From Chaetoceros tenuissimus (taxonomy: Eukaryota; Bacillariophyta; Thalassiosirophyceae; Chaetocerotales; Chaetocerotaceae), in the NCBI GenBank assembly GCA_021927905.1, contig BLLK01000046.1:1178001-1242000 (forward strand): DNA of 64,000 bases, given 5' to 3'. Positions 1 through 64,000 of this stretch are shown here, one piece after another. How positions within the stretch are numbered: the first letter of the stretch is position 1; every line of letters begins with the position of its first letter. Both the position numbers and the translations under genes were made by a program. The notes beneath the pieces were generated by a model, which saw nothing but the letters and a program-made list of their open reading frames with translations, did no database searches and was not told the origin of the DNA.

Positions 1-80
1 AGAAGCAAAATGACGTCGTTGTCAGTAGGTTAGGAAATTCTCTTTACATCTTTACAGAAGCCTCAAAAGCTACAGAGGCT

Positions 81-2525
81 ATGGAGGCCATCCTAACTTC
101 CTCTCAATGCAGTCTAAATGGAAAAGTGATGCTGGTACCAAGTACTAGTAGAAATAGCACTTCAGCCAATCTTTGGATTTATGGAACTGAACAGAAAATG
201 CATCGCGACGATAAATCGGTAATCTTCTACATCTATGAATACAAGGGAAAGAAAAGGAAAAATGTACAAAATAAATTACGAACTTTGGAAAATGAATTCA
301 AGTATGGAAAGACACTTGATGAAATCTCCTCGCTCTATATTGATATAAGTAATGATCAAGGTGGCAAAGTGCACATTTCCTGTCATCGATGCAATATAGA
401 GAACATTAGTAAAATGGAGATGACAGCCCTCTTTAGGTCTCCAAATGTGAGTATTAAAAAATCTGACTCATCTACCATGATGCAAGTAATAAAGTTCAAA
501 GACATCAACCTAGATAAAGGAAGGCTGGACCTAGTAGGAGGGTCTGAGCCTGTAATTGAGAGAATACGTCCAGAGGGTGCCAGACTTTGCCTATCAGTTG
601 CAGCATCGCGCCGTATTGATAAATCTCTTATCTTCTATAAGGACAGTAAATCAGGTCCAACAGAGTATCTCAAAGTCAAATTGAAAGAAAAGTTTCCTTA
701 TGACCAATGGAAGTGGACAGAAACAGGCGAATCGGCAATATTAAATAGCGAAAATATTCTATCTAGTACATCAAAACAGAATAGAGATGTATACGCAGTT
801 TGTGGTAATATCTTAGAGCTAAAAGGAGGTAAAGTTCGAGCTGAAGGAATGACTCTGGTACCAAGTGAAGAATTTATAGAGTTGTCCAAAAGATGTATTT
901 ATCGTGGCTACAAAGAAAAGCGTGGGGAGGACACTGACATTTTTCGTGAATACTTTTACGAATTGCTTGCGAAAGAAGAGATTCGGTTCTCCCACGAGGC
1001 GAAGGCATTGCTATGTCAGGCTTTCGAGGACTTTGATATGGTACCTTGGGAGAACAGTATCGGCACTTTGTCTCTTGAAAATAGAGTGGAAAAGAGAAAT
1101 CAGTCAAGGAAAAAGGAGAAATCAAGCTCTAATGATCGCATGCAAATTGGTGTAAAGAAGCCTCTTCAAGACATACAACCCAAGAAAAAGTCAAGAAAAA
1201 AGAAGGGGAAAACAAGTAATATTCAAGAGAAGCAAACTGTAGAACAAGACTGTAGATATCAGTGCATCCTCTGTACTGGAGCTAAGAATATGAAATGGCC
1301 GAAATTGTTACAACACCTTTCTACATCGCACTCCTACTCCAAAGTACAAGTAAGGAAGTTGAAGAAGGAGGAGTGGACAGAGGTCGATAGCAGTAGTACT
1401 GATGAGAAGTCAAGTAACGAACATCAGAATGCTGCTTCAAACGAGTCAAAAGACAAAAAAATAACAAAGGTAAAACAAAAATATCGATGTGTCATATGTC
1501 AGGCAGGTCCATTCAAGTGGAAATCAATGAAAGCACATGTGACCTCAACACATCAAAATGAGGAATCATCCTTGCCTGAAATGAAACAACATTTGTGGTT
1601 AGACGAAATAAGTAATTACAGAGATCAGATTTCTCAGAGTAATGAAACAAATGAAATTTCTGGTATGGCCAATACTCAACCAACGTCACCAATACCATTA
1701 GGATCTCCATCAACAAAGTCAAAAGCGAAATATCGGTGCAGAGTGTGCAACGAAGGGCCATTCAAGTGGAAAGCTATGATAGAACATGTATCTACTATTC
1801 ATAGAGGACATCCGTCTCTCCTAGAAATGAAACCGAAGAAGTGGCTTGATAGTAGTGTGGGTAACGCCACTCCTAAGCCTGTAGCATCTACACCAACAAA
1901 AAACTCAACTTCAAATACCAAATATCATTGTTTTTTGTGCAATGCAGGGCCATTCAAATGGAAAGCAATGCGGAAGCATGTTATTTCGAATCACAAAGAT
2001 GATAAAAGAGCACCGGCATTGATACAGAATAATTGGATCAGTAAAGGTGGACCAAGCAATAGCATAAAGTTTTCTCTGTCTAATACAATTTCAATGGGAG
2101 CTACTGCAGCAGCTACCAGTCCTTCAGAATCTGGAAATAGCAATCGGGAAAGTGAAGGAAGATCATTGATACTGAGTGAAGGGGACATTTCAAATGACTT
2201 TGCAACTCTATGTACTATTGCTGAGAAGAAAGAGGAAACTATAATTGGCGTTGAAACTTCATCTAAAGGAAATATAGAGATGAAACCATGTATTGAAATG
2301 AAGGAGATAGATGGAAGAAAATCTAAACCAAAAAATGAAAGTGAAGCAAACGGAAAACACGAACCTACAGGACATCGCGCAATTTCCCCTACTGTTGCCA
2401 ATACTAGATCTGGGCTAGTAATAGGAAATAGATCAACTGAAACAATGGAAGAAGACAATGCTTTGTCTGCACAACAGTCTAAAGGACCCCCTACTCAAAA
2501 TGAATCAAGTTGTATCATAAATTGA
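81..2525 (+). CDS. C2H2 zinc-finger protein with four fingers and a novel N-terminal domain
   Basis: The protein has 814 residues from the first ATG. The frame stays open upstream to the first base of the window, so the true N-terminus may lie outside. Residues ~1-330 form a domain I do not recognise. It recurs in the decayed copy at 32204-33058 on the other strand (shared PEGxRLCL, ELKxG and EGMT motifs). Residues ~330-390 are very basic. Four C2H2 fingers follow near residues 393, 468, 550 and 614, with the form C-x2-C-x12-H-x4-H. Fingers 2-4 share the core GPFKWK-(S/A)-M, so they look like internal duplications. The tail is acidic and Ser-rich. A nuclear nucleic-acid-binding role is inferred from the fingers and basic linker. 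No target can be named. Confidence 0.8.
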   Translation: MEAILTSSQCSLNGKVMLVPSTSRNSTSANLWIYGTEQKMHRDDKSVIFYIYEYKGKKRKNVQNKLRTLENEFKYGKTLDEISSLYIDISNDQGGKVHISCHRCNIENISKMEMTALFRSPNVSIKKSDSSTMMQVIKFKDINLDKGRLDLVGGSEPVIERIRPEGARLCLSVAASRRIDKSLIFYKDSKSGPTEYLKVKLKEKFPYDQWKWTETGESAILNSENILSSTSKQNRDVYAVCGNILELKGGKVRAEGMTLVPSEEFIELSKRCIYRGYKEKRGEDTDIFREYFYELLAKEEIRFSHEAKALLCQAFEDFDMVPWENSIGTLSLENRVEKRNQSRKKEKSSSNDRMQIGVKKPLQDIQPKKKSRKKKGKTSNIQEKQTVEQDCRYQCILCTGAKNMKWPKLLQHLSTSHSYSKVQVRKLKKEEWTEVDSSSTDEKSSNEHQNAASNESKDKKITKVKQKYRCVICQAGPFKWKSMKAHVTSTHQNEESSLPEMKQHLWLDEISNYRDQISQSNETNEISGMANTQPTSPIPLGSPSTKSKAKYRCRVCNEGPFKWKAMIEHVSTIHRGHPSLLEMKPKKWLDSSVGNATPKPVASTPTKNSTSNTKYHCFLCNAGPFKWKAMRKHVISNHKDDKRAPALIQNNWISKGGPSNSIKFSLSNTISMGATAAATSPSESGNSNRESEGRSLILSEGDISNDFATLCTIAEKKEETIIGVETSSKGNIEMKPCIEMKEIDGRKSKPKNESEANGKHEPTGHRAISPTVANTRSGLVIGNRSTETMEEDNALSAQQSKGPPTQNESSCIIN

Positions 2526-2637
2526 ACATTTTGCTACAGATGGTAGCTAACGGTTAGGATAACGCATCCTGACCTGACATGGATTATGTTTAGCATTGGC
2601 AGAATTCTTTGGTTCTATTCTTCTTCCGTTACGTCAT

Positions 2638-2659
2638 CAGAATTCTGATAAGAATTCTG
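2638..2659. repeat. Short perfect inverted repeat
   Basis: The arms CAGAATTCT and AGAATTCTG flank a four-base GATA centre. A further copy of CAGAATTCTT lies just upstream. It sits about 115 bases after the stop of the zinc-finger gene and could fold in the 3' end of that transcript. Confidence 0.6.
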
Positions 2660-2673
2660 TCTCTTTTATATTC

Positions 2674-2761
2674 GGAACAAACATTCTTTTAGGTAGCGAT
2701 TAGTAACATAATTCCCAGGAACAAACATTCTTTTAGGTAGCGATTAGTAACATAATTCCCA
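2674..2761. repeat. Perfect 44-bp tandem duplication
   Basis: Two copies (2674-2717 and 2718-2761) begin GGAACAAACATTC and end AATTCCCA. They are identical, so the duplication is recent or is an assembly effect. Confidence 0.9.
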
Positions 2762-3129
2762 TCTAATTACTTTGAATCCTTCGTTGTATCACATTTTGAT
2801 CATATACCAATTTAGCTATTCTTGTTCCCGCATAAAAGTCTTTGAAATTTCTTTCACATTATTTGCTTTGACTGCTTCTTGACAAGATGCCATTTAGAGA
2901 AATTATACTAAAGAAAATGATTGGCACACATAGAAAAGTCTGATGGCACAGTCATTCATGAGGAAACTCTGCTGATGTTATCTAACCTTGAATTGCTTTT
3001 TCGTTATTTAGAACATAATATTCAGGTTCTGTTCAAAATAGTAGTTTCATCCAATCTGAAAAAGAATAGCTCTAAATCTTCCTTCGTTCAAGTGGTTGAA
3101 GTGTCATTGTATTTCTTCTACATAAAACT

Positions 3130-4497
3130 ATGAGTGAAGCTTCCAGAGAAGGAGGTGTCCATACCCACAGCTATTCGCAACCAAAGAAAGAAACTTTGAA
3201 TTCTCTGCTTGCTTCAGCAAATGTAAATGAAAATAGTGTGATAAAAGCGTTGTTCCTCAAGATCTCACATATAGAGAAAGTACAGTCGGAAGTTATTTCG
3301 AAGCAGAGAGATGCTATCAAAGAGTTGGAAGAATCAGAGTCTGTGGAAATTGGAGACCTTTCCAGAGAATTGAAAAAAAGTAGGCAAGAACTTTTGTCCA
3401 TTCTAAAGACTCAAGGGCAGTATCTTCACAACATTTCCACAAATATGCAAAGTAAGTTCTCCTCTACATCATACAACGAAGCGACAGACCTGCCTGATCC
3501 AAGATACTTCTACGAGGATGATAATCCCTGCGTTTTAAAGGGGCGTGGCTACAACAAGATGATTATTGACCTCAAAAATCAACTGAAAATCCAAATGCGA
3601 ATTATTTCCAAACAGATGGAGAGTCTTGACACAAAGGACGATCGCATCCTTTATTACAATGAAAATATTAGCAAGAATATGAGTAGAGAAGATCCTTACC
3701 TCGTACCAAGCATTAATTTTGTGTATGATTCTAGTCCTCATGATATGATGGAAATTTGGGAACGTGGAGTCCTTCAATCACACTTTGATGGTTTTGCTTC
3801 TCCTGCAAAACTCATCAAACAAATAGAAGATATTCACACTCTTTCCGCAAAGGTAGGGAAACAGAAAGAGAACTCTCCCTATGATTTGAATAGACTTAGA
3901 AGAGATTTAGGGCAAAGCACTCTGAATACCAAATCCTTTTCATACAGTGCCCAGATTCCCTCGGACTTGTTCGAAAAAGTCGAGTCACAGAGTGAAGAGT
4001 TGTGTAAGTCAATTCAGATGCAAATAGAGATAATGAGGAAAGATCTGCAAGCTCTAGCAGTCCAAATGTCTCACCTGCAAGCTTCAAAAACTCTACAAAT
4101 TTCATCAAGTTCTCATAACGAAGCGCTCAACAATTCCGGCACACACTCGACTTCAGTTGGCGATAAAGAATTCATTGAATGGAACGAGTTTCAGAGTTGT
4201 CTCTCCGAAAGCGTGAAAGTCTCGGATAGAAAGATACAAGGTAAATCGAAACCACTGGAACAGATCACAAATGAAACATTCACATACATTCAAAATGATG
4301 TTTCTAAGATGTATCCACGCGATCAAAGATTGGAGATCGAACCACTATGTTCCAAGACAAATAATACGTCATTAGACTTTTGTGATAGGAGAAGAAAGAA
4401 AAAATCGTGGATCAAGAAGAAGCTTAAACGAATGAAGAAAAGACAAAGGACGCCAAAAGTTGGTGAAATCTATGACGCAGTAACAAATATTTTCTAA
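3130..4497 (+). CDS. Hypothetical coiled-coil protein with a basic tail
   Basis: The frame is a 455-residue intronless ORF with an ATG start and several helical, Glu/Lys/Gln-rich stretches (residues ~40-110, ~150-180 and ~290-330) that should form coiled coils. The last ~40 residues include a dense Arg/Lys cluster (RRRKKK, KKKLKRMKKRQR) that could be a nuclear or nucleolar signal. I recognise no catalytic domain. It converges on NOP14, with only 46 bases between the two stop codons, so the 3' UTRs probably overlap. No function is assigned. Confidence 0.65.
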   Translation: MSEASREGGVHTHSYSQPKKETLNSLLASANVNENSVIKALFLKISHIEKVQSEVISKQRDAIKELEESESVEIGDLSRELKKSRQELLSILKTQGQYLHNISTNMQSKFSSTSYNEATDLPDPRYFYEDDNPCVLKGRGYNKMIIDLKNQLKIQMRIISKQMESLDTKDDRILYYNENISKNMSREDPYLVPSINFVYDSSPHDMMEIWERGVLQSHFDGFASPAKLIKQIEDIHTLSAKVGKQKENSPYDLNRLRRDLGQSTLNTKSFSYSAQIPSDLFEKVESQSEELCKSIQMQIEIMRKDLQALAVQMSHLQASKTLQISSSSHNEALNNSGTHSTSVGDKEFIEWNEFQSCLSESVKVSDRKIQGKSKPLEQITNETFTYIQNDVSKMYPRDQRLEIEPLCSKTNNTSLDFCDRRRKKKSWIKKKLKRMKKRQRTPKVGEIYDAVTNIF

Positions 4498-4543
4498 ATC
4501 TATGAAAATAATAAACATATCTTTTATGACAAAAGAAGTTAGA

Positions 4544-7500
4544 TTAGAATTTTCCACCCTTCTTCATACCAATCTTGCCTGTCTTTGCCTTACTCCTCGC
4601 AGCACCAGTACCTCCTCCAGAGAGCAATCCACCTCCCTGAGCAACTTGCTGATTCATTGTAGCCTGTTCTTGCTCCATCCATGCAAAATTCTTATGCCGA
4701 GCAGCACGTGCCTTGTCGTCTTTGCGTTGCTTTTCCTTTCTTCTTTCGCTTTCAACAAATGCCGCATCCAAGCGGAGTTCTCTAGATACAGCTTTATGTT
4801 CACGTTTATATTCTCTTCGAAGCCTATCTTTCTCCGCTTGTTCTCTACTCTTATTCTTGTCCTTTGCCATAACATATTTCGTTGGATCCTCCATTCGGGG
4901 AGCAAGTGTTTTGATAGCAAGTTCACTTGCTCTTGCTGTAGATCTGCGACGAAGAGGTTCACGAGCTTGTCCATCCTGCAATAATTGGCTCATTACATTT
5001 GCAGTTTCTTGAATCTCCTCAGCTATTGCCTCTGGAAATTTAGTGGCTTTAGAAGTTGGTTGCAGCCTCAAAAGAGCACGAGAAATTTGATCAAATGCTT
5101 CTGCTTCTGCAAAATTTAACTTTCCAGAATAAGTTTCCGCCATTTTTCGCACTAAGTGCAAAGCTACAACTAATGTACTAGCCTTACTTGTGTCGCTCTG
5201 CATTACTTCGCGCTCGAGGGAAAGATTGAAATCCTTTTCACTCGAAACAATTACATCAGACCTTAGATCCTGAAATTCTTCTATTTTTCCAACCGAGGCA
5301 AATGTAGGTATTGGGGTCATCCTTGAAGCTTCATCAATATCTTCGGCGAATAAGTTGATTGTACCTGCAAGGAAAGCAAGAGCTTCTGGAGCCAATCTAT
5401 TAGCATCTTTTGTGTTCTGGCACATTAGAGTTGAGCAAAATAGCCCTTTCATTACATCTTCTAGAGATCGTACAGGACTTTGGCCAAGTATTTGACCCAA
5501 CAATAATAATGCAGGAGTTGCTACAACATGCCGTAAATCTGTCATTGGGAATATATGCCCTGCAGCTCTAAGTAGTAGAAGGGTACCAGTTGAAGGCCAA
5601 GCTGTAAACTCTTCCTCAGAATCTAATCCAAGAAGCTCGGAGTCGCGAAGGCGTTTTGCATGTGCATTTTGGAAAATACCTAATCGTCTCCCCCAAACAG
5701 CTGATGCGCTATCAGGAGCATCCTGCGCCATGTTATAAAGTGTCTTTGTCAACTCATCTAACTGACTATATCTACCTAATTCATCCCCTCCATTTCCACC
5801 ACCATATAGAGCATCTCCAACTCCGATGAAGCGTTTTAGCAAAACATCGTAGTAATTTTGCATTTTTTCCTTATTTCTATGATCCAATCTGACTGAATTC
5901 GAAGTATGGATACGTTGAATAATTAAACTGGCATCAGCACCAGTTGATGCATGAGTTGCGATCATATCACCAAGTGCTTCCAGAGTAGTCGGTACTTCAA
6001 AGACATATGGGATTTCAGCGCTTTCAAATAATGAAAGAAAAGGTCAGTGTCACAGCCGATAAATGATTACATTGGTAATCCAAACAACACACTTACATTG
6101 CCTTTTGTTTTGCTTTTTGGCGCTTATTTGTAATTGCTGCGAGTTTTGCTTTTTTCTCTTTTTCTGCTGCCACCTCGTCAGAAGTTTCCTTTTGCTTACG
6201 AACATTTTCTGGTCTTACATCTGGCTCAATGTCACCATCATCGTATTCAAGTTCGTAAAGGGTGTTTCCTCTTTCATCTTCATAGACTTTTTTGACAGTA
6301 CCTTTGTACCATTTGCCTTTGGAACCCATTTGCTGGTCTGCCATATACTTTCCTTTAATTTTGGTTCCAACTTCATAAATGACATCTTCAAGTTCTGATT
6401 CTTCCCCTTCCGATAGTCCATCGTCTGATCCTACGGAAGCATCATCATCAGAATCACCGAGATCATCGCTGTCCTCATCCTCGGAACTTTCTTCTGGAGT
6501 CTCATCATCATTTTCTTCATCTTCTCCATATTTCTTCACAAAATTACCGTGCTTATCGACATAGATCAGACCATCTTCAGTGAATTTCTGTTCAAGTTCT
6601 TCATCATCGCTATCAGAATCGGAGTCCAACTCGTCAGGATTTCTTTCTGCACTCTTCTTCTTCTTTTTGTCTTTCCTTTTCTTTTTCCCTTTGCGACCTT
6701 CATCATCACTAATATCGGAGAAGTCATCATTCTCAAAATCACCATTCATACGAGCAAGACGTCTAGTTTCCAGCTCTCTCAGCTTTTCAGCTTCTTCCTT
6801 GGCGATTTCTTCCTCAGTCTACGAGTGAAAAATCACGTTAGTGCATTGAACTAAAGAAAGAATGTATTGAACAAGCACTAGAATGAAACTCACCTTGGTA
6901 CGATCAGTAGCCTTGACCTTTCTTTCAAAAAGATACCCCTTCATTTCCTTTTCCCACTCATCCATTTCCTGATCTTCTTGTGATAAAGTTCCAGCTTTCT
7001 TTGCTTCAAAGTGAGCTTTACGGTCCTTTTCTTTATCTCTAAAGTTCAACAAAGCAGCAAGTTCTTTAAAGTTTTCATCAAATTCTTCAAACATCTCAGC
7101 CTGTTCTTCTTTATGCTTTGCCTTTTCAGCCTTTTCATACTTCTTTCGCATGATTAAATCTTGCAATTCTTCCCTACGACTTCTATAACGATCTCCCAGA
7201 CTTTCACCTTGAGCACCACCAGAAGGTCCATAAGGGTTCGAAGCTGCTTGCTTGACACGTTCTCTATCAAAAGCTCCTCCACCGAAATGCAGTTCTGTAT
7301 CAGCACGCTCCAATTGCCCTCCATAGCGTTCTTCATCATCATCTGATAGAATAACATCACCAGGTTCAATCTTTCCCGTATAAGTATCATCAATCACTTT
7401 ACCACGATGTGTCAACTCCATCCCCTCATTATCATCATCTAAAGAAAATTTCATGGATTTCTTACTACGATGCGCACGCTCTCGTACCATTCTCGCCATC

Positions 7501-7841
7501 ATCTTTTCTTCCATGGTCATTTCTCCCTTTCTAGATTCACCAATACGACGATCGACGAAACTTCCCGCTTTTTTAGATTTGCGCATGGATTCCTTCAAAC
7601 CAGCTTTTCTATTTTCTATAGCACGTTTGAGAGCCGACCCTGCTCCTTTCATATCATTAGAAGTTCTTCCTGAAATAGGACGATTGTGTACTTTGAATTT
7701 AGGAGCTTTGGCAGATGACGCTCTTGCTGATTCGAATGGGTTAACGTTTGCATTATGTTCCATTCTCATCTTTTTATTCTTTGGCATGGGCAATCCTTTT
7801 GGCATGGAGGATGCCTTTGGCTTGTACTTTCGCTTTCCCAT
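4544..7841 (-). CDS. NOP14: NOP14-like nucleolar ribosome-biogenesis protein (three exons)
   Basis: NOP14 is a component of the small-subunit processome, needed for 18S rRNA maturation in the nucleolus. My model is 7841..6894, 6818..6097 and 6020..4544, with introns of 75 nt (6819-6893) and 76 nt (6021-6096). Both have GT-AG ends and keep the frame, giving about 1,048 residues against ~810-860 in yeast and human. The N-terminus starts MGKRKYKPK. Family hallmarks follow: NPFE, VDRRIGE, a TEEEIAKEEAEKLRELE block crossing the first intron, a long Asp/Glu/Ser stretch, and a PYVFEVP block just after the second intron. The C-terminus is basic. The frame extends upstream to 7994, but the first Met of the conserved start is preferred. 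Confidence 0.9.
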
Positions 7842-8196
7842 TTTTAATGCTGTTGTATGAGGCTTTATGCGTCTATTGAATGATCTAATGGAGTTCTTGA
7901 GGGCAAAGAGATTGTAGTAACAAATGCATTCAATGTAAGACATGTTCATTTTTGCAAAAGAAATTTTCTTTTGGGTGGCTACCAGAGGTCTCAAGGAGGC
8001 TTAGTTTCGGAGCTAGAAAGCCTAGCTGTTTACAATTTTAAAGAGAGTAGAGTGTCTCTGAATTTTTGGCGAGATCAAGATCGCAACCAACGACACACGA
8101 CGCGACACGCAAAGATGCAAAGATTTCATGATTTCATGATTTCATCACTTCTATTCTATCTCATTTACAACGACTCGACTCTAGTAACAGATCACC
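7842..8196. promoter_or_regulatory. Divergent promoter region with an octamer repeat
   Basis: About 355 bases separate NOP14 (minus) from the MYND gene (plus) and must hold both promoters. Three perfect tandem copies of GATTTCAT lie at 8122-8145, some 50 bases upstream of the MYND ATG. No clear TATA box was found. Confidence 0.5.
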
Positions 8197-9319
8197 ATGA
8201 GTTCCAAGAGCTGTGCTAAATGCGGAAAAAAGAAGTCAGATGGAGCCGTACTAAAGGACTGTGCTCGATGCCACACCATTTCATATTGTTCGAGAGAATG
8301 TCAAAAGTAAGCTTTACATCTTTCAAAATCTTTTTGCAATTCCATATATCATAATATGATTGACTCTCATTTTTTCCAATAGATCTGACTGGAAACGACA
8401 CAAAAAGGTAGATTGTAATACGTCAAAATTGCCAAAAGGAACTGAAAGCCCAACATTACCTCGTGCACCTCAAGAAATTGCAGGTGGTAAAGTACGAAAT
8501 ACAATCATTCCTATTCCAACTAATGCATCATGTGCATGTTGGTGCTGTGGCATGCTAATACCAGCATTTGTATATGCTGATAGTGCTTTGGATCATTTGA
8601 GTGATAAAGAAAAAGCACAATTCATTAAATTGGATCGACTTTACTCATCGGCTTATGGAAGAGACATTGGAGCTATGAAGCCCCAACGTGGAGTTAGTTG
8701 TCCTGCAACTTCGGTTCTTGGTGAAGTCATGAGTACTGGCTATGGAATAGGATGCAGTGAAGATGGTATGCTTACTTGTATATTCTGTTACAAGGCTTTG
8801 ACTCATAAAAATGGAAAGAATGCTGAGAAACATATTCAAAAATGTGAGGATTATTTGTACAGTGAAAATTTGGCGGCCATGAAGGCATTGGGTCCATTGA
8901 GTCTAGTCGAGAAGAGAGCAATTGCAATGGCTACAATTGAACTTGATTCAGATTTATCAAGTGGAAGTTTGAGTACTGCGGGTCATATGAAAAAGCAAGG
9001 AAAGAAGGATATGGCTTTGACCTATGAATATGTACATTTGGAATCATTGGCATTTCCAACCTTGCTGGGAGAAGCAAAAGGTTTTCAAGGTGGGAGCTTG
9101 GATGATTTACGTCATTATACACTCATGAGATTGTATTCAGCAGATGATTCTTGGAGAAATGATCCAGACTATGTTTCTTTTTCTCTCCTTCGGCTTGCTG
9201 CTTATGGATGTGAGAGGGCAAAAATGTTTGTATCAAAGTTGCCAGCTCCTTCATCATTTCGACAGGGATTCAACGATGTAATTGAAATTAGATTTTTACA
9301 TGAATATTTTCATAGATAA
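8197..9319 (+). CDS. MYND-type zinc-finger protein (two exons)
   Basis: The model is 8197..8306 and 8383..9319 with a 76-nt GT-AG intron (8307-8382) that interrupts the finger. The product is about 348 residues. Residues 6-48 give the MYND pattern CAKC, CARC, CSREC and then H-x5-C, with all eight zinc ligands present. MYND fingers usually bind proline-rich partner peptides. The rest of the protein holds extra Cys pairs (CWCC, a second CxxC-like site in CIFC with later H and C) and a repeat-like helical C-terminus, with no SET domain. It could be an adaptor. No substrate is evident. A second MYND gene lies at 61974. Confidence 0.85.
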
Positions 9320-9779
9320 GAATGGCGCTGAGATTGGTTTGATTGGAAGGGACTTGACTTGACTCGAGCAAATACAATAAATAATAGTAAAGTAAAAAAT
9401 GACGCAATTGGAAATTTTAGAAATTATGTGATGGATCCACTTTCTCAAGCCTTGTCTTTCTGCTTATCATATAAAATGAAGATTTCTCCTCATGCTTTCT
9501 TGTAAATACCTGAGGTACACAGTACCTTGTTGAACCGTTGCAACAATGACGAATACCTGTCTCTTGCGGCTCGTTGCATAGCTATTTATAAATAGACAAA
9601 AATGTGAACGCGGGTGAGAAGGACAGAAGACAGCATGAAAGAAAAAATGCTCTGCTGTGTTGTGTGTTGTGTGCTGTGTGCTTCTTCATTATTCAGATAG
9701 ATATATTGGCATCTTTTCATAAGTATATATTGCTCTAGTAAAAGCATAGGTAGGTAGAGTAGTCTAGTAGATAGGAACA
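9320..9779. promoter_or_regulatory. Intergenic region with GTAC palindrome and TG-rich tract
   Basis: The stretch holds the 3' end of the MYND gene and the promoter of the next. A 15-base inverted repeat (AGGTAC-ACA-GTACCT, 9513-9527) lies about 250 bases before the next ATG. A TG-rich low-complexity tract spans ~9652-9684. No gene seen. Confidence 0.5.
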
Positions 9780-11000
9780 ATGGAGAACAAGTTTGCGAAT
9801 CTAGTCCTGGATCAAGTAGAGGCTGTACTAACTAGGGAGCCGAGTGCAGATGCACTATATGATATGCTGCGAATTGCATCGCCATTACTAGATAAGGCAT
9901 CATTGAAACAAGAGCATCCGAAACTTTTCAAGAATCTGCAAACAAAAGTGCACCCTGATAGACATGTCCATAGTGTAAAGAGAGCCAACGATTTGTTTCA
10001 AGCACTTGAGCCTTTCCATGCAAAATGTGTCAAGATGCTTGATGTGATTTCTCCAAGAACTATTAGTCCAAGTACCACATCTGCTAAACGAGGAAGATCT
10101 CCAGTCAACGACTCTTTTGACGATTTCTATTTGAAGGAGAAGAGAATCAAGAGGAGCTCTTCATTTCCTCTCAACTTTCATGTTACTGATCACTGGAAGC
10201 ATTTGTCTGAAGCAATGCTTCTAAATCATCCGCATGATATGAAGCTTCCCAACAGGGATACTTTGGGAAGTTCGGTTGCCTATAAATGTATCAATATGCG
10301 AGGGGCTATTGCTCATGGGAGAGCACCCTCGGTAATGTATTATGCTACTGGAAGTGCACTATCGAATACCGTCCAAGAACATTTTGGGAAAAATGGCGGT
10401 TATTACAAGCTTTCGTCCGTAGATATGATCAAGCAAGAGCTCATGACGAGAGGACCTGTAGTATCAACCTCTTTTGTCTTGATGCCTTCATTTTTCAATT
10501 CCAAGGAAACTAGAAACAAAAGTTACTTGAAGTCTCTTTTGTTTGATAAGCATCCTGTAATTTTGCTAGGTTGGGAAAACACAGAGCTAGGGGAGGTTTG
10601 GAACTTTTGTCCTCTTTACCAAAATGTTGGGAATGCATCTATTTTGTCTTTGATGGATAAAGTTGCGTTTGGTCAGTTTGGTATTGAAGACGAGTGCCTT
10701 GTACCTGCATCTTCATTTGAAAGCTGGGCTTGGCAAGTAGGTCCGTACTTCAAATGTAAGATTGAAAGCATTTACTATAACATGTGGGGTTTTCAATGGC
10801 CATGCATGAATCTGGCTGTGACACAGGAACAGCTGAGCGAGTTGATCGATACTTTGGGAGGGGATATAATTCAAGCTGCAACAGAAAAGAAACAATTTAC
10901 CTTGCAAAATGTTTTAAAACCAGCACATAGTCGTGCATGTCATTTGGAAAAGGTCAAGTCTTGCGGAAACTATTGGGTAATTAGTCTCCGATTTTCCTAA
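9780..11000 (+). CDS. J-like domain fused to a degenerate papain-like fold
   Basis: The product has 406 residues and no intron. Residues ~30-85 resemble a J domain, with a canonical HPD at 58-60 between two helices. A basic nuclear-signal-like stretch (KEKRIKRS) follows near 120. Residues ~160-310 resemble the second half of a C1 (papain) peptidase: an IKQELMTRGPV segment, then KHPVILLGW (candidate catalytic His 258), then GIEDECLVP. The usual QGxCGSCWAF cysteine region and the NSWG asparagine are not recognisable, so a working protease is doubtful. Either it is a non-catalytic substrate binder recruited with Hsp70, or the C1 resemblance is superficial. The J assignment is firmer than the C1 assignment. 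Confidence 0.6.
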   Translation: MENKFANLVLDQVEAVLTREPSADALYDMLRIASPLLDKASLKQEHPKLFKNLQTKVHPDRHVHSVKRANDLFQALEPFHAKCVKMLDVISPRTISPSTTSAKRGRSPVNDSFDDFYLKEKRIKRSSSFPLNFHVTDHWKHLSEAMLLNHPHDMKLPNRDTLGSSVAYKCINMRGAIAHGRAPSVMYYATGSALSNTVQEHFGKNGGYYKLSSVDMIKQELMTRGPVVSTSFVLMPSFFNSKETRNKSYLKSLLFDKHPVILLGWENTELGEVWNFCPLYQNVGNASILSLMDKVAFGQFGIEDECLVPASSFESWAWQVGPYFKCKIESIYYNMWGFQWPCMNLAVTQEQLSELIDTLGGDIIQAATEKKQFTLQNVLKPAHSRACHLEKVKSCGNYWVISLRFS

Positions 11001-11386
11001 AATGCAGTGAATCATCTGAAGGGGTATTTCATATGATTCAACTATGAACTTTTCATTGTTCAAAATAGTATGAGTAATATAAAGTATATAATATTGGGGT
11101 TACAATTCTATCCGTTTACATGAATAGAATTTAGAAAAGATATGTCCTCGCTATATCAATTGTTTTGAAAGGTGGTAATTGTTTGAATCGAAATACGAAC
11201 GAACATGACTAAAATAAACATAGCCCTTGGCGTAAATAAGAATTTACATCTCAACTCTGTCTCCTTTAGTACTAAAGATTATGTGTGCAGTTGATTTCAA
11301 CGCAAATCTTGTTGTCACTTAAGTACATTCATAGTAATAGTTAAGTTGTGAGGTATGGGTCAGAGTCATCGTGTAATATTACTTTA
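11001..11386. other. Intergenic, convergent 3' ends
   Basis: About 390 AT-rich bases lie between the J/papain-like gene and the stop of the minus-strand lectin gene. I see only probable 3' UTR sequence and no gene, repeat or strong hairpin. Confidence 0.5.
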
Positions 11387-14300
11387 TCAAGTTGAAGAGT
11401 TGGAGTTTGTGCACTCCCAGTCAGCAACACAATCCAAAATTAAAGGAGCTTCGGTGGAGTTAATGCGATAAACAGCAGGAAATTTATCACTGCAAATTCC
11501 ATCCGCCCAAGAACCTAAATTTTCAACAAGAGTAGCATTTTTCCACGTTGGATTTCCAATTGAAAGAAGACAATTTTCATTTGAACCTTTGTTGTCAGGT
11601 TCACCAACATACCAATTTTCAAAGTCAAAGGGGGTAAGATCTTCATGCACAAAGACTCCTTCTTCTTTTGAGTCAGTACCAGAAATCCAAAAGGCTTCGT
11701 TTGGATGTTGATTATACAATTCTCGTCCTAAAGTCTCAGTAATATAATCATTGAACTCCGCACTATGAATTGATATCAAATGACCTCCATACTCCTGAGC
11801 TTTTGATTCATGCTCATGGTAGCTCATGAATTCCTTATTTGCACATGCATAGCATGGATACTCATTGAATGCATTACAGTCTCCACTATCATATCCGCAC
11901 TCGATATTGTTGTATTCTAGTTGACACAATCCGTTCCCGAGGTTCTCTAGTGCAAAGTCAACATGGCATTCAGGATACTGGTCGACAATGCAGTCCTGGT
12001 TGTCATATCCGCATTCAATGGAATTGTATCTACCGTTATCACAGACTCCATTTCCAATCTTTTCGGGGTAGTCTACATGGCAGTCAGGGAAGTCTTGTAC
12101 AATACAGTCGCCTTGGTCCCAGTTGCAGTTAGCTGTGTTGTACTCGCCAAGGTCGCATACACCGTCGCCTAAGCGCAATGGGTTATCGACATGACAGTCA
12201 GGAAGACCTTGTATAGAACATTCGCTCTGATCAAATCCGCAGTCCAAAGTATTACACAAAGGATCGCATTTACCATTGCCCAAAAGTAGTGCGCAAGCTT
12301 CCATACATTGGGGAAACCTCTGTGCAAAGGTTACATTTTCACAATCTCCTCCATCAAACATGCAGTAAATATTATCATACTCATTGGTTGTGGTGACATC
12401 ACAGACTCCATCGCCTAATCTGTATGGTTCGGTAGCTCTGCAGAATTCGGATAAGCTTAGACTGTTGTACTCATCGCAATCTCCTTGATCCCAACCACAT
12501 GCTAATGTATTATAATCTCCTCCATCGCACTTTCCGTCACTTAGAAGACTTGGATTTGTGACATTACAATTAGGCCTCCGGTCTGCGAAATCATAACCAA
12601 GGCAGTCCCCACCATCCCAACCACAGAAACTTGTATCGTATTCTTCATGATCGCAGATCCCATTTCCTACTCTCCATGGATCGGCAACATTGATACATTT
12701 TGGATATTTTCTATTGAAAGTAAGGCAATCACCGCCATCGAAGCCACATTGAAGAGTATTGTATGGTTTACCATAGCATTGTTCATCTGAAACTTTGGAA
12801 GGGTCAGGTACTTCACAAAGGGGGAATCTCGTGTTGAATTCATTACAATCTCCCCCGTCGTATCCACATTGAGGTGTGTTGTAATCTCCATCACAAACCC
12901 CATCATAGATTTTAGATACATCAATGGATTTCGGCATGAAATTGTCATCGAGAAAGCACAGTGGATATTTCTGCCTGACGTATGTCCCATTGAATTGACC
13001 AATAACTACATAGAGCCAAGCTGTAAGAAGTGCAAAAAGCAGAACATGGACTGATAAAGTTTTAATGAGATATCCTTTCCTCCATGCTTTCCTGGCTTTA
13101 TCTATGAAACTTCTTGAAAGGTCAGCTTAGTTATCTAGCTCATCATCGAATATTATGATTGGAACGTCTTCGGCATTTAAAGCTCTCGACGCAAATTTTG
13201 ATCCAAAGTAGCCTATGAATGAGAGTAATAGGGCGTTATGTGTATATGTTCATTAAAAAAGTCTTTATAAACATGAAATGAAAAAAACGTACCTCTTTTT
13301 GAAATGATGAAAATGATATTATCTATGTACAAGTAACAAAGTACAACGGAAAAAGACGTGAGGTGCATGTGTCAGTATGCATATTGCAAAAATAAAATAA
13401 GTCATCTTACCTATGTATGATATGATGAAGAGTGCTGTGAAATCCTTTAGAAGATCTACAACATCATTACTTTGAACAATTACAATCCACGATGCAAGTA
13501 GAACTACCATACCTTGACTAAACTTTAAGAAATTTGGAAATAAGACTCTCATCATCCACACCATGCATGTCTTGTCGTTTTGAGAAATGCGAAAAGTCTC
13601 TTCCCACGGATTAGGTCCATTTAAGCGTAGAATTACTGGTATTCTAATGACATTGAGAACATCTTCTTGAATGTAAACGGCTACGATAATAGCAAGTAAC
13701 TGCACTACTCGAACAGATACTTCTGCATGAACTGGAATGCCCAACGCAGTATCACCAAGCTGATTTGAAACTGTTTGTACAGCAATTAGCGTTTGAAATG
13801 CAAATGTAAAGAAACCTAAGAACCAATCTCTACTCATGAAAGTTTCTGCAAGCATCATTAGAGTGTAAGTGTCGTGGTCGAGGTAGCCAAGTGATTTCAC
13901 ATATTTGTTTCGCTTAAATAGTGAATCATCTCGCACATTCTTTCGTTTCTTCCTTGGACCTTCGTCGTCAAAATTAAAAATTGTACTACGTCCAAAATTA
14001 ACTACACTTTTGCCTAGATTGTTCATGGTAGCATTATTGTTGGATTCTGGGTTTCGCATTGAATCAATGTCGCCATTTATAATTGGTCCACCTAACCATT
14101 CCTCTTGTTCTTGTGCGATGCTTTTATGTTGTTCCAGAACATTCAAACAAGAAGACGACAGTGGTGTACCATCACCGTTTTCTGTTTTCTCATATACATT
14201 CCCATCGTTCAAATCAATAACCATTGACGAATTTGGAACATATGCATTTTTGGTCTCGATGGAAATACCAGATCTTGAAAATCTATCATCTAGCCATTCT

Positions 14301-14599
14301 TCTTCTGCTCCGTCTGCCCCCTCAATACTTCCAGTACCATCAATGCTTATACTTGCATCTTGTACTTTCGACAAAAGAAATGCAATCTGACTTTGCAGCT
14401 TACTCATTTCAGCTTCATTTTTGACCTTCTCATTAGCTCTTACAGCTTCTAATCTATCTCTATCCTCCTCTAGACTTCTTATCTTTGCACTAGTATCAGC
14501 TTCTAGCTCATTAAATTTTTGCAAGAGTGATATTGTTTCATTTCCATTTTCTATTTCATCCTCCTCGTGGGTTGAATGGTCATATGTCCTTTCACTCAT
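11387..14599 (-). CDS. Multi-pass membrane protein with nine Lin-12/Notch repeats and a C-type lectin domain
   Basis: The N-terminal part (from ATG 14599) has an acidic coiled coil (residues ~25-85), then four hydrophobic segments and a possible fifth at the first splice. Introns fit at the SYIG site near 13405, with acceptor near 13320, and at 13213-13292. The frame then meets TAA at 13127-13129. The same frame continues without an ATG through a further transmembrane helix (13007-13070). Nine LNR units (CGYDGGDC type) and a C-type lectin domain (WISG, ENWYxGEPDN, WADGxC) follow. The lectin half has no Met before its membrane helix, so it needs the upstream exons. An acceptor ending in CTAAG (intron 13126-13292, same phase) would remove the stop. 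Two isoforms, or a broken gene, are the alternatives. Confidence 0.7.
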
Positions 14600-15101
14600 T
14601 TTCTAGATGAGCGTGTTGCTGTATGTTACTCTGGTTGGGAGTAGTTAGCTAACAGTCAATACTATGTACCGAATAGTGTTGGCACCTTGATAATCCTTCT
14701 AATTCTACAAGTATAATTAAAGCTGAAGTTCAGAGTCTCCCTTTACTGCATACTGTATACAACACATATGCATATGCTTGATGTATTACACCCTTGCACT
14801 AGTTTGTAGATTGTGACTCTTGCTACGCACATTCATTATTTTCACAATGACGATACTCCGAAATAGGCCATAAAAGGGGACTGACACCTTGTATGTGTAA
14901 GTAGGTACGTGGAAATAAGATACGTCACAATACGCTCGTGCTAAATATCCAATGACGTATGAAGGTGTTCTCATTCTTCTAAAACTTGTGCTTCTCATTC
15001 AATCGTATTGGGTTCTTCATTGTCTTTCACAACTTACTATTCTCCACACATATAAAAGGAAAAGATTTTTTATTGTACTATATATCATACTTACATCTAA
15101 A
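14600..15101. promoter_or_regulatory. Divergent promoter with paired TGACGT sites and TATA box
   Basis: About 500 bases lie between the lectin/LNR gene (minus) and the nitrilase-family gene (plus). TACGTCA (14921-14927) and TGACGTA (14953-14959) face each other 25 bases apart, a pair of bZIP/CRE-type half sites. A TATA box (TATAAAAG, 15051-15058) stands ~50 bases before the ATG at 15102, which supports that start. Confidence 0.55.
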
Positions 15102-16124
15102 ATGACTACTAGAGTAGCAGTAATACAAATGAAAACAGACGATCAAAATCCTGATCGAAACATTGAGACAATCACCAAGTTACTAGAAGAAGCGTTTCAA
15201 AACAACAATACTGAAAAGCCAGCCTTAGTATTAGGGCCTGAATTTGCAGTTAATGGATATTCATACAATGTAGAGGAAGCGTGGTCTTTTGCGGAGAAGC
15301 AAGGAGGGAAAACAGAACAATTACTATGTACCCTAGCAAAACAGTATGGGATTTTCTTTGGAATGACGTACTTGGAAGAAGTCTGTACCAGAGATGAAGA
15401 AACAGGACAATTGGAAGTGAACTTCTACAATACATTTGCGCTTGCTGAACCTAATGGAACAATTGAAGGAAGAGTACAAAAATCAAGACCTTGCTCACTT
15501 GAAGCTTATATTTTCAAATCTTCGCCTTCTACCTCTTCTCAATCTCATATAATTCAGTGCTCTAATGGATGGAAAGTAGGAGTTCTCATTTGCTATGAAA
15601 ATATACTTCATGATCCATTGAAACAGCTTCAATCTACTGGATGCGATCTTTTACTACAGCCTTTTTCAGGCCCCTTAACTTCCGGTGGAGATGACAATGT
15701 AAAAGAAAAATTGAGAAATCTATATTCGGGCATTTGTCATACCAATGCTCGACTATTACATTGTCCAGCTTTATATGCCAATAAAGTTGGCAAATGGTCA
15801 TCAGATAGTCCAACAATACTAGCACCATCGTATATATTTGACACAGAATTTCCAGGTGAATCGAAAATTTGCGATGCAAATGGAACAATTCTTTTTAAAC
15901 TCAACGATACCGAGGAAGGCATTGCCATAGCTGATGTTGAGATTACGAATACTGTGACTCCTACAAGCGAAAAAGACTTGCCTTCCATTCCAAAATACTT
16001 TGGAGGGTACACAGATCCATCACTTTATTTGAAATCTTGCATGATTTTCGAATGGTTTGGATCGAGAGCATACGAGGAATCTAAACTTCGAAAAGACAAT
16101 AAATTGGAAAATCCCAAGCGTTAA
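15102..16124 (+). CDS. Carbon-nitrogen hydrolase (nitrilase superfamily)
   Basis: The product has 340 residues and no intron. Members hydrolyse amides, carbamoyl groups or nitriles by a Glu-Lys-Cys triad. All three residues are visible: Glu47 in GPEFAVNGY, Lys127 in VQKSRP and Cys164 in LICYEN. The length and the beta-strand VAVIQM opening fit a single-domain amidase. The substrate cannot be read from sequence. An aliphatic amidase or N-carbamoyl hydrolase type is as likely as a true nitrilase. The frame is open 50 codons further upstream, but that part would lie before the TATA box, so ATG 15102 is chosen. No clear targeting peptide is seen, so a cytosolic site is inferred. Confidence 0.85.
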   Translation: MTTRVAVIQMKTDDQNPDRNIETITKLLEEAFQNNNTEKPALVLGPEFAVNGYSYNVEEAWSFAEKQGGKTEQLLCTLAKQYGIFFGMTYLEEVCTRDEETGQLEVNFYNTFALAEPNGTIEGRVQKSRPCSLEAYIFKSSPSTSSQSHIIQCSNGWKVGVLICYENILHDPLKQLQSTGCDLLLQPFSGPLTSGGDDNVKEKLRNLYSGICHTNARLLHCPALYANKVGKWSSDSPTILAPSYIFDTEFPGESKICDANGTILFKLNDTEEGIAIADVEITNTVTPTSEKDLPSIPKYFGGYTDPSLYLKSCMIFEWFGSRAYEESKLRKDNKLENPKR

Positions 16125-16413
16125 TATATTGGTGGATTTTGAGAACCCGAACCATTCATATATAGAATAGGATGGGTAGAATGTGTAGTCGTAGAACAAG
16201 TGTAAAAGAAGCATCACATACTATACTGCTCATATATTCAAAGTAAATGTTCAAATTCCTTTTCAACTTTTCCCACACAGTACCTTTCATTCATTAAAGT
16301 AGATCCCAAAGGTACCGGATAATTATTTTAAATATTTATTATACATTAATATATACGATTATACGAGTATCATAAAAAATAGAACATACAAATTCAAAAA
16401 GATCTGACATGAA

Positions 16414-17079
16414 TTATGAGAACTCTTTTCTTGCCCTTAACACTCGTAACTCATTTTCTAGATCGACGATTTTTTTGTCGCGCTTAGAGAGTTCGATATC
16501 CATATCGTTCATTCTGTTCAGCAAAAGCTTTACATCATTTGCGAACTCGTTCTCCATACTTGACTTCTCCGCTTTGAGTTTATCATTATCTTTCTTCAGC
16601 ATTGTTAGATATACAGGATCAGAATCCTTCCTGGTTGGACTTGATACTCGTCGTTGTAACTTTAGGCATTGGTTGAGAAGGTCTTGTTTCTGTCTTTCGG
16701 AATCTTCAAGCTTTCGCCTGAGATGCACTAACTGCTCGTGTGGCTCCTCTGTCCCTTCTGCACTTGACGTAGAGATATCATCGTCATAATTGGAAAAGCT
16801 TTTCAAATTCAAATCTTCATCAAAGTCGTCGTTGCTAACATCGGGATTTCGCTTTCTAAAAGAAAGTGAAGATAAAGAAAAGGAAAAGGAAGAAACACTG
16901 GAGCTTCCTCCACGGCTGTCTGTTCCATCGAGAGAAAAGACTGTTGTATCATCACATATTATCATATCTTCTCCAATAGAAGGTGGAGAATGTGAATCTG
17001 TGAGCGATGAAGAGTCAGATGAGGATCTACTACTTCCTGATCCTATCCAAAGCGAAAGGAAGGATTCTTTGTAAACCAT
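16414..17079 (-). CDS. Ser-rich protein with C-terminal coiled coil
   Basis: The product has 221 residues from an ATG start. The first ~100 residues are Ser/Asp-rich and probably disordered. Residues ~115-215 form a heptad-rich coiled coil (LVHLRRKLEDSERQ through LENELRVLRARK). There is no basic-region pattern that would make it a bZIP factor. I recognise no family. The gene converges with the nitrilase-family gene, leaving ~290 AT-rich bases between them with nothing notable. Confidence 0.6.
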   Translation of the reverse strand: MVYKESFLSLWIGSGSSRSSSDSSSLTDSHSPPSIGEDMIICDDTTVFSLDGTDSRGGSSSVSSFSFSLSSLSFRKRNPDVSNDDFDEDLNLKSFSNYDDDISTSSAEGTEEPHEQLVHLRRKLEDSERQKQDLLNQCLKLQRRVSSPTRKDSDPVYLTMLKKDNDKLKAEKSSMENEFANDVKLLLNRMNDMDIELSKRDKKIVDLENELRVLRARKEFS

Positions 17080-17406
17080 GTGTTATCAGTGTGGTTTTTA
17101 TAATTAAAGGTTAACTCAACTTGTACATTTTCTCATGGGTACTTACTACAGTGGTACTGCTTCAAAAGAAAAAAGGGAACTCAAAAGAAAGGGAACAACA
17201 AGGGAACTAAAAACGCTTTGTCGCACAAAAACTCCCAAATCTTGACATGAGTCCCATATGACTTTGAAAAATTTGTAGTAATATGGATGTCTAACGTGAC
17301 TCGTGACAACTTTTCAATCAAGGGATCTGGTTTCTAGGGTACAACATTCATTCTACAGCACTAAATCATATCATATCATATCATATCAGATATATTGTCA
17401 AAATCA
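17080..17406. promoter_or_regulatory. Divergent promoter with ATCAT microsatellite
   Basis: The stretch separates the coiled-coil gene from the small secreted protein. A pentanucleotide tract (ATCAT units, ~17365-17388) ends about 20 bases before the ATG at 17407. No other element is clear. Confidence 0.45.
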
Positions 17407-17772
17407 ATGAAGATTTCCCCTTCCATTAATACAGTACTCACTTGCTTGACCATCTTTTCATTCAACACAGGATTTGCTGAAGGAAAGGCAAGAATTTTGG
17501 AGGATGAAGGTACACAGCAAGTGTTGCAAACAACAGATAAAAGACGAGCACTTGGGAGAAGTGCTAAGAACGATCCATTAGATGCAATTGGAGTTATTTA
17601 TGGCTCTCTAATTATTGGAGTATCCCGCAACCCTAGCTTAAAGAATGAACTGGTAGAGTTAGCACTTTTGGGTCATGCATCAGCTCTTACGGGTGATGAT
17701 CTGGACTCGTTGAATGTTAACGTTGAGAAATTGAAGGCAAAATGGGCTCTCATGGAATGGGAGGAGGAATGA
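17407..17772 (+). CDS. Small secreted protein, unknown
   Basis: The product has 121 residues. The first ATG in frame is at 17407, and the codons before it offer only TTG. Residues 1-25 look like a signal peptide (short polar start, hydrophobic TVLTCLTIFSF, small residues before EGKAR). The mature part is charged and helical, with a central hydrophobic patch (IGVIYGSLIIGV). No cysteine pair or known domain is present. It converges with the poly(A) polymerase gene. Secretion is inferred and function is unknown. Confidence 0.6.
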   Translation: MKISPSINTVLTCLTIFSFNTGFAEGKARILEDEGTQQVLQTTDKRRALGRSAKNDPLDAIGVIYGSLIIGVSRNPSLKNELVELALLGHASALTGDDLDSLNVNVEKLKAKWALMEWEEE

Positions 17773-17886
17773 GATAAAATGCAGTTCACCTTTTTTCCAA
17801 AAAACACACTGATTGTTTTATTTCATGTCCAAGTTTGATCACAATAGCATTAAGATAAACTTTTGTAAACATTATGATGTTCCCAT

Positions 17887-20097
17887 TCAAGCACGTCTAT
17901 GCCTCTTCAAAGGAGAAGCAAGGCTTTCGTCAACATCAGATCTTCTTCCCTGTAATGTTTTTATTGATGTTTTCTTTTCAAATGGGGACATGAGCCCATC
18001 TACAACGCTATCTCCCTCCATTTTCGATGTCTCCTGTTCATCATTCTTATCAATACTTTCGTCGAACACAAACGAAGGCAAATCAGATTGCAAAACATGA
18101 TCAATTTTGAGATCCATTCCTGCTTTCCTCCCCTCCCACGAGTTCACCATGTATGTGAATTCATTGGTACATCCAATGATGTCAACCGACTCTATCCCTT
18201 CTGCAAATCTAAGCGCAATAAAGCTATACGTTACAACTCCATTTGAGATTGAATCTTCCCCAGAATCTTCTGTTTTGACATTATCATTCATTTTTCGTTG
18301 GAAAAACTTTGTAAATGGATATGCAACCGTACCATATTCAGTAGATTCTAAACCTGCAATTAAAATACGAAGACGAGATTCGCATAGTCCAAACCAAGCT
18401 TGATGATCATCTGGATTCTCAGTAGATATCCGAATCTGTAGAAAATGAGCATGATCCGAAAAGAAATTATTGACCTTTAATAAATCAGACCAATCTGCAT
18501 TACCATGAGGCATTTCATTCATAATCTTGTCCGCCCTATGCATTTCTTCTCGTAGCCTTCTCAATTGTGGATTCCCTACATTATACGATGAATTCATACT
18601 TGGATAGCATGGGGTAATGATTGGCATAAGTTGTCCCCTATCTCTGGGATTTACTGCAGGATTCCAAACAGTTTTAGGAGTGACTCCTGGTGGAGGATTT
18701 TTGACAATAGGTGTAAGAATGACCGGTTTCGGCCATCTCCATCTTGCAAATGTGTGAAAGAATAGTTTGAGTAATGTTGGCACAGATGCCTCTGGATGTC
18801 GCACGCATACCCATGCTACTAGAATACCCCAATTCACCCCACCACTAATGATATCAATTGTTAGTCTTTCACTTGTTTAAAAAAGAGAAAAAGAAATCAA
18901 GAGAGGAACTTACAGAAACCCCAACACATTGGAATATAAACCATGAACTTGTGCCCATTGTTTGACAGTTTTAAGCACCAAACGAAAGTTTGCAAGATTT
19001 GGAATGACATTAAGCAAATATTGCGCTACCCGAACTCCATTCAAAGATCTACTCGATGGCTCATCAAGTCCTTTCAACATGACATCCTGTATTTGAAATT
19101 CATTGTCACTAGAATCCACCATCGAGGAATCATCCCATCCTTCGCCATCATGGACAAGCTTTACAAAAAGTAAATCCACTGGAAGTTCATCAATATAAAA
19201 CTTCACTACTGGAGTATACGCTTTGGCAACGGGATGAATCTTACTACACCTTTCATCATTCTTTAGTAAATCAACAAATGATGAAAAGAAATCATCTTTG
19301 GTCACATTGATGGAAGATGGACATAAAGCTAACAAATCCATATCGGCATCTGGTGCATGAACACCTAAACGATAGCTTCCAAAGGAAATCACTTTGATAC
19401 TTTGATCCATTTCATTATCATTGTTCGTCCATTGTCGCAAAAGATCTTGCAAGTGCGATAACACTTTTAATCGTTTTTGACTTTGTGCATCATCTTCATA
19501 TACACCATGTGAATGCAATATCTTTTGAAGAGAGTTGGTCAACACTGTTTGTTGTTCAGGATCGGGAATGTATTGTTCAGGATCAAACATTTGATGATAT
19601 TTATGACTTGCACCACCATGACGACGACGATTACTTGAATATTGATTACTATACGACTGACCATACGAAGATTGTCGTTTATAACTTGTATAGGAGGATT
19701 GATTTGTCTGTGTCTGTGGATTACGCCACTGATTCGGTCTATGATTGTAGGACAAGTTCGTACTTGGCACTTGAGCAGCTGTATTTGCAGATGCAGCAAG
19801 TGTTGGAAAAGCTGCCTCAGAGCTGATATTCGAGTGACTACTTGCATCATTTCCTTCGCTTTTAATGGACTTTTCTGTCGACTTTACATCTGTAGGAAGA
19901 GACATTGCTTGGATGGAAGGCCACTCGTTTCCAAGATTCTGCAGAGGTTTACGTTGATGCTGATTTGAAGATGTATTTGAGCTGCCCCACGAGTTCTTGG
20001 TCTTTGACTTGTTGGCTTGCTTTCTATGTGGACCTTTGCTTTTACTCTTCTTGCTGCCGTTTCTATTGTCAGTCTTTGCAGTGTTGGCGGCTTTCAT
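17887..20097 (-). CDS. Poly(A) polymerase (two exons)
   Basis: Canonical nuclear poly(A) polymerase adds 3' poly(A) tails to pre-mRNA. The model is 20097..18914 and 18844..17887 with a 69-nt GT-AG intron (18845-18913), giving about 713 residues. The first ~165 residues are a low-complexity Lys/Ser/Asn/Gln-rich extension. The catalytic domain follows: FGSYRLG, then the metal-binding D-x-D in DADMD, then a third Asp in LPVDLLFV. LKTVKQWAQVHGLYSN and GGVNWGILVAW, spanning the intron, match the central domain. The C-terminal RNA-binding domain includes TPCYPSMNSSYNV, typical of the family. It ends in a basic tail. PAP is preferred over TRF4-type enzymes because of this central and C-terminal layout. 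Confidence 0.93.
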
Positions 20098-20759
20098 GTC
20101 TTTTGTTGAGATGATGTTTTACTGCACCTCCTCTTTGTCTCTCTTTGATCTATCCTTCTTCCTCCAATCTTCTACGTTAGACTTTTTCCTATGTAGTCTA
20201 ATGTAAGGAAGTATGAAATTGAAAGACTGGTATCGTTTGTGAGGTAGAAGTTGTGTGATGGTGTTGATAAACAATAACACATCTCCTTCTTCTTTCATTC
20301 AAATATCGTTTTTTTGTGGAAGAGTGATGAGGCATCTAATAAATTGGCTAGAAATGTGACAAAAGTATAGATTTTCATGCAATTGACAGTGGGATGGTTT
20401 CGTGAAACTTTATGAATAAATTAAAAGGTTATTATTCCTTTCATCCAACAAACAAAACAAGTCATCACTTTTCAATTGAGATAATAATAATATATTATAT
20501 AGCTATAATTCTGCGCACCTTTTCCATTCATCTTTGAAGATTAGCTACAGGACAGGTATGGGATGAATGTATAAATATAAGAATCTACACCTCTGAAATC
20601 ATTCTTTTGGATAAATCGAGGAATAATTCAATTCACTATCATCATAATTTATTTATTTTACTTTTACCTTTTCTGTTTAGTATGGTAAACTCTAAATTAT
20701 TCACCATCAAACACATGCATACTGTTTATATACTAATTTTTCGACCATTTTTCACGAAA
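20098..20759. other. Intergenic, upstream of PAP and tRNA
   Basis: About 660 very AT-rich bases (for example the TA-rich run at ~20480-20508) hold the PAP promoter and the tRNA 5' flank. I see no ORF or repeat of note. Confidence 0.5.
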
Positions 20760-20831
20760 GCCTGTATAGCTTAGTGGTAGAGCATCTCATTCGTAATGAG
20801 AAGGTCCTTCGTTCAATCCGGAGTTCAGGCA
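20760..20831 (+). tRNA. tRNA-Thr (anticodon CGT)
   Basis: The 72-base gene folds as a cloverleaf. The acceptor stem is GCCTGTA with TTCAGGC (one T-T mismatch) and discriminator A. The D arm holds a good A box (TAGCTTAGTGGTAGAG). The anticodon stem is TCTCA/TGAGA with loop TTCGTAA, giving anticodon CGT, which reads ACG. The T arm is CTTCG/CGGAG with loop TTCAATC. There is no intron, and CCA is not encoded. Confidence 0.95.
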
Positions 20832-20833
20832 AC

Positions 20834-20838
20834 TTTTT
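20834..20838 (+). terminator. Pol III terminator (T5)
   Basis: A run of five T begins two bases after the tRNA discriminator base and is followed by another T run, as expected for RNA polymerase III. Confidence 0.75.
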
Positions 20839-21032
20839 CAAAATTTTTATTAACAAGATGCACAATGCCAAATATAGTTTACTCTTCATTTGTTATCAAC
20901 TACTGTTTTGTTTTCTATTTATCCAAAAGTTATAGAGTAGCCATTCTGCACGGCATATGTTCATCTTCGCAACAAGGAGAAGCATTTTTTCAAGTAGATC
21001 CAAATTAAACCCAAAATTTTAATGTACTTTAT

Positions 21033-22646
21033 TTACTTTCTACGCCGCCTAACAAGACCTACCATTTCATCATTAAAGTCATCACTCCCAAAACCATATT
21101 CTTCATCCATTCCATCTTCACCAAAATGATCTTCGTGGTATTCCATAGCTTCAATAGAATCCATATCTTGATCAATCACACCATCTAAACCTTGATTAGT
21201 ACTTTCTTCTCGAATAGGCGAAAGTTTATTTGCATCGTGTTTCATTTGTTCTTGTTTGTTTTGTATCAATGCCTGAACAAGATCAGGTCTGCGCTTAGCA
21301 ATCTCTCGTACTCCAGGAGGCATGGTTTCCAGGATTTTTGGGTCTATATTGTTTATATCTATTGGTGGTTGCTGTGTTTGTAAAGTTGATGAAGGTGGTG
21401 GTACAGGTGATTCAATGTCATTGGAAATGCCACTTTTTGCCTTTATTTCTGCTAATCTCATTTCGATCAAATCTTTGTGAATATTACTCGATGTACCTGC
21501 TTGGCTCGAAGAATTTCCAACTGTATTTACTTGTGGCTGAGGAGGAAATTGTGGAGCTTGCACTTGAAGCATTGGTTGAGGTGCAGGTTGCTCACTGTTG
21601 AGATTCTTTCTCCCTAACCATTCATCCAAATCGATACCATCGTGACTGTTACGATTGGATGATGCACTCTCTACTCCTCTGATCGAATACCCAGATGTAG
21701 CATGATACACCTTTGTCGGCGGAAATTGTTGCATCAACTCTGAAATTTCACAAAGTAATACCATAGCTTCTCCATAGGACATTCCAAAGCTTCGCAAATC
21801 ATTCATATTCAAGGCTGGTAGACACGCACCATGTATCCTTTCTCTTGAAACAATGTCCAGAATATCATCCAAATCACCATCACCTAATTTAATATTCGAC
21901 GAATGTCTCGATGCATGTACACTACTATTTTCCGATGTATAAATACAAGATATCCACTGTAAAACTTGATTTGTCGACCACTGTTCCCAACTCCGTTCAT
22001 CAGGTTTCATTGTAGACTTGGAAGAATGAATATTCATATTTGTCCCATTCATCTGATTCTTTCTAGATCGTTTCTTCATTTTAAGAATGTGATAAAAGTG
22101 TATACATACTGTAGACGATAGGAAAGTTACATACTGTATCCATTTTCTATCCTTTTCATTCTCATCTGTAATTAGTTCAAGATAGACAGTGACGTATAAC
22201 AAAATCGTCGTAGATGGTATCATGGAATGAATCACTGCTTTTGGACTGAGTAACTCTGATAAAAAGGATTTGAATGTATTATTACACGGTAGGGCCTTGA
22301 ATGTTGAATATCTAGAAGCATTGCCATTCATTATTGCAAATGTACCACGTTGGCTCACTTTTGTGGATGGAATCAGTGATGTACATGCATCCAATAGAGC
22401 TAGAAATATAGCTGCATATGAAATTAAAATGATATCTTGATACTGCTGTATCTTGGTCGTGTCGCCATTTTGATGAGAGAATGAAATGAGTGCATGTGAT
22501 AGTTGAAGTGATAGTAGCAAGGCGACTTGGTATGCAATTGTCTTTGAAGATTCTTTCTTTGCTGATCTATTTCGGATCTCATGGTACTGCAAAAGTGAAG
22601 ACAATGTAGATATGGCAATTACTGGAGCAATCAGTGTTGGGTTCAT
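21033..22646 (-). CDS. Membrane protein with SAM domain
   Basis: The product has 537 residues. ATG 22646 is used because the upstream codons offer only TTG. Four to five hydrophobic segments occupy residues ~1-170. A SAM (sterile alpha motif) domain follows at ~215-305: it opens with WSTNQVLQWI, has HGACLPALNMNDLRSFGM in the core, and ends AMVLLCEISEL. SAM domains mediate protein-protein assembly, so it may be a membrane anchor for a complex. The rest is Pro/Gln-rich, with PPGVREIAKRRPDLVQALI and a very acidic stretch ending in RRRRK. The SAM call is good. The overall function is unknown. Confidence 0.7.
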   Translation of the reverse strand: MNPTLIAPVIAISTLSSLLQYHEIRNRSAKKESSKTIAYQVALLLSLQLSHALISFSHQNGDTTKIQQYQDIILISYAAIFLALLDACTSLIPSTKVSQRGTFAIMNGNASRYSTFKALPCNNTFKSFLSELLSPKAVIHSMIPSTTILLYVTVYLELITDENEKDRKWIQYVTFLSSTVCIHFYHILKMKKRSRKNQMNGTNMNIHSSKSTMKPDERSWEQWSTNQVLQWISCIYTSENSSVHASRHSSNIKLGDGDLDDILDIVSRERIHGACLPALNMNDLRSFGMSYGEAMVLLCEISELMQQFPPTKVYHATSGYSIRGVESASSNRNSHDGIDLDEWLGRKNLNSEQPAPQPMLQVQAPQFPPQPQVNTVGNSSSQAGTSSNIHKDLIEMRLAEIKAKSGISNDIESPVPPPSSTLQTQQPPIDINNIDPKILETMPPGVREIAKRRPDLVQALIQNKQEQMKHDANKLSPIREESTNQGLDGVIDQDMDSIEAMEYHEDHFGEDGMDEEYGFGSDDFNDEMVGLVRRRRK

Positions 22647-23084
22647 ATTAATACAAAGCACCAATTAGTTTTTGAAGCAATTTCTCCAACACACTTTCAA
22701 TTTTGTTTAGAGAATAGCCGCTGTGCTAGAATCAGTAAAGGATAGGTGATACCGAAGATCAATAAGGAAGATACACACAAGCTAACTACGGTATGACATA
22801 CTGAGAGGAGTCGACGTCGGATGTGGAGTCGAGTCGTCGTTGTTGTTTTATTGGCCAATGCTGAAGAGTAGCCATATATTGAAAATAGTACAAATAGCCA
22901 CCAGGAGAAATAAGACCTTTCATGTCCGTCCTTCGACCGATAATCGTAAATCGTATCTTCGTATCTTTCTGTTTTCGTTTACTGCAGTATTATTGTATTT
23001 ATTCCAATATGTTCATTCTTGTAGCAAGCATTCAATATATGATTACAATGCACATTACTCCATAGCCACTTGAAGCGTATAAGG
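22647..23084. promoter_or_regulatory. Divergent promoter region
   Basis: About 440 bases lie between two divergent genes. GTCGACG/GTCGAGTCGTCG-rich sequence lies near 22810-22835. No TATA box or gene is evident. Confidence 0.4.
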
Positions 23085-23696
23085 ATGAGAGCACGGTTTG
23101 GAGAATACCTATTCGGGGCAATCAGCATCGTTGGAATAGTAGTCAACGCCTTTTCAACTCATAATTTGCGACAGGGCAGCACCATAACCTTTCTCCAATC
23201 TAGTAATGAAATAGCCCTGATATCAAGCAGATTTGGAGATGGCGGTATATATTCATATGCTTCTACAACTGACTTTTCTTTTGCCTTGGAAGCAAAGAAA
23301 GGATCCAAACAAAGATCGATGAAGCAATCTCAAACAGCAGAAGAACAGCAAAGCCAACCAGCAACGAATAATGAAAGTCAATCCGACAAAAGTAACCATC
23401 CTAAAGAGCCACAAGATACAATTCGAGTACGAATATGGAAAGCATTATCTAATGCACAAAGTAAAGAAATGAGTCTGCAACAATTGGGAGCAATCGTTGG
23501 TGAACGTAAAATTGGTGATTTGAAATCACACCTTGTTCATGTTGAAAAGCAAGCAAAGACATTTGGAAACAAGTCCAAAGACTGGAAGAAACGAAGGGGA
23601 TTGTTGGAATTCTTTGAAAATACTGGGAATAAAGGCAAACAGGTAAAGCTTTGTTATAGAAAGGGTAAGGGGTTGACTTATATATGGATAGAATAA
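23085..23696 (+). CDS. Possibly plastid-targeted protein, unknown
   Basis: The product has 203 residues from ATG 23085 (upstream in-frame codons give TTG only). The N-terminus has a signal-peptide-like hydrophobic core (YLFGAISIVGIVV) followed by NAFSTHN. An A-F step at the cleavage site is the known mark of diatom plastid leaders. A Gln/Ser-rich linker follows. The C-terminal ~80 residues form a compact basic domain (IWKALSN, LQQLGAIVG, KKRRGLLEFF, LCYRKGKGLTYIWIE) that looks like a small RNA- or protein-binding fold. I cannot name it. The plastid location is inferred from the leader only. Confidence 0.6.
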   Translation: MRARFGEYLFGAISIVGIVVNAFSTHNLRQGSTITFLQSSNEIALISSRFGDGGIYSYASTTDFSFALEAKKGSKQRSMKQSQTAEEQQSQPATNNESQSDKSNHPKEPQDTIRVRIWKALSNAQSKEMSLQQLGAIVGERKIGDLKSHLVHVEKQAKTFGNKSKDWKKRRGLLEFFENTGNKGKQVKLCYRKGKGLTYIWIE

Positions 23697-23818
23697 CATG
23701 GAGAAATGTTTCTCCTATTTTCATTTTCTACAAATAGAAAAAGTTCTAGCTCTTTTGATAGTCTAGTAGATAGAGCCAAAGCAATGAAAATTTGTACCGC
23801 AATGGTCTTTCTCAAAAT

Positions 23819-24574
23819 TCATCTAAAAATAGCCCATAAAGTAAAAAGTCCACCAAAATGAAAGCAGCTTTTCAATACTGTGGGCATTCCAAGTTCTCTC
23901 CCAGTTTCTTTGCTATACTTTACTTCTTGAGGTCCCAACCAAAATCCATAAGGTTCACCGTATGGATCATCCTCGTTCGAAATGTCTTTTTTGATTCTAT
24001 GATGATACCTCGAATGGATTTCAGCGCAATGAGCCATGGTAGGAAACTGCTGCTTTAGAAACTTTGCAACTCCTTCTCCACATCGTTCGTGAGCACACAA
24101 ATCATGTCCGATAAAGTACGACGTTCCGTAAATAGATATCCCACATGCTGACCCAAAGCAAATGTCATGGAGCATACTTGAAGGTTCCGAACACTTCCAC
24201 AACACAAATGTTGCAATCGATGCAAATATTACTGGAAAGATATCATTCAACTCCATCTTTTGCTCACTTACAAACGTATTGCACTCTGCATCGTTTTTAG
24301 ATGGACCTGCAAGAAATTTCGTTTTTTGATGGTGATGTGATGCATGGATGAACCATAAGAATCGAGAGTGCCATAGATATTTGTGCTCGTATCTTGCAAC
24401 ATACTCCATTCCAATTGTAAATAATACAGTAAAGTATACCCTTATTAGTACACTAGCGTTGCTTGTCCATCGAAAAATGATTTCATGTTTTAGAACTATG
24501 CTTCCAAGAATTATGAGCGTTCCAAGTATTGGTAAGAAGCTGTTGAACTTAAGAAGAGAGTTTTTCTTTGCCAT
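23819..24574 (-). CDS. Beta-carotene hydroxylase-like (CrtZ/fatty-acid hydroxylase superfamily)
   Basis: These di-iron membrane enzymes hydroxylate the beta rings of carotenoids. Using ATG 24574 the product has 251 residues. The histidine boxes are clear: YEHKYLWH (H64, H69), HASHHH (77-82), GHDLCAHER and HSRYHH. The DPYGEPYGFWLGP segment matches the conserved C-terminus of CrtZ-type enzymes. Several hydrophobic helices surround the boxes. No plastid leader is visible from this ATG. The frame runs upstream to about 24631 without an ATG, so a leader on an upstream exon is possible. A related sterol or fatty-acid hydroxylase is less likely because of the CrtZ-like spacing. Confidence 0.8.
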   Translation of the reverse strand: MAKKNSLLKFNSFLPILGTLIILGSIVLKHEIIFRWTSNASVLIRVYFTVLFTIGMEYVARYEHKYLWHSRFLWFIHASHHHQKTKFLAGPSKNDAECNTFVSEQKMELNDIFPVIFASIATFVLWKCSEPSSMLHDICFGSACGISIYGTSYFIGHDLCAHERCGEGVAKFLKQQFPTMAHCAEIHSRYHHRIKKDISNEDDPYGEPYGFWLGPQEVKYSKETGRELGMPTVLKSCFHFGGLFTLWAIFR

Positions 24575-24975
24575 ACTTTGATTGAATCGAATCTGTGATA
24601 CTAAGAAATAGCGAGGCTGGACTGAAATCAAAAAGAGAATCGAAAGAAAGCTCGTTGCTTTTGTTTTGGACTTGGTGCGTTTGCTTCCTTGCTTATTAGA
24701 AGAGTTCCAAGAATGATGATCAATAGAGGCAGTACTGCTGACGACTGACGACGAAAAACGTAAGAAGAAAATGCTTTCCTAACTTCCCTCCCTCCTGCTA
24801 TTTTAGTAGTATGTACATACTCGTAAATACCATTTGACAGGACCGAATGGCGAAAAAATAAAATGACCCGATTAAAAAATACACTATTTTAGCCACTTGC
24901 GGAAATATTCAAGTACTGCAAAAGAAATGACGACTGCAACGATTAATGTTAATTGTTTATTTGTGTGCCGTTGAT
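24575..24975. other. Intergenic with GTAC palindrome
   Basis: About 400 bases lie between the hydroxylase start and the stop of the next minus-strand gene. A 14-base palindrome (AGTATGTACATACT, 24808-24821) lies ~235 bases upstream of the hydroxylase ATG. Nothing else seen. Confidence 0.45.
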
Positions 24976-25530
24976 TCAAAGCAATCTCTTCAAATGCAAA
25001 CTCAATTTCATAGGCAAAGGTGGTTGTACAATTATAGAAGACCTATCTGTCTTTGGACAGTATGTAGCTGCTAATAGTTTCGTCCGAAATCTTTTCAAAA
25101 TCATGTTTGTTTTCTCTGATAAAGTGAAGGAAAGTTCTCCATCTTCATCTACTGTGTAATGTACTATATCTTTCACCTCCAAGACTCCATTTATGATCAG
25201 CTCTGCCAAATTTTCTTGTAGAATTCTCAATTGAAAGGTTTGGTTTCCAAGAACCGGTATTTTCTTTTGAAGATGGTACTGTGCCCCAACTGAAGGTCCA
25301 AAATTCTTTGTTTCTTTACTTGTTCTTCTGTTGTCTTCAAAATCTTTTTGATGTAGTTTTGATTCCTCTAGAGATTGAAAATCATATGCTTCACGATGAA
25401 AATTACTGTAAAGGGTTTGGGAAGGTTGTCTTGGCTCCATCTTTTTCCGTTGATGCACATATGCACCTTGTGTCGTCGAAGTCGAGATTAGGAGCATTGA
25501 CTGAATGTAAAGCAAAAGAATGAACATCAT
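24976..25530 (-). CDS. Secreted or plastid-leader protein, unknown
   Basis: The product has 184 residues from ATG 25530. The N-terminus MMFILLLYIQSMLLIS is a clear signal sequence, with TTQGAY at the likely cleavage site. The G-A-Y step could also serve as a weak plastid-type motif. The mature protein is polar and then ends in a compact C-terminal ~80 residues (LRILQENLAELIINGVLEVKDIV, DEDGELSFTLSEK, RFRTKLLAATYC). No family is recognised. Confidence 0.55.
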   Translation of the reverse strand: MMFILLLYIQSMLLISTSTTQGAYVHQRKKMEPRQPSQTLYSNFHREAYDFQSLEESKLHQKDFEDNRRTSKETKNFGPSVGAQYHLQKKIPVLGNQTFQLRILQENLAELIINGVLEVKDIVHYTVDEDGELSFTLSEKTNMILKRFRTKLLAATYCPKTDRSSIIVQPPLPMKLSLHLKRLL

Positions 25531-25833
25531 TTTCAATGATTTCTCTTTCCAAATGAAAAACCAATTATGCTCCGACCACAACTGTACTTTATTAATACTA
25601 AAAGAGGAAGAAGAGAATTGTTTCTTTCTTTTGGAATTAAAAGCCTAAACACCTCACTTATTGGATTTGATGAGGCAAGAGGAGAAATGCGTCAGTGTCT
25701 GTCAGTATATGTGTACGTACGCAGCATATGAGACACGATTGAATCGAATCATTTTTTTCATTCTTCCTTTGCAGTACTGTGCCTATCAATTCTTCCTTTC
25801 CTCTCCATATCGAACATCAACAATGAAAGGTAA
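25531..25833. promoter_or_regulatory. Divergent promoter with GTACGTAC
   Basis: About 300 bases lie between divergent genes. The self-complementary octamer GTACGTAC (25713-25720) lies ~115 bases before the plus-strand ATG. Confidence 0.4.
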
Positions 25834-26820
25834 ATGTTAGAAACTAAGAAAATAATGGCAAAAAGTACCAAAAGTAATCTCGCAGCATGGCAGAAATGCA
25901 AAAAACTCAAATGGTCTTCTCCTTCTCGAGCTCTACCTCATGGACTTAGTGGAATAGTTTCAGTTTCGTTGGGAATGTACTTGATTGCAAATTCCATGAT
26001 TGGCAACCTTTCTCCATATAAACGTTTCATGGATGTAAATGTTCCCATCGTTTTAATGCTGTATTCATTTTTGTCAGCTTTTAATGCTGTGGCTGGAGCT
26101 CAACTTAGTCATTTGGCTTGGAAAGAGACGCAAATGATATTTAGGAGGTGTGCATTTCTTCAACTTTGCCTTGCATTTTACACTCTACGCTTTGCCCCTG
26201 TATTCGATCAAGCGCTTTCAACTATTCAAAGTATAGAGAATAGTGTCATATCCGAAGTATTCATGAGTTGGATTCATTATTTCGATGTCATGTTTGCAAT
26301 CATACTGGTCTTTTGTACGCTTTCATTTCAGCAAGTTGCTTTTGAACAGTGGATTGTGCATAAAAAGAGAGCTATTGCATCCGCTGTTTCAATTGGATCA
26401 CTTGGGATTCTGTTACTTTCCACATATCCAATTCAATTAGCAATAGGAGGACATTCATGGTGGAATTGTATTCAGCAAACGTATTCCGAACAAAATGTAG
26501 GAATGGTGGGATACATCTATGTTCCAGCGACAGTTACCTTTAGCTTGATTCTATTCAGTGCAACATTGTATCAAAGAGGAATCATTAGTGACGTTCAGTT
26601 TGGAATTGGAGCTGTGGTGATTACAATTGTATGTCTTGTAGGAACAGTTCTATCTCAAGAGCTACATATACCATTTGTATCAACACAAAGAATTTATCTA
26701 CCTTGTCAAGAGCCGATTGAAGATAGTACAGAAGCATACATTCTCAATACTCTGGACTTTTCCCTTTACGCAAGATCCTTTTGGAGAGAAGTATTCGGAG
26801 TACATATTGAACAAAATTGA
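25834..26820 (+). CDS. Multi-pass membrane protein, unknown
   Basis: The product has 328 residues from ATG 25834 (a second ATG at 25855 is equally good). Roughly seven hydrophobic segments are visible: GIVSVSLGMYLIA, VPIVLMLYSFLSAF, a helix near FLQLCLAFYTL, FDVMFAIILVFCTL, AVSIGSLGILLLS, VTFSLILFSATLY and GAVVITIVCLVGTVL. The short first loop and C-terminal tail are hydrophilic. I find no transporter or receptor signature. The position of any active residues is unknown. Confidence 0.65.
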   Translation: MLETKKIMAKSTKSNLAAWQKCKKLKWSSPSRALPHGLSGIVSVSLGMYLIANSMIGNLSPYKRFMDVNVPIVLMLYSFLSAFNAVAGAQLSHLAWKETQMIFRRCAFLQLCLAFYTLRFAPVFDQALSTIQSIENSVISEVFMSWIHYFDVMFAIILVFCTLSFQQVAFEQWIVHKKRAIASAVSIGSLGILLLSTYPIQLAIGGHSWWNCIQQTYSEQNVGMVGYIYVPATVTFSLILFSATLYQRGIISDVQFGIGAVVITIVCLVGTVLSQELHIPFVSTQRIYLPCQEPIEDSTEAYILNTLDFSLYARSFWREVFGVHIEQN

Positions 26821-27053
26821 AGTGTATTTTTATTGAGAATAAGTGGAATCTATGTTGCAATGCACCTAGATAGAACTTGTACGTTATGAAAATATATCTA
26901 TAATTATTTTGAATAAAGAGTATGAGTCCCTGTATTATTGCATTTGTCATTTTATCTAGCATTGGCAACCGAATGAAATTATTTTATTTTCGAAAACAAG
27001 AAAAGATTTGGAAAAGAGTGTCTGTAAATTCAAATTGAAGGTAGAGTATCCTA

Positions 27054-27542
27054 GGGTTGCGCAATGAGTTAGGACAAATTGATCATAAATAACCTATGCG
27101 AGTCAGTTAGATTAATTAGCCATTAACAAAGTGAGACCTCTCAAGTTAGTACTTGGAAAGGGGGGTAAGGGGGACGCAGTCCCACCACACCTCAAGTTCC
27201 TGATAAGCGGGAATAAAATCAAATATGAATACTTCACTTTTCGTAGAGACTTATCTTTCAATTCTTATAAGAGTGAGGGAAGAGAACATTCTAGGTTTCT
27301 CCACTCTAGACATACAATCGATTTGACTCTTTCATATATCTAAAGCTTCACAGTACACTTAGAACCTCAACGCCAAGATGAGACCTTGCTGCAACAGGAG
27401 ATGGCGCTATGTCACTTCTCCACAAGGTCAACATCCTCTAACGTGCAATCCAGCACTTTCGAAAATCAGATAAAGACTTTACTACTTGAAAAACACTAAG
27501 AGCAACGCTATGACTCATAATGTCTTCCGGAAGCTCTTGATC
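27054..27542. repeat. Repeat A, copy 1
   Basis: This 489-bp segment recurs at 27982-28468. The two differ only at a two-base indel and one substitution near their starts, as far as I can compare by eye. It includes a G-rich stretch (27159-27172). A 70-codon frame inside it has no ATG (its first codon is GTG) and is not called a gene. Confidence 0.92.
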
Positions 27543-27557
27543 GGGATGGTGGGTGGG

Positions 27558-27982
27558 TAAAAAATTTTCTTTCAAGTTCCATACAAGGTAGCTAGCCTTC
27601 CATACAACCAAAATTTCAACTTTCTATGAGCACACTGCAATAAAGTTATTGTTGGCTTTCTTCCTGACACCTTTTCTGACGTGTCTAATTTCAATGGCCT
27701 ACATTTTACATTCGTCATTTCTCCTATGTACACCTATCTCTGATTCAAACAATTTCCACCTTCGTACGTCATGCTTATCAGTATTACCTTGCCTGTCAAG
27801 TGCATCATACATTGCTACCGTAGAATACATACTGTAGACCGGCGGCGCTGTCTGGCAGATGCTTACTGACACGGTGTCTTCAAGCGTTAATTAGACGTTC
27901 CGAAGATTCTCCTGATCGGCATTTATTGATCCTCAATTTTCCATTTTCTTTCTTATCCCTATTGAACTGGAGGTGCGAGTTG
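27558..27982. repeat. Repeat B, copy 1
   Basis: This 425-bp segment recurs without a visible difference at 30197-30621. It follows repeat A after a 15-base G-rich filler (27543-27557) and ends exactly where repeat A copy 2 begins. Confidence 0.92.
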
Positions 27983-28468
27983 GGTTGCGCAATGAGTTAG
28001 GACAAATTGATCATAAATAACATGCGAGTCAGTTAGAATAATTAGCCATTAACAAAGTGAGACCTCTCAAGTTAGTACTTGGAAAGGGGGGTAAGGGGGA
28101 CGCAGTCCCACCACACCTCAAGTTCCTGATAAGCGGGAATAAAATCAAATATGAATACTTCACTTTTCGTAGAGACTTATCTTTCAATTCTTATAAGAGT
28201 GAGGGAAGAGAACATTCTAGGTTTCTCCACTCTAGACATACAATCGATTTGACTCTTTCATATATCTAAAGCTTCACAGTACACTTAGAACCTCAACGCC
28301 AAGATGAGACCTTGCTGCAACAGGAGATGGCGCTATGTCACTTCTCCACAAGGTCAACATCCTCTAACGTGCAATCCAGCACTTTCGAAAATCAGATAAA
28401 GACTTTACTACTTGAAAAACACTAAGAGCAACGCTATGACTCATAATGTCTTCCGGAAGCTCTTGATC
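27982..28468. repeat. Repeat A, copy 2
   Basis: This is the second copy of the 27054-27542 segment, in direct orientation. It is followed by a 1.7-kb core that is absent from copy 1. Confidence 0.92.
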
Positions 28469-28914
28469 TCCCCCTCATCATTTACTACCTCACCATGTCT
28501 CTCTGTACAATGTCGATCTCACAAAGTATAATTTCATGCCACGTGCTCTGGCTGAAACCTACTACATTGTACCGAGAAGGCTTGTTTGGTTGGAAATGCT
28601 AGGCTGGTATCCCTGCCTCGCTCTTCATCTGTTTCCAGCTCTTGAATAAAAAGATCTTGATAGAGATGACGTTCTTTTGAAGTCCTTTTTTCTATGTTCC
28701 CTTGAGCAACCTATGCGTATCCTCTCTCCTATGGTAATCAGCCAAAGTATCAGAGTCATAGGGTGTAGCTTTACTTGCAGGTTGCTGTAGATCTACTTGC
28801 AAGCTTCCTGGTTTCTTTAGATATGAACTGAAGAAGTCTGTCGTGAGTGAAATGTTCATAAATAAAATAATGAAACCTGAATACCTAGAGTCAGCCAACA
28901 AGGCGCCTATGCTA

Positions 28915-29397
28915 CAAGTTCTTTGATAAGCCATCAACCCATTCGTTGACCTTTCCTAAAATGACGATGTTTCCCAACACGAAATACCTATGATCCAACT
29001 TCTTCGACAAGTCATTGACCCACTCGCTGACTTTTTCCCATATCAAAAGATGATCTGTGTAAACTTGAACAAACTATGAAACAAATCCTTCGGTAAGGCA
29101 TCGACCCATTCGTTGACCTTTTCCCATATCGAAAGATGATATATATATATAATATAAAACTGAGTACTGAAAGTCACCAACCCATGCGTGATGATCTTCA
29201 CAAACAAATACCTATGATGCAAATCCTTCGGCAAGCCATCGACCCATTCGTTGACCTTTTCCCATATCGAAAGATTATATATAATAAAGATTGAGTACTG
29301 AAAGTCACCAACCCATGCGTGACGATCTTCACAAACGAATACCTATGATGTAACTCCTTCGGCAAGTCATCGACCCATTCGTTGACGTTGCCCAAGC
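28915..29397 (-). repeat. Five-unit degenerate tandem repeat (~100-130 bp units)
   Basis: Five copies of a motif reading CATCGACCCATTCGTTGACC on the plus strand recur at ~28932, 28991, 29099, 29238 and 29369. On the minus strand each unit can be read as VNEWVDxLPKxLHHRYxFV, and the last three also share THGLVTFSTQ. Stops and frame changes separate the units, so it looks like a decayed repeat-containing gene fragment. I do not recognise the motif. Confidence 0.7.
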
Positions 29398-29767
29398 CTA
29401 AAAGATCCCAAGTCTATTCCACTTTCTTTTCTATCCCTCCACCTTCTCATGCACTCTTTTCTGATCTCATCAACAGCTATTCCCCATGTGCAACTAAAAG
29501 CTGTGCATGCTAGCAACTATCTAATCTATCCTGAGAAGGCTGCACATTCTCTGAATATTTTCCATCTACCTTCTATCCCTTTCCTTCCAAGCTTTGATTC
29601 TCTCCTTCATATATTCCATCCAAAATCCTATATGCTCCTCAGTCTATCAGTGATCATTCAGCGGGTACATTTCCTTTGTTGTGTCCTTACGTGATATGGA
29701 TATAAGAAACAAACGAGGAAGTATCGTAACTGACATGGACTGAACATATCTCTATTTCCACTATGCC

Positions 29768-29895
29768 AATACAAATGGAGACATGCGCTGGCGTTGCAAG
29801 CCTAAAGCATGACCGTCTCCATTTGTGTATTACCTCTTTCCGATGTTGTCCAGCAAAAGGTTGCAATAAACCAATCAAGGTTGGCTTTTGCTGGA
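29768..29895. repeat. Two adjacent hairpins
   Basis: The first hairpin pairs AATACAAATGGAGAC (29768-29782) with GTCTCCATTTGTGTATT (29814-29830), with a two-base bulge. The second pairs TCCAGCAAAAG (29849-29859) perfectly with CTTTTGCTGGA (29885-29895). Confidence 0.65.
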
Positions 29896-29907
29896 TTTCA
29901 TCCTCCT

Positions 29908-30147
29908 CTTTCATCCCCCCCTACTTTAGCACACGAATGCTTGTAGTATAAGCAGAGTTTGAAACAAAGGCAGAGGAAACATGTTAATTCTCTTTCATCC
30001 CCCATCAACTTCAGCACATGAACGCTTGTAGTATAAGCGGAGTTTGAAAAACAAGTCAGAGAAAAACATGTTCTTCCTTTGTTCCCCCATTTACTTTAGC
30101 AAACAACGCTGGATAGCAGCAGCGAGGTTTGGAGACGAAGTCAGAGA
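29908..30147. repeat. Three-unit imperfect tandem repeat (~75-85 bp)
   Basis: Each unit starts near CTTT(C/G)-T-CCCCC, then reads ACTT(T/C)AGCA, and (in the first two) GCTTGTAGTATAAGC, ending with (G)TCAGAG or GCAGAG. The third unit is more diverged. Confidence 0.65.
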
Positions 30148-30196
30148 CTAACCAAAAAGAGGTAAAGTAAAATGTTTTGCAATGACTGTTGAAAGT

Positions 30197-30621
30197 TAAA
30201 AAATTTTCTTTCAAGTTCCATACAAGGTAGCTAGCCTTCCATACAACCAAAATTTCAACTTTCTATGAGCACACTGCAATAAAGTTATTGTTGGCTTTCT
30301 TCCTGACACCTTTTCTGACGTGTCTAATTTCAATGGCCTACATTTTACATTCGTCATTTCTCCTATGTACACCTATCTCTGATTCAAACAATTTCCACCT
30401 TCGTACGTCATGCTTATCAGTATTACCTTGCCTGTCAAGTGCATCATACATTGCTACCGTAGAATACATACTGTAGACCGGCGGCGCTGTCTGGCAGATG
30501 CTTACTGACACGGTGTCTTCAAGCGTTAATTAGACGTTCCGAAGATTCTCCTGATCGGCATTTATTGATCCTCAATTTTCCATTTTCTTTCTTATCCCTA
30601 TTGAACTGGAGGTGCGAGTTG
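30197..30621. repeat. Repeat B, copy 2
   Basis: This is the second copy of 27558-27982, in direct orientation, ending in the same GAGTTG. It closes the A-core-B unit about 190 bases before the next gene. Confidence 0.92.
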
Positions 30622-30812
30622 CGCCTTTATTTCAGTCGTGCTTTAAAAATTTCACTCCAACCGATAAAATGAGAAGCGTCGATGCATCAAGTGCGGTACT
30701 GCTGCGATGCTATTGATACTCAAGTGAAAACAAAAGTAGATATTCATGTTACACATATCTTTCTACTGACTAGACCACATCAAGAAGAAACCCTGTACAC
30801 AACAAAGATAAA

Positions 30813-32059
30813 ATGTCTCCTCCTGAATTTGTAGATGAAGCTTACTGGAACCCAAAGGTAGGAGTGAATGTTGACAAGAGGGATTTCCAATTTAGATTGT
30901 AAAGATTCTACTACATGCACTTCTAGGTTCTTTTTGAATCTCTAGTTCACTTAAGAAGACTATACATGCAATTGGTTCTTTCCGGATCTCTAGTTGTCAC
31001 TAAAGAATCTTCAAAGAATTTCATTTTAATTCCTTCCTTTCCTATCTCACTGTACCTCTTCAATATATCCATCACCAGTGCAAGAGCTTTGAAATCATGG
31101 ACTGGGAAAAATGGGAAGCAAAGAACCCATCACCCCCATTCACATTTGACCCACCACAGAGAAAGACAGCATACCAAGGTTTCAAATTTATGGCACTTTA
31201 CTGGTGGACGAGATCATGTTACTGCCAGCCATTTGCATGCATGCTTCATAAATCATGCTGCTCGAAAAAGCCTTCCATGGGACGAATCACTGATAAAAAT
31301 GATGCAGTACTCAAAGGATTACTAGGTCCGAATCCTAATCCTGATGCAGTACATCCTGCTTTGAAAGATAGCTTATTCTGGACTCAAAACAATAACGCGC
31401 CTGAATCTCTAATCTCATTCAATCGATATGCTTGGAGAAGTCAAGTGAAAGGTGGAAGAGTTGTTGCACTTGGAATCCTTGGAAATGATTTTACGAATGA
31501 TGCAACTTGTTTTGGTTTTGCATTTAGTCTTAATAAAAGATATGTTGCGATTCAAACTTCACCAGATGGGAAGTGGATTCAATTGTGTACTTTTGCAAAT
31601 CCAAATGATGTCAATGAAGAATGCAAGTATCTTTACATCTATGTTGTTCAAGAAGGGGATGTGTTCAAGGATACAGATGGGAATGTAATTGAATATGTAC
31701 AGCCAGGAGATATTATGCGATGTACTTGGGGAGACTTGCTGGATCCGTATGAGTGTGACAATAACAACCTGAAGTTCTATTACTTTCCAAGAAGAGTGGC
31801 GAAATTGGATGAGACTACTGGAGATGTTGTTCGTGTTTCTCCTCATTTTGACGATCTCTATGCATCTGCCACTAGCGATCCTGGCAAGTGCTGTGAAACA
31901 TGTTGCTATACTTGCGCACCATTCATGAGTGGCCCAGAACGTTGGGATTTTCAGGTTGAGAATGTTTCAGATTTGCAAGTATGGGCTTCTGCCCCTACTC
32001 CACCTAGTGCGGACAAGATTGAAAGATTGGAAACTAAATTTGCGGAGGAGAAACATTGA
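30813..32059 (+). CDS. Cys-rich hypothetical protein (two exons)
   Basis: The proposed model is 30813..30857 and 31079..32059. Exon 1 encodes MSPPEFVDEAYWNPK and ends in a GT donor. The intron (30858-31078, 221 nt, longer than usual here) ends CACCAG and keeps the frame, giving ~341 residues. If exon 1 is wrong, the protein starts at ATG 31097. The product is rich in Trp and Cys, with clusters CCSKKP and CCETCCYTC, and has no signal peptide. Residues ~130-250 alternate beta-like strands (FGFAFSLNKRYVAIQT, YLYIYVVQEGDVF). I recognise no family. A partial duplication (GGTTCTTT...ATCTCTAGTT) lies inside the intron. Confidence 0.6.
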
Positions 32060-32203
32060 GTAGAGGCAAATCATCTATGTAGATAGTCTAGATATATTTA
32101 TTTTAAATTAGAAAATTCTGTAATGAATATATATTCTTCGAATCCTGGAATATCTCTTGTATCCAGATTTCTTGTCTTATGTCAAAATATCTCATCTAAT
32201 CCT

Positions 32204-33058
32204 TCACCCATTTCCAAAATCGGCGAGGAAACACGATGGAAGCATATCTTTTGCCAAGCTATTGCAGATATCAGCACCAAGTGAAATTTGCGGCTCTTTT
32301 TGTTCAGTTTCATTACATTTAGTAGCATTCCTATTGGGACGTGACCATGGTTTCATATCATATGAATGGAAAGCTGCGCAGAGAAGTTCTTCTGCAGTTG
32401 ATGAATATTGGAGATCATCTTCAAGAAGAATGTCTTTGAAGTTATCGTAAAAGACCTTTGTTGCGGGAACTTCGTCTGGACTGCTTTCGCTTGAAAGTGG
32501 ATAACAAATGCATTCTTCTGCTATATCAACGAATTCTTTGCTCGGCATAATGGTCATGCCTTCGACTCGGGCATAGCCACTTTTCAATTCGAGTACATTT
32601 GCACAACATGCATAGATGTCAAAAGTCTGAACTGCTACTGTGCCAGGAATACTATCCACGTCAACAATAGCAGGTGCACCAGTCTCTTTCCATATCCACC
32701 TTTTTGTGTCGTACTTTTGTTGCAATGTAATCTCAGAGTAGTAGTTCGCATCTGTTTCATTTTCAGCAACGTCATTGTAAAGTAGTATGGATGGTTTTGA
32801 TCGACGTGCTGTTGCTAGAGCTAAACATAGCCTCTTCCCTTCAGGATCGTTTTCTAATTGCTGGGAACTTCATCTTAAAATCTCCCGAGTCATTCACCAA
32901 ATTATCTTCAGCTTCGAATAGAATGGATTGCTGAACATTATTTGAATCGTTTGACTTTTGCAAATTCACATTGGGAGTTCGAAATAGAGAGATCATATCA
33001 ACCTTTCCAATCAAATTTATGTCACTTCTATAGCCATAAATCTTAACAGTGCCTCCAG
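32204..33058 (-). pseudogene. Decayed relative of the novel domain of the zinc-finger gene at 81
   Basis: Read on the minus strand, ~280 codons align with residues ~95-345 of the protein at 81-2525. Matching blocks are GGTVKI/GGKVHI, LFRTPNV/LFRSPNV, PEGKRLCLA/PEGARLCLS, WKETGA/WTETGE and EGMTIMPS/EGMTLVPS. About half the residues of the best 37-residue block are identical by eye. The frame changes once near 32850-32880 and a stop stands before the start of the homology, with no ATG. It has no zinc fingers. The copy abuts the stop of the nuclease-helicase gene. A true gene with a very short intron is possible but less likely. Confidence 0.7.
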
Positions 33059-36000
33059 CTATATTGTGAATATCACATCAATAGCAAAAGCACTAAAACT
33101 ATGCAGCATTGGGGAGGATTTTAAAACTTCTCTCATCGTCTGAAATTTCTTTTTGGATCCTCGAGCAGTAGAATATTCTCTCCATTTCACCACATTCCCA
33201 TCATTTGAATGTTCATCATTAGAGTCTTGGATGCTCCAACAATCACAACGTCCACTTTTCTTTCCATAGTTTTGCACACAAATAATGACACCTTTGTCTT
33301 CGTATTGAGAGCTCATAAAAGATGACAATAATTCATCTGAAACTTTCTCAGAAACAAAAATACGAAGACTATCTTCAACCCTGCTACTAACGATACCAAT
33401 ATTTTGCTCATTGGAAAAAGACAGAAGCCTCTCTCGAAAAGGTTTCATATCCAAATAAGATTCTTCGTAGTCGATTTTGACAGGCTCGAAAGAAGCAAAG
33501 TAGGTTGAGTTTCTTTCGGTCTTTAGCGAATATTTGTGCCTGTCTTTGTCAAGAATTTGCTCAAGGTGAAACTCATTGATAATTTCACCCTTGATATTGA
33601 CCTCATTTCCTGCTTTATTCTTGCCCCTAGTACTCTGTGCAGGGAGCTGTACGATTCCATCCTGAAACATCCAAACTTTAAAAATACGGAGGGCCATTAG
33701 TTTTGATAGAGACATAGTTCTGGGTGGATTATTCATGATGAGAGCATGTGAATCCAGTTTGAGATATTTTCCAATTCTTTCGCGTAGATTATTTCGTATG
33801 GATAAAATTCTTATGATTCTAGGGTAGCTAACGCTATGTTCCTTACAAAATGATCGTCTGCTATTACACATTTCAAAGTCAAAGAGAAGGTTCATCGTAC
33901 TAAAGATCTCCGAATATAGCTCTCCATCAAAGATAGATTTACTCACGTAGACGTTAGTAAGAATATCTAAAAAGGGAAACTTGTTGAGATGAATTCTGCA
34001 GAAATAAAGAAAATGAAAGGACTGACTCGTTCCACTTACCATTGAAAACCTCTGGTTCTTGCAATATTGCTGTGTCGTGGTAAATTTTAATTAGAGGGTG
34101 TTCAGTGAGAAATTAACACCCTGAAGAAATTTTACTTACCATTTGGTAGAAGCCAAGGCGATTTTGTAAATGAAAGTATCGCTGCCATTTCAATAGTTTC
34201 TGGTAGTAGGTTGAAGCGAATACCTAGTCCAACTAATGAAGCAATGGCATGATCAATACCAAGTGTTGCTACAAACCTACCCAGAGAAGTGATTTGAAAA
34301 TTCTCACACGCGTCTGAGATAAGATTTCTCTGGTAAAGACTAGTGAAAGAATTCTGTATCTGTTCAACTCTAGGCGGCTCTATACATTTCATTAAAAGCT
34401 GTGATATGTTTTCCTCACTCTCCATAATTGTCTTCATGTTAAGGATGACAGAGTCCAGTGGACTTCGCAATATTTCACCTTCATCAAAAGGGATGAAATA
34501 ATTTTTGAATGCATACCTTGGATATAAACGATAAACATGGCCTTCCCTACATCTTCCAGTTCTACCTGCTCTCTGGACTGCAGATGCTCTTGAGATCCAA
34601 GTAGTCTCCAACATTTGACGATGACTTAAGTCGTTGTAAGTAATCGCCTTGCACAATCCGAAACAAATGACAGTGTTTACATCAGGAAGAGTAATACTAC
34701 TCTCAGCGGCATTAGTTGCGACAATTACCTTCACCTCATTCCTTTGTGCTATATCAAAAGCGTTCATTTGATCCTCGAAAGGAATATCAGAATGAATTGG
34801 AATAACTCTGTAGTGAATATCGCTAACGATAGTATCAAACAAATCTGTGATTTCGATAATATCTTGCATTCCAGGTACAAACACCAAGATTGAAGTGCCT
34901 GGTACTCCTACCTCTAGTACAATCTGAACTGAAATCTCGTACAAGTTTGTCATATATTGCCTATTTGGGGCAGAAGTGCATTTTGATTTGAGACATTTGT
35001 CTGTGATACTTCTTAGCATATCTCTCTCCTGCTTTTCAAAATTCAACTTTTGTGCAATATCATCAGAAAAGTATTCATGAATAGCATGACAACGGACGCC
35101 AACAAAAATAGGCGCTTTTGTAACACCAAAGTATGAAGAGTACCGATTCGCTGCGACGGTTGCAGACATTAATACTAATTTCACTGAGGGATTTGAGTCA
35201 AGGAGTCTCTTGGCAAGAAGACATAAAATATCATTCTCAATAGAACGTTCATGTACCTCGTCCTATGGAACAAACAGTGCAAGATTAAGGAATGAAAGAA
35301 TAGTAGTTTGCTACCTACATCTACCTAAAAGCACTTACAATAATCAAATGCGTAGCATCACGGAAGGAGTCTAAATTGTTTGCAAGATATCGCACTAGAT
35401 AACCAGTGGTACAGAAAAAACAACAAGTATCATCAGAATGATATTCTCTAACTCCATGACCCATTCTTAAACCAAAGAAGTTTCTCAGTTTTGGTTCGAT
35501 ATCTCTTACTCGTTCAGTTAGAGACTTTGCTGCGATTCGCCTAGGCTGCGAAACAAATAATTTTGGTTGTACCACAGATTCAGCCTGTTGTAAGCTTTCA
35601 AGGAGCATAATCGGGACACGTGATGATTTACCACAGCCTAAAACGAATCGTGAGTATTTTTTGTAAACAATGTCAAGTATTGTAGTGGATATCTTACCTG
35701 TTTCACCCTGAATGATTGTTACCCTGTTTTCCTCAATAGACTTCAAAATTTCGTCTCGATGTGCGTCGATAGGAAGTACCTTTCTCTTCACTTCAAGTTT
35801 GGGAGTTGAACTAGTTACATCATCAAGAGAACTGTCGTTGGTAACTTGTAACGATTCACTCGTCTCTATGAGAGCATGGTAGAAGTATTGATGGTCAAAG
35901 ATATTACTTGGTAATAAGAAGTGATTGGCATCTACATATTCTTTCCCCCGATTCCTCTTGAGAACTTTTTGAATAGACTTTTGAAATACTTCACTAAGCA

Positions 36001-37711
36001 TATATTCATGCCATGATAACTTTGCGGGAATATTCTTTGCATTTACACGCATGTCACTCCTATCCATCATTGTATCAAGTGTGCTACGAAGGAGGTCACT
36101 CAGATCTTCTTCATATATTTGCATTTCATTAAAAGTCTCCATGATCCGGGACTTTACACAAAGACTATCATCCTCACCAGATCTAATAGATTGACGCATC
36201 AGGGTCTCATCTAGTGCTTTGACATGATTGTCCATAATACTACTATTGTCACCTGTCAATCCATAAGATTGATCCAAGTGGTCTCCATCTTCATCGACAA
36301 TATACTCTTTTATCTCTTCCAATTGGTAAAGTTTTCTTGAAAATTCAATACTCATCTGCTGCTCATAGCTTTCACTTTCGACTTGATATCTATTTAGCTC
36401 CAATAGGGCATCGATAACATCTCGTACTTGCAAATTTGTTTTCTTCCTTTTTTCTTGTATTATATCGGCATCTTGGAAAAAGTTGACACATTTTCGTAAG
36501 TTTGGATCATTCATGAAGTTGGTGTAGTCATTTCCTAATAGGATCGCTGCCTCCACAAGTAAGTCTTCTTCAATATTAAATTCCTTTGCAATTTTGTCTC
36601 GAGTGATTATGCATCCACAAACTTGTTCTTCATCAATTACTAATGTATCTAGAGGAACATATTGCACATGTAAATCACCAAGTGACGAAAGCGGATGATT
36701 CTTCTTGAATCCAAAAATAAGAAAATCTGAGTCTTGTGCAACAGCATAAGTTTGATTCGATACATCCAATGCAGATACCAATGCCACATCTCTATCTGCT
36801 TCACTCTCACAATCAATGACATTCAAATGACCTGCTTCTGAAACATTTTCCTTGGAAAGATTTAACAAAGTATTATGTACTTCTTGAAATAATAGAGTAG
36901 GCGTCGGAAACTCGTCTAAAAATATAGAAGCACTTGGGATAGATATTGAATTACCCCTCCGTGATCTTTTCGATCGGAATGAGGTTGGTAGAATCCTCTT
37001 TTTAAAGAACTTTTGAAGTGCCTTTTCATGTTCATATCTCGCGGTATATCTCTCGGCAGATGTGTTTGCCTTGAAGAAAAAGTCATATGTTTCAATTTCT
37101 TCTTCTTCCTCTTCTTCTGTTGCACTCTCTTCTTCATCTGATACTGATGCAATACTTGGTTCTATATCTTCACTCTCGTCTTTTTCTACTACATGAAAGT
37201 CTACTTCCTCTTGTAGAATGTCAGGATCTACAATTTGACTCATTTCATTCTGAGCCTCAATCTGTTCCTCAAACTCAAACTCCTCCATAATAAAAGATTC
37301 ATGTTCAGTTTCAACTTTTGCTTCTCCTTTCTCTATTGGTACCTTCACAACAGATCTCTTTCTCCCGTCAAAGTAAATATCAAGATGAATACCGTGTTTA
37401 CATCTGAGCAAGTTCACAAATTGACAAGTCTCATCATGTATCTCTTGCAAATGAAGCATACTTGGCAAAAGATGCATAATGACATGTACATCATCTTCAT
37501 ACAAAGTCTTATTCGCCATGACATGTGCATAATGACGCATATAAGCTTTTCGAAACAAATGAAATACTAATCCTGATCCATCGATAGCAAACGTTGAACC
37601 TCTTGGAAAGTCTTGGTAAGGAATGGAAGAATACATTTCTCCCGTTTCTTCATCGTATGTCGGCAATAGATTGCATTCTTTGAGGCAAGATGTGAGGCCC
37701 TTCACACCCAT
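33059..37711 (-). CDS. FEN1/XPG-type nuclease fused to a DEAH-box helicase
   Basis: The model is 37711..35698, 35637..35339, 35262..34140, 34069..34036 (or 34040) and 33995..33059, about 1,468 residues. The N-terminus MGVKGL starts an XPG-fold nuclease with every acidic site present: D44, D115, E302/E304 (ESEAD), D327/D329 (QDSD) and D395 (LLGNDYT). An acidic insert splits the fold at ~140-215. From ~650 a full DEAH helicase follows: GETGCGKSS, QPRRIAA, DEVH, MSAT, FVPGMQDI, TNAAESSITLPD and QRAGRTGR. Helix-ratchet and OB-type C-terminal parts (FCKEHSVSY) come last. Intron 35638-35697 (60 nt) lies inside the Walker A motif. The last two introns are less certain, and the final one would be only ~40 nt. 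A nucleic-acid unwinding-and-cutting enzyme is inferred. Confidence 0.85.
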
Positions 37712-38109
37712 ATCCTTGTAATATATAGCTCAAGTATCCTTCAATGTTGTAGCTCTTTATTTCTATAAAGCTCTCTCCTTTGAGTATGTAAATATTTTCG
37801 GATATCAATCACCTTTTGGAATCATCAAGACAAGAAATTGAAGAAAAATGGTAAAAAAAAACATTTTTCCCCTTTTTCTGGATTTCCCGCTCGCTTTTTC
37901 CCCTCTTCTTCTTATGTAGAAAGGTCGATAGCTCTTTTAAAAAGTTCTCATTTTTCCGAAGTGATAAGGAGGAGGAGAGCACAGAGCCGTACTAAAACCG
38001 TTCAATAATAGGAAAGTAGGTAATAAAGGGATACGAGTAAGCGGGTCCACACTACCTCACTATTTACTCATCATTTGTATTCATTTTGAAATCCGCAATA
38101 GACCTGAAT
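37712..38109. promoter_or_regulatory. Divergent promoter region
   Basis: About 400 bases lie between the nuclease-helicase gene and the receptor-like gene. Homopolymer A and T/C runs occur around 37850-37925. I see no gene or clear element. Confidence 0.4.
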
Positions 38110-39315
38110 ATGGAAGAGAAATCACCAGATCATGATAGGATTGCATTCTCAAAGACGGGTATAATTTTGCCTGCAATTAGTGGTACTATTTCCTTTCTAG
38201 CATCATGCCTAATAATGATTACGATTCTTAGATCAAAGCAGAACACAAATTACCACAGGATCATTTTTTTCATGAGCTTTTGGGATGCTTTATCCTCTTT
38301 CTCTATCTCACTGACTACGTTGCCTATGCCATCTGATACAGTATATAATTATGCCGGTCCTAGCTTTGGAAACAAATATACTTGTCAAGGCCAACAAGCA
38401 TTCATCATCATTACGTCAGTTGCGATGGTTCTACTCTCGAGCGTCATGCTGAATTCATACTATCTATGCATCATGCGATATCATGTATCGAATGCCAAGT
38501 TTCGCAAATATGCTGAGCCTATTTTCCTACTGCTTTCAATACCACTTTCATTGACTGCCCCGATATACTTGGCGAGAAAGGAGATGTTGAACCCAACAAT
38601 ACATGAATCTTTTTGCAATGTCGATGTATATCCTCATGAGTGTCTCCAAGATAATTCAATCGAATGCATACGAGGTGATAGATTGGGTATAGATATGAAA
38701 TTCCTTTTTTCAATAGCTGCCATTGTAGAGATTGCTATATTGACTGTTTCCATGGGTCTAATAGTGCATACTTCCTGCCAAGAAAAAATTTTAGAGACAA
38801 AGAATGTAGCCTCACAAGCTTTCATGTATCTCTTTACGTGCATATTGACATGGGGCTTAGCCGCAGTAAACACCATGTTGCAACAAGAAAACAAAGTGAT
38901 AGTTATCTTGACTTTTATATTCTTTCCACTGCAAGGTTTCTTCAATCTGCTGATATTCATGTTTCACAAAATATACACATATAAAACGTTCAACCATGTT
39001 TATTTTACCATGGATGTTGTCAAAATGTTCTTTGTGAGCCCAGAGCAATTTCAAGATCAGTATGTGTGTGGTATTGAAAATGTAGAAAGATTGTTCGAAT
39101 TGCGAAAATTTGAAGAGTTGAAATTACAGAAGGAAGTAAGCCCTGACGCTTTTTTTGAAGAGAACAATATTTCTAATGCTTTAGAACGTACTCCAGAAGA
39201 AAAGGAAGACGAAGATATGGTCAAAAGTGCTGATCTATCAGTGCAAGTCGGTGCTGCATACGAACCTGCCAGTTTGTCAGAGTTTTGCGAAGAGAAATTA
39301 AGAAAAACAACATGA
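38110..39315 (+). CDS. Seven-transmembrane receptor-like protein 1
   Basis: The product has 401 residues from ATG 38110 (the codon at 38086 is TTG). Seven hydrophobic helices are visible: IILPAISGTISFLASCLIMI, IIFFMSFWDALSSFS, FIIITSVAMVLLSSVMLN, PIFLLLSIPLSLTAPIYL, FLFSIAAIVEIAILTVSM, AFMYLFTCILTWGLAA and ILTFIFFPLQGFFNLLIFMF. Cys residues before helix 3 (YTCQGQQ) and in the second outer loop fit the usual GPCR disulfide. The C-terminal tail is acidic. The layout and the FFPLQGFFNLLIF helix match the gene at 50889-52415 (CVPVQGLFNILIF). Ligand unknown; a GPCR-like sensor is inferred. Confidence 0.72.
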   Translation: MEEKSPDHDRIAFSKTGIILPAISGTISFLASCLIMITILRSKQNTNYHRIIFFMSFWDALSSFSISLTTLPMPSDTVYNYAGPSFGNKYTCQGQQAFIIITSVAMVLLSSVMLNSYYLCIMRYHVSNAKFRKYAEPIFLLLSIPLSLTAPIYLARKEMLNPTIHESFCNVDVYPHECLQDNSIECIRGDRLGIDMKFLFSIAAIVEIAILTVSMGLIVHTSCQEKILETKNVASQAFMYLFTCILTWGLAAVNTMLQQENKVIVILTFIFFPLQGFFNLLIFMFHKIYTYKTFNHVYFTMDVVKMFFVSPEQFQDQYVCGIENVERLFELRKFEELKLQKEVSPDAFFEENNISNALERTPEEKEDEDMVKSADLSVQVGAAYEPASLSEFCEEKLRKTT

Positions 39316-39506
39316 TAATCCAACCCACAAATAACGTAATGAGTGCAAAAACGCAAAGTCTCAAAAGAGAGAATCTGTGCCTCCTCTACGCTTAAAGTGT
39401 CTCAACTTAGATACGAGAGTAGACGTGGAAAAGTTTGGTTTGCACTGTACTCATATTTGTGTGATAGCACTCAGAAAGGATTCAAAAATTCAAATGCTAG
39501 CTTATA

Positions 39507-40835
39507 CTATTTTTGCGAGTTACATAGCATATTCAACATTAAATTGTTCAGTTCTTCGTACACCCAAGGAACGTAATGTACAGCATCCCAAAAAATACTT
39601 GAGTACTCGTTACTCAATCGACTTCGTGGAGGCTTTGGATGTCTGAAAAACATCCTACTGAATTCATCTGTTATATGTGCAATATCGAAATATTCGCATC
39701 CTGTTGCATAAGCAATCTTTCGAACTTCTCCATATTCTATCTTCTCGATATTATTATCTCTCGACCTCTCGCTTCCTGTTGTACTTCTAAAAAAGCATCG
39801 GTTCGATTGATTTTCATCTCCCCCCGTTAATGCATTGAGTGCAACCAACATCAAATTAGCCTTTGCAATTGGGATTTTACCCCACAACCCTCTGTTATAG
39901 AAAACGTAATTAGTATCCGAATATTGGGAATGGAAGTCTGTGCCTTCCGAAAAGGCAGAAGTTATATTGGAATAACTCCAATCAAATTCATTCTGCTCAT
40001 ATTTTCTCATGTTTTCATCATATTTTTCTTGTGTGTAACGACATGTTCCATTGTATGCACAACCTGAAAAATTCCAACCCTTCCATTCTTCATCTCCATT
40101 CCAGCCTACTTCTTCTACAAATGTTGCCTTTATCCTTCCATCTACTTCGGATGCTACATATTGCAATGTATTTGCCATTACATCAGGACTGCGGACATAC
40201 TGAGCTTCCATGCGACCATGGTAAATACCTCCATCATTTGCACCGCCTAAAGCTTGTATATATTCCGGCCAACCTTTCCAATCTCCCTCTGCGCATACAC
40301 TGGGCTCTTTGGTCTTGGAACAACTTTCATTACCATACTCATCTATATGAAGACATGGACTATTTTGTCGACCATTTTGAAATCGCATGGGCCATTTTTT
40401 ATGCTCGAAAAAGTATGTCAAACTCATGTATTGATATCTTGTCAAACTATCACCTATGAATAACAGATTTTTATCTTGTAAACATTTCCCAGCTTCGTGA
40501 GCTGTATATCGCTTTAAGCGACAGGTAGTTGGTAAAGTTAGTTCCCTTGATCCATCATGTCTCATCTTCCATACAACTTGTGTTGTTTTCCGTGTTAAGA
40601 AGGCACCATCTGCAAAAGGACTGTAAGGTTGCTGCATCAAATCTTCGCACGATGGAATTTGGTCATCGTACTTAGATTGCATTTCATTTACTTTCTTTTT
40701 GTGAATTGATGCATGGACCTCATTATTTATGTAAGATGAATGCTTGATCAGCAAATAGTAATTTATCCATAGAGATACCGATAAGATTATAAAGGTAACT
40801 AAAAAGACTAATAGATTCTGATCTCCCTTTTTCAT
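39507..40835 (-). CDS. Type II membrane PC-esterase/SGNH-like protein
   Basis: The product has 442 residues. A short cytosolic start and one transmembrane helix (residues ~8-30) give a type II topology typical of Golgi enzymes. The lumenal part carries the SGNH first block LLFIGDSLTRYQ (Ser130 the candidate nucleophile) and, near the C-terminus, a D-x-x-H block (FWDAVHYVPW). This layout is that of the PC-esterase family, which includes the plant TBL/PMR5 polysaccharide O-acetyltransferases and CASD1. A role in acyl modification of cell-wall or glycoprotein sugars is inferred. The several cysteines and N-x-S/T sites fit the secretory path. Confidence 0.75.
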   Translation of the reverse strand: MKKGDQNLLVFLVTFIILSVSLWINYYLLIKHSSYINNEVHASIHKKKVNEMQSKYDDQIPSCEDLMQQPYSPFADGAFLTRKTTQVVWKMRHDGSRELTLPTTCRLKRYTAHEAGKCLQDKNLLFIGDSLTRYQYMSLTYFFEHKKWPMRFQNGRQNSPCLHIDEYGNESCSKTKEPSVCAEGDWKGWPEYIQALGGANDGGIYHGRMEAQYVRSPDVMANTLQYVASEVDGRIKATFVEEVGWNGDEEWKGWNFSGCAYNGTCRYTQEKYDENMRKYEQNEFDWSYSNITSAFSEGTDFHSQYSDTNYVFYNRGLWGKIPIAKANLMLVALNALTGGDENQSNRCFFRSTTGSERSRDNNIEKIEYGEVRKIAYATGCEYFDIAHITDEFSRMFFRHPKPPRSRLSNEYSSIFWDAVHYVPWVYEELNNLMLNMLCNSQK

Positions 40836-41253
40836 TGTGTGAATCTTTTAGCTTTGCAAAAACATGTGGATTATGCCAATGGTGATGAATTGAAAATTAT
40901 TTCCCACATGCTTAAAACTTGCGGAGTTTGAAAATTTGGTGAGAATGTGGCGTTGAATTAACCGAGTTTAAAATTAGTGGAGGAGTGAGCCAATCCTGTT
41001 CTAAAATAATCTAAAACGAAGCAGAATGTCTCATTCATAGTATCCTACCGTACATATCCTACCGCGGATCAAGCCAAACAAACAGGAACAAAAAGCGATG
41101 ACTGCCTCGTTGATGATAGAACTAGCTAGTAGGTACAATAGTAGGCGTAGAGAACAAATCTACTTGATATGTAGTAAAACATACAAATCCCAGAACCCAG
41201 GAAGATAGATATTTCAATCAAAATCTCTGCCATAACTAGCCCAACTGAAAAAT
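40836..41253. promoter_or_regulatory. Divergent promoter region
   Basis: About 420 bases hold the promoters of the esterase-like and next plus-strand genes. A short direct repeat (ATCCTACCG, ~41042 and ~41056) is the only structure seen. Confidence 0.4.
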
Positions 41254-42087
41254 ATGATGCATAAATTAGCTTCTAGAAGTTGTAGTTTTGGCTTCAAATC
41301 GTTATCAAGGAAGAGTAATCTTTTCGAGAAAAAGATCCAAGCTTTCTCCACGAAAGTACCTTCATCCATTTTGTACTCCAGCTCAGGTGACGCTTTACAT
41401 TTCTGTTTCTCTTCTGGTGATGATACATCTACTCAGCCTTTTGTTTTGAGTAAAGAGGAAAGTGAATTTCTGGCTGACATAACAGAAGAAAATGTAATAT
41501 TACCTATAGCCGATTACATCGAAAGTCATTATGCTATTGAAAATTCAGATCAATTTGTAGGAGGTATGGGAGAGAATGATAATGGAGTTTGGTTTTCATC
41601 AGATTCAGATTCTTGTGATATACTAGACTATTCAGATATCTTGAAAGGTGAGTACTGCTGTGTGTAATCAGTAGAAACTCTGATTATGTTGCTTTTTTGT
41701 AGCTTACTAATAACTTGTTTGAAAATAGAAATCATATACAATGTAAAGCAAAATCGTCATGGTATACCTTTCGGGGCTTATTCATCGGGTATAGTAAATG
41801 ATCCAGATATAGCATCAAAACTGAAATCAGATATTGGATTATCTACTATACAAGTTAGTTTACTCAGCAGTACTCCAGATGGATACGCATCCATTCGCCA
41901 AATAAGTGACATGTCCCAAGCTCAAAGAGATTTTGGATCAGTTTGTAATTTTATCGCTATAGCTTCTGAAAATGGATTTCCAGTGACTGCTGCAATTGGT
42001 GGAGGAAAGCATACCGGTGGGGCATCGGAACTTGCAAAAGCTTTGGGAGCTGTTGATATCGTTATTTATGATGACGTTGGAATATAG
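41254..42087 (+). CDS. Probable mitochondrial protein, unknown (two exons)
   Basis: The model is 41254..41647 and 41729..42087 with an 81-nt GT-AG intron (41648-41728), 250 residues. The N-terminus (MMHKLASRSCSFGFKSLSRK) is Ser/Arg/Lys-rich with no acidic residue for ~25 positions, a mitochondrial-type leader. The second exon reads like the end of an alpha/beta barrel: HGIPFGAYSSGI, LSTIQVSLLSSTPDGY, VCNFIAIASENGFPVTAAI and ALGAVDIVIYDDV. It faintly recalls C-terminal parts of radical-SAM proteins, but no CxxxCxxC is present, so I do not assign that. Confidence 0.6.
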
Positions 42088-42264
42088 ATTTGCAAAAAAT
42101 GGATAAAGGTGAATTTTTATCTCATACTTTGGGTATCTACATCATACATTGAGAATACGTTGAGCATTTCCATTCATTCACTATCCAGTAAATACTTTTA
42201 TCAATTCAGTTAATGAGAAATTCTTTGTCCAACTTATTTTCATACATGGAAAAGATTTCAATAC

Positions 42265-42806
42265 TCAGAAATCAGTTGCTCTTCCTTTACGCTCCCAATC
42301 TCCAAATCTCGTAGGTTCTAAGAATCTTCCTCCTCTTCGTGGTCCACCCCATTCTACTTTCTCCGTTCCTAAACTTATATCTGGTGAGACAAACATTTCC
42401 TCTTGCTCCATTTCATCGTCATCTACGTCTTCTTCTTTCTCAATTCCAGTGATATTTTCTTCTGGTATGACATTCTTTGCTTTGATTTTTTCTATTGATT
42501 CAAAAAGATGTAGATGAACGCAACCAATGAGAAAAGCAAATCAAATAGAATTCTTTTCTAGCAAGCAACTGGACTCAACGGTTGACACTTACCTTCATTT
42601 TCTGCCTTTACCTTTGATACTTCTACATGAAGGGGAGCATTTACTTCCTCTTTGCTGGTGGAAAAGTAATTCTCCTGTACCATTGTGAATGAGGAAGGAT
42701 ATGATGAGCTGAACGTCGTCGTACGTGGCACTGGAGAAGAATGCGAGAATAAAAATTTCGATATTTTGTTTGCAGTTTGAACTTTTTGGATACGGTAAAG
42801 AATCAT
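42265..42806 (-). CDS. SDHAF4: Succinate dehydrogenase assembly factor 4-like (SDHAF4, DUF1674; two exons)
   Basis: SDHAF4 (Sdh8) binds flavinated SdhA in the mitochondrial matrix during complex II assembly. The model is 42806..42593 and 42491..42265, intron 42492-42592 (101 nt), 146 residues. The N-terminus has an Arg/Lys/Ser-rich mitochondrial-type leader. The last ~30 residues carry the family signature GGPRRGG...EPTRFGDWERKGRATDF. The signature exon is only 227 nt and is easily missed because the intron separates it from the start. It converges with the mitochondrial-type gene at 41254, and both may serve the same organelle. Confidence 0.88.
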
Positions 42807-43164
42807 TGTCTCTATAATATGAAGGTCGATGTAATATCTGTGAAAGCACTACGTTTGGTATTATTGTTGTGATAGGAAACAGAAGAAGTGTTCATAGAAT
42901 GAATAGGTTCCTCCTTTTGTCTCTTCGTCTATCTGCTTTCTTGATGATGAATTGATAGTTTTGTAAGTACAATATTCTCAAAAAACAACGGCGATGTAAC
43001 GGCATAGGGCCTGTTCATTATTTATTTCAAAAAATAACGCTATCGCTTGCATAAACAAAGCCAAAGTTTCCAACGAAGTCATAAGTGTTCCCTTTTGTTC
43101 CTGATTTGTATTGAAGAAGAGATCTTTATATAAAAGAATAGGTATATGCATAGTACTTGTAATA
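42807..43164. promoter_or_regulatory. Divergent promoter with TATA box
   Basis: About 360 bases lie between SDHAF4 and the dioxygenase. A TATA box (TATATAAAAG, ~43127-43136) stands ~35 bases upstream of the ATG at 43165, which favours that start over upstream TTG codons. Confidence 0.5.
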
Positions 43165-43923
43165 ATGCTGTCCGCATTTGCTGGCAAAATTTATAAAGCT
43201 AGAATGTTTCGCACTCCTCCAAGAACAAGAAAGAACCAGGTGTTCAAAGTAGATTACAGCTCTAGTCATAAGCTTGTCGACTGTATTGATAGAATATCTA
43301 ATGAAGAGGCACCGTCTGCTGGAAAAATTACCGTTCCGAATACTCAAGGTGGCTCCAAGATATGCCTGGTTCTGAATAACGTTTTATCTGAAAATGAATG
43401 CAGCAGAATTATTGAAAGATCAGAGGATACAGGATACAAACAAGCGTTGGTAAATATTGGCGTAGGCGAGGTGCTTGATTCAGACTATCGGAATTCTGAT
43501 CGCTGTATTATCGATGATGTAGAATTTGCTCAAATTTTATTTGAAAGAATCAAACCCTTCCTACCTACATCTATGCATGGAAATTGGAAGCTATCTGGAT
43601 TGAATGAGAGAATGAGAATACTAAAGTACGGCAAAGGCAATTTCTTTGCTCCCCACAGTGATGGATGTTATTATCCAAATGTGAGGAAGCGCTCCTTTCA
43701 TACTGCCATGATTTATTTGAATGAAGGAGGAGGAGCCGATTTTAGCGGTGGGACAACAAATTTTGTTGCGGGGCATTTTGATGAGAGTAAGAGTGAAGTT
43801 GTTCCCAAGACGGGCAGTGTTTTGGTTTTCGATCACGTCTTGAGACATGAAGGCGCAAAGGTCGATTCAGGAAGAAAGTATGCAATTAGGTCAGACGTAA
43901 TGTATGAGTGTGACGAACATTGA
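43165..43923 (+). CDS. 2-oxoglutarate/Fe(II) dioxygenase (prolyl 4-hydroxylase-like)
   Basis: The product has 252 residues from the first ATG. The codons upstream, which would give a membrane helix (IGICIVLVIML), have no ATG, so an upstream exon may exist. The P4H-type double-stranded beta helix is clear: metal ligands His164 and Asp166 in PHSDG, the distal His in LRHEG, and the 2OG-binding Arg or Lys in RKYAIRSDV. The front half (VLNNVLSENECSRII) is the usual helix of the family. Collagen-type, HIF-type and other proline or lysine hydroxylases share this fold, so the substrate is not set. Confidence 0.82.
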   Translation: MLSAFAGKIYKARMFRTPPRTRKNQVFKVDYSSSHKLVDCIDRISNEEAPSAGKITVPNTQGGSKICLVLNNVLSENECSRIIERSEDTGYKQALVNIGVGEVLDSDYRNSDRCIIDDVEFAQILFERIKPFLPTSMHGNWKLSGLNERMRILKYGKGNFFAPHSDGCYYPNVRKRSFHTAMIYLNEGGGADFSGGTTNFVAGHFDESKSEVVPKTGSVLVFDHVLRHEGAKVDSGRKYAIRSDVMYECDEH

Positions 43924-44000
43924 AATTAGTTACGAGAACCCTGAATAGAAACGAACTAAAACACTCAAAGTAGCTTTAGAAATAATGTATACAAATTATT

Positions 44001-45182
44001 TTAATGCTCATAACCATATGAGTCTACTGAAGAATCAGCAGTGGCTCTTTGTTTATATTGCAAGAGACTCAAGTCGAAGAAGCTTGTAGAACAATCATCT
44101 TGCAAATCAAGGCTATCCCCCTTTGGACCTTCTCTTGAAGAATCGTCATAGGAATTTTCAACGACAGCATCGTCGTCTTCCTCCCCTTTCGTACCTTTGC
44201 GCTGAAATGCGTAAACCATGGCAGCAATGACAATAGTAGCCGATGAAACCATTAATGCAGTCATATAAGTAGGAAGTCCTCCACCAACAGGTTTATCAGC
44301 AGTTTGACCAATGGGCTCGTCTTCAGATTCAGTTGATCCTCCCAAAATTTCGGGATCATTTGGATCTAAATATACTAGTTCAACAATATTTTCATTCACT
44401 TGAAGCAGTTCATCACCGTCCATTGACTTTTCAATTGCAGCGAGTGCATTGTTTTCATAGTCATTTACTTCCAACCGTCTTTCTTCTGACGAAGAAATGA
44501 ATAAACCTAATCTTCCTTCCACAATGCTACACGAAGCTCCACAGAATGAACTAAATTGATCCATTGGCAATGATGTAATTCCAACAACTTTACTATCGAA
44601 ACTAACATCCGCTTCATTGTAACTTTGACATGAAGAAAAGAACCCTGCATCATTTACTACCACATTACTTATAGCAGTGTCAAGGTCCATGATTGGTTCA
44701 TTGACATCTGCATTTTCTTTGTAAATCATTTTGTAAAAGTATTTAATGGTCATTTTCTCGTTCGTTTCTACACCAAAGACATCACCATTCAGTTCACATG
44801 GCTCTACCTTTATTTCTGTGGGAGATTCAGTTATGATTTGATTTCTATCTACTATGGGTTGTTTTGTCGCGACGAACGTTGGCTCACTCGTCGGGCTTTG
44901 AGTTGAAATTGATGGAGTGAATGACGGGCCATGTGAAGGACTCTCTGTTGATATCGTTGGCAATTTTGTTGGACTTTTTGTGGGCATGGATGACGGCTTT
45001 TGCGATGGAAATGATGATGGTACATCTGTTGGCGAATTGGTCAATAGAATACTTGATCTATCATCATCATCAAATTTTAACACATCGTCATCCCAGAAAT
45101 GTGTTGCATCCACAGAAGCTGATAAAAATAACCAGAGGCATGTGTAAAGATTTAAATTATAATTGCCCCTCCTCGTTTTCAT
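44001..45182 (-). CDS. SPT/PS-rich single-pass membrane protein
   Basis: The product has 393 residues. Residues 1-27 are a signal peptide (LYTCLWLFLSASVDA). Residues ~48-110 are a Ser/Pro/Thr array with SPTDVPS, PSQKPS and SPTKLPT units, a type of low-complexity stalk common in diatom surface proteins. A central Cys-containing domain of ~170 residues follows, with an EERRLEV basic site. Then come one transmembrane helix (YMTALMVSSATIVIAAMVYAF) and a short acidic cytosolic tail with several Tyr/Ser. A cell-surface or silica-deposition-vesicle location is possible. No known enzyme domain is seen. Confidence 0.75.
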   Translation of the reverse strand: MKTRRGNYNLNLYTCLWLFLSASVDATHFWDDDVLKFDDDDRSSILLTNSPTDVPSSFPSQKPSSMPTKSPTKLPTISTESPSHGPSFTPSISTQSPTSEPTFVATKQPIVDRNQIITESPTEIKVEPCELNGDVFGVETNEKMTIKYFYKMIYKENADVNEPIMDLDTAISNVVVNDAGFFSSCQSYNEADVSFDSKVVGITSLPMDQFSSFCGASCSIVEGRLGLFISSSEERRLEVNDYENNALAAIEKSMDGDELLQVNENIVELVYLDPNDPEILGGSTESEDEPIGQTADKPVGGGLPTYMTALMVSSATIVIAAMVYAFQRKGTKGEEDDDAVVENSYDDSSREGPKGDSLDLQDDCSTSFFDLSLLQYKQRATADSSVDSYGYEH

Positions 45183-45528
45183 TCTTCAAAGCTCTAGAAT
45201 CTTGATGTATTTGTTGATTTGTCAGTCAATTGGATACTTCTATTTTGCATTTATTGCATAGTATTGGACGAAGAAGTGATGTAAAATCTCAATTTAAAAT
45301 TTTCATTCTTGGCACAGACAGAAATCATGTGCCAAACAAGACTGTCTCATCCAATACATAAATGAGCTAAACGTGTTATGAACTACCAAGTCAACAATGA
45401 TAAAGAAACATGGATGAGAGATCGAGCTTCTATTCTTCTTTTATCTATTTTACACATCATCACATTCATCACTTCTTGCCCAACTCATCACTTGAACAAT
45501 AAATTTCCTACTCTAAAAGTCTATCACC
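45183..45528. promoter_or_regulatory. Divergent promoter region
   Basis: About 350 bases lie between the SPT/PS-rich gene and RAD2. A short direct repeat GGCACA/GTGCCA-type pair around 45313-45335 is the only structure seen. No gene. Confidence 0.4.
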
Positions 45529-48500
45529 ATGGGAGTAAAGGGGCTATGGCAGCTTCTTTTACCAACAGGTCGAAGAATCAGTGTTGAAACCTTACAAGGC
45601 AAACGCCTTGCGGTTGATGCTTCCATTTGGCTCACACAATTTCTCAAAGCGAATCGCGATCCTGAAACTGGAGCAGTGAGAGCTAATGCTCATATTATCG
45701 GTTTCCTACGAAGGATATGTCGATTACTTTATCATGGAATACGACCAGTGTTTGTGTTTGATGGGGCTACTCCAGAGATCAAGCTTCGTGAGATTCGTGC
45801 TCGTAGAGAAAGAAGAGAAAGGCTTCAGTCTTTCAAGGGAGATAATGACAATGAAGGAGTCAAACGTCTAGCAAGAAGGATTTTAGTAGCTCAGTTGAAA
45901 AAACAAAAGGAGCTAGAGAAGGCAGAGGGTAAATTAGACAATGGAAAGTCAGTGAAAGATCCAATGAAAGTGCTCAAAAATATGCATAAAAAGAATCTAA
46001 AGAGCACAGGTGCATTTTCGTCCGGTTTCAACCTTCCAGGGGAAGAGGAGGATGGCAATGCCAGTGAAGATGATGTTCAACAAAGTATAGAAATTGAAGA
46101 AGATGACAAAGATGATGAAGAGGACGACGAAATTGATCATGATGTTTTGCTAGTTCCTAGTCCAGATAAAAAAGATGATGTTCTAGAACTTTCAGACTCG
46201 GAAGATTATTTGCAATCTTTGACAAAAGAACAACAACAGACCAATAATGACTGGGACAACGCCATTGCAGCAGCTGAAAGTGATAGCGAGGAAAGCAATG
46301 AATCAATTGAACTTCAAGATGGAGAAAATTTGGATGTCGAAGCTCTTCAGAGTCTTCCTACAAAAACTAGAGTTGATGTCATTGAGAAAGCTAGAAGACA
46401 ACAACGTATGAATAGTAGAAAAGAATTCATGTCTGTGGCTGCGAATCCTGATTCATATTCACAATGTCAACTGCGGAACTTCCTCAAGTCTGCCAACCTA
46501 AACAAAACTGTACATAAACTTGGTAAAATAGTTGCGATGAAAGGAGAAGATGGACAAGAAGGAGAGAGAATTGCATCGGATGGAACAAGACGCTTTATAT
46601 TCAAAAAGGACGAAGAAAGTGATGATGATGAAATGATTGTCAGACAACAGAGAAAATATAATGAGCAAAAGAGAAAAGCAAATGCTGCTCACGAAGAAAG
46701 AGTCCAAAATAAGAGTTCACCAAGAAAGCGTTTACGACAAGCTTCACATAGGAACAACGATAGTGATGATGATTCCATTTTATATGAAGGACCAAAAGTG
46801 AAAAATGTCGATTTATTTGATGATGATTCAGACAGTGATGGTGGTGGTTTCATTGTACAAGTTCCCGAGCAATCTAATACCCGGATAGGAACTAATAGAC
46901 ATTTCACAATTGCATCCAGCGACGAATCTGACTGTGATAGTGGTAAAGCCGGTTTCATTATGCAACCACAGCAAGAGGAAAATTATAGAAAAGAAATATC
47001 AAAACTTCAAACTCAAGCCAAGGCGACAACAACAGAAACAATTGACTTGGCTTCTAGTGATGATGAGAGCCCTGAAGAAAATGCAGGTCGATTTTTATCA
47101 AAGTTGTCACGAGAGGACCATACTTCAAATCGCGACCCTATAACTCTTGAATCTAGCAGCGACGATGATGAAGGAGGCGGCTTCATTCAGAAAGAAGAGG
47201 CGGAGGATGCTGAAGAAGAGGGTGGCGGTTTCATTCAAGAGTCTGAGACACTTTCGAATCCGAACATAGATTTCACTACTAAAAATTCTCCCATCCATAT
47301 TGCATCGATCGAAGAAGAAGAAGGCGGAGGCTTTATTCAAGCTGAAGATACAAACAATATCGATGATACCGTCAAAGCTATAGAACAGATTATTTCATCT
47401 AACCAAGAAGTACATAGGAAAGACGGGTTGTCATTTGTCGGAGAGACAGAGATAACTAGCAGTGAGCTCAGAAATCAGTCAACCATTGAGAGTGCGGCCA
47501 ATCCCAAATCAAGTATTGCATTAAGTGATGAAGGTGATTCGGATGACGAAGATGACATTGACTGGGAAGATGGTGATGACGATGACAAGCAGATGGACAA
47601 TTTAGAGGAGACTGATAGTAACATATGCATCAAAACACCAGCAGATGTCCCTTCTGCAGAAGAAAAGACAAGTGTGGAATATCCCGATGATATTTCAATT
47701 GAAGTTGCTTCTGAAGAATTGACAGAGTCGAAACATAGCCATAATGATATCAAGGAAGATAGTGACAGTGATGTAATTTGGGAAGACGGAAACGACTTTA
47801 GTAGTAAAGCAAAAGAAGATGCAAATGCAGTAGCTTTGAAGAATGCACAAGCAACAGCAAGCCATTTGACAGATTGGGCTGGTAGGGCGGTTCAAAGAGC
47901 TATCAAGGCCCATCTTGCGGAAACAGATAATCAGCATCAATCAGAAGACAGTCCCAGTGATGATAGTGATAATGATAACGAAGATGAAGATAATGACGGT
48001 GATGAAATACTTCAAATAAATAATGGTCCAAACAAAACACCAGAGGAAATAAAGTCAAAGATTTCAAATGAGGATAAAAAGGATGAAATGAAATCAACCG
48101 ACATTGAGACTGTTGAAGAACCAAGTACAGAGGCATTTATGAACACCAGCTTAGAAGCATTGCAAGAAGAAGATGCCATGATGAGAGAAGAAGAAAATAG
48201 AAGAGAAAGAGACATGGATCAAGTTACTGACGAGATGATCGAAGAGGTGATGCAATTACTTCAGCTTTTTGGCATACCCTATCTTCGAGCACCAGCTGAA
48301 GCGGAAGCCCAAGCTGCTGAATTAGAAAAATTGGGATTGGTAGATGGGGTCGTAACAGAAGGTAAGATTGTTCTCCTGCTCTTACTACTTCTTGTTGTTT
48401 TGCAGATCCAACATGCCATGATAATTACAGATAGTGATGCTATTGTATTTGGCAGTAGAAATGTCTACAGAAATATTTTCGAGGATAAAAAGTATGTGGA

Positions 48501-49113
48501 AGTTTACATGTCTTCCGACTCAGAATCCATCGGACTTGGATTAAACGAGAAAATTGCTTTGGCAATGTTATTAGGCGGAGACTATACAGAAGGAGTAAAG
48601 GGTGTGGGTATAGTCAATGCCATGGAAGTTTTAAAAGCCTTCCCTGTCTCCACCTCTGTCGAAGAAGGTTTGAAGGAATTTCGAAAATGGCTCGACGGTT
48701 TTGAATTGGAGGATAAGGAAGATGAAAACCCAGCGATTGCAGAATTTAAGAGAAAGCATAGAACTGCCAGATCAAGATGGGTTGTACCAAGAGAGTTCCC
48801 AGCGAAGCCAGTGCTACAAGCATATTCAAATCCTGTAGTGGATAGTTCAAAGGATGCATTCTCATGGGGATTACCTGATCTTGAGGCATTACAAGTATTT
48901 TGCCACAAAAAGATGGGTTGGGAAAAGAGCGAAACGGATCACGCTATTGTACCAGTGTTGAATGAAATGAAGAAAGGACAGAGACAGACTCGTCTAGATG
49001 GATATTTCGTGATGAAAGCAGAAGATAATATCAAGTTCGCTGATATTAAATCAAAACGTCTTCGAGAGGTATGGAATCTCAAGAAAGACTCGAATAAAGA
49101 TGAGAAGCATTAA
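45529..49113 (+). CDS. RAD2/XPG-family structure-specific endonuclease
   Basis: XPG/Rad2 makes the 3' incision in nucleotide-excision repair and contacts TFIIH. A 69-nt intron (48362-48430) has no stop in frame; with it removed the product has 1,171 residues. The N-region starts MGVKGLWQLL, with D30 in LAVDAS and VFDG near 80. A long acidic spacer (~residues 180-880) follows. The I-region has AEAEAQAAEL, then TE-DSDAIVFG joined across the intron, and LLGGDYTEGVKGVG with the helix-two-turn-helix. The tail holds a QTRLDGYF motif, which resembles a PIP-box (PCNA-binding) sequence. The length and spacer fit XPG/Rad2, and not FEN1 or EXO1. The spacer repeats an acidic-(G)GGFI motif. Confidence 0.9.
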   Translation: MGVKGLWQLLLPTGRRISVETLQGKRLAVDASIWLTQFLKANRDPETGAVRANAHIIGFLRRICRLLYHGIRPVFVFDGATPEIKLREIRARRERRERLQSFKGDNDNEGVKRLARRILVAQLKKQKELEKAEGKLDNGKSVKDPMKVLKNMHKKNLKSTGAFSSGFNLPGEEEDGNASEDDVQQSIEIEEDDKDDEEDDEIDHDVLLVPSPDKKDDVLELSDSEDYLQSLTKEQQQTNNDWDNAIAAAESDSEESNESIELQDGENLDVEALQSLPTKTRVDVIEKARRQQRMNSRKEFMSVAANPDSYSQCQLRNFLKSANLNKTVHKLGKIVAMKGEDGQEGERIASDGTRRFIFKKDEESDDDEMIVRQQRKYNEQKRKANAAHEERVQNKSSPRKRLRQASHRNNDSDDDSILYEGPKVKNVDLFDDDSDSDGGGFIVQVPEQSNTRIGTNRHFTIASSDESDCDSGKAGFIMQPQQEENYRKEISKLQTQAKATTTETIDLASSDDESPEENAGRFLSKLSREDHTSNRDPITLESSSDDDEGGGFIQKEEAEDAEEEGGGFIQESETLSNPNIDFTTKNSPIHIASIEEEEGGGFIQAEDTNNIDDTVKAIEQIISSNQEVHRKDGLSFVGETEITSSELRNQSTIESAANPKSSIALSDEGDSDDEDDIDWEDGDDDDKQMDNLEETDSNICIKTPADVPSAEEKTSVEYPDDISIEVASEELTESKHSHNDIKEDSDSDVIWEDGNDFSSKAKEDANAVALKNAQATASHLTDWAGRAVQRAIKAHLAETDNQHQSEDSPSDDSDNDNEDEDNDGDEILQINNGPNKTPEEIKSKISNEDKKDEMKSTDIETVEEPSTEAFMNTSLEALQEEDAMMREEENRRERDMDQVTDEMIEEVMQLLQLFGIPYLRAPAEAEAQAAELEKLGLVDGVVTEGKIVLLLLLLLVVLQIQHAMIITDSDAIVFGSRNVYRNIFEDKKYVEVYMSSDSESIGLGLNEKIALAMLLGGDYTEGVKGVGIVNAMEVLKAFPVSTSVEEGLKEFRKWLDGFELEDKEDENPAIAEFKRKHRTARSRWVVPREFPAKPVLQAYSNPVVDSSKDAFSWGLPDLEALQVFCHKKMGWEKSETDHAIVPVLNEMKKGQRQTRLDGYFVMKAEDNIKFADIKSKRLREVWNLKKDSNKDEKH

Positions 49114-49181
49114 AAGTCGTTTCCATTGGATTATGAACTATTGTTATTTTACATAAAGTAATCTTTGTTGTAATTTTCTCT

Positions 49182-50433
49182 TTATACGAGACCTTCATGT
49201 ACCAACATGTAGTCTTTCTGTGGCTCAATGTCGTCATAGTATCTGTTGAGAACCTGGACTAGATGCTGAGCCTTTGGATCATTAGTCCAAGGTTCTGCAG
49301 CGTACTTGATTCTGAGTTCATCAATTACCTCAAGCATTCTAATGAACATGTTAGCAGTGAAGATGTAGTTACTAGGAATAACGGTATCCGTTGGTCTGTT
49401 GCCCTGGTGGAGGTCTTTTCTTTCATAGACCTTAGTGGCAACACATTCCCGAATACTTGCTTCTACCATTGGTACATTGTTAGAAGTTTCAAGCGCTGTA
49501 CTCAATCTGTAGAAATCTCCATCGGCGTCGGTCTTGTAAAGATTATCGAAATCAATGATTGTAACAGGGGTACATTCAATCTTGTTATCAGTACACAAAG
49601 GATTGGTCGCATTCAAGTTTCGGCTGAAACCTCCACTCATCCAGAAATCAATCTGATATGCCCAATTATTCATTTCATAACCAAAGTTTGCGTTACGCCA
49701 TTGTAACCAGTTTAGGATTGCAGGTCTATCAGTGTATGTAAAAGGCACTCTGACATAACTGGAAGCCCAGTCAGCTGCGTAGTCAAGCTCATATCTCATG
49801 TTGTGGTAAGAAGGGATCGCCCATCTTGGGTTACGGACCAAAAGAATAACCTGATCAATAGTATCACCCCAAGACCAGGTTCCCTCTTTGTGTGGAAAAC
49901 TTGTCTTGACCATGAGTGGATCAAAATTGAGCTTTTCAGAGAAACTAAGAAGATAAAAACGATGTTAGAACAAGTAAGAAGAAGAGAGGAGTACGAAAAT
50001 TACAGCACTTACTTCCAATCATCTGCGACCTCACTGTTGGTCAAAGCCTTTACAAGAGTCCAGGTGAAACGCTTTCCAGATCCAGGGTAGGAAGTAAGCC
50101 TAACATAGATTAGAGATAAGATAAGTGAGTCAGTTTGGTCATTTCCACGGAGTTATTTCAAATGCACATGTAATATGGAATGAATTCAACTTACAATGTT
50201 TTGGTCGAAGCTTCTGGAGATGGATTTCCATCTGCTGTTGGAGATCCAATATCACATGCACCAGAAATAGGGTCTATGGTAGTGAGCAACTCTCTCTCCA
50301 TCACATTCTTGTACCAACTGTAACCCATAGAATCGGCTTGCATGTTGAGCTGAACCATGAAAATGTATGCTGCCAAAAGCCCACATCCCCAACGCGCCTT
50401 CTTTGTGCTAAAGATCTGCTTGATTGATGTCAT
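49182..50433 (-). CDS. Sulfotransferase-like type II membrane protein (three exons)
   Basis: The model is 50433..50195, 50099..50013 and 49944..49182, with introns of 95 nt (50100-50194) and 68 nt (49945-50012), 362 residues. One hydrophobic helix near residues 15-33 gives a Golgi type II topology. The PAPS 5'-phosphosulfate loop is TSYPGSGKRFTW and crosses the first splice. The second block is KTSFPHKEGTW, followed by DQVILLVRNPRWAIPSY, the 3'-phosphate (PSB-like) site. This is the sulfotransferase fold; a carbohydrate or tyrosine acceptor is not resolved. Confidence 0.78.
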
Positions 50434-50888
50434 TGTTTTTCTTTCAGATTGACAATATCTCTTGAAGCAGATGATTCTAAAAGTGATATATTATATGTTT
50501 TTGTGATACTTTGGTTTGATGCGTTCTTCCTTGTGTTGCATTAGTGCAGACTGCCTCGGAAAATAATTCGTGATTCGTACTAAGTACTATGTCTCATTTT
50601 ATGCCTCGTCTTCCGTGTTATTGCAGTCTTTTGTCCTAGTCAGTCCCTTGCGGATAGACCGAAAGGTTTTTTCCACGGTTTTTAGCCAATTGCACGGTCT
50701 TTTCACGGATAGATATGACCCCACAAGATTTTGTTTTTGAAAAAATGAAGAGCTGATTTTGTATTTTTGAAAATACAATAGTTTTTACTTTTCTAAGCAC
50801 ATTTGAGAAATTGATATAAAATTATATCAAATTTGAACAAATATCGATTTCATTCCCTCATTTTCTAAAATCTTTTGCATGAACGTTT
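50434..50888. other. Intergenic with two AT-rich hairpins
   Basis: About 455 bases lie between two minus-strand genes. GTATTTT-TG-AAAATAC (50761-50776) and TTGATATAA-AA-TTATATCAA (50811-50830) are perfect hairpins just downstream of the receptor-like gene's stop. Confidence 0.55.
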
Positions 50889-52415
50889 TCAAAATTTTGG
50901 TACCTTGACACCTTTGTACACATTGCATTCTGCCTGTTCATCTTCTTCAAAGCCATCTCCTGATAAATGAAAGCAGTTCGAGATACGGTCATCTCCTTCT
51001 AACGTGATTGATACTCTTTCGTTTGATGAAATGTGCACACAATGAGATTCTACAATGTCATTCATTTCCTCATTGTTGGATTCGCATTCTTCCACCTCGG
51101 ACCTAATCCCATCATTCAAAAATACATTTCCCACATTTGACTTTGGACCTCTATCAGATGCAAAGTTATCAACATTTGAACTCTCAGAAATTATCAAATT
51201 GGAATCCCCACCATGTTTGAATACTAGCCAAAATGCCATTCCCCAAGAAAGATTTGGATACTTGTGTTTCAGCACCCGAGCATCTGGTCGATTGAATATA
51301 AGTATGTTAAAAAGACCTTGGACTGGGACACAAAATTGAACCCAATAGTATTGTATCTTGTGAGGTTGTTTGTTTGAAAATATTTGCAAAACAAGGATTG
51401 CGTACAAGATATATGAAACGAAGAAGGCTAGACTGTAGGATACAAGTTGAAATATCATTTCTCTCCTATAGGAGTTTGGAGGAAGTTGGTGCCTTGACGA
51501 CCCATTTCTCAGTGCTTGTGGTTCCAGAGTTGATGATTGAGTCTAAAAAGAGATGGTATTCATGTGAGAAAACAATTGGGCCTGAAAATACACATTTTGC
51601 CATGGACTTACGTTATTATCAAGAGATCTCGTCCCTACCGCATGGATTGTATGGTTACTTCTTGGCGGTAAAACACGCTCACGCCGTAATATTTTACATA
51701 AAAGAAACGAAAGGACCGTTATGATGATAGCCAAGCTTAAAAATGGGATGATGACTGCAGTAACAACGTTTAGTAGAAGAGCAGGCATCATATTCGCATC
51801 ACACTCTATAACATCCATAAACCTACAGTTGGTAGGAGTGGCTGCATATGTGCAAAGAGTGCCACTTGTTGCACTATTTATTGCATTCATGACCAAGGCA
51901 TATGCGTTGACGATAACAATAAACCCAAGTATGAAAAAGTGGGCTTTCATTTCCACTTTGCGAAATATTTCATCTTCTGACATGTTCCTATGCAGTTTAC
52001 AAAAGTAATAGAATGCTAGCAAAGGAGAATACAGGAGAACTCCTGTAGCTCCGACTCCTAGTATTAACCCAGAAAATGTACAGAAAGGTTGACTGCCCAG
52101 ACTCCAATGCGAATGATTCGTAGCAACTGCAAATGGTCCAACAAGGCTTCCGAAAGATTGTAACATGTCTGATACACTAATGGAGAAAATAATTCTTTTG
52201 TATGCAGAGTTCTGAAGAGTCCTCGTTCGTCGAAGCTGGTCTGTGGCCCTTGATCTATTCGTGCTACTAGTACCACTACCTGTTCCACTGCTAGCCTTGT
52301 TGTGCAACAACGTTGTTCGTAGAATCACAACCACAAGGGCTGTTGATGCTATGAATGAACTCGAAGCCGCAGTGAGCTGCAGTGAAGAACCTATCACCCA
52401 TCGTGGATCGTGCAT
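50889..52415 (-). CDS. Seven-transmembrane receptor-like protein 2 (two exons)
   Basis: The model is 52415..51612 and 51542..50889 with a 69-nt GT-AG intron (51543-51611), 485 residues. Five helices lie before the intron (for example SSFIASTALVVVILRTTLL, LILGVGATGVLLYSPLLAFYYF, AVIIPFLSLAIIITVLSFLL) and two after it (FQLVSYSLAFFVSYILYAI, FCVPVQGLFNILIF). The intron falls in the third inner loop, which is Ser/Gln-rich. The helix order matches the gene at 38110, and both end with an acidic tail. GPCR-like by shape only; no ligand or G-protein motif is certain. Confidence 0.72.
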
Positions 52416-52946
52416 TGGGATCTTTCTAAAGAGTTACTTGTACAATTATGTGAGATCTAATGGAGGGAAATGAAGTTTGTTCATGTACCTAGTAGGCTTC
52501 TCCAACCGTAGCAGGCTGATGGAGAGTTCAAGAGTTAAAGTAGTGAAACGGAACGCGGTCCTGGATTGCGGAGAAGTGAGAAACGAATAAGTGAATCGAA
52601 GCTTCGCGGGGGAGCAAATGAAAAAGGAAAACTTTATTCTAGTTTAGTGTAATTTCGGAGTTTCTTCTTCCCGTATACGACAAATGCTCAGATTTGAAAG
52701 CTGATGACGTACTTAGTACGTACTACGTACCTACTATCATCCTTCTTCCCACTCTAGAGACAAGCAAGAGAGAAAAGTGACCATCTAAACCTCCGCGTGC
52801 TCCGTAACAGTTTGTGCAAACAAAATGAATGTGATACATACATACAACTTGAACAGAATATTTCTCTGTTCTGCATATATTTACTGAATGTTACGAGAAA
52901 TACTTGATAGAATCATATCATGACCTGATCATCAGCTTTGTCAACC
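52416..52946. promoter_or_regulatory. Divergent promoter with ACGTAC palindrome
   Basis: About 530 bases lie between receptor-like gene 2 and the OB-fold gene. TGACGT overlaps a perfect inverted repeat ACGTAC-TTA-GTACGT (52707-52721), followed by another ACGTAC. It lies ~225 bases before the plus-strand ATG. Confidence 0.5.
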
Positions 52947-54506
52947 ATGAATGCCAAAAGTAGCAGCAATGTACTCGATGGAAGCTCCTCCTGTTCTAAA
53001 GCTAATACTAGTCTCCTATCAACTTTGCGTTCTGTACCTAGTAACCAACTCCCCCAGACAAACATTAGCAGTCACTTTGATATTCTAGTCACTCTTCTTT
53101 CTATTCAGATCCAAAATGATCGGCAAAGTGTGGAACTAATCGTGGCTGACCAGTCACTGGATCGTCATGAGATGTGCAGAATACAATTGTACAATTTGAA
53201 TACAAAAGATATGAATAAATGCATTGAGATGCGAAAGGGTGATATGGTCCGTTTCAATGGTATATCCATCAAGAAACGATACGATGCCATCGATGACGTC
53301 ATGGAAAATGAGCTTGAGCATGATACTGAAAAGTTTAATTCTTGTGTCATGGATCTACACTATTCGTTCAAGGATTTACATGCGGAGTCTACATTTTGTA
53401 AAGTTGCTTCGGGATATGGTGAACAAGTGATTATGGAAGCAGATGTACCTTCTATCTTTCAGACAGATCGAAATATATTGAAGGAATTGAGGTGGTGGTT
53501 TGTTCATTCCAAATACTATCGGATAGAGGTACCAGATACAAACTATTGCAGACGGCAGTTGAAAGAATTGACAAAACCGAATTTACTGAGTGATGTGAAT
53601 GTAAGAATACTCTCAATAGATCGAGATGAATCTTGGACCTCGCGACAAGGTCACTCGAGATGGAAAGGTGGAGAGTATACTAGACTTTTGTTAGAAGATT
53701 GTACCCAGTATGTACTGTCTGATAGCCAATTTCAGCAGGAATCATTTGGAACGAGTAGTTCTGAACAAGAGACCTTACCATTGTACGTGTCCAATCAAAA
53801 CCCGTTGTTGAAAATTATGCGTGAATATTATCGTTCTCGGATTCCGTTTACTTTGCGTAGAGTTTTGACAGAGAGAATGAAAGTGTGGAGTGATGAATTC
53901 ATTTCGGATATATTTATGGTGCTTACGAAGCATACTACGATACAGCAACTTGTATATAATTTTGACAAGGACTCATCGACACAGACACAATCCACTAAAC
54001 GGAAACGTGGAGAGTCTACCTCCTTGTTTGAAGTGGATGAACATGGCTTCGTGAACCAGAAACTTGACGCGAAAGAAGGTAAATGCGCGAAAACATATAT
54101 CAACGAGAAAGAAAAGAGTTTGTTGACTGGATATATAGCATCCATCTCTTTCGATGATCAAATTCTATTCGGAGAATCTAAGAAGATATGGCCTTGCTAC
54201 GATGAGTTTGTTGATATAATTACTAGAGTTGATAGCAATGGCGTTCGGACCTATAAAGATGCATCCATAACGCTGTGTGAAAATGAAACAAAACTACAAA
54301 AAGATGTCTGTGCAAAAGAATTCATCATTTCAACTCTACTCGGAGATCGCGATGCACTTACAATTGCTGATATAAACGCTGATCGAGAAGCATATGAGCT
54401 TTTACAATATTTAATTACTTTGGAAGTACCATTGGAATGGACATTGAAGATTGATAATTGTACATTGATTAACGAAGCTACATCGGTTGTTTTGAAGTCA
54501 TTATAA
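52947..54506 (+). CDS. Multi-OB-fold protein, possible ssDNA-binding factor
   Basis: The product has 519 residues from the first ATG (the codon at 52938 is TTG). Three beta-rich parts look like OB folds: residues ~42-115 (FDILVTLLSIQ..., MRKGDMVRFNGISI), ~215-260 (VNVRILSIDRDESW, then GGEYTRLLLEDCTQ) and ~385-440 (TGYIASISFDDQILFG). A basic linker (KRKRGE) is placed before the third. The layout recalls RPA70, POT1 or MEIOB-type proteins, but no zinc ribbon is seen. Telomere, recombination and replication roles are all open. Confidence 0.55.
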   Translation: MNAKSSSNVLDGSSSCSKANTSLLSTLRSVPSNQLPQTNISSHFDILVTLLSIQIQNDRQSVELIVADQSLDRHEMCRIQLYNLNTKDMNKCIEMRKGDMVRFNGISIKKRYDAIDDVMENELEHDTEKFNSCVMDLHYSFKDLHAESTFCKVASGYGEQVIMEADVPSIFQTDRNILKELRWWFVHSKYYRIEVPDTNYCRRQLKELTKPNLLSDVNVRILSIDRDESWTSRQGHSRWKGGEYTRLLLEDCTQYVLSDSQFQQESFGTSSSEQETLPLYVSNQNPLLKIMREYYRSRIPFTLRRVLTERMKVWSDEFISDIFMVLTKHTTIQQLVYNFDKDSSTQTQSTKRKRGESTSLFEVDEHGFVNQKLDAKEGKCAKTYINEKEKSLLTGYIASISFDDQILFGESKKIWPCYDEFVDIITRVDSNGVRTYKDASITLCENETKLQKDVCAKEFIISTLLGDRDALTIADINADREAYELLQYLITLEVPLEWTLKIDNCTLINEATSVVLKSL

Positions 54507-54629
54507 AAAGAATATAGATTTTTCTGACAACTTTTTAACGTATAATGATGAATTTGTAGAAAGGATTAATGATGCCTTCCTTTCGAAACATGGCTTTCAG
54601 GTTATATTTGTAACTTGCATTATTCTGAT

Positions 54630-57600
54630 TCATAGGGAACACTGACCGCATGTTTCTCTACACGTTGCTCTCATTCCTTCAATCTTACACCTTTCGACGA
54701 TCAGAGCCTCATCTCTTCTAGTCCATTTGCACTTTCTTTTATACTGCACACCACCAATGTTCACTCTGAATCTAGAATTGGAATCAGTGCAAACATCACA
54801 TGCATTGCATGTCAATGGACACATTTCTGACACCCCATTCAAATTGCATCTATCTAAATTATTTTGAGCATAGTTGCATGTTTTCCAGATTACTGTTTCA
54901 TCGTCTTTTTTTATTTTGAATTCATAGGGGCAGTCTGCACATGCAGTTGGTCCAAAACTTGGGGATGAGGTTGGCATTGGAGTTGTTTTACATCTACCTT
55001 TTGCATTACATTCTCCAGGTAATCCGTCCTTGTCAGTGCAGCTGGTTCCTTTGTCTAGAACTGGGTTACTACAAAATCCACCCGAGCAGTCACCTACAGC
55101 GTGACACGTGCTTTTAGCGAAACATTCAACGTTAGCACACAAGTCTCCACTAACAGTGGTATCACATGTACCATCAACACAAATACCAGCTTCGTCTTGA
55201 CATAGAGTGCCATTAGGAAGAACTTCGCTTACACATTGACCCTCGACACACACATTTGGTGAACGGCAATCATTTGTCTGTACCTCGCATTCAACATTTT
55301 CACATAGATCCACCTCCTTCTCACAACAATAGACATTTGCTTGTTCAGTATCAGATGTGCACGTCGGCGGATAAGAAATCAAAAACTGATCATTGCCTGC
55401 TCTAGTCACGTGCTCTCCGTCGGCACATTCTGCATCAGTTGATGTCCAAACTGGACTCTGAGAACCTAAACAGCTCGTTTCTCCTTGCTGTTGTGCCTCA
55501 ACTTGATCTAAAGTACAAACATACCTTCCTTTTTCATCACAAATAACCTCAGCTTCTTCATAAGTCTTTGCATAGTGACAAGATCCTGCTCCAGTAAAAG
55601 TGTCTGTGGCACAACCACAAAACCCTGCAAAGCAAATTACGATACCAGAAAGACAGCCTCCACCTAAATCGTACAAGTACTTAGCACCCTTGTTTGTGTA
55701 TGAGCAACATCCCACTGATAGTGATTCATCACTCTCGTCCCTACATTCTGGAGGCTGACCTTGAAAGCGAGGAAAACCTACAACCTTTTCACCGTCTTTA
55801 CATGATTCCGTTGAATTGGTCCAGATTCTATCATCTTCGAATTTACATGTCTCTACTTCATATACATTTCCAAGTAATTTATGATAGTCACACACAAAGG
55901 CATTGACACTTGCACAAATCTCCTGTGCCTCAGCGAATGTTTTCTGGGAATGGCATACTCCATCTATCAAAGTTGCTCCACAAACTGAACTTCCTTCACC
56001 GATTGTAGTATCCCAACCTAGAAGCCAACATGACGCAAATCCATCACCAAGGTCTGAGACTTTTGTCGAAACAGGAAACTCAACATCTGATTCTGATGGA
56101 GGTTCGTATTCTCCGTCAGCACAGCATGTAATATTATGAATTTCACGTACTGGGGAACAAAGTGACTCATAACCATTATCAGCGGCAGAGCTGAAAGTAA
56201 TGGCATTGCGAGAATTACATCCATCATTTTGTGAAGATGACCAAACTCTATTGTCGTCACCACAGTCAGTTCCAATGCCTTCGCCTTGAGAGAGTTCCCA
56301 TCTAGAACATACGCGAGCACCAGCTGCATTACAGAGTTTCTTAGCTTGTTCGAGAGTACCTGTGTAGCAGCGATCATTGAAAAGAGCTCCAGAACAGACA
56401 TTGTCGAGGGTTCCATGAGTTGTCGATGGCCATTGCAACTCCTCACAGGATTTGGAAGAAACTGGTCTTCTACTATTGGAACACGCAACATTGAAATTAT
56501 TATGTTCACATGTCTTACATATATGAATAGGTTCCATTTTGTCTCCTTGACCATAGTTAATTCTTGTCCCATATGTTCCTAGGGGACACTCAAGCTTACA
56601 TTCATTTTCATGTAGGAAAAAGCCTACTTCGCAATGATGGCATTGAACAGACACTCCTTGTTCACTACATAGAGCGCAGTTCAATACTCTGTCTGTACAG
56701 TCATGACATGTTTTGTCCAAATTTTGTAGATAGAATCCATCTCTGCAGCCATCGCAAGTGATGCTACTTTCTCCTTCGAAATGACAGGTGTCACAGTCAG
56801 GAGTTCCTCGCGTAGCATCATCGCAGGCTACACACTGATTCAAATCCTCGTCGAGAATCGAAACTTCATTGCACTTATTGCAAGTCACTGAAGAACCATC
56901 TGTACTTGTACAATTTGCACACATTGGAACAGCAGCCTCGCATGCTGTGCATGTTGCTTGAGTGTTCAGGAAATATCCATCATAACAGTTGGTACAGTCT
57001 AGTTGACTACCTGCTCCATTCTGCAATTCACATTGGAAACAGCCATTGATACCACCCTTGCGTGTTAGGGAACATTCAGGACATTCTCCGCCAACCGTTT
57101 CAAAGTACTCAATTCCTGGGCATCCTGTTGGGAATGAACCGAACGCTGTGTTCGCACAAGTATCAACTTCACAATTCTTTCCAACATAGTAGCCTCCTGA
57201 AAGCCAACATTCAGCTGTTTGAACATTTTGGCATGGTTTATTGGTATAGCAGCAACCAATCACACGGCGATCAACCCATGGACACTTGTCAAGCCTACCA
57301 CTACCTTCCCTCCAATGAATTTCATAGATGTAACGATGTTGATCTGCAATCCATATGTCATAATGAGATGAAGACCATGTAGTTTTTGCTGCAGCTATTC
57401 CTTCGTGTTTGTAAGGAGGCGATCCACCCTAAAGTATGATAAGTTAGACTATGAACGCAAAAAATATGTATGAAATAGATACAAAATCTTACCGGTCTGA
57501 AAGCTAAAGCCTCACGCTCTCCCATTTTATGACCAACAGTTCCATTCAAATAAGTATAGTGAGTATGGTACGTCCAACTATCTTCGCGAAACATTGAAAA

Positions 57601-58394
57601 CAATCTCCGCTGTTCAATATCATAATGGAGTCCACTGAGATCAATAGCATCAACTCCTTGTAGCTTAAAAGTCCCCATCAAATTTGCAGTTGTATTTTCT
57701 TCATCCGATGAAATTTTGTAAATGTAAATAGTGGCATCAATATGACTCCCAACAAGAAATCTACCATCAGCTGTTCCATCAGGAATCCAAGCTAAGGCAC
57801 CTGTTGCGCTCTTAGTCTCACTTTCAATTGGAATTTCAGGTAGATCTATAGAACGAAAGATATCCCACTTGTCGAGGTCGAAAAAGTGAATACGCGCGGG
57901 TCCAACATTCAATCTTCCTCCTTCGAGCACATATGCAATGTGCTTATTCTGTTTAGTAGTCGCTCCTTCAAATATGATTGGTCCCCAAGGACGTTCATTC
58001 TCCTTGTATAGATATCTCACGATATCAACCACTGGAGCTTCACGGCCACATAGTGAGTCTGTCATGTTGAGGAATTGGGAATATCCGTTTCTGTCAAATG
58101 CAAGAAGTGCATTGTAATCTTTAATGTATGTGAGAGCTGTCGGTTTGAAACTTCTGTCTTTGTAGCGACAACAGAGCCTTTATTCAAGGAAGACGAAGAA
58201 ATGAGTGACATGTGGAAAGTTGGAAAGTGAGGATAAAAAGGATAATCAGTTTCACATGTTCCCTCATGAGAGTAGCTATGTCTCGAGCACCTCGCTCTAG
58301 TATGAATCGAATTAGCTTACCTTCCATCGTGTATTCCAGCAACTCCTTTGAAGATGGAAGTTAGAAATGGTAGTAATAAGAGAGAGTATATCAT
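54630..58394 (-). CDS. Large secreted Cys-rich surface protein (three exons)
   Basis: The model is 58394..58321, 58177..57493 and 57428..54630 with introns 58178-58320 (143 nt) and 57429-57492 (64 nt), 1,185 residues. Exon 1 encodes a signal peptide (MIYSLLLLPFLTSIFKGVAG), and all splices keep the frame. Residues ~25-330 form a beta-propeller-like part without cysteine pairs. Furin/EGF-type Cys repeats follow (CxxC spacing, ~380-600), then two or three copies of a diatom-type module (AKKLCNAAGARVCSRWEL, RVW-S, DGC), disintegrin-like Cys, and two ShK-like Cys modules at the end. There is no transmembrane helix at the C-terminus. An extracellular adhesive or recognition role is inferred. Confidence 0.72.
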
Positions 58395-58715
58395 GTTTTA
58401 TACCCCTCCAAGCTATTTCTACTATTTGCAAGAAAGAATATGAGTTGTACTGTAGGCAGGTGAGTAGTATTGAGAGGGAAGCTCCGTCGTCTTCGGATGC
58501 ATGCGGAGTGATCAAAAAGGCTGTCTAAAAGAAGAAAAGAAGCTTTGATTGGCTATGGTACTCTCACAACAATGTTGAGGATAAACGGTGAAAATAAAGG
58601 CCTGAGAACCATCTAGTTTCTCCGAGATCCTGTTTCATATTTGGTATCAGAAGTACATACGATTTTGAAATCCAATGTCGTCTCTAAGTGCCTGCGGCGC
58701 ACCGCCACAAAGTGG

Positions 58716-58740
58716 TTCTTTAGGGCGGCGCCCTAAAGAA
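58716..58740. repeat. GC-rich perfect hairpin
   Basis: Arms TTCTTTAGGGC and GCCCTAAAGAA flank a three-base GGC loop. It sits in a local GC-rich island (~58690-58780), unlike the surrounding AT-rich DNA. Confidence 0.75.
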
Positions 58741-58979
58741 AGGATGCACACGTACGCTGCGCGGCGGCGAATCCTTGGACTCTCCCGTGATCAGCTTTTT
58801 GGTAGGTTAATGCGAGTTTGGTTCCTCATGATGTGAAAAAAAGAGATAGTCATTGGTTATGTAGAAGTTAGTATGTTTGTACGGGAGTCATTTTGGGTCA
58901 TTTGACAGGTGTCAAGTTGTGTATGATTCGATTCGGATCGAGTTGTGTATAATTTCGAATCCTGCGATTTAAAGTGTAC

Positions 58980-59822
58980 TTAACAGTGGAGTCGCGTAAG
59001 AATACCGTTTTTGTGCTGCAAATGAAAAATCTAATTTCGCTTCCAATCGACGCGCAATAAAATACTAATACCTTTCTAAAAGCTCTTTTTACGCTTGTTT
59101 CAAATCTGCAGTCGATGAGAGCGCGCAAGCTCTCTGAGTCGAGAAATTTAGCTTTTCGTAAGACGAGATCGTCACTTTTTCAAATATTTGGTGTTGAATC
59201 GCAACCATATTTCTCTCCATAAAATGAGTTGTCGATTCAAACAAGTTACATACTGTTCATTTGAATAGTTTTCGAAAGATTCGTGTATTTACATTAGCTG
59301 TAGATTGACTGCAAAATAATCTATTTGAGGGTATAGTAGACATGGTCGATTCATGATTCGAAAATGGCTCAAATTTCACTCGATTTCACAGACCAATGAC
59401 GGAGATTGTGCCATTGTTGGTACAGTCTGTACGTACGATAAAGAATCAAAGAAAACATGGTTGAGAATGCTATTGCGATATCAATATTATTATGATTCTA
59501 TGGCTAAACTAAATACATATTCATTTAGACAAACACTTCAAGAATATATTTGTAACTTCTCAGAATCGACAACTCATTTTATGGAGAGAAATATGGTTGC
59601 GATCAAACGGTGAGATAACCGAAGTAAGCTACTTTAGAGGTTACTTTCTCGACTCAGAAAGCTTGCGCGCTCTCATTGATTACAGTTTTGAAACAAGCAT
59701 AAAAAGAGCTTTTAGAAAGGTATTAGTATTTTATTGCGCGTCGATTGGAAGCGAAATTGGCATTTTCACTTTGCAGCAAAAACTCACAAAAATCAGGTAT
59801 TCTTACGCGACTCCACTGTTAA
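58980..59822. repeat. Long inverted repeat (foldback element), arms ~270 bp
   Basis: The left arm (58980-59251) and right arm (59551-59822) are reverse complements over most of their length. They share, for example, TAACAGTGGAGTCGCG at the outer end and AAATGAGTTGTCGATTC near the inner end, and differ by scattered changes and small indels. The spacer is ~300 bases. No transposase is present. A non-autonomous foldback/MITE-type DNA element is the likely identity. Confidence 0.75.
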
Positions 59823-60245
59823 CAAAGCAATTGCGGTGTAACAAAACTGTGCATCAAACTAACAGGGCAGCTAATATTTGGCTTGTTTTGTTCATAGTTG
59901 CCTGAATTTGTCATACTCTGATTCTACAAGAGTTTTCCTATTTGGTAGAACCCACTACCTTATGCCATGGATGCCTCGATTTGAACTTCATCATCTTTAT
60001 ATCCTTTGTTGTCTGTCCGTCCGTCGTGCAACGCATGTTTTCTGGTGGTTGGTTGCCATAATAGTAAGTAGAATCCATAGAATGATAATATTATGGTGAT
60101 GAACTCATTCTTTTCATCACCTCCACAACAATTTAAAATATAAAAAATACTATTGAACGTTCCTAACTACTTTATACCTTATGGTACCTAATTATTCAAT
60201 CATTTCAAACTAATCAACATGCATTCCATAGAATCTCCTAACCTA

Positions 60246-61454
60246 TTAGCGATAAATACCATCCATGCCCAATGTCATTGGCATTCTGCTTCCACTTGAA
60301 GAAGCAGCAGTCGATGGAACTGTCTCCTGTTCAACCTGAACATCAGTCCATACCATGGTATTCTCTTGTTCACTGCCTAATCGCTTCACATCATGTATCT
60401 CATGACTCATAGAAGCATCTTGAACAAGATCCTCCTCCAATACGCGCTTCACATACTTGGTTTCGATGGTGACAGAATTAGTCTGCCCAATTTGAATTTT
60501 CAACATTGCATTTGAAACTTTGACAACAACACCCACACTTCCTTTATGTTTTCCAACTCGTACTCGAACAGTATCACCTATTGAAAATAATTGAAATTTT
60601 CGATACTGTTCAAACATTTGATTTTGTTCTTGATATGCCTGTTGTTGATTATAGTTGTATGCATCTTCGTGACCTTGATATGCCTGTTGTTGATTATACT
60701 GATCATGATGTTGATAAGGATGTGTATGATAGACATGTCCATTATGTGCAGGGTGCGCCTGGGTCGAATAATTATGTGCAGAATATGCATGTTGTTGATG
60801 ATTTTGATGCTGATAATCTACAAATGGCTGCGACTCTTCTTGAACAGTAGCTGTTTTCCTTTGCTTGAGTACTTCATCGGGCATGAATCGCTCGTCATCA
60901 GTACTAGCAGTGCGAGTAGGTCTCGTAGCATATTGTGTCCTAACTTGCTGTTGTTGCTGCTGTGCTCCAAAAGAATGTCCATAGCCTACATGCTGCTCTC
61001 CATTAGGAGGAGGGACACTACTAGTAGCTGTAGTAGCGTCTACAGTAGCAGTAGCCTCAGCATGAACTGCAGCAGCAGCTATGCTTATATAATCTTCTCC
61101 ATTCATAAATCTGTTTGTCAATTCATCATAAGCAGAATTAATAATTGCAAAATGATCATTTGCAAGTTTTCGTTCTTGCTCTGTCGAATCTGGATTCAAA
61201 ATCGAATCCGGATGATATGCCTTTGCCCATTGCCGATAGGTGGCTTTTAACACATCTAGTGTACATGTCTCTGGATCTAGATTAAGTACAGCATACACGT
61301 CGTCTTGATTTTGTTCTTGACCTATCGATTGATAATGTAACCTCGTAAAGGTCCTTGATGACGTAGGAGATGATATGGATGGGAAAGAAAAAGTGGAAAA
61401 GGCGTGTGAATGAAAAAAGAGGTAATTTGAAACTAGTAATGTCGTTGTTTTCAT
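60246..61454 (-). CDS. J-domain protein with KOW-like C-terminus, probably plastid-targeted
   Basis: The product has 402 residues with no intron. The N-terminus has a hydrophobic core followed by SHAFSTFSF, an A-F step of the diatom plastid type. Residues ~50-115 are a J domain (VYAVLNLDP, AYHPDS with HPD, HFAIINSAYDEL), so it should stimulate an Hsp70. The middle is His/Gln/Tyr-rich, with YNQQQAYQ repeats. Residues ~290-340 (FSIGDTVRVRVGKHKGSVGVVVKV) are a KOW-like barrel as in ribosomal L24 and NusG. A co-factor for plastid ribosome or RNA work is inferred. The J and KOW calls are good; the location is less sure. Confidence 0.7.
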   Translation of the reverse strand: MKTTTLLVSNYLFFHSHAFSTFSFPSISSPTSSRTFTRLHYQSIGQEQNQDDVYAVLNLDPETCTLDVLKATYRQWAKAYHPDSILNPDSTEQERKLANDHFAIINSAYDELTNRFMNGEDYISIAAAAVHAEATATVDATTATSSVPPPNGEQHVGYGHSFGAQQQQQQVRTQYATRPTRTASTDDERFMPDEVLKQRKTATVQEESQPFVDYQHQNHQQHAYSAHNYSTQAHPAHNGHVYHTHPYQHHDQYNQQQAYQGHEDAYNYNQQQAYQEQNQMFEQYRKFQLFSIGDTVRVRVGKHKGSVGVVVKVSNAMLKIQIGQTNSVTIETKYVKRVLEEDLVQDASMSHEIHDVKRLGSEQENTMVWTDVQVEQETVPSTAASSSGSRMPMTLGMDGIYR

Positions 61455-61973
61455 TGCTACAGTACAAAAGAAATATGAGGCTTTGGTTAGGCTTTTTCTG
61501 AATTGAATTAGAGGTGGAAAGATACTCTGTACTCGTATGTTTCTTCCGGTGGAAACAAACTTACGTGTTGTGTGGTGATGTTCAAAAGTGATGCATGCAT
61601 TTCTACTAACGGTGTGTCATTTGGAAAATTTCGTTGGGAAAACAGTGTCAATTTGAAAATTTCGAACTTGCATAGCTATTTAAAAATTGCAGGCTCTTAC
61701 TGGTGGCTATGAATGGATCTGAAGAGTGAGTATCATCAGAACCTATTAGGTCTTTTCCAACTCCTAAAAGTACGTATGTACTTTCACATACCTGGTTGAC
61801 ATCTCATCAACAACAACGAAAAGAAGAAAGAAGAAAATAGAAAAAATGCATTTGAATTGAATTAGACTTGAGTTGTGTACCTTACAACAATTTCATATAT
61901 TAAATAAAGGGCAATCAGAAAAGAGCACTTATTCCCCTCTCTATCTATCGCGTTCCAAAATTAGACCTACAAA
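61455..61973. promoter_or_regulatory. Divergent promoter with GTAC palindrome
   Basis: About 520 bases lie between the J/KOW gene and the second MYND gene. AAAGTAC-GTAT-GTACTTT (61767-61784) is a perfect inverted repeat ~190 bases before the plus-strand ATG. Confidence 0.45.
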
Positions 61974-64000
61974 ATGAGTGAACAAGTAAAAATCGGCCAA
62001 CTGCTTTCACCAAAATTTCAGATTTCTATGGAAAACACATCACGTCGAACATGTGTCTACTGCCGTAAAATCTGCCCTCTATCCAATACTCAACAATGTA
62101 GTACATACCTAAGATGCTCACGATGTAAAAGTACAATCTACTGCTCGAGAAATTGCCAAAAGCATGACTTTAAGCAACACAAGAGTCTCTGTAAAAAGAT
62201 ACACAAAGTACAAAATGACATTCAAGAAGGGGCTGAATCATTACTTAGTTTCAACATTTCAGATGGAATGATTGGGAACCTATACTTATTTGGAGATTAT
62301 CCAAGTCGCGAATTAAGATTTCAAGATATGACCGAGGAATACGAGTCGGAAGTCAAGTTCTATATTCAATATCGTGTGGTGCTTATGGATTTACTACTTG
62401 AAGAAGCCACATGTCGATCTTCTGGACGTATCAATTACTTTGCTCATGATCATGTCATTCTCCATGCAGAAAATTTGTTGATGCTTGACAAGTATGATTA
62501 TATTTCATCGTTTTTATGTCCAGGGCATTGTATCAAACCGTATTTACTACAGGCTTTGTTATGTTCAAACCAATTCGAAAAGTGCTATGCACTTGTTTGT
62601 CATTATGTAAAGGAAGGACAGAAATACTTTCCATTTAGTATGGAAGGTGCAAAAGAATATCATGAAGCAATTCCAAATTCTATTGAGGAGATATTAGAGA
62701 AAAGCGAGCCTGATATGACGAAACCTATTGAAACCTATCACCCGGAAAGCTTTCCATACACGGCCCTGAATTATTTGTATGCTCTAAAATATATGCTACA
62801 CATGACTATGGAGAAGTTGAAAATCATTCAGACAAACTTTTTAGACAATGAAGATTGTATATCTGTCATTTGTGAATATTTAGGGATACCCAAAGATTGG
62901 ATCATTTTGGACAAGCAAGATTGGTATTCTCGTCAAGCATTTGGGATACTACAGACCTTTGATAAACTTCAACATACAAATGTATTGCTTACTGATTTCT
63001 TCAGTACGGTGAAGGATACGTCCTATTTTCCTGAAATCTATCATGCCATAGAATCCGCAAAATCAATGTTTAGGACTGAAAAAGAAAAATGTCATTGCTG
63101 CGATGATTACAATGATGTTATGCACTGGGACTATAGGAATCATTCGGAAAGGTATGAATGTTTGAAACCTGATCAAAACGTATGGAAGAAAATTTTGAAT
63201 TATTGCGACTCTAGTTACTGTCATTACTATAGTTTCATGGAACAAGACCTTTTAGAAGCCTGTGAATATCTTAATGATTTGGCAGGCTCCGAGGAGATGC
63301 TATGTAGTTCATATGTGTATAGTCCTACGTTTCAATATTACTACATGACGAAATTTATAGCAGATGCAATGAAAATTTTGACAAAGAACTTCAAGAGGCT
63401 GCAACATCTCCTTGAAGAGTTCGATGGAGATGAAACTATGTGGGAGTATGATGGACTCGACTATGGTGACTTTTCGTATGGAGTCATTGGTTGTCTGACA
63501 TTGGAAAGAAAGATAGCCCAAGCAAATTTTTATTTGAATTTTGACAAGCCATATTTACAGAAACTTTTGAATGTAATAGTACCAAAAGATAAAAAGAAGC
63601 CATTGCGCCCAACGATTTTTGATACGGACAAGGTGGAAACCTTTTTTGAAGCAAGAGATGTACCTGGTGCTCTTGCTGTGCAGAAGACAGGAGACTGGTG
63701 TGATGATGTGACTACTGTAGTAGATTATTTATTTGAAAAGAAACTTGCAACCGATTATAATCAATGGCTATTATTTGGTCATAAGGCGATAGTGGCAAAT
63801 TACATTATATTTTTGAAATTAGATTTGGATTTGAAGAATCAGACAAAACTCACAAAGTTTTGGAACCCAGAACTAGCATTGGAAAAAGGTCAAACGGTAC
63901 ATGATGCAAAGACTGGATTGAAGATCAAATATTTAAGTAAAGAAGAGAGAAGTCAGCGATTTGATGTTCTAGATGAAGAATTAAAAGAGAAAGCAAGCAA
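61974..64000 (+). CDS. MYND-type zinc-finger protein (runs past window end)
   Basis: ATG 61974 opens a frame with no stop for 675 codons to the last base, so the C-terminus is outside. Residues ~27-83 hold the MYND ligands: CVYC, CSRC, CSRNC and H-x3-C (HKSLC), following the same order as in the gene at 8197. The rest is helix-rich, with no SET domain visible in the window. It carries further Cys/His groups (CHCC near residue 373) and repeats of leucine-rich helices. I infer an adaptor, as for the gene at 8197, but the two are not alike outside the finger. Confidence 0.8.
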   Translation, partial: MSEQVKIGQLLSPKFQISMENTSRRTCVYCRKICPLSNTQQCSTYLRCSRCKSTIYCSRNCQKHDFKQHKSLCKKIHKVQNDIQEGAESLLSFNISDGMIGNLYLFGDYPSRELRFQDMTEEYESEVKFYIQYRVVLMDLLLEEATCRSSGRINYFAHDHVILHAENLLMLDKYDYISSFLCPGHCIKPYLLQALLCSNQFEKCYALVCHYVKEGQKYFPFSMEGAKEYHEAIPNSIEEILEKSEPDMTKPIETYHPESFPYTALNYLYALKYMLHMTMEKLKIIQTNFLDNEDCISVICEYLGIPKDWIILDKQDWYSRQAFGILQTFDKLQHTNVLLTDFFSTVKDTSYFPEIYHAIESAKSMFRTEKEKCHCCDDYNDVMHWDYRNHSERYECLKPDQNVWKKILNYCDSSYCHYYSFMEQDLLEACEYLNDLAGSEEMLCSSYVYSPTFQYYYMTKFIADAMKILTKNFKRLQHLLEEFDGDETMWEYDGLDYGDFSYGVIGCLTLERKIAQANFYLNFDKPYLQKLLNVIVPKDKKKPLRPTIFDTDKVETFFEARDVPGALAVQKTGDWCDDVTTVVDYLFEKKLATDYNQWLLFGHKAIVANYIIFLKLDLDLKNQTKLTKFWNPELALEKGQTVHDAKTGLKIKYLSKEERSQRFDVLDEELKEKAS

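Follow-up and report, generated by a model that had tools for sequence, protein, structure and literature searches.

We propose that a minus-strand gene of Chaetoceros tenuissimus joins a putative FEN/XPG-type nuclease to a DEAH helicase. The gene lies in a window of 64,000 nucleotides (contig BLLK01000046.1, positions 1,178,001 to 1,242,000), which is the whole stretch of DNA that was analysed; all coordinates below are those of the window, and all features of the gene are on the minus strand. In the reading that we favour, for which we see roughly even chances, this is one nuclear eukaryotic gene whose product carries a PIN-like domain of the FEN/XPG flap-nuclease type at its N terminus and, in the same chain, a DEAH helicase similar to DHX29, DHX36 and DHX9 at its C terminus, and the two parts would work together by unwinding and clipping nucleic acids.

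The fusion in one reading frame follows from exon 1 (35698-37711, codons 1-671), because this single uninterrupted exon holds both the nuclease, with an acidic insert and a linker, and the beginning of the helicase as far as the GETG half of Walker A. Its frame has no stops in 671 codons, whereas every one of the other five contains 32-70, and the chance of such a stop-free frame, estimated from base composition, is about 2e-20. According to coding statistics, the gene's frame is also the top of six in all 15 of the 180-nt segments lying wholly inside exon 1, the inter-domain stretch included. The sequence-only reading had placed both domains in one frame across two introns, and these introns were recovered exactly. 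Intron 1 (35638-35697, 60 nt, GTAAG...TTTTAG) splits Walker A (motif I), and its removal restores the motif (GETG/CGKSS); retention of this in-frame intron was rejected, since it would break Walker A. Exon 2 (35339-35637) contributes the remainder of Walker A and motifs Ia and Ib, and removal of intron 2 (35263-35338, 76 nt, GTAAG...CATAG) leads directly into DEVH (motif II). Exon 3 (34140-35262) carries DEVH, SAT, motifs IV-VI and the region after the RecA pair. Two further GTAAG...AG introns had gone unnoticed: intron 3 (34070-34139, 70 nt, GTAAG...ACAG) and intron 4 (33967-34039, 73 nt, GTAAG...TTTTTAG). They enclose exon 4 (34040-34069, 30 nt), the least certain of the exons, and are followed by exon 5 (33059-33966), which encodes the helicase C-terminal region to an in-frame stop at 33059. 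The resulting conservative model has 1457 aa instead of the approximately 1,468 residues proposed earlier.

Position 33059, previously taken as the end of the gene, is probably not its true end. Beyond it the coding signal shifts to another frame and then back, continuing to about 32204-32207. Coding statistics point to two probable coding continuations, one of 75 codons in a different frame (32847-33071), for which no Pfam match was found, and a C-terminal one of 221 codons (32204-32869), which has no Pfam match, a single PDB match at E 1.3 and a distance of 144 nt to the stop of the convergent neighbour. The gene thus seems to extend beyond 33059 as far as 32204, crossing two unexplained frame changes. 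Neither of them has a matching splice donor of the forms scanned, and this would speak for an annotation or assembly artefact, that is, for an apparent fusion made up of two adjacent genes or of a decaying one. However, a single 671-codon open exon, coding-biased along its whole length, contains the nuclease together with the beginning of the helicase, and intron 1 sits within the helicase, not between the domains. We therefore regard such an artefact as very improbable.

The nuclease region begins with MGVKGL and spans approximately residues 1-415 (36467-37711; its borders are approximate). The seven acidic metal-binding positions of the FEN/XPG family are filled. In the N region these are D44 (37580-37582, AIDGS), opposite which the XPG encoded elsewhere in the window has an Asp, and D115 (37367-37369, YFDGRKR), which is assigned by motif only. 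The remaining five, namely E304 and D306 (36794-36802, E304-A305-D306), D327 and D329 (36725-36733, QDSDF) and D395 (36527-36529, LLGNDYT), align with Rad2/XPG in both of the alignments used, those of hhalign and of the HMM described below. All of the acidic residues listed by the sequence-only reading (D44, D115, E302, E304, D327, D329 and D395) are indeed where it put them, but its middle pair, E302/E304, has to be replaced with E304/D306, because the E-A-E of the family falls on E304-A305-D306, with D306 in place of the second E, and E302 (36806-36808) is opposite a proline. Between the N and I regions there is an acidic insert (residues 131-215, 37067-37321) composed of 40% D/E. After the G-DY motif, no glycine-rich turn of a helix-two-turn-helix (H2TH) could be recognised by eye following GNDYT, and this stretch is gapped in the hhalign alignment to Rad2/XPG.

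Profile matches of the nuclease are weak but concordant. In Pfam, XPG_I was matched with E 0.012 (16.4 and 15.2 bits, below the gathering cut-off of 24.9), Spo16_C ranked above it (E 0.0078) and XPG_N was absent from the matches listed. The best PDB match of the nuclease was archaeal FEN-1 (E 0.006), and the best NCBIfam match was fen_arch (E 0.0027), followed by elongation factor aEF-2 at a nearly equal E 0.0051. The sole match in PHROGs was a RusA-like resolvase (E 0.21), and no closer family was found in PHROGs or NCBIfam. Comparison with two Rad2/XPG cores by hhalign gave P 1.2e-4 and a probability of 54.5%. An HMM built from the same two cores scored residues 1-480 at 8.8 bits vs 7.2 bits for the best of 5000 shuffles; over 82 frames of the window it gave 7.1 bits (E 0.012) for the exon 1 frame and 5.7 bits for an unrelated 111-aa frame. 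Taken together, residues and profiles support the assignment of the region, as judged from its sequence, to remote and divergent FEN/XPG-type nucleases. The earlier claim of an XPG-fold nuclease is supported by residues and by these weak profile matches but not by structure prediction, where AlphaFold models were unusable (pLDDT 33.9 for exon 1 alone and 35.4 for residues 216-480 with the window's XPG, an input alignment in which the E304 stretch is misaligned). Two other alignments were set aside because the I region was out of place in them. The large acidic insert, the strong divergence from nuclease families and the lack of a listed XPG_N match would also fit an inactive module, with the XPG-like domain serving an ordinary DEAH helicase as a platform for binding nucleic acids or proteins. 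Drift, however, would not be expected to spare seven acidic positions, which makes an inactive module unlikely in our opinion.

It might be asked whether the fusion is simply the XPG of the cell. This was rejected because the true XPG orthologue is a separate gene at 45529-49110, about 8 kb away, with E 6.1e-75 to Rad2. The similarity between this XPG and the nuclease of the fusion is marginal (E 0.20).

The helicase shows the complete DEAH motif set, DEVH and SAT included, just as had been read from the sequence. The motifs are found at residues 669 (I), 702 (Ia), 748 (Ib), 772 (DEVH), 804 (SAT), 898 (IV), 953 (V) and 1001 (VI), and both the DEAD (E 1.7e-10, 41.3 bits, cut-off 26) and Helicase_C (E 8.4e-16, 58.6 bits, cut-off 23.5) families of Pfam are matched above their cut-offs. 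The helicase-associated (HA2) and OB-fold domains are not among the Pfam matches listed; the alignment to Prp43 reaches query residue 590, beyond motif VI. Among the PDB matches listed, DHX29 is the best solved structure (E 1.9e-68), and the top relatives of the helicase are RNA helicases, with Spindle-E in 13th place among the best 60.

Such relatives are consistent with a role in RNA control, in which the N-terminal domain would belong to the ASTE1/Mkt1/FAM120 class, the DEAH part would work on RNA like DHX29 or Spindle-E, and the domain would trim, cut or only bind RNA. Some proteins of this class act in mRNA control. The I region of the fusion (SEADRD...DSDF) is similar to that of ASTE1, and a SEAD-type I region is shared with the class. 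The lack of a recognised H2TH signature points in the same direction, and so does the proposal, in PMC12345631, that Mkt1, ASTE1 and FAM120 form one XPG-like class, whose XPG-like N-terminal domain and long C-terminal half resemble the layout of the fusion. On the other hand, neither an asteroid nor an Mkt1 family is found among the 13 Pfam families matched up to E 0.5, and the place of the Mkt1-type C-terminal half is occupied by the DEAH helicase. Moreover, nuclease and DNA-repair roles are reported for ASTE1 and FAM120B in the same paper (PMC12345631), so that even membership in the ASTE1 class would be compatible with DNA cutting. We consider the RNA-control explanation possible, if rather doubtful.

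Returning to the preferred reading, unwinding and clipping would be the most likely action of the fusion, because a 3' to 5' motor yields 5' flaps and these are what flap nucleases cut. Helicases of the DEAH group start from a single-stranded 3' tail and translocate in the 3' to 5' direction. As the motor advanced along one strand, the other would be released beginning at its 5' end, and where single- and double-stranded parts meet, the released end would form a 5' flap or a splayed arm; flap nucleases act on substrates of this kind. The nuclease might then clip the 5' end peeled off by the helicase, the motor and the cutter being kept together in one chain as in Dicer, Dna2 and WRN. Likely targets would be RNA, RNA:DNA hybrids and strands bearing G-quadruplexes. 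According to PMC4344499, DHX36 binds a 3' tail, in line with this mechanism, and is described as non-processive, which counts against it.

Relatives of the fusion were sought in viral and prokaryotic collections. Viral contigs scanned with residues 1-470, the helicase exon and residues 216-480 (six short peptide patterns each) or with the Rad2/XPG alignment (two short patterns) returned no relative. Resting on so few short patterns, such scans reach close relatives only; the window's XPG, although a conserved gene, likewise gave no match in viral contigs with six patterns. A degenerate EADRD...DSDF pattern, in which GAA was the one codon accepted for the first Glu, so that about half of the codon space went uncovered, hit 6 viral and 18 prokaryotic stretches, none of them resembling a FEN I region by eye; five of the six viral stretches were one out-of-frame match repeated in five contigs. 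A tblastn search of phages with residues 1-470 gave no match. Since no relative was found in these collections, they offer no evidence of conservation. As a separate observation, a search with the XPG_I profile was negative in the one bacterial genome (0/1) and positive in 4 of the 14 control genomes, those four being archaea. A known anti-phage defence system is not supported, because PADLOC gave only two weak matches, both to the helicase region (E 0.0043 and 0.0067). In the literature, no description of an XPG-DEAH fusion was found in titles and abstract openings among the matches listed. Its novelty is therefore not refuted by the viral and prokaryotic collections and the literature, a statement that does not extend to eukaryotic proteomes.

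The fusion resembles FEN1/XPG/Rad2 in the MGVKGL start, the two Asp of the N region and then, in order, the I-region acidic pair, DSD and G-DY. It differs from them in its sub-threshold matches, E-A-D instead of E-A-E, the acidic insert, the absence of a recognised H2TH and the attached helicase. With DHX29, DHX36, DHX9 and Spindle-E it shares motifs I-VI, and these are its best sequence matches among solved structures, but at their N termini these proteins have RNA-binding extensions of other kinds and not a flap-type nuclease. A motor and a cutter in one chain, as in the fusion, are also found in Dicer, Dna2, WRN and archaeal Hef, where the nuclease folds are RNase III, PD-D/ExK, DEDD and XPF and the helicase families, too, are other than DEAH.

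Both flap-type nucleases and DEAH helicases occur widely among eukaryotes, and R-loops, G-quadruplexes and RNA ends are structures on which they can come together; to our knowledge, they are separate proteins that need to be brought together. A natural fusion would reveal a pairing kept by selection and would offer a one-chain system for testing whether helicase and nuclease polarity are coupled. It is tempting to speculate, and we do so tentatively, that the protein represents a previously undescribed class of single-chain helicase-nucleases, in which a DHX29/36/9-type DEAH motor peels the 5' end and the XPG-like domain cuts it, and which might be an algal counterpart of Dicer/Dna2 in layout, acting on RNA, R-loops or G-quadruplexes. 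If common to other algae, the fusion would be a lineage-specific repair or RNA-decay enzyme.

The minus-strand gene that joins a FEN/XPG-type nuclease (about residues 1-415) to a DEAH helicase, here called the fusion, is real and unusual. Starting with an ATG at 37711, its first exon (37711-35698) runs for 671 codons without a stop, while each of the five other frames contains 32-70 stops; from base composition, the chance of such an open stretch is about 2e-20. Training for the codon-usage score used a hand-picked set of 17 further long open frames in the window, none of them validated as a gene. By this score the exon 1 frame tops all six frames in 15 of 15 fully contained 180-nt windows (range -0.01 to 0.59), and the frames of exon 3 (35262-34140) and exon 5 (33966-33059) are the best of six in every window lying wholly inside them (8/8 and 6/6, respectively). 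Windows straddling introns are mixed, with a slight plus-frame preference at 35371-35192 and 34291-34112. The four introns (35697-35638, 35338-35263, 34139-34070 and 34039-33967; 60, 76, 70 and 73 nt) all have the form GTAAG...AG and lead to a 1457-aa protein, the last two, on either side of a 30-nt exon (34069-34040), being less certain. The first splits Walker A into GETG and CGKSS, and the 3' end of the second immediately precedes DEVH. Since intron 1 lies within the helicase, the nuclease and the helicase beginning share the same exon, and a two-gene reading would require an internal promoter within this open exon. The proposal of the sequence-only reading that both modules lie in one frame is thus borne out by the 671 open codons of exon 1, and we are highly confident that a single chain carries both.

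The same reading ended the gene at 33059. An in-frame stop is indeed present there, but the coding signal on the minus strand (32204-33071) extends past it, through two frame changes, as far as 32204. In terms of codon usage, a different minus frame is top-scoring in two windows (33091-32792), and the original frame is top-scoring again in the next five (32851-32192). A scan of 33330-32190 for splice donors of the forms GT[AG][AT]G, GTAAA and GTATA found none at the frame changes, the sole match being at 33279. Between the end of the downstream frame at 32204 and the stop codon of the convergent gene next to it lie 144 nt. Searched separately and unjoined, neither downstream piece (33071-32847, 75 codons; 32869-32204, 221 codons) matches Pfam, and the 221-aa piece hits a single PDB entry (E 1.3). 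Any of three causes could account for the frame changes: errors in the sequence, introns of an unusual kind, or genuine decay.

The helicase had been described as complete, and motifs I to VI are all found in the translation; Pfam DEAD (41.3 bits) and Helicase_C (58.6 bits) both exceed the Pfam cut-offs. Among the best 60 of 64 matches to solved structures (PDB), DHX29 ranks first (E 1.9e-68), followed by DHX36 (6.7e-61), RNA helicase A/DHX9 (5.9e-60), the dosage compensation regulator MLE (9.1e-59) and, in the 13th row, Spindle-E (8.4e-55), with Prp43-type enzymes below all of these at about 1e-48. This ranking of PDB matches suggests that the helicase may belong to the DHX29/36/9 side of the DEAH family.

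For the nuclease, no single match to PDB, NCBIfam, Pfam, PHROGs or Rad2/XPG profiles is strong. An archaeal FEN-1 structure matches with E 0.006, NCBIfam fen_arch with 0.0027 (the surely unrelated aEF-2 comes next, at 0.0051) and Pfam XPG_I with 0.012, below the Pfam cut-off and ranked after Spo16_C (0.0078); all three coincide at about residues 280-440. Pfam XPG_N gives no match, and no FEN/XPG family is among the PHROGs matches. Compared by profile with two Rad2/XPG cores, the nuclease obtains P 1.2e-4, but the probability is only 54.5%. With an HMM built from these cores, residues 1-480 reach 8.8 bits; none of 5000 shuffles exceeded 7.2. Across the 82 window frames of at least 100 aa, the same HMM ranks the exon 1 frame second to the true XPG but gives it no more than 7.1 bits (E 0.012); an unrelated frame of 111 aa obtains 5.7 bits. 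The family call is therefore based on concordant matches and acidic residues rather than on one decisive score. All seven acidic residues named from sequence (D44, D115, E302, E304, D327, D329, D395) are in place, but E302 is not part of the acidic pair: in profile alignments to Rad2/XPG it stands opposite a proline, and the family E-A-E aligns with E304-A305-D306. Accordingly, the seven positions become D44, D115, E304, D306, D327, D329 and D395. Bacterial Pol I-type 5' nucleases and ASTE1 normally carry E-A-D instead of E-A-E. The SEADRD...DSDF stretch resembles ASTE1. In a reading that rivals the unwind-and-clip mechanism discussed below, and that we consider rather unlikely, the fusion might act in RNA control as a member of the ASTE1/Mkt1/FAM120 class, with a helicase replacing the usual C-terminal half; Pfam gives it no place in that class. 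PMC12345631 proposes the three as one class.

The fusion is not the cell's XPG: about 8 kb away, the plus strand carries a true XPG/Rad2 orthologue (45529-49110), which matches yeast Rad2 with E 6.1e-75. Between residues 944 and 965 of this orthologue, the open frame runs through an apparent in-frame intron. When the two nucleases are compared directly, the similarity is marginal (E 0.20) and spans the MGVKGL start together with D44. Taken together, the separate orthologue and the marginal likeness argue that the fusion is, judging by sequence, an additional and divergent member of the FEN/XPG superfamily.

Elsewhere in the window, 44004-45185 encodes a PTKSPTKLPT-type repeat protein; by eye, it and the short introns would fit a diatom source. 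The products of 38104-39312 (plus) and 51546-52433 (minus) are related, being identical at 29% of 148 aligned positions (E 3e-09), and judging by eye both resemble seven-helix membrane proteins; for the former, Pfam gives no match up to E 0.5. An open frame at 11390-13126 (minus) combines two Notch LNR stretches with a C-type lectin domain, which looks animal-like. On the minus strand, the long open pieces 8000-6822 and 6818-6096 share a frame and are separated by a single stop codon (6819-6821), probably an intron; pieces 8000-6822 and 6043-4547 match Nop14.

DEAH enzymes generally translocate with 3' to 5' polarity. A helicase travelling along one strand in this way would release the opposite strand, 5' end first, and such an end, a substrate of the flap nuclease kind, could then be clipped by the nuclease module. 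The two activities would thus be compatible in geometry, and we give about even chances to one chain carrying both modules and working by this unwind-and-clip mechanism. PMC4344499 reports that DHX36 binds its substrate at the 3' tail, and terms the enzyme non-processive.

Searching the accessible portions of the literature for the fusion and for nucleases of its family, we found no description of an XPG-DEAH fusion among the papers listed. Scans of viral contigs, prokaryotic genome contigs and phages, which reach close relatives only and in some viral-contig cases used XPG or Rad2 as the query instead of the fusion, revealed no relative; relatives should be expected in eukaryotic genomes. As far as searched, XPG plus DEAH represents a new domain pairing within the already known helicase-nuclease proteins.
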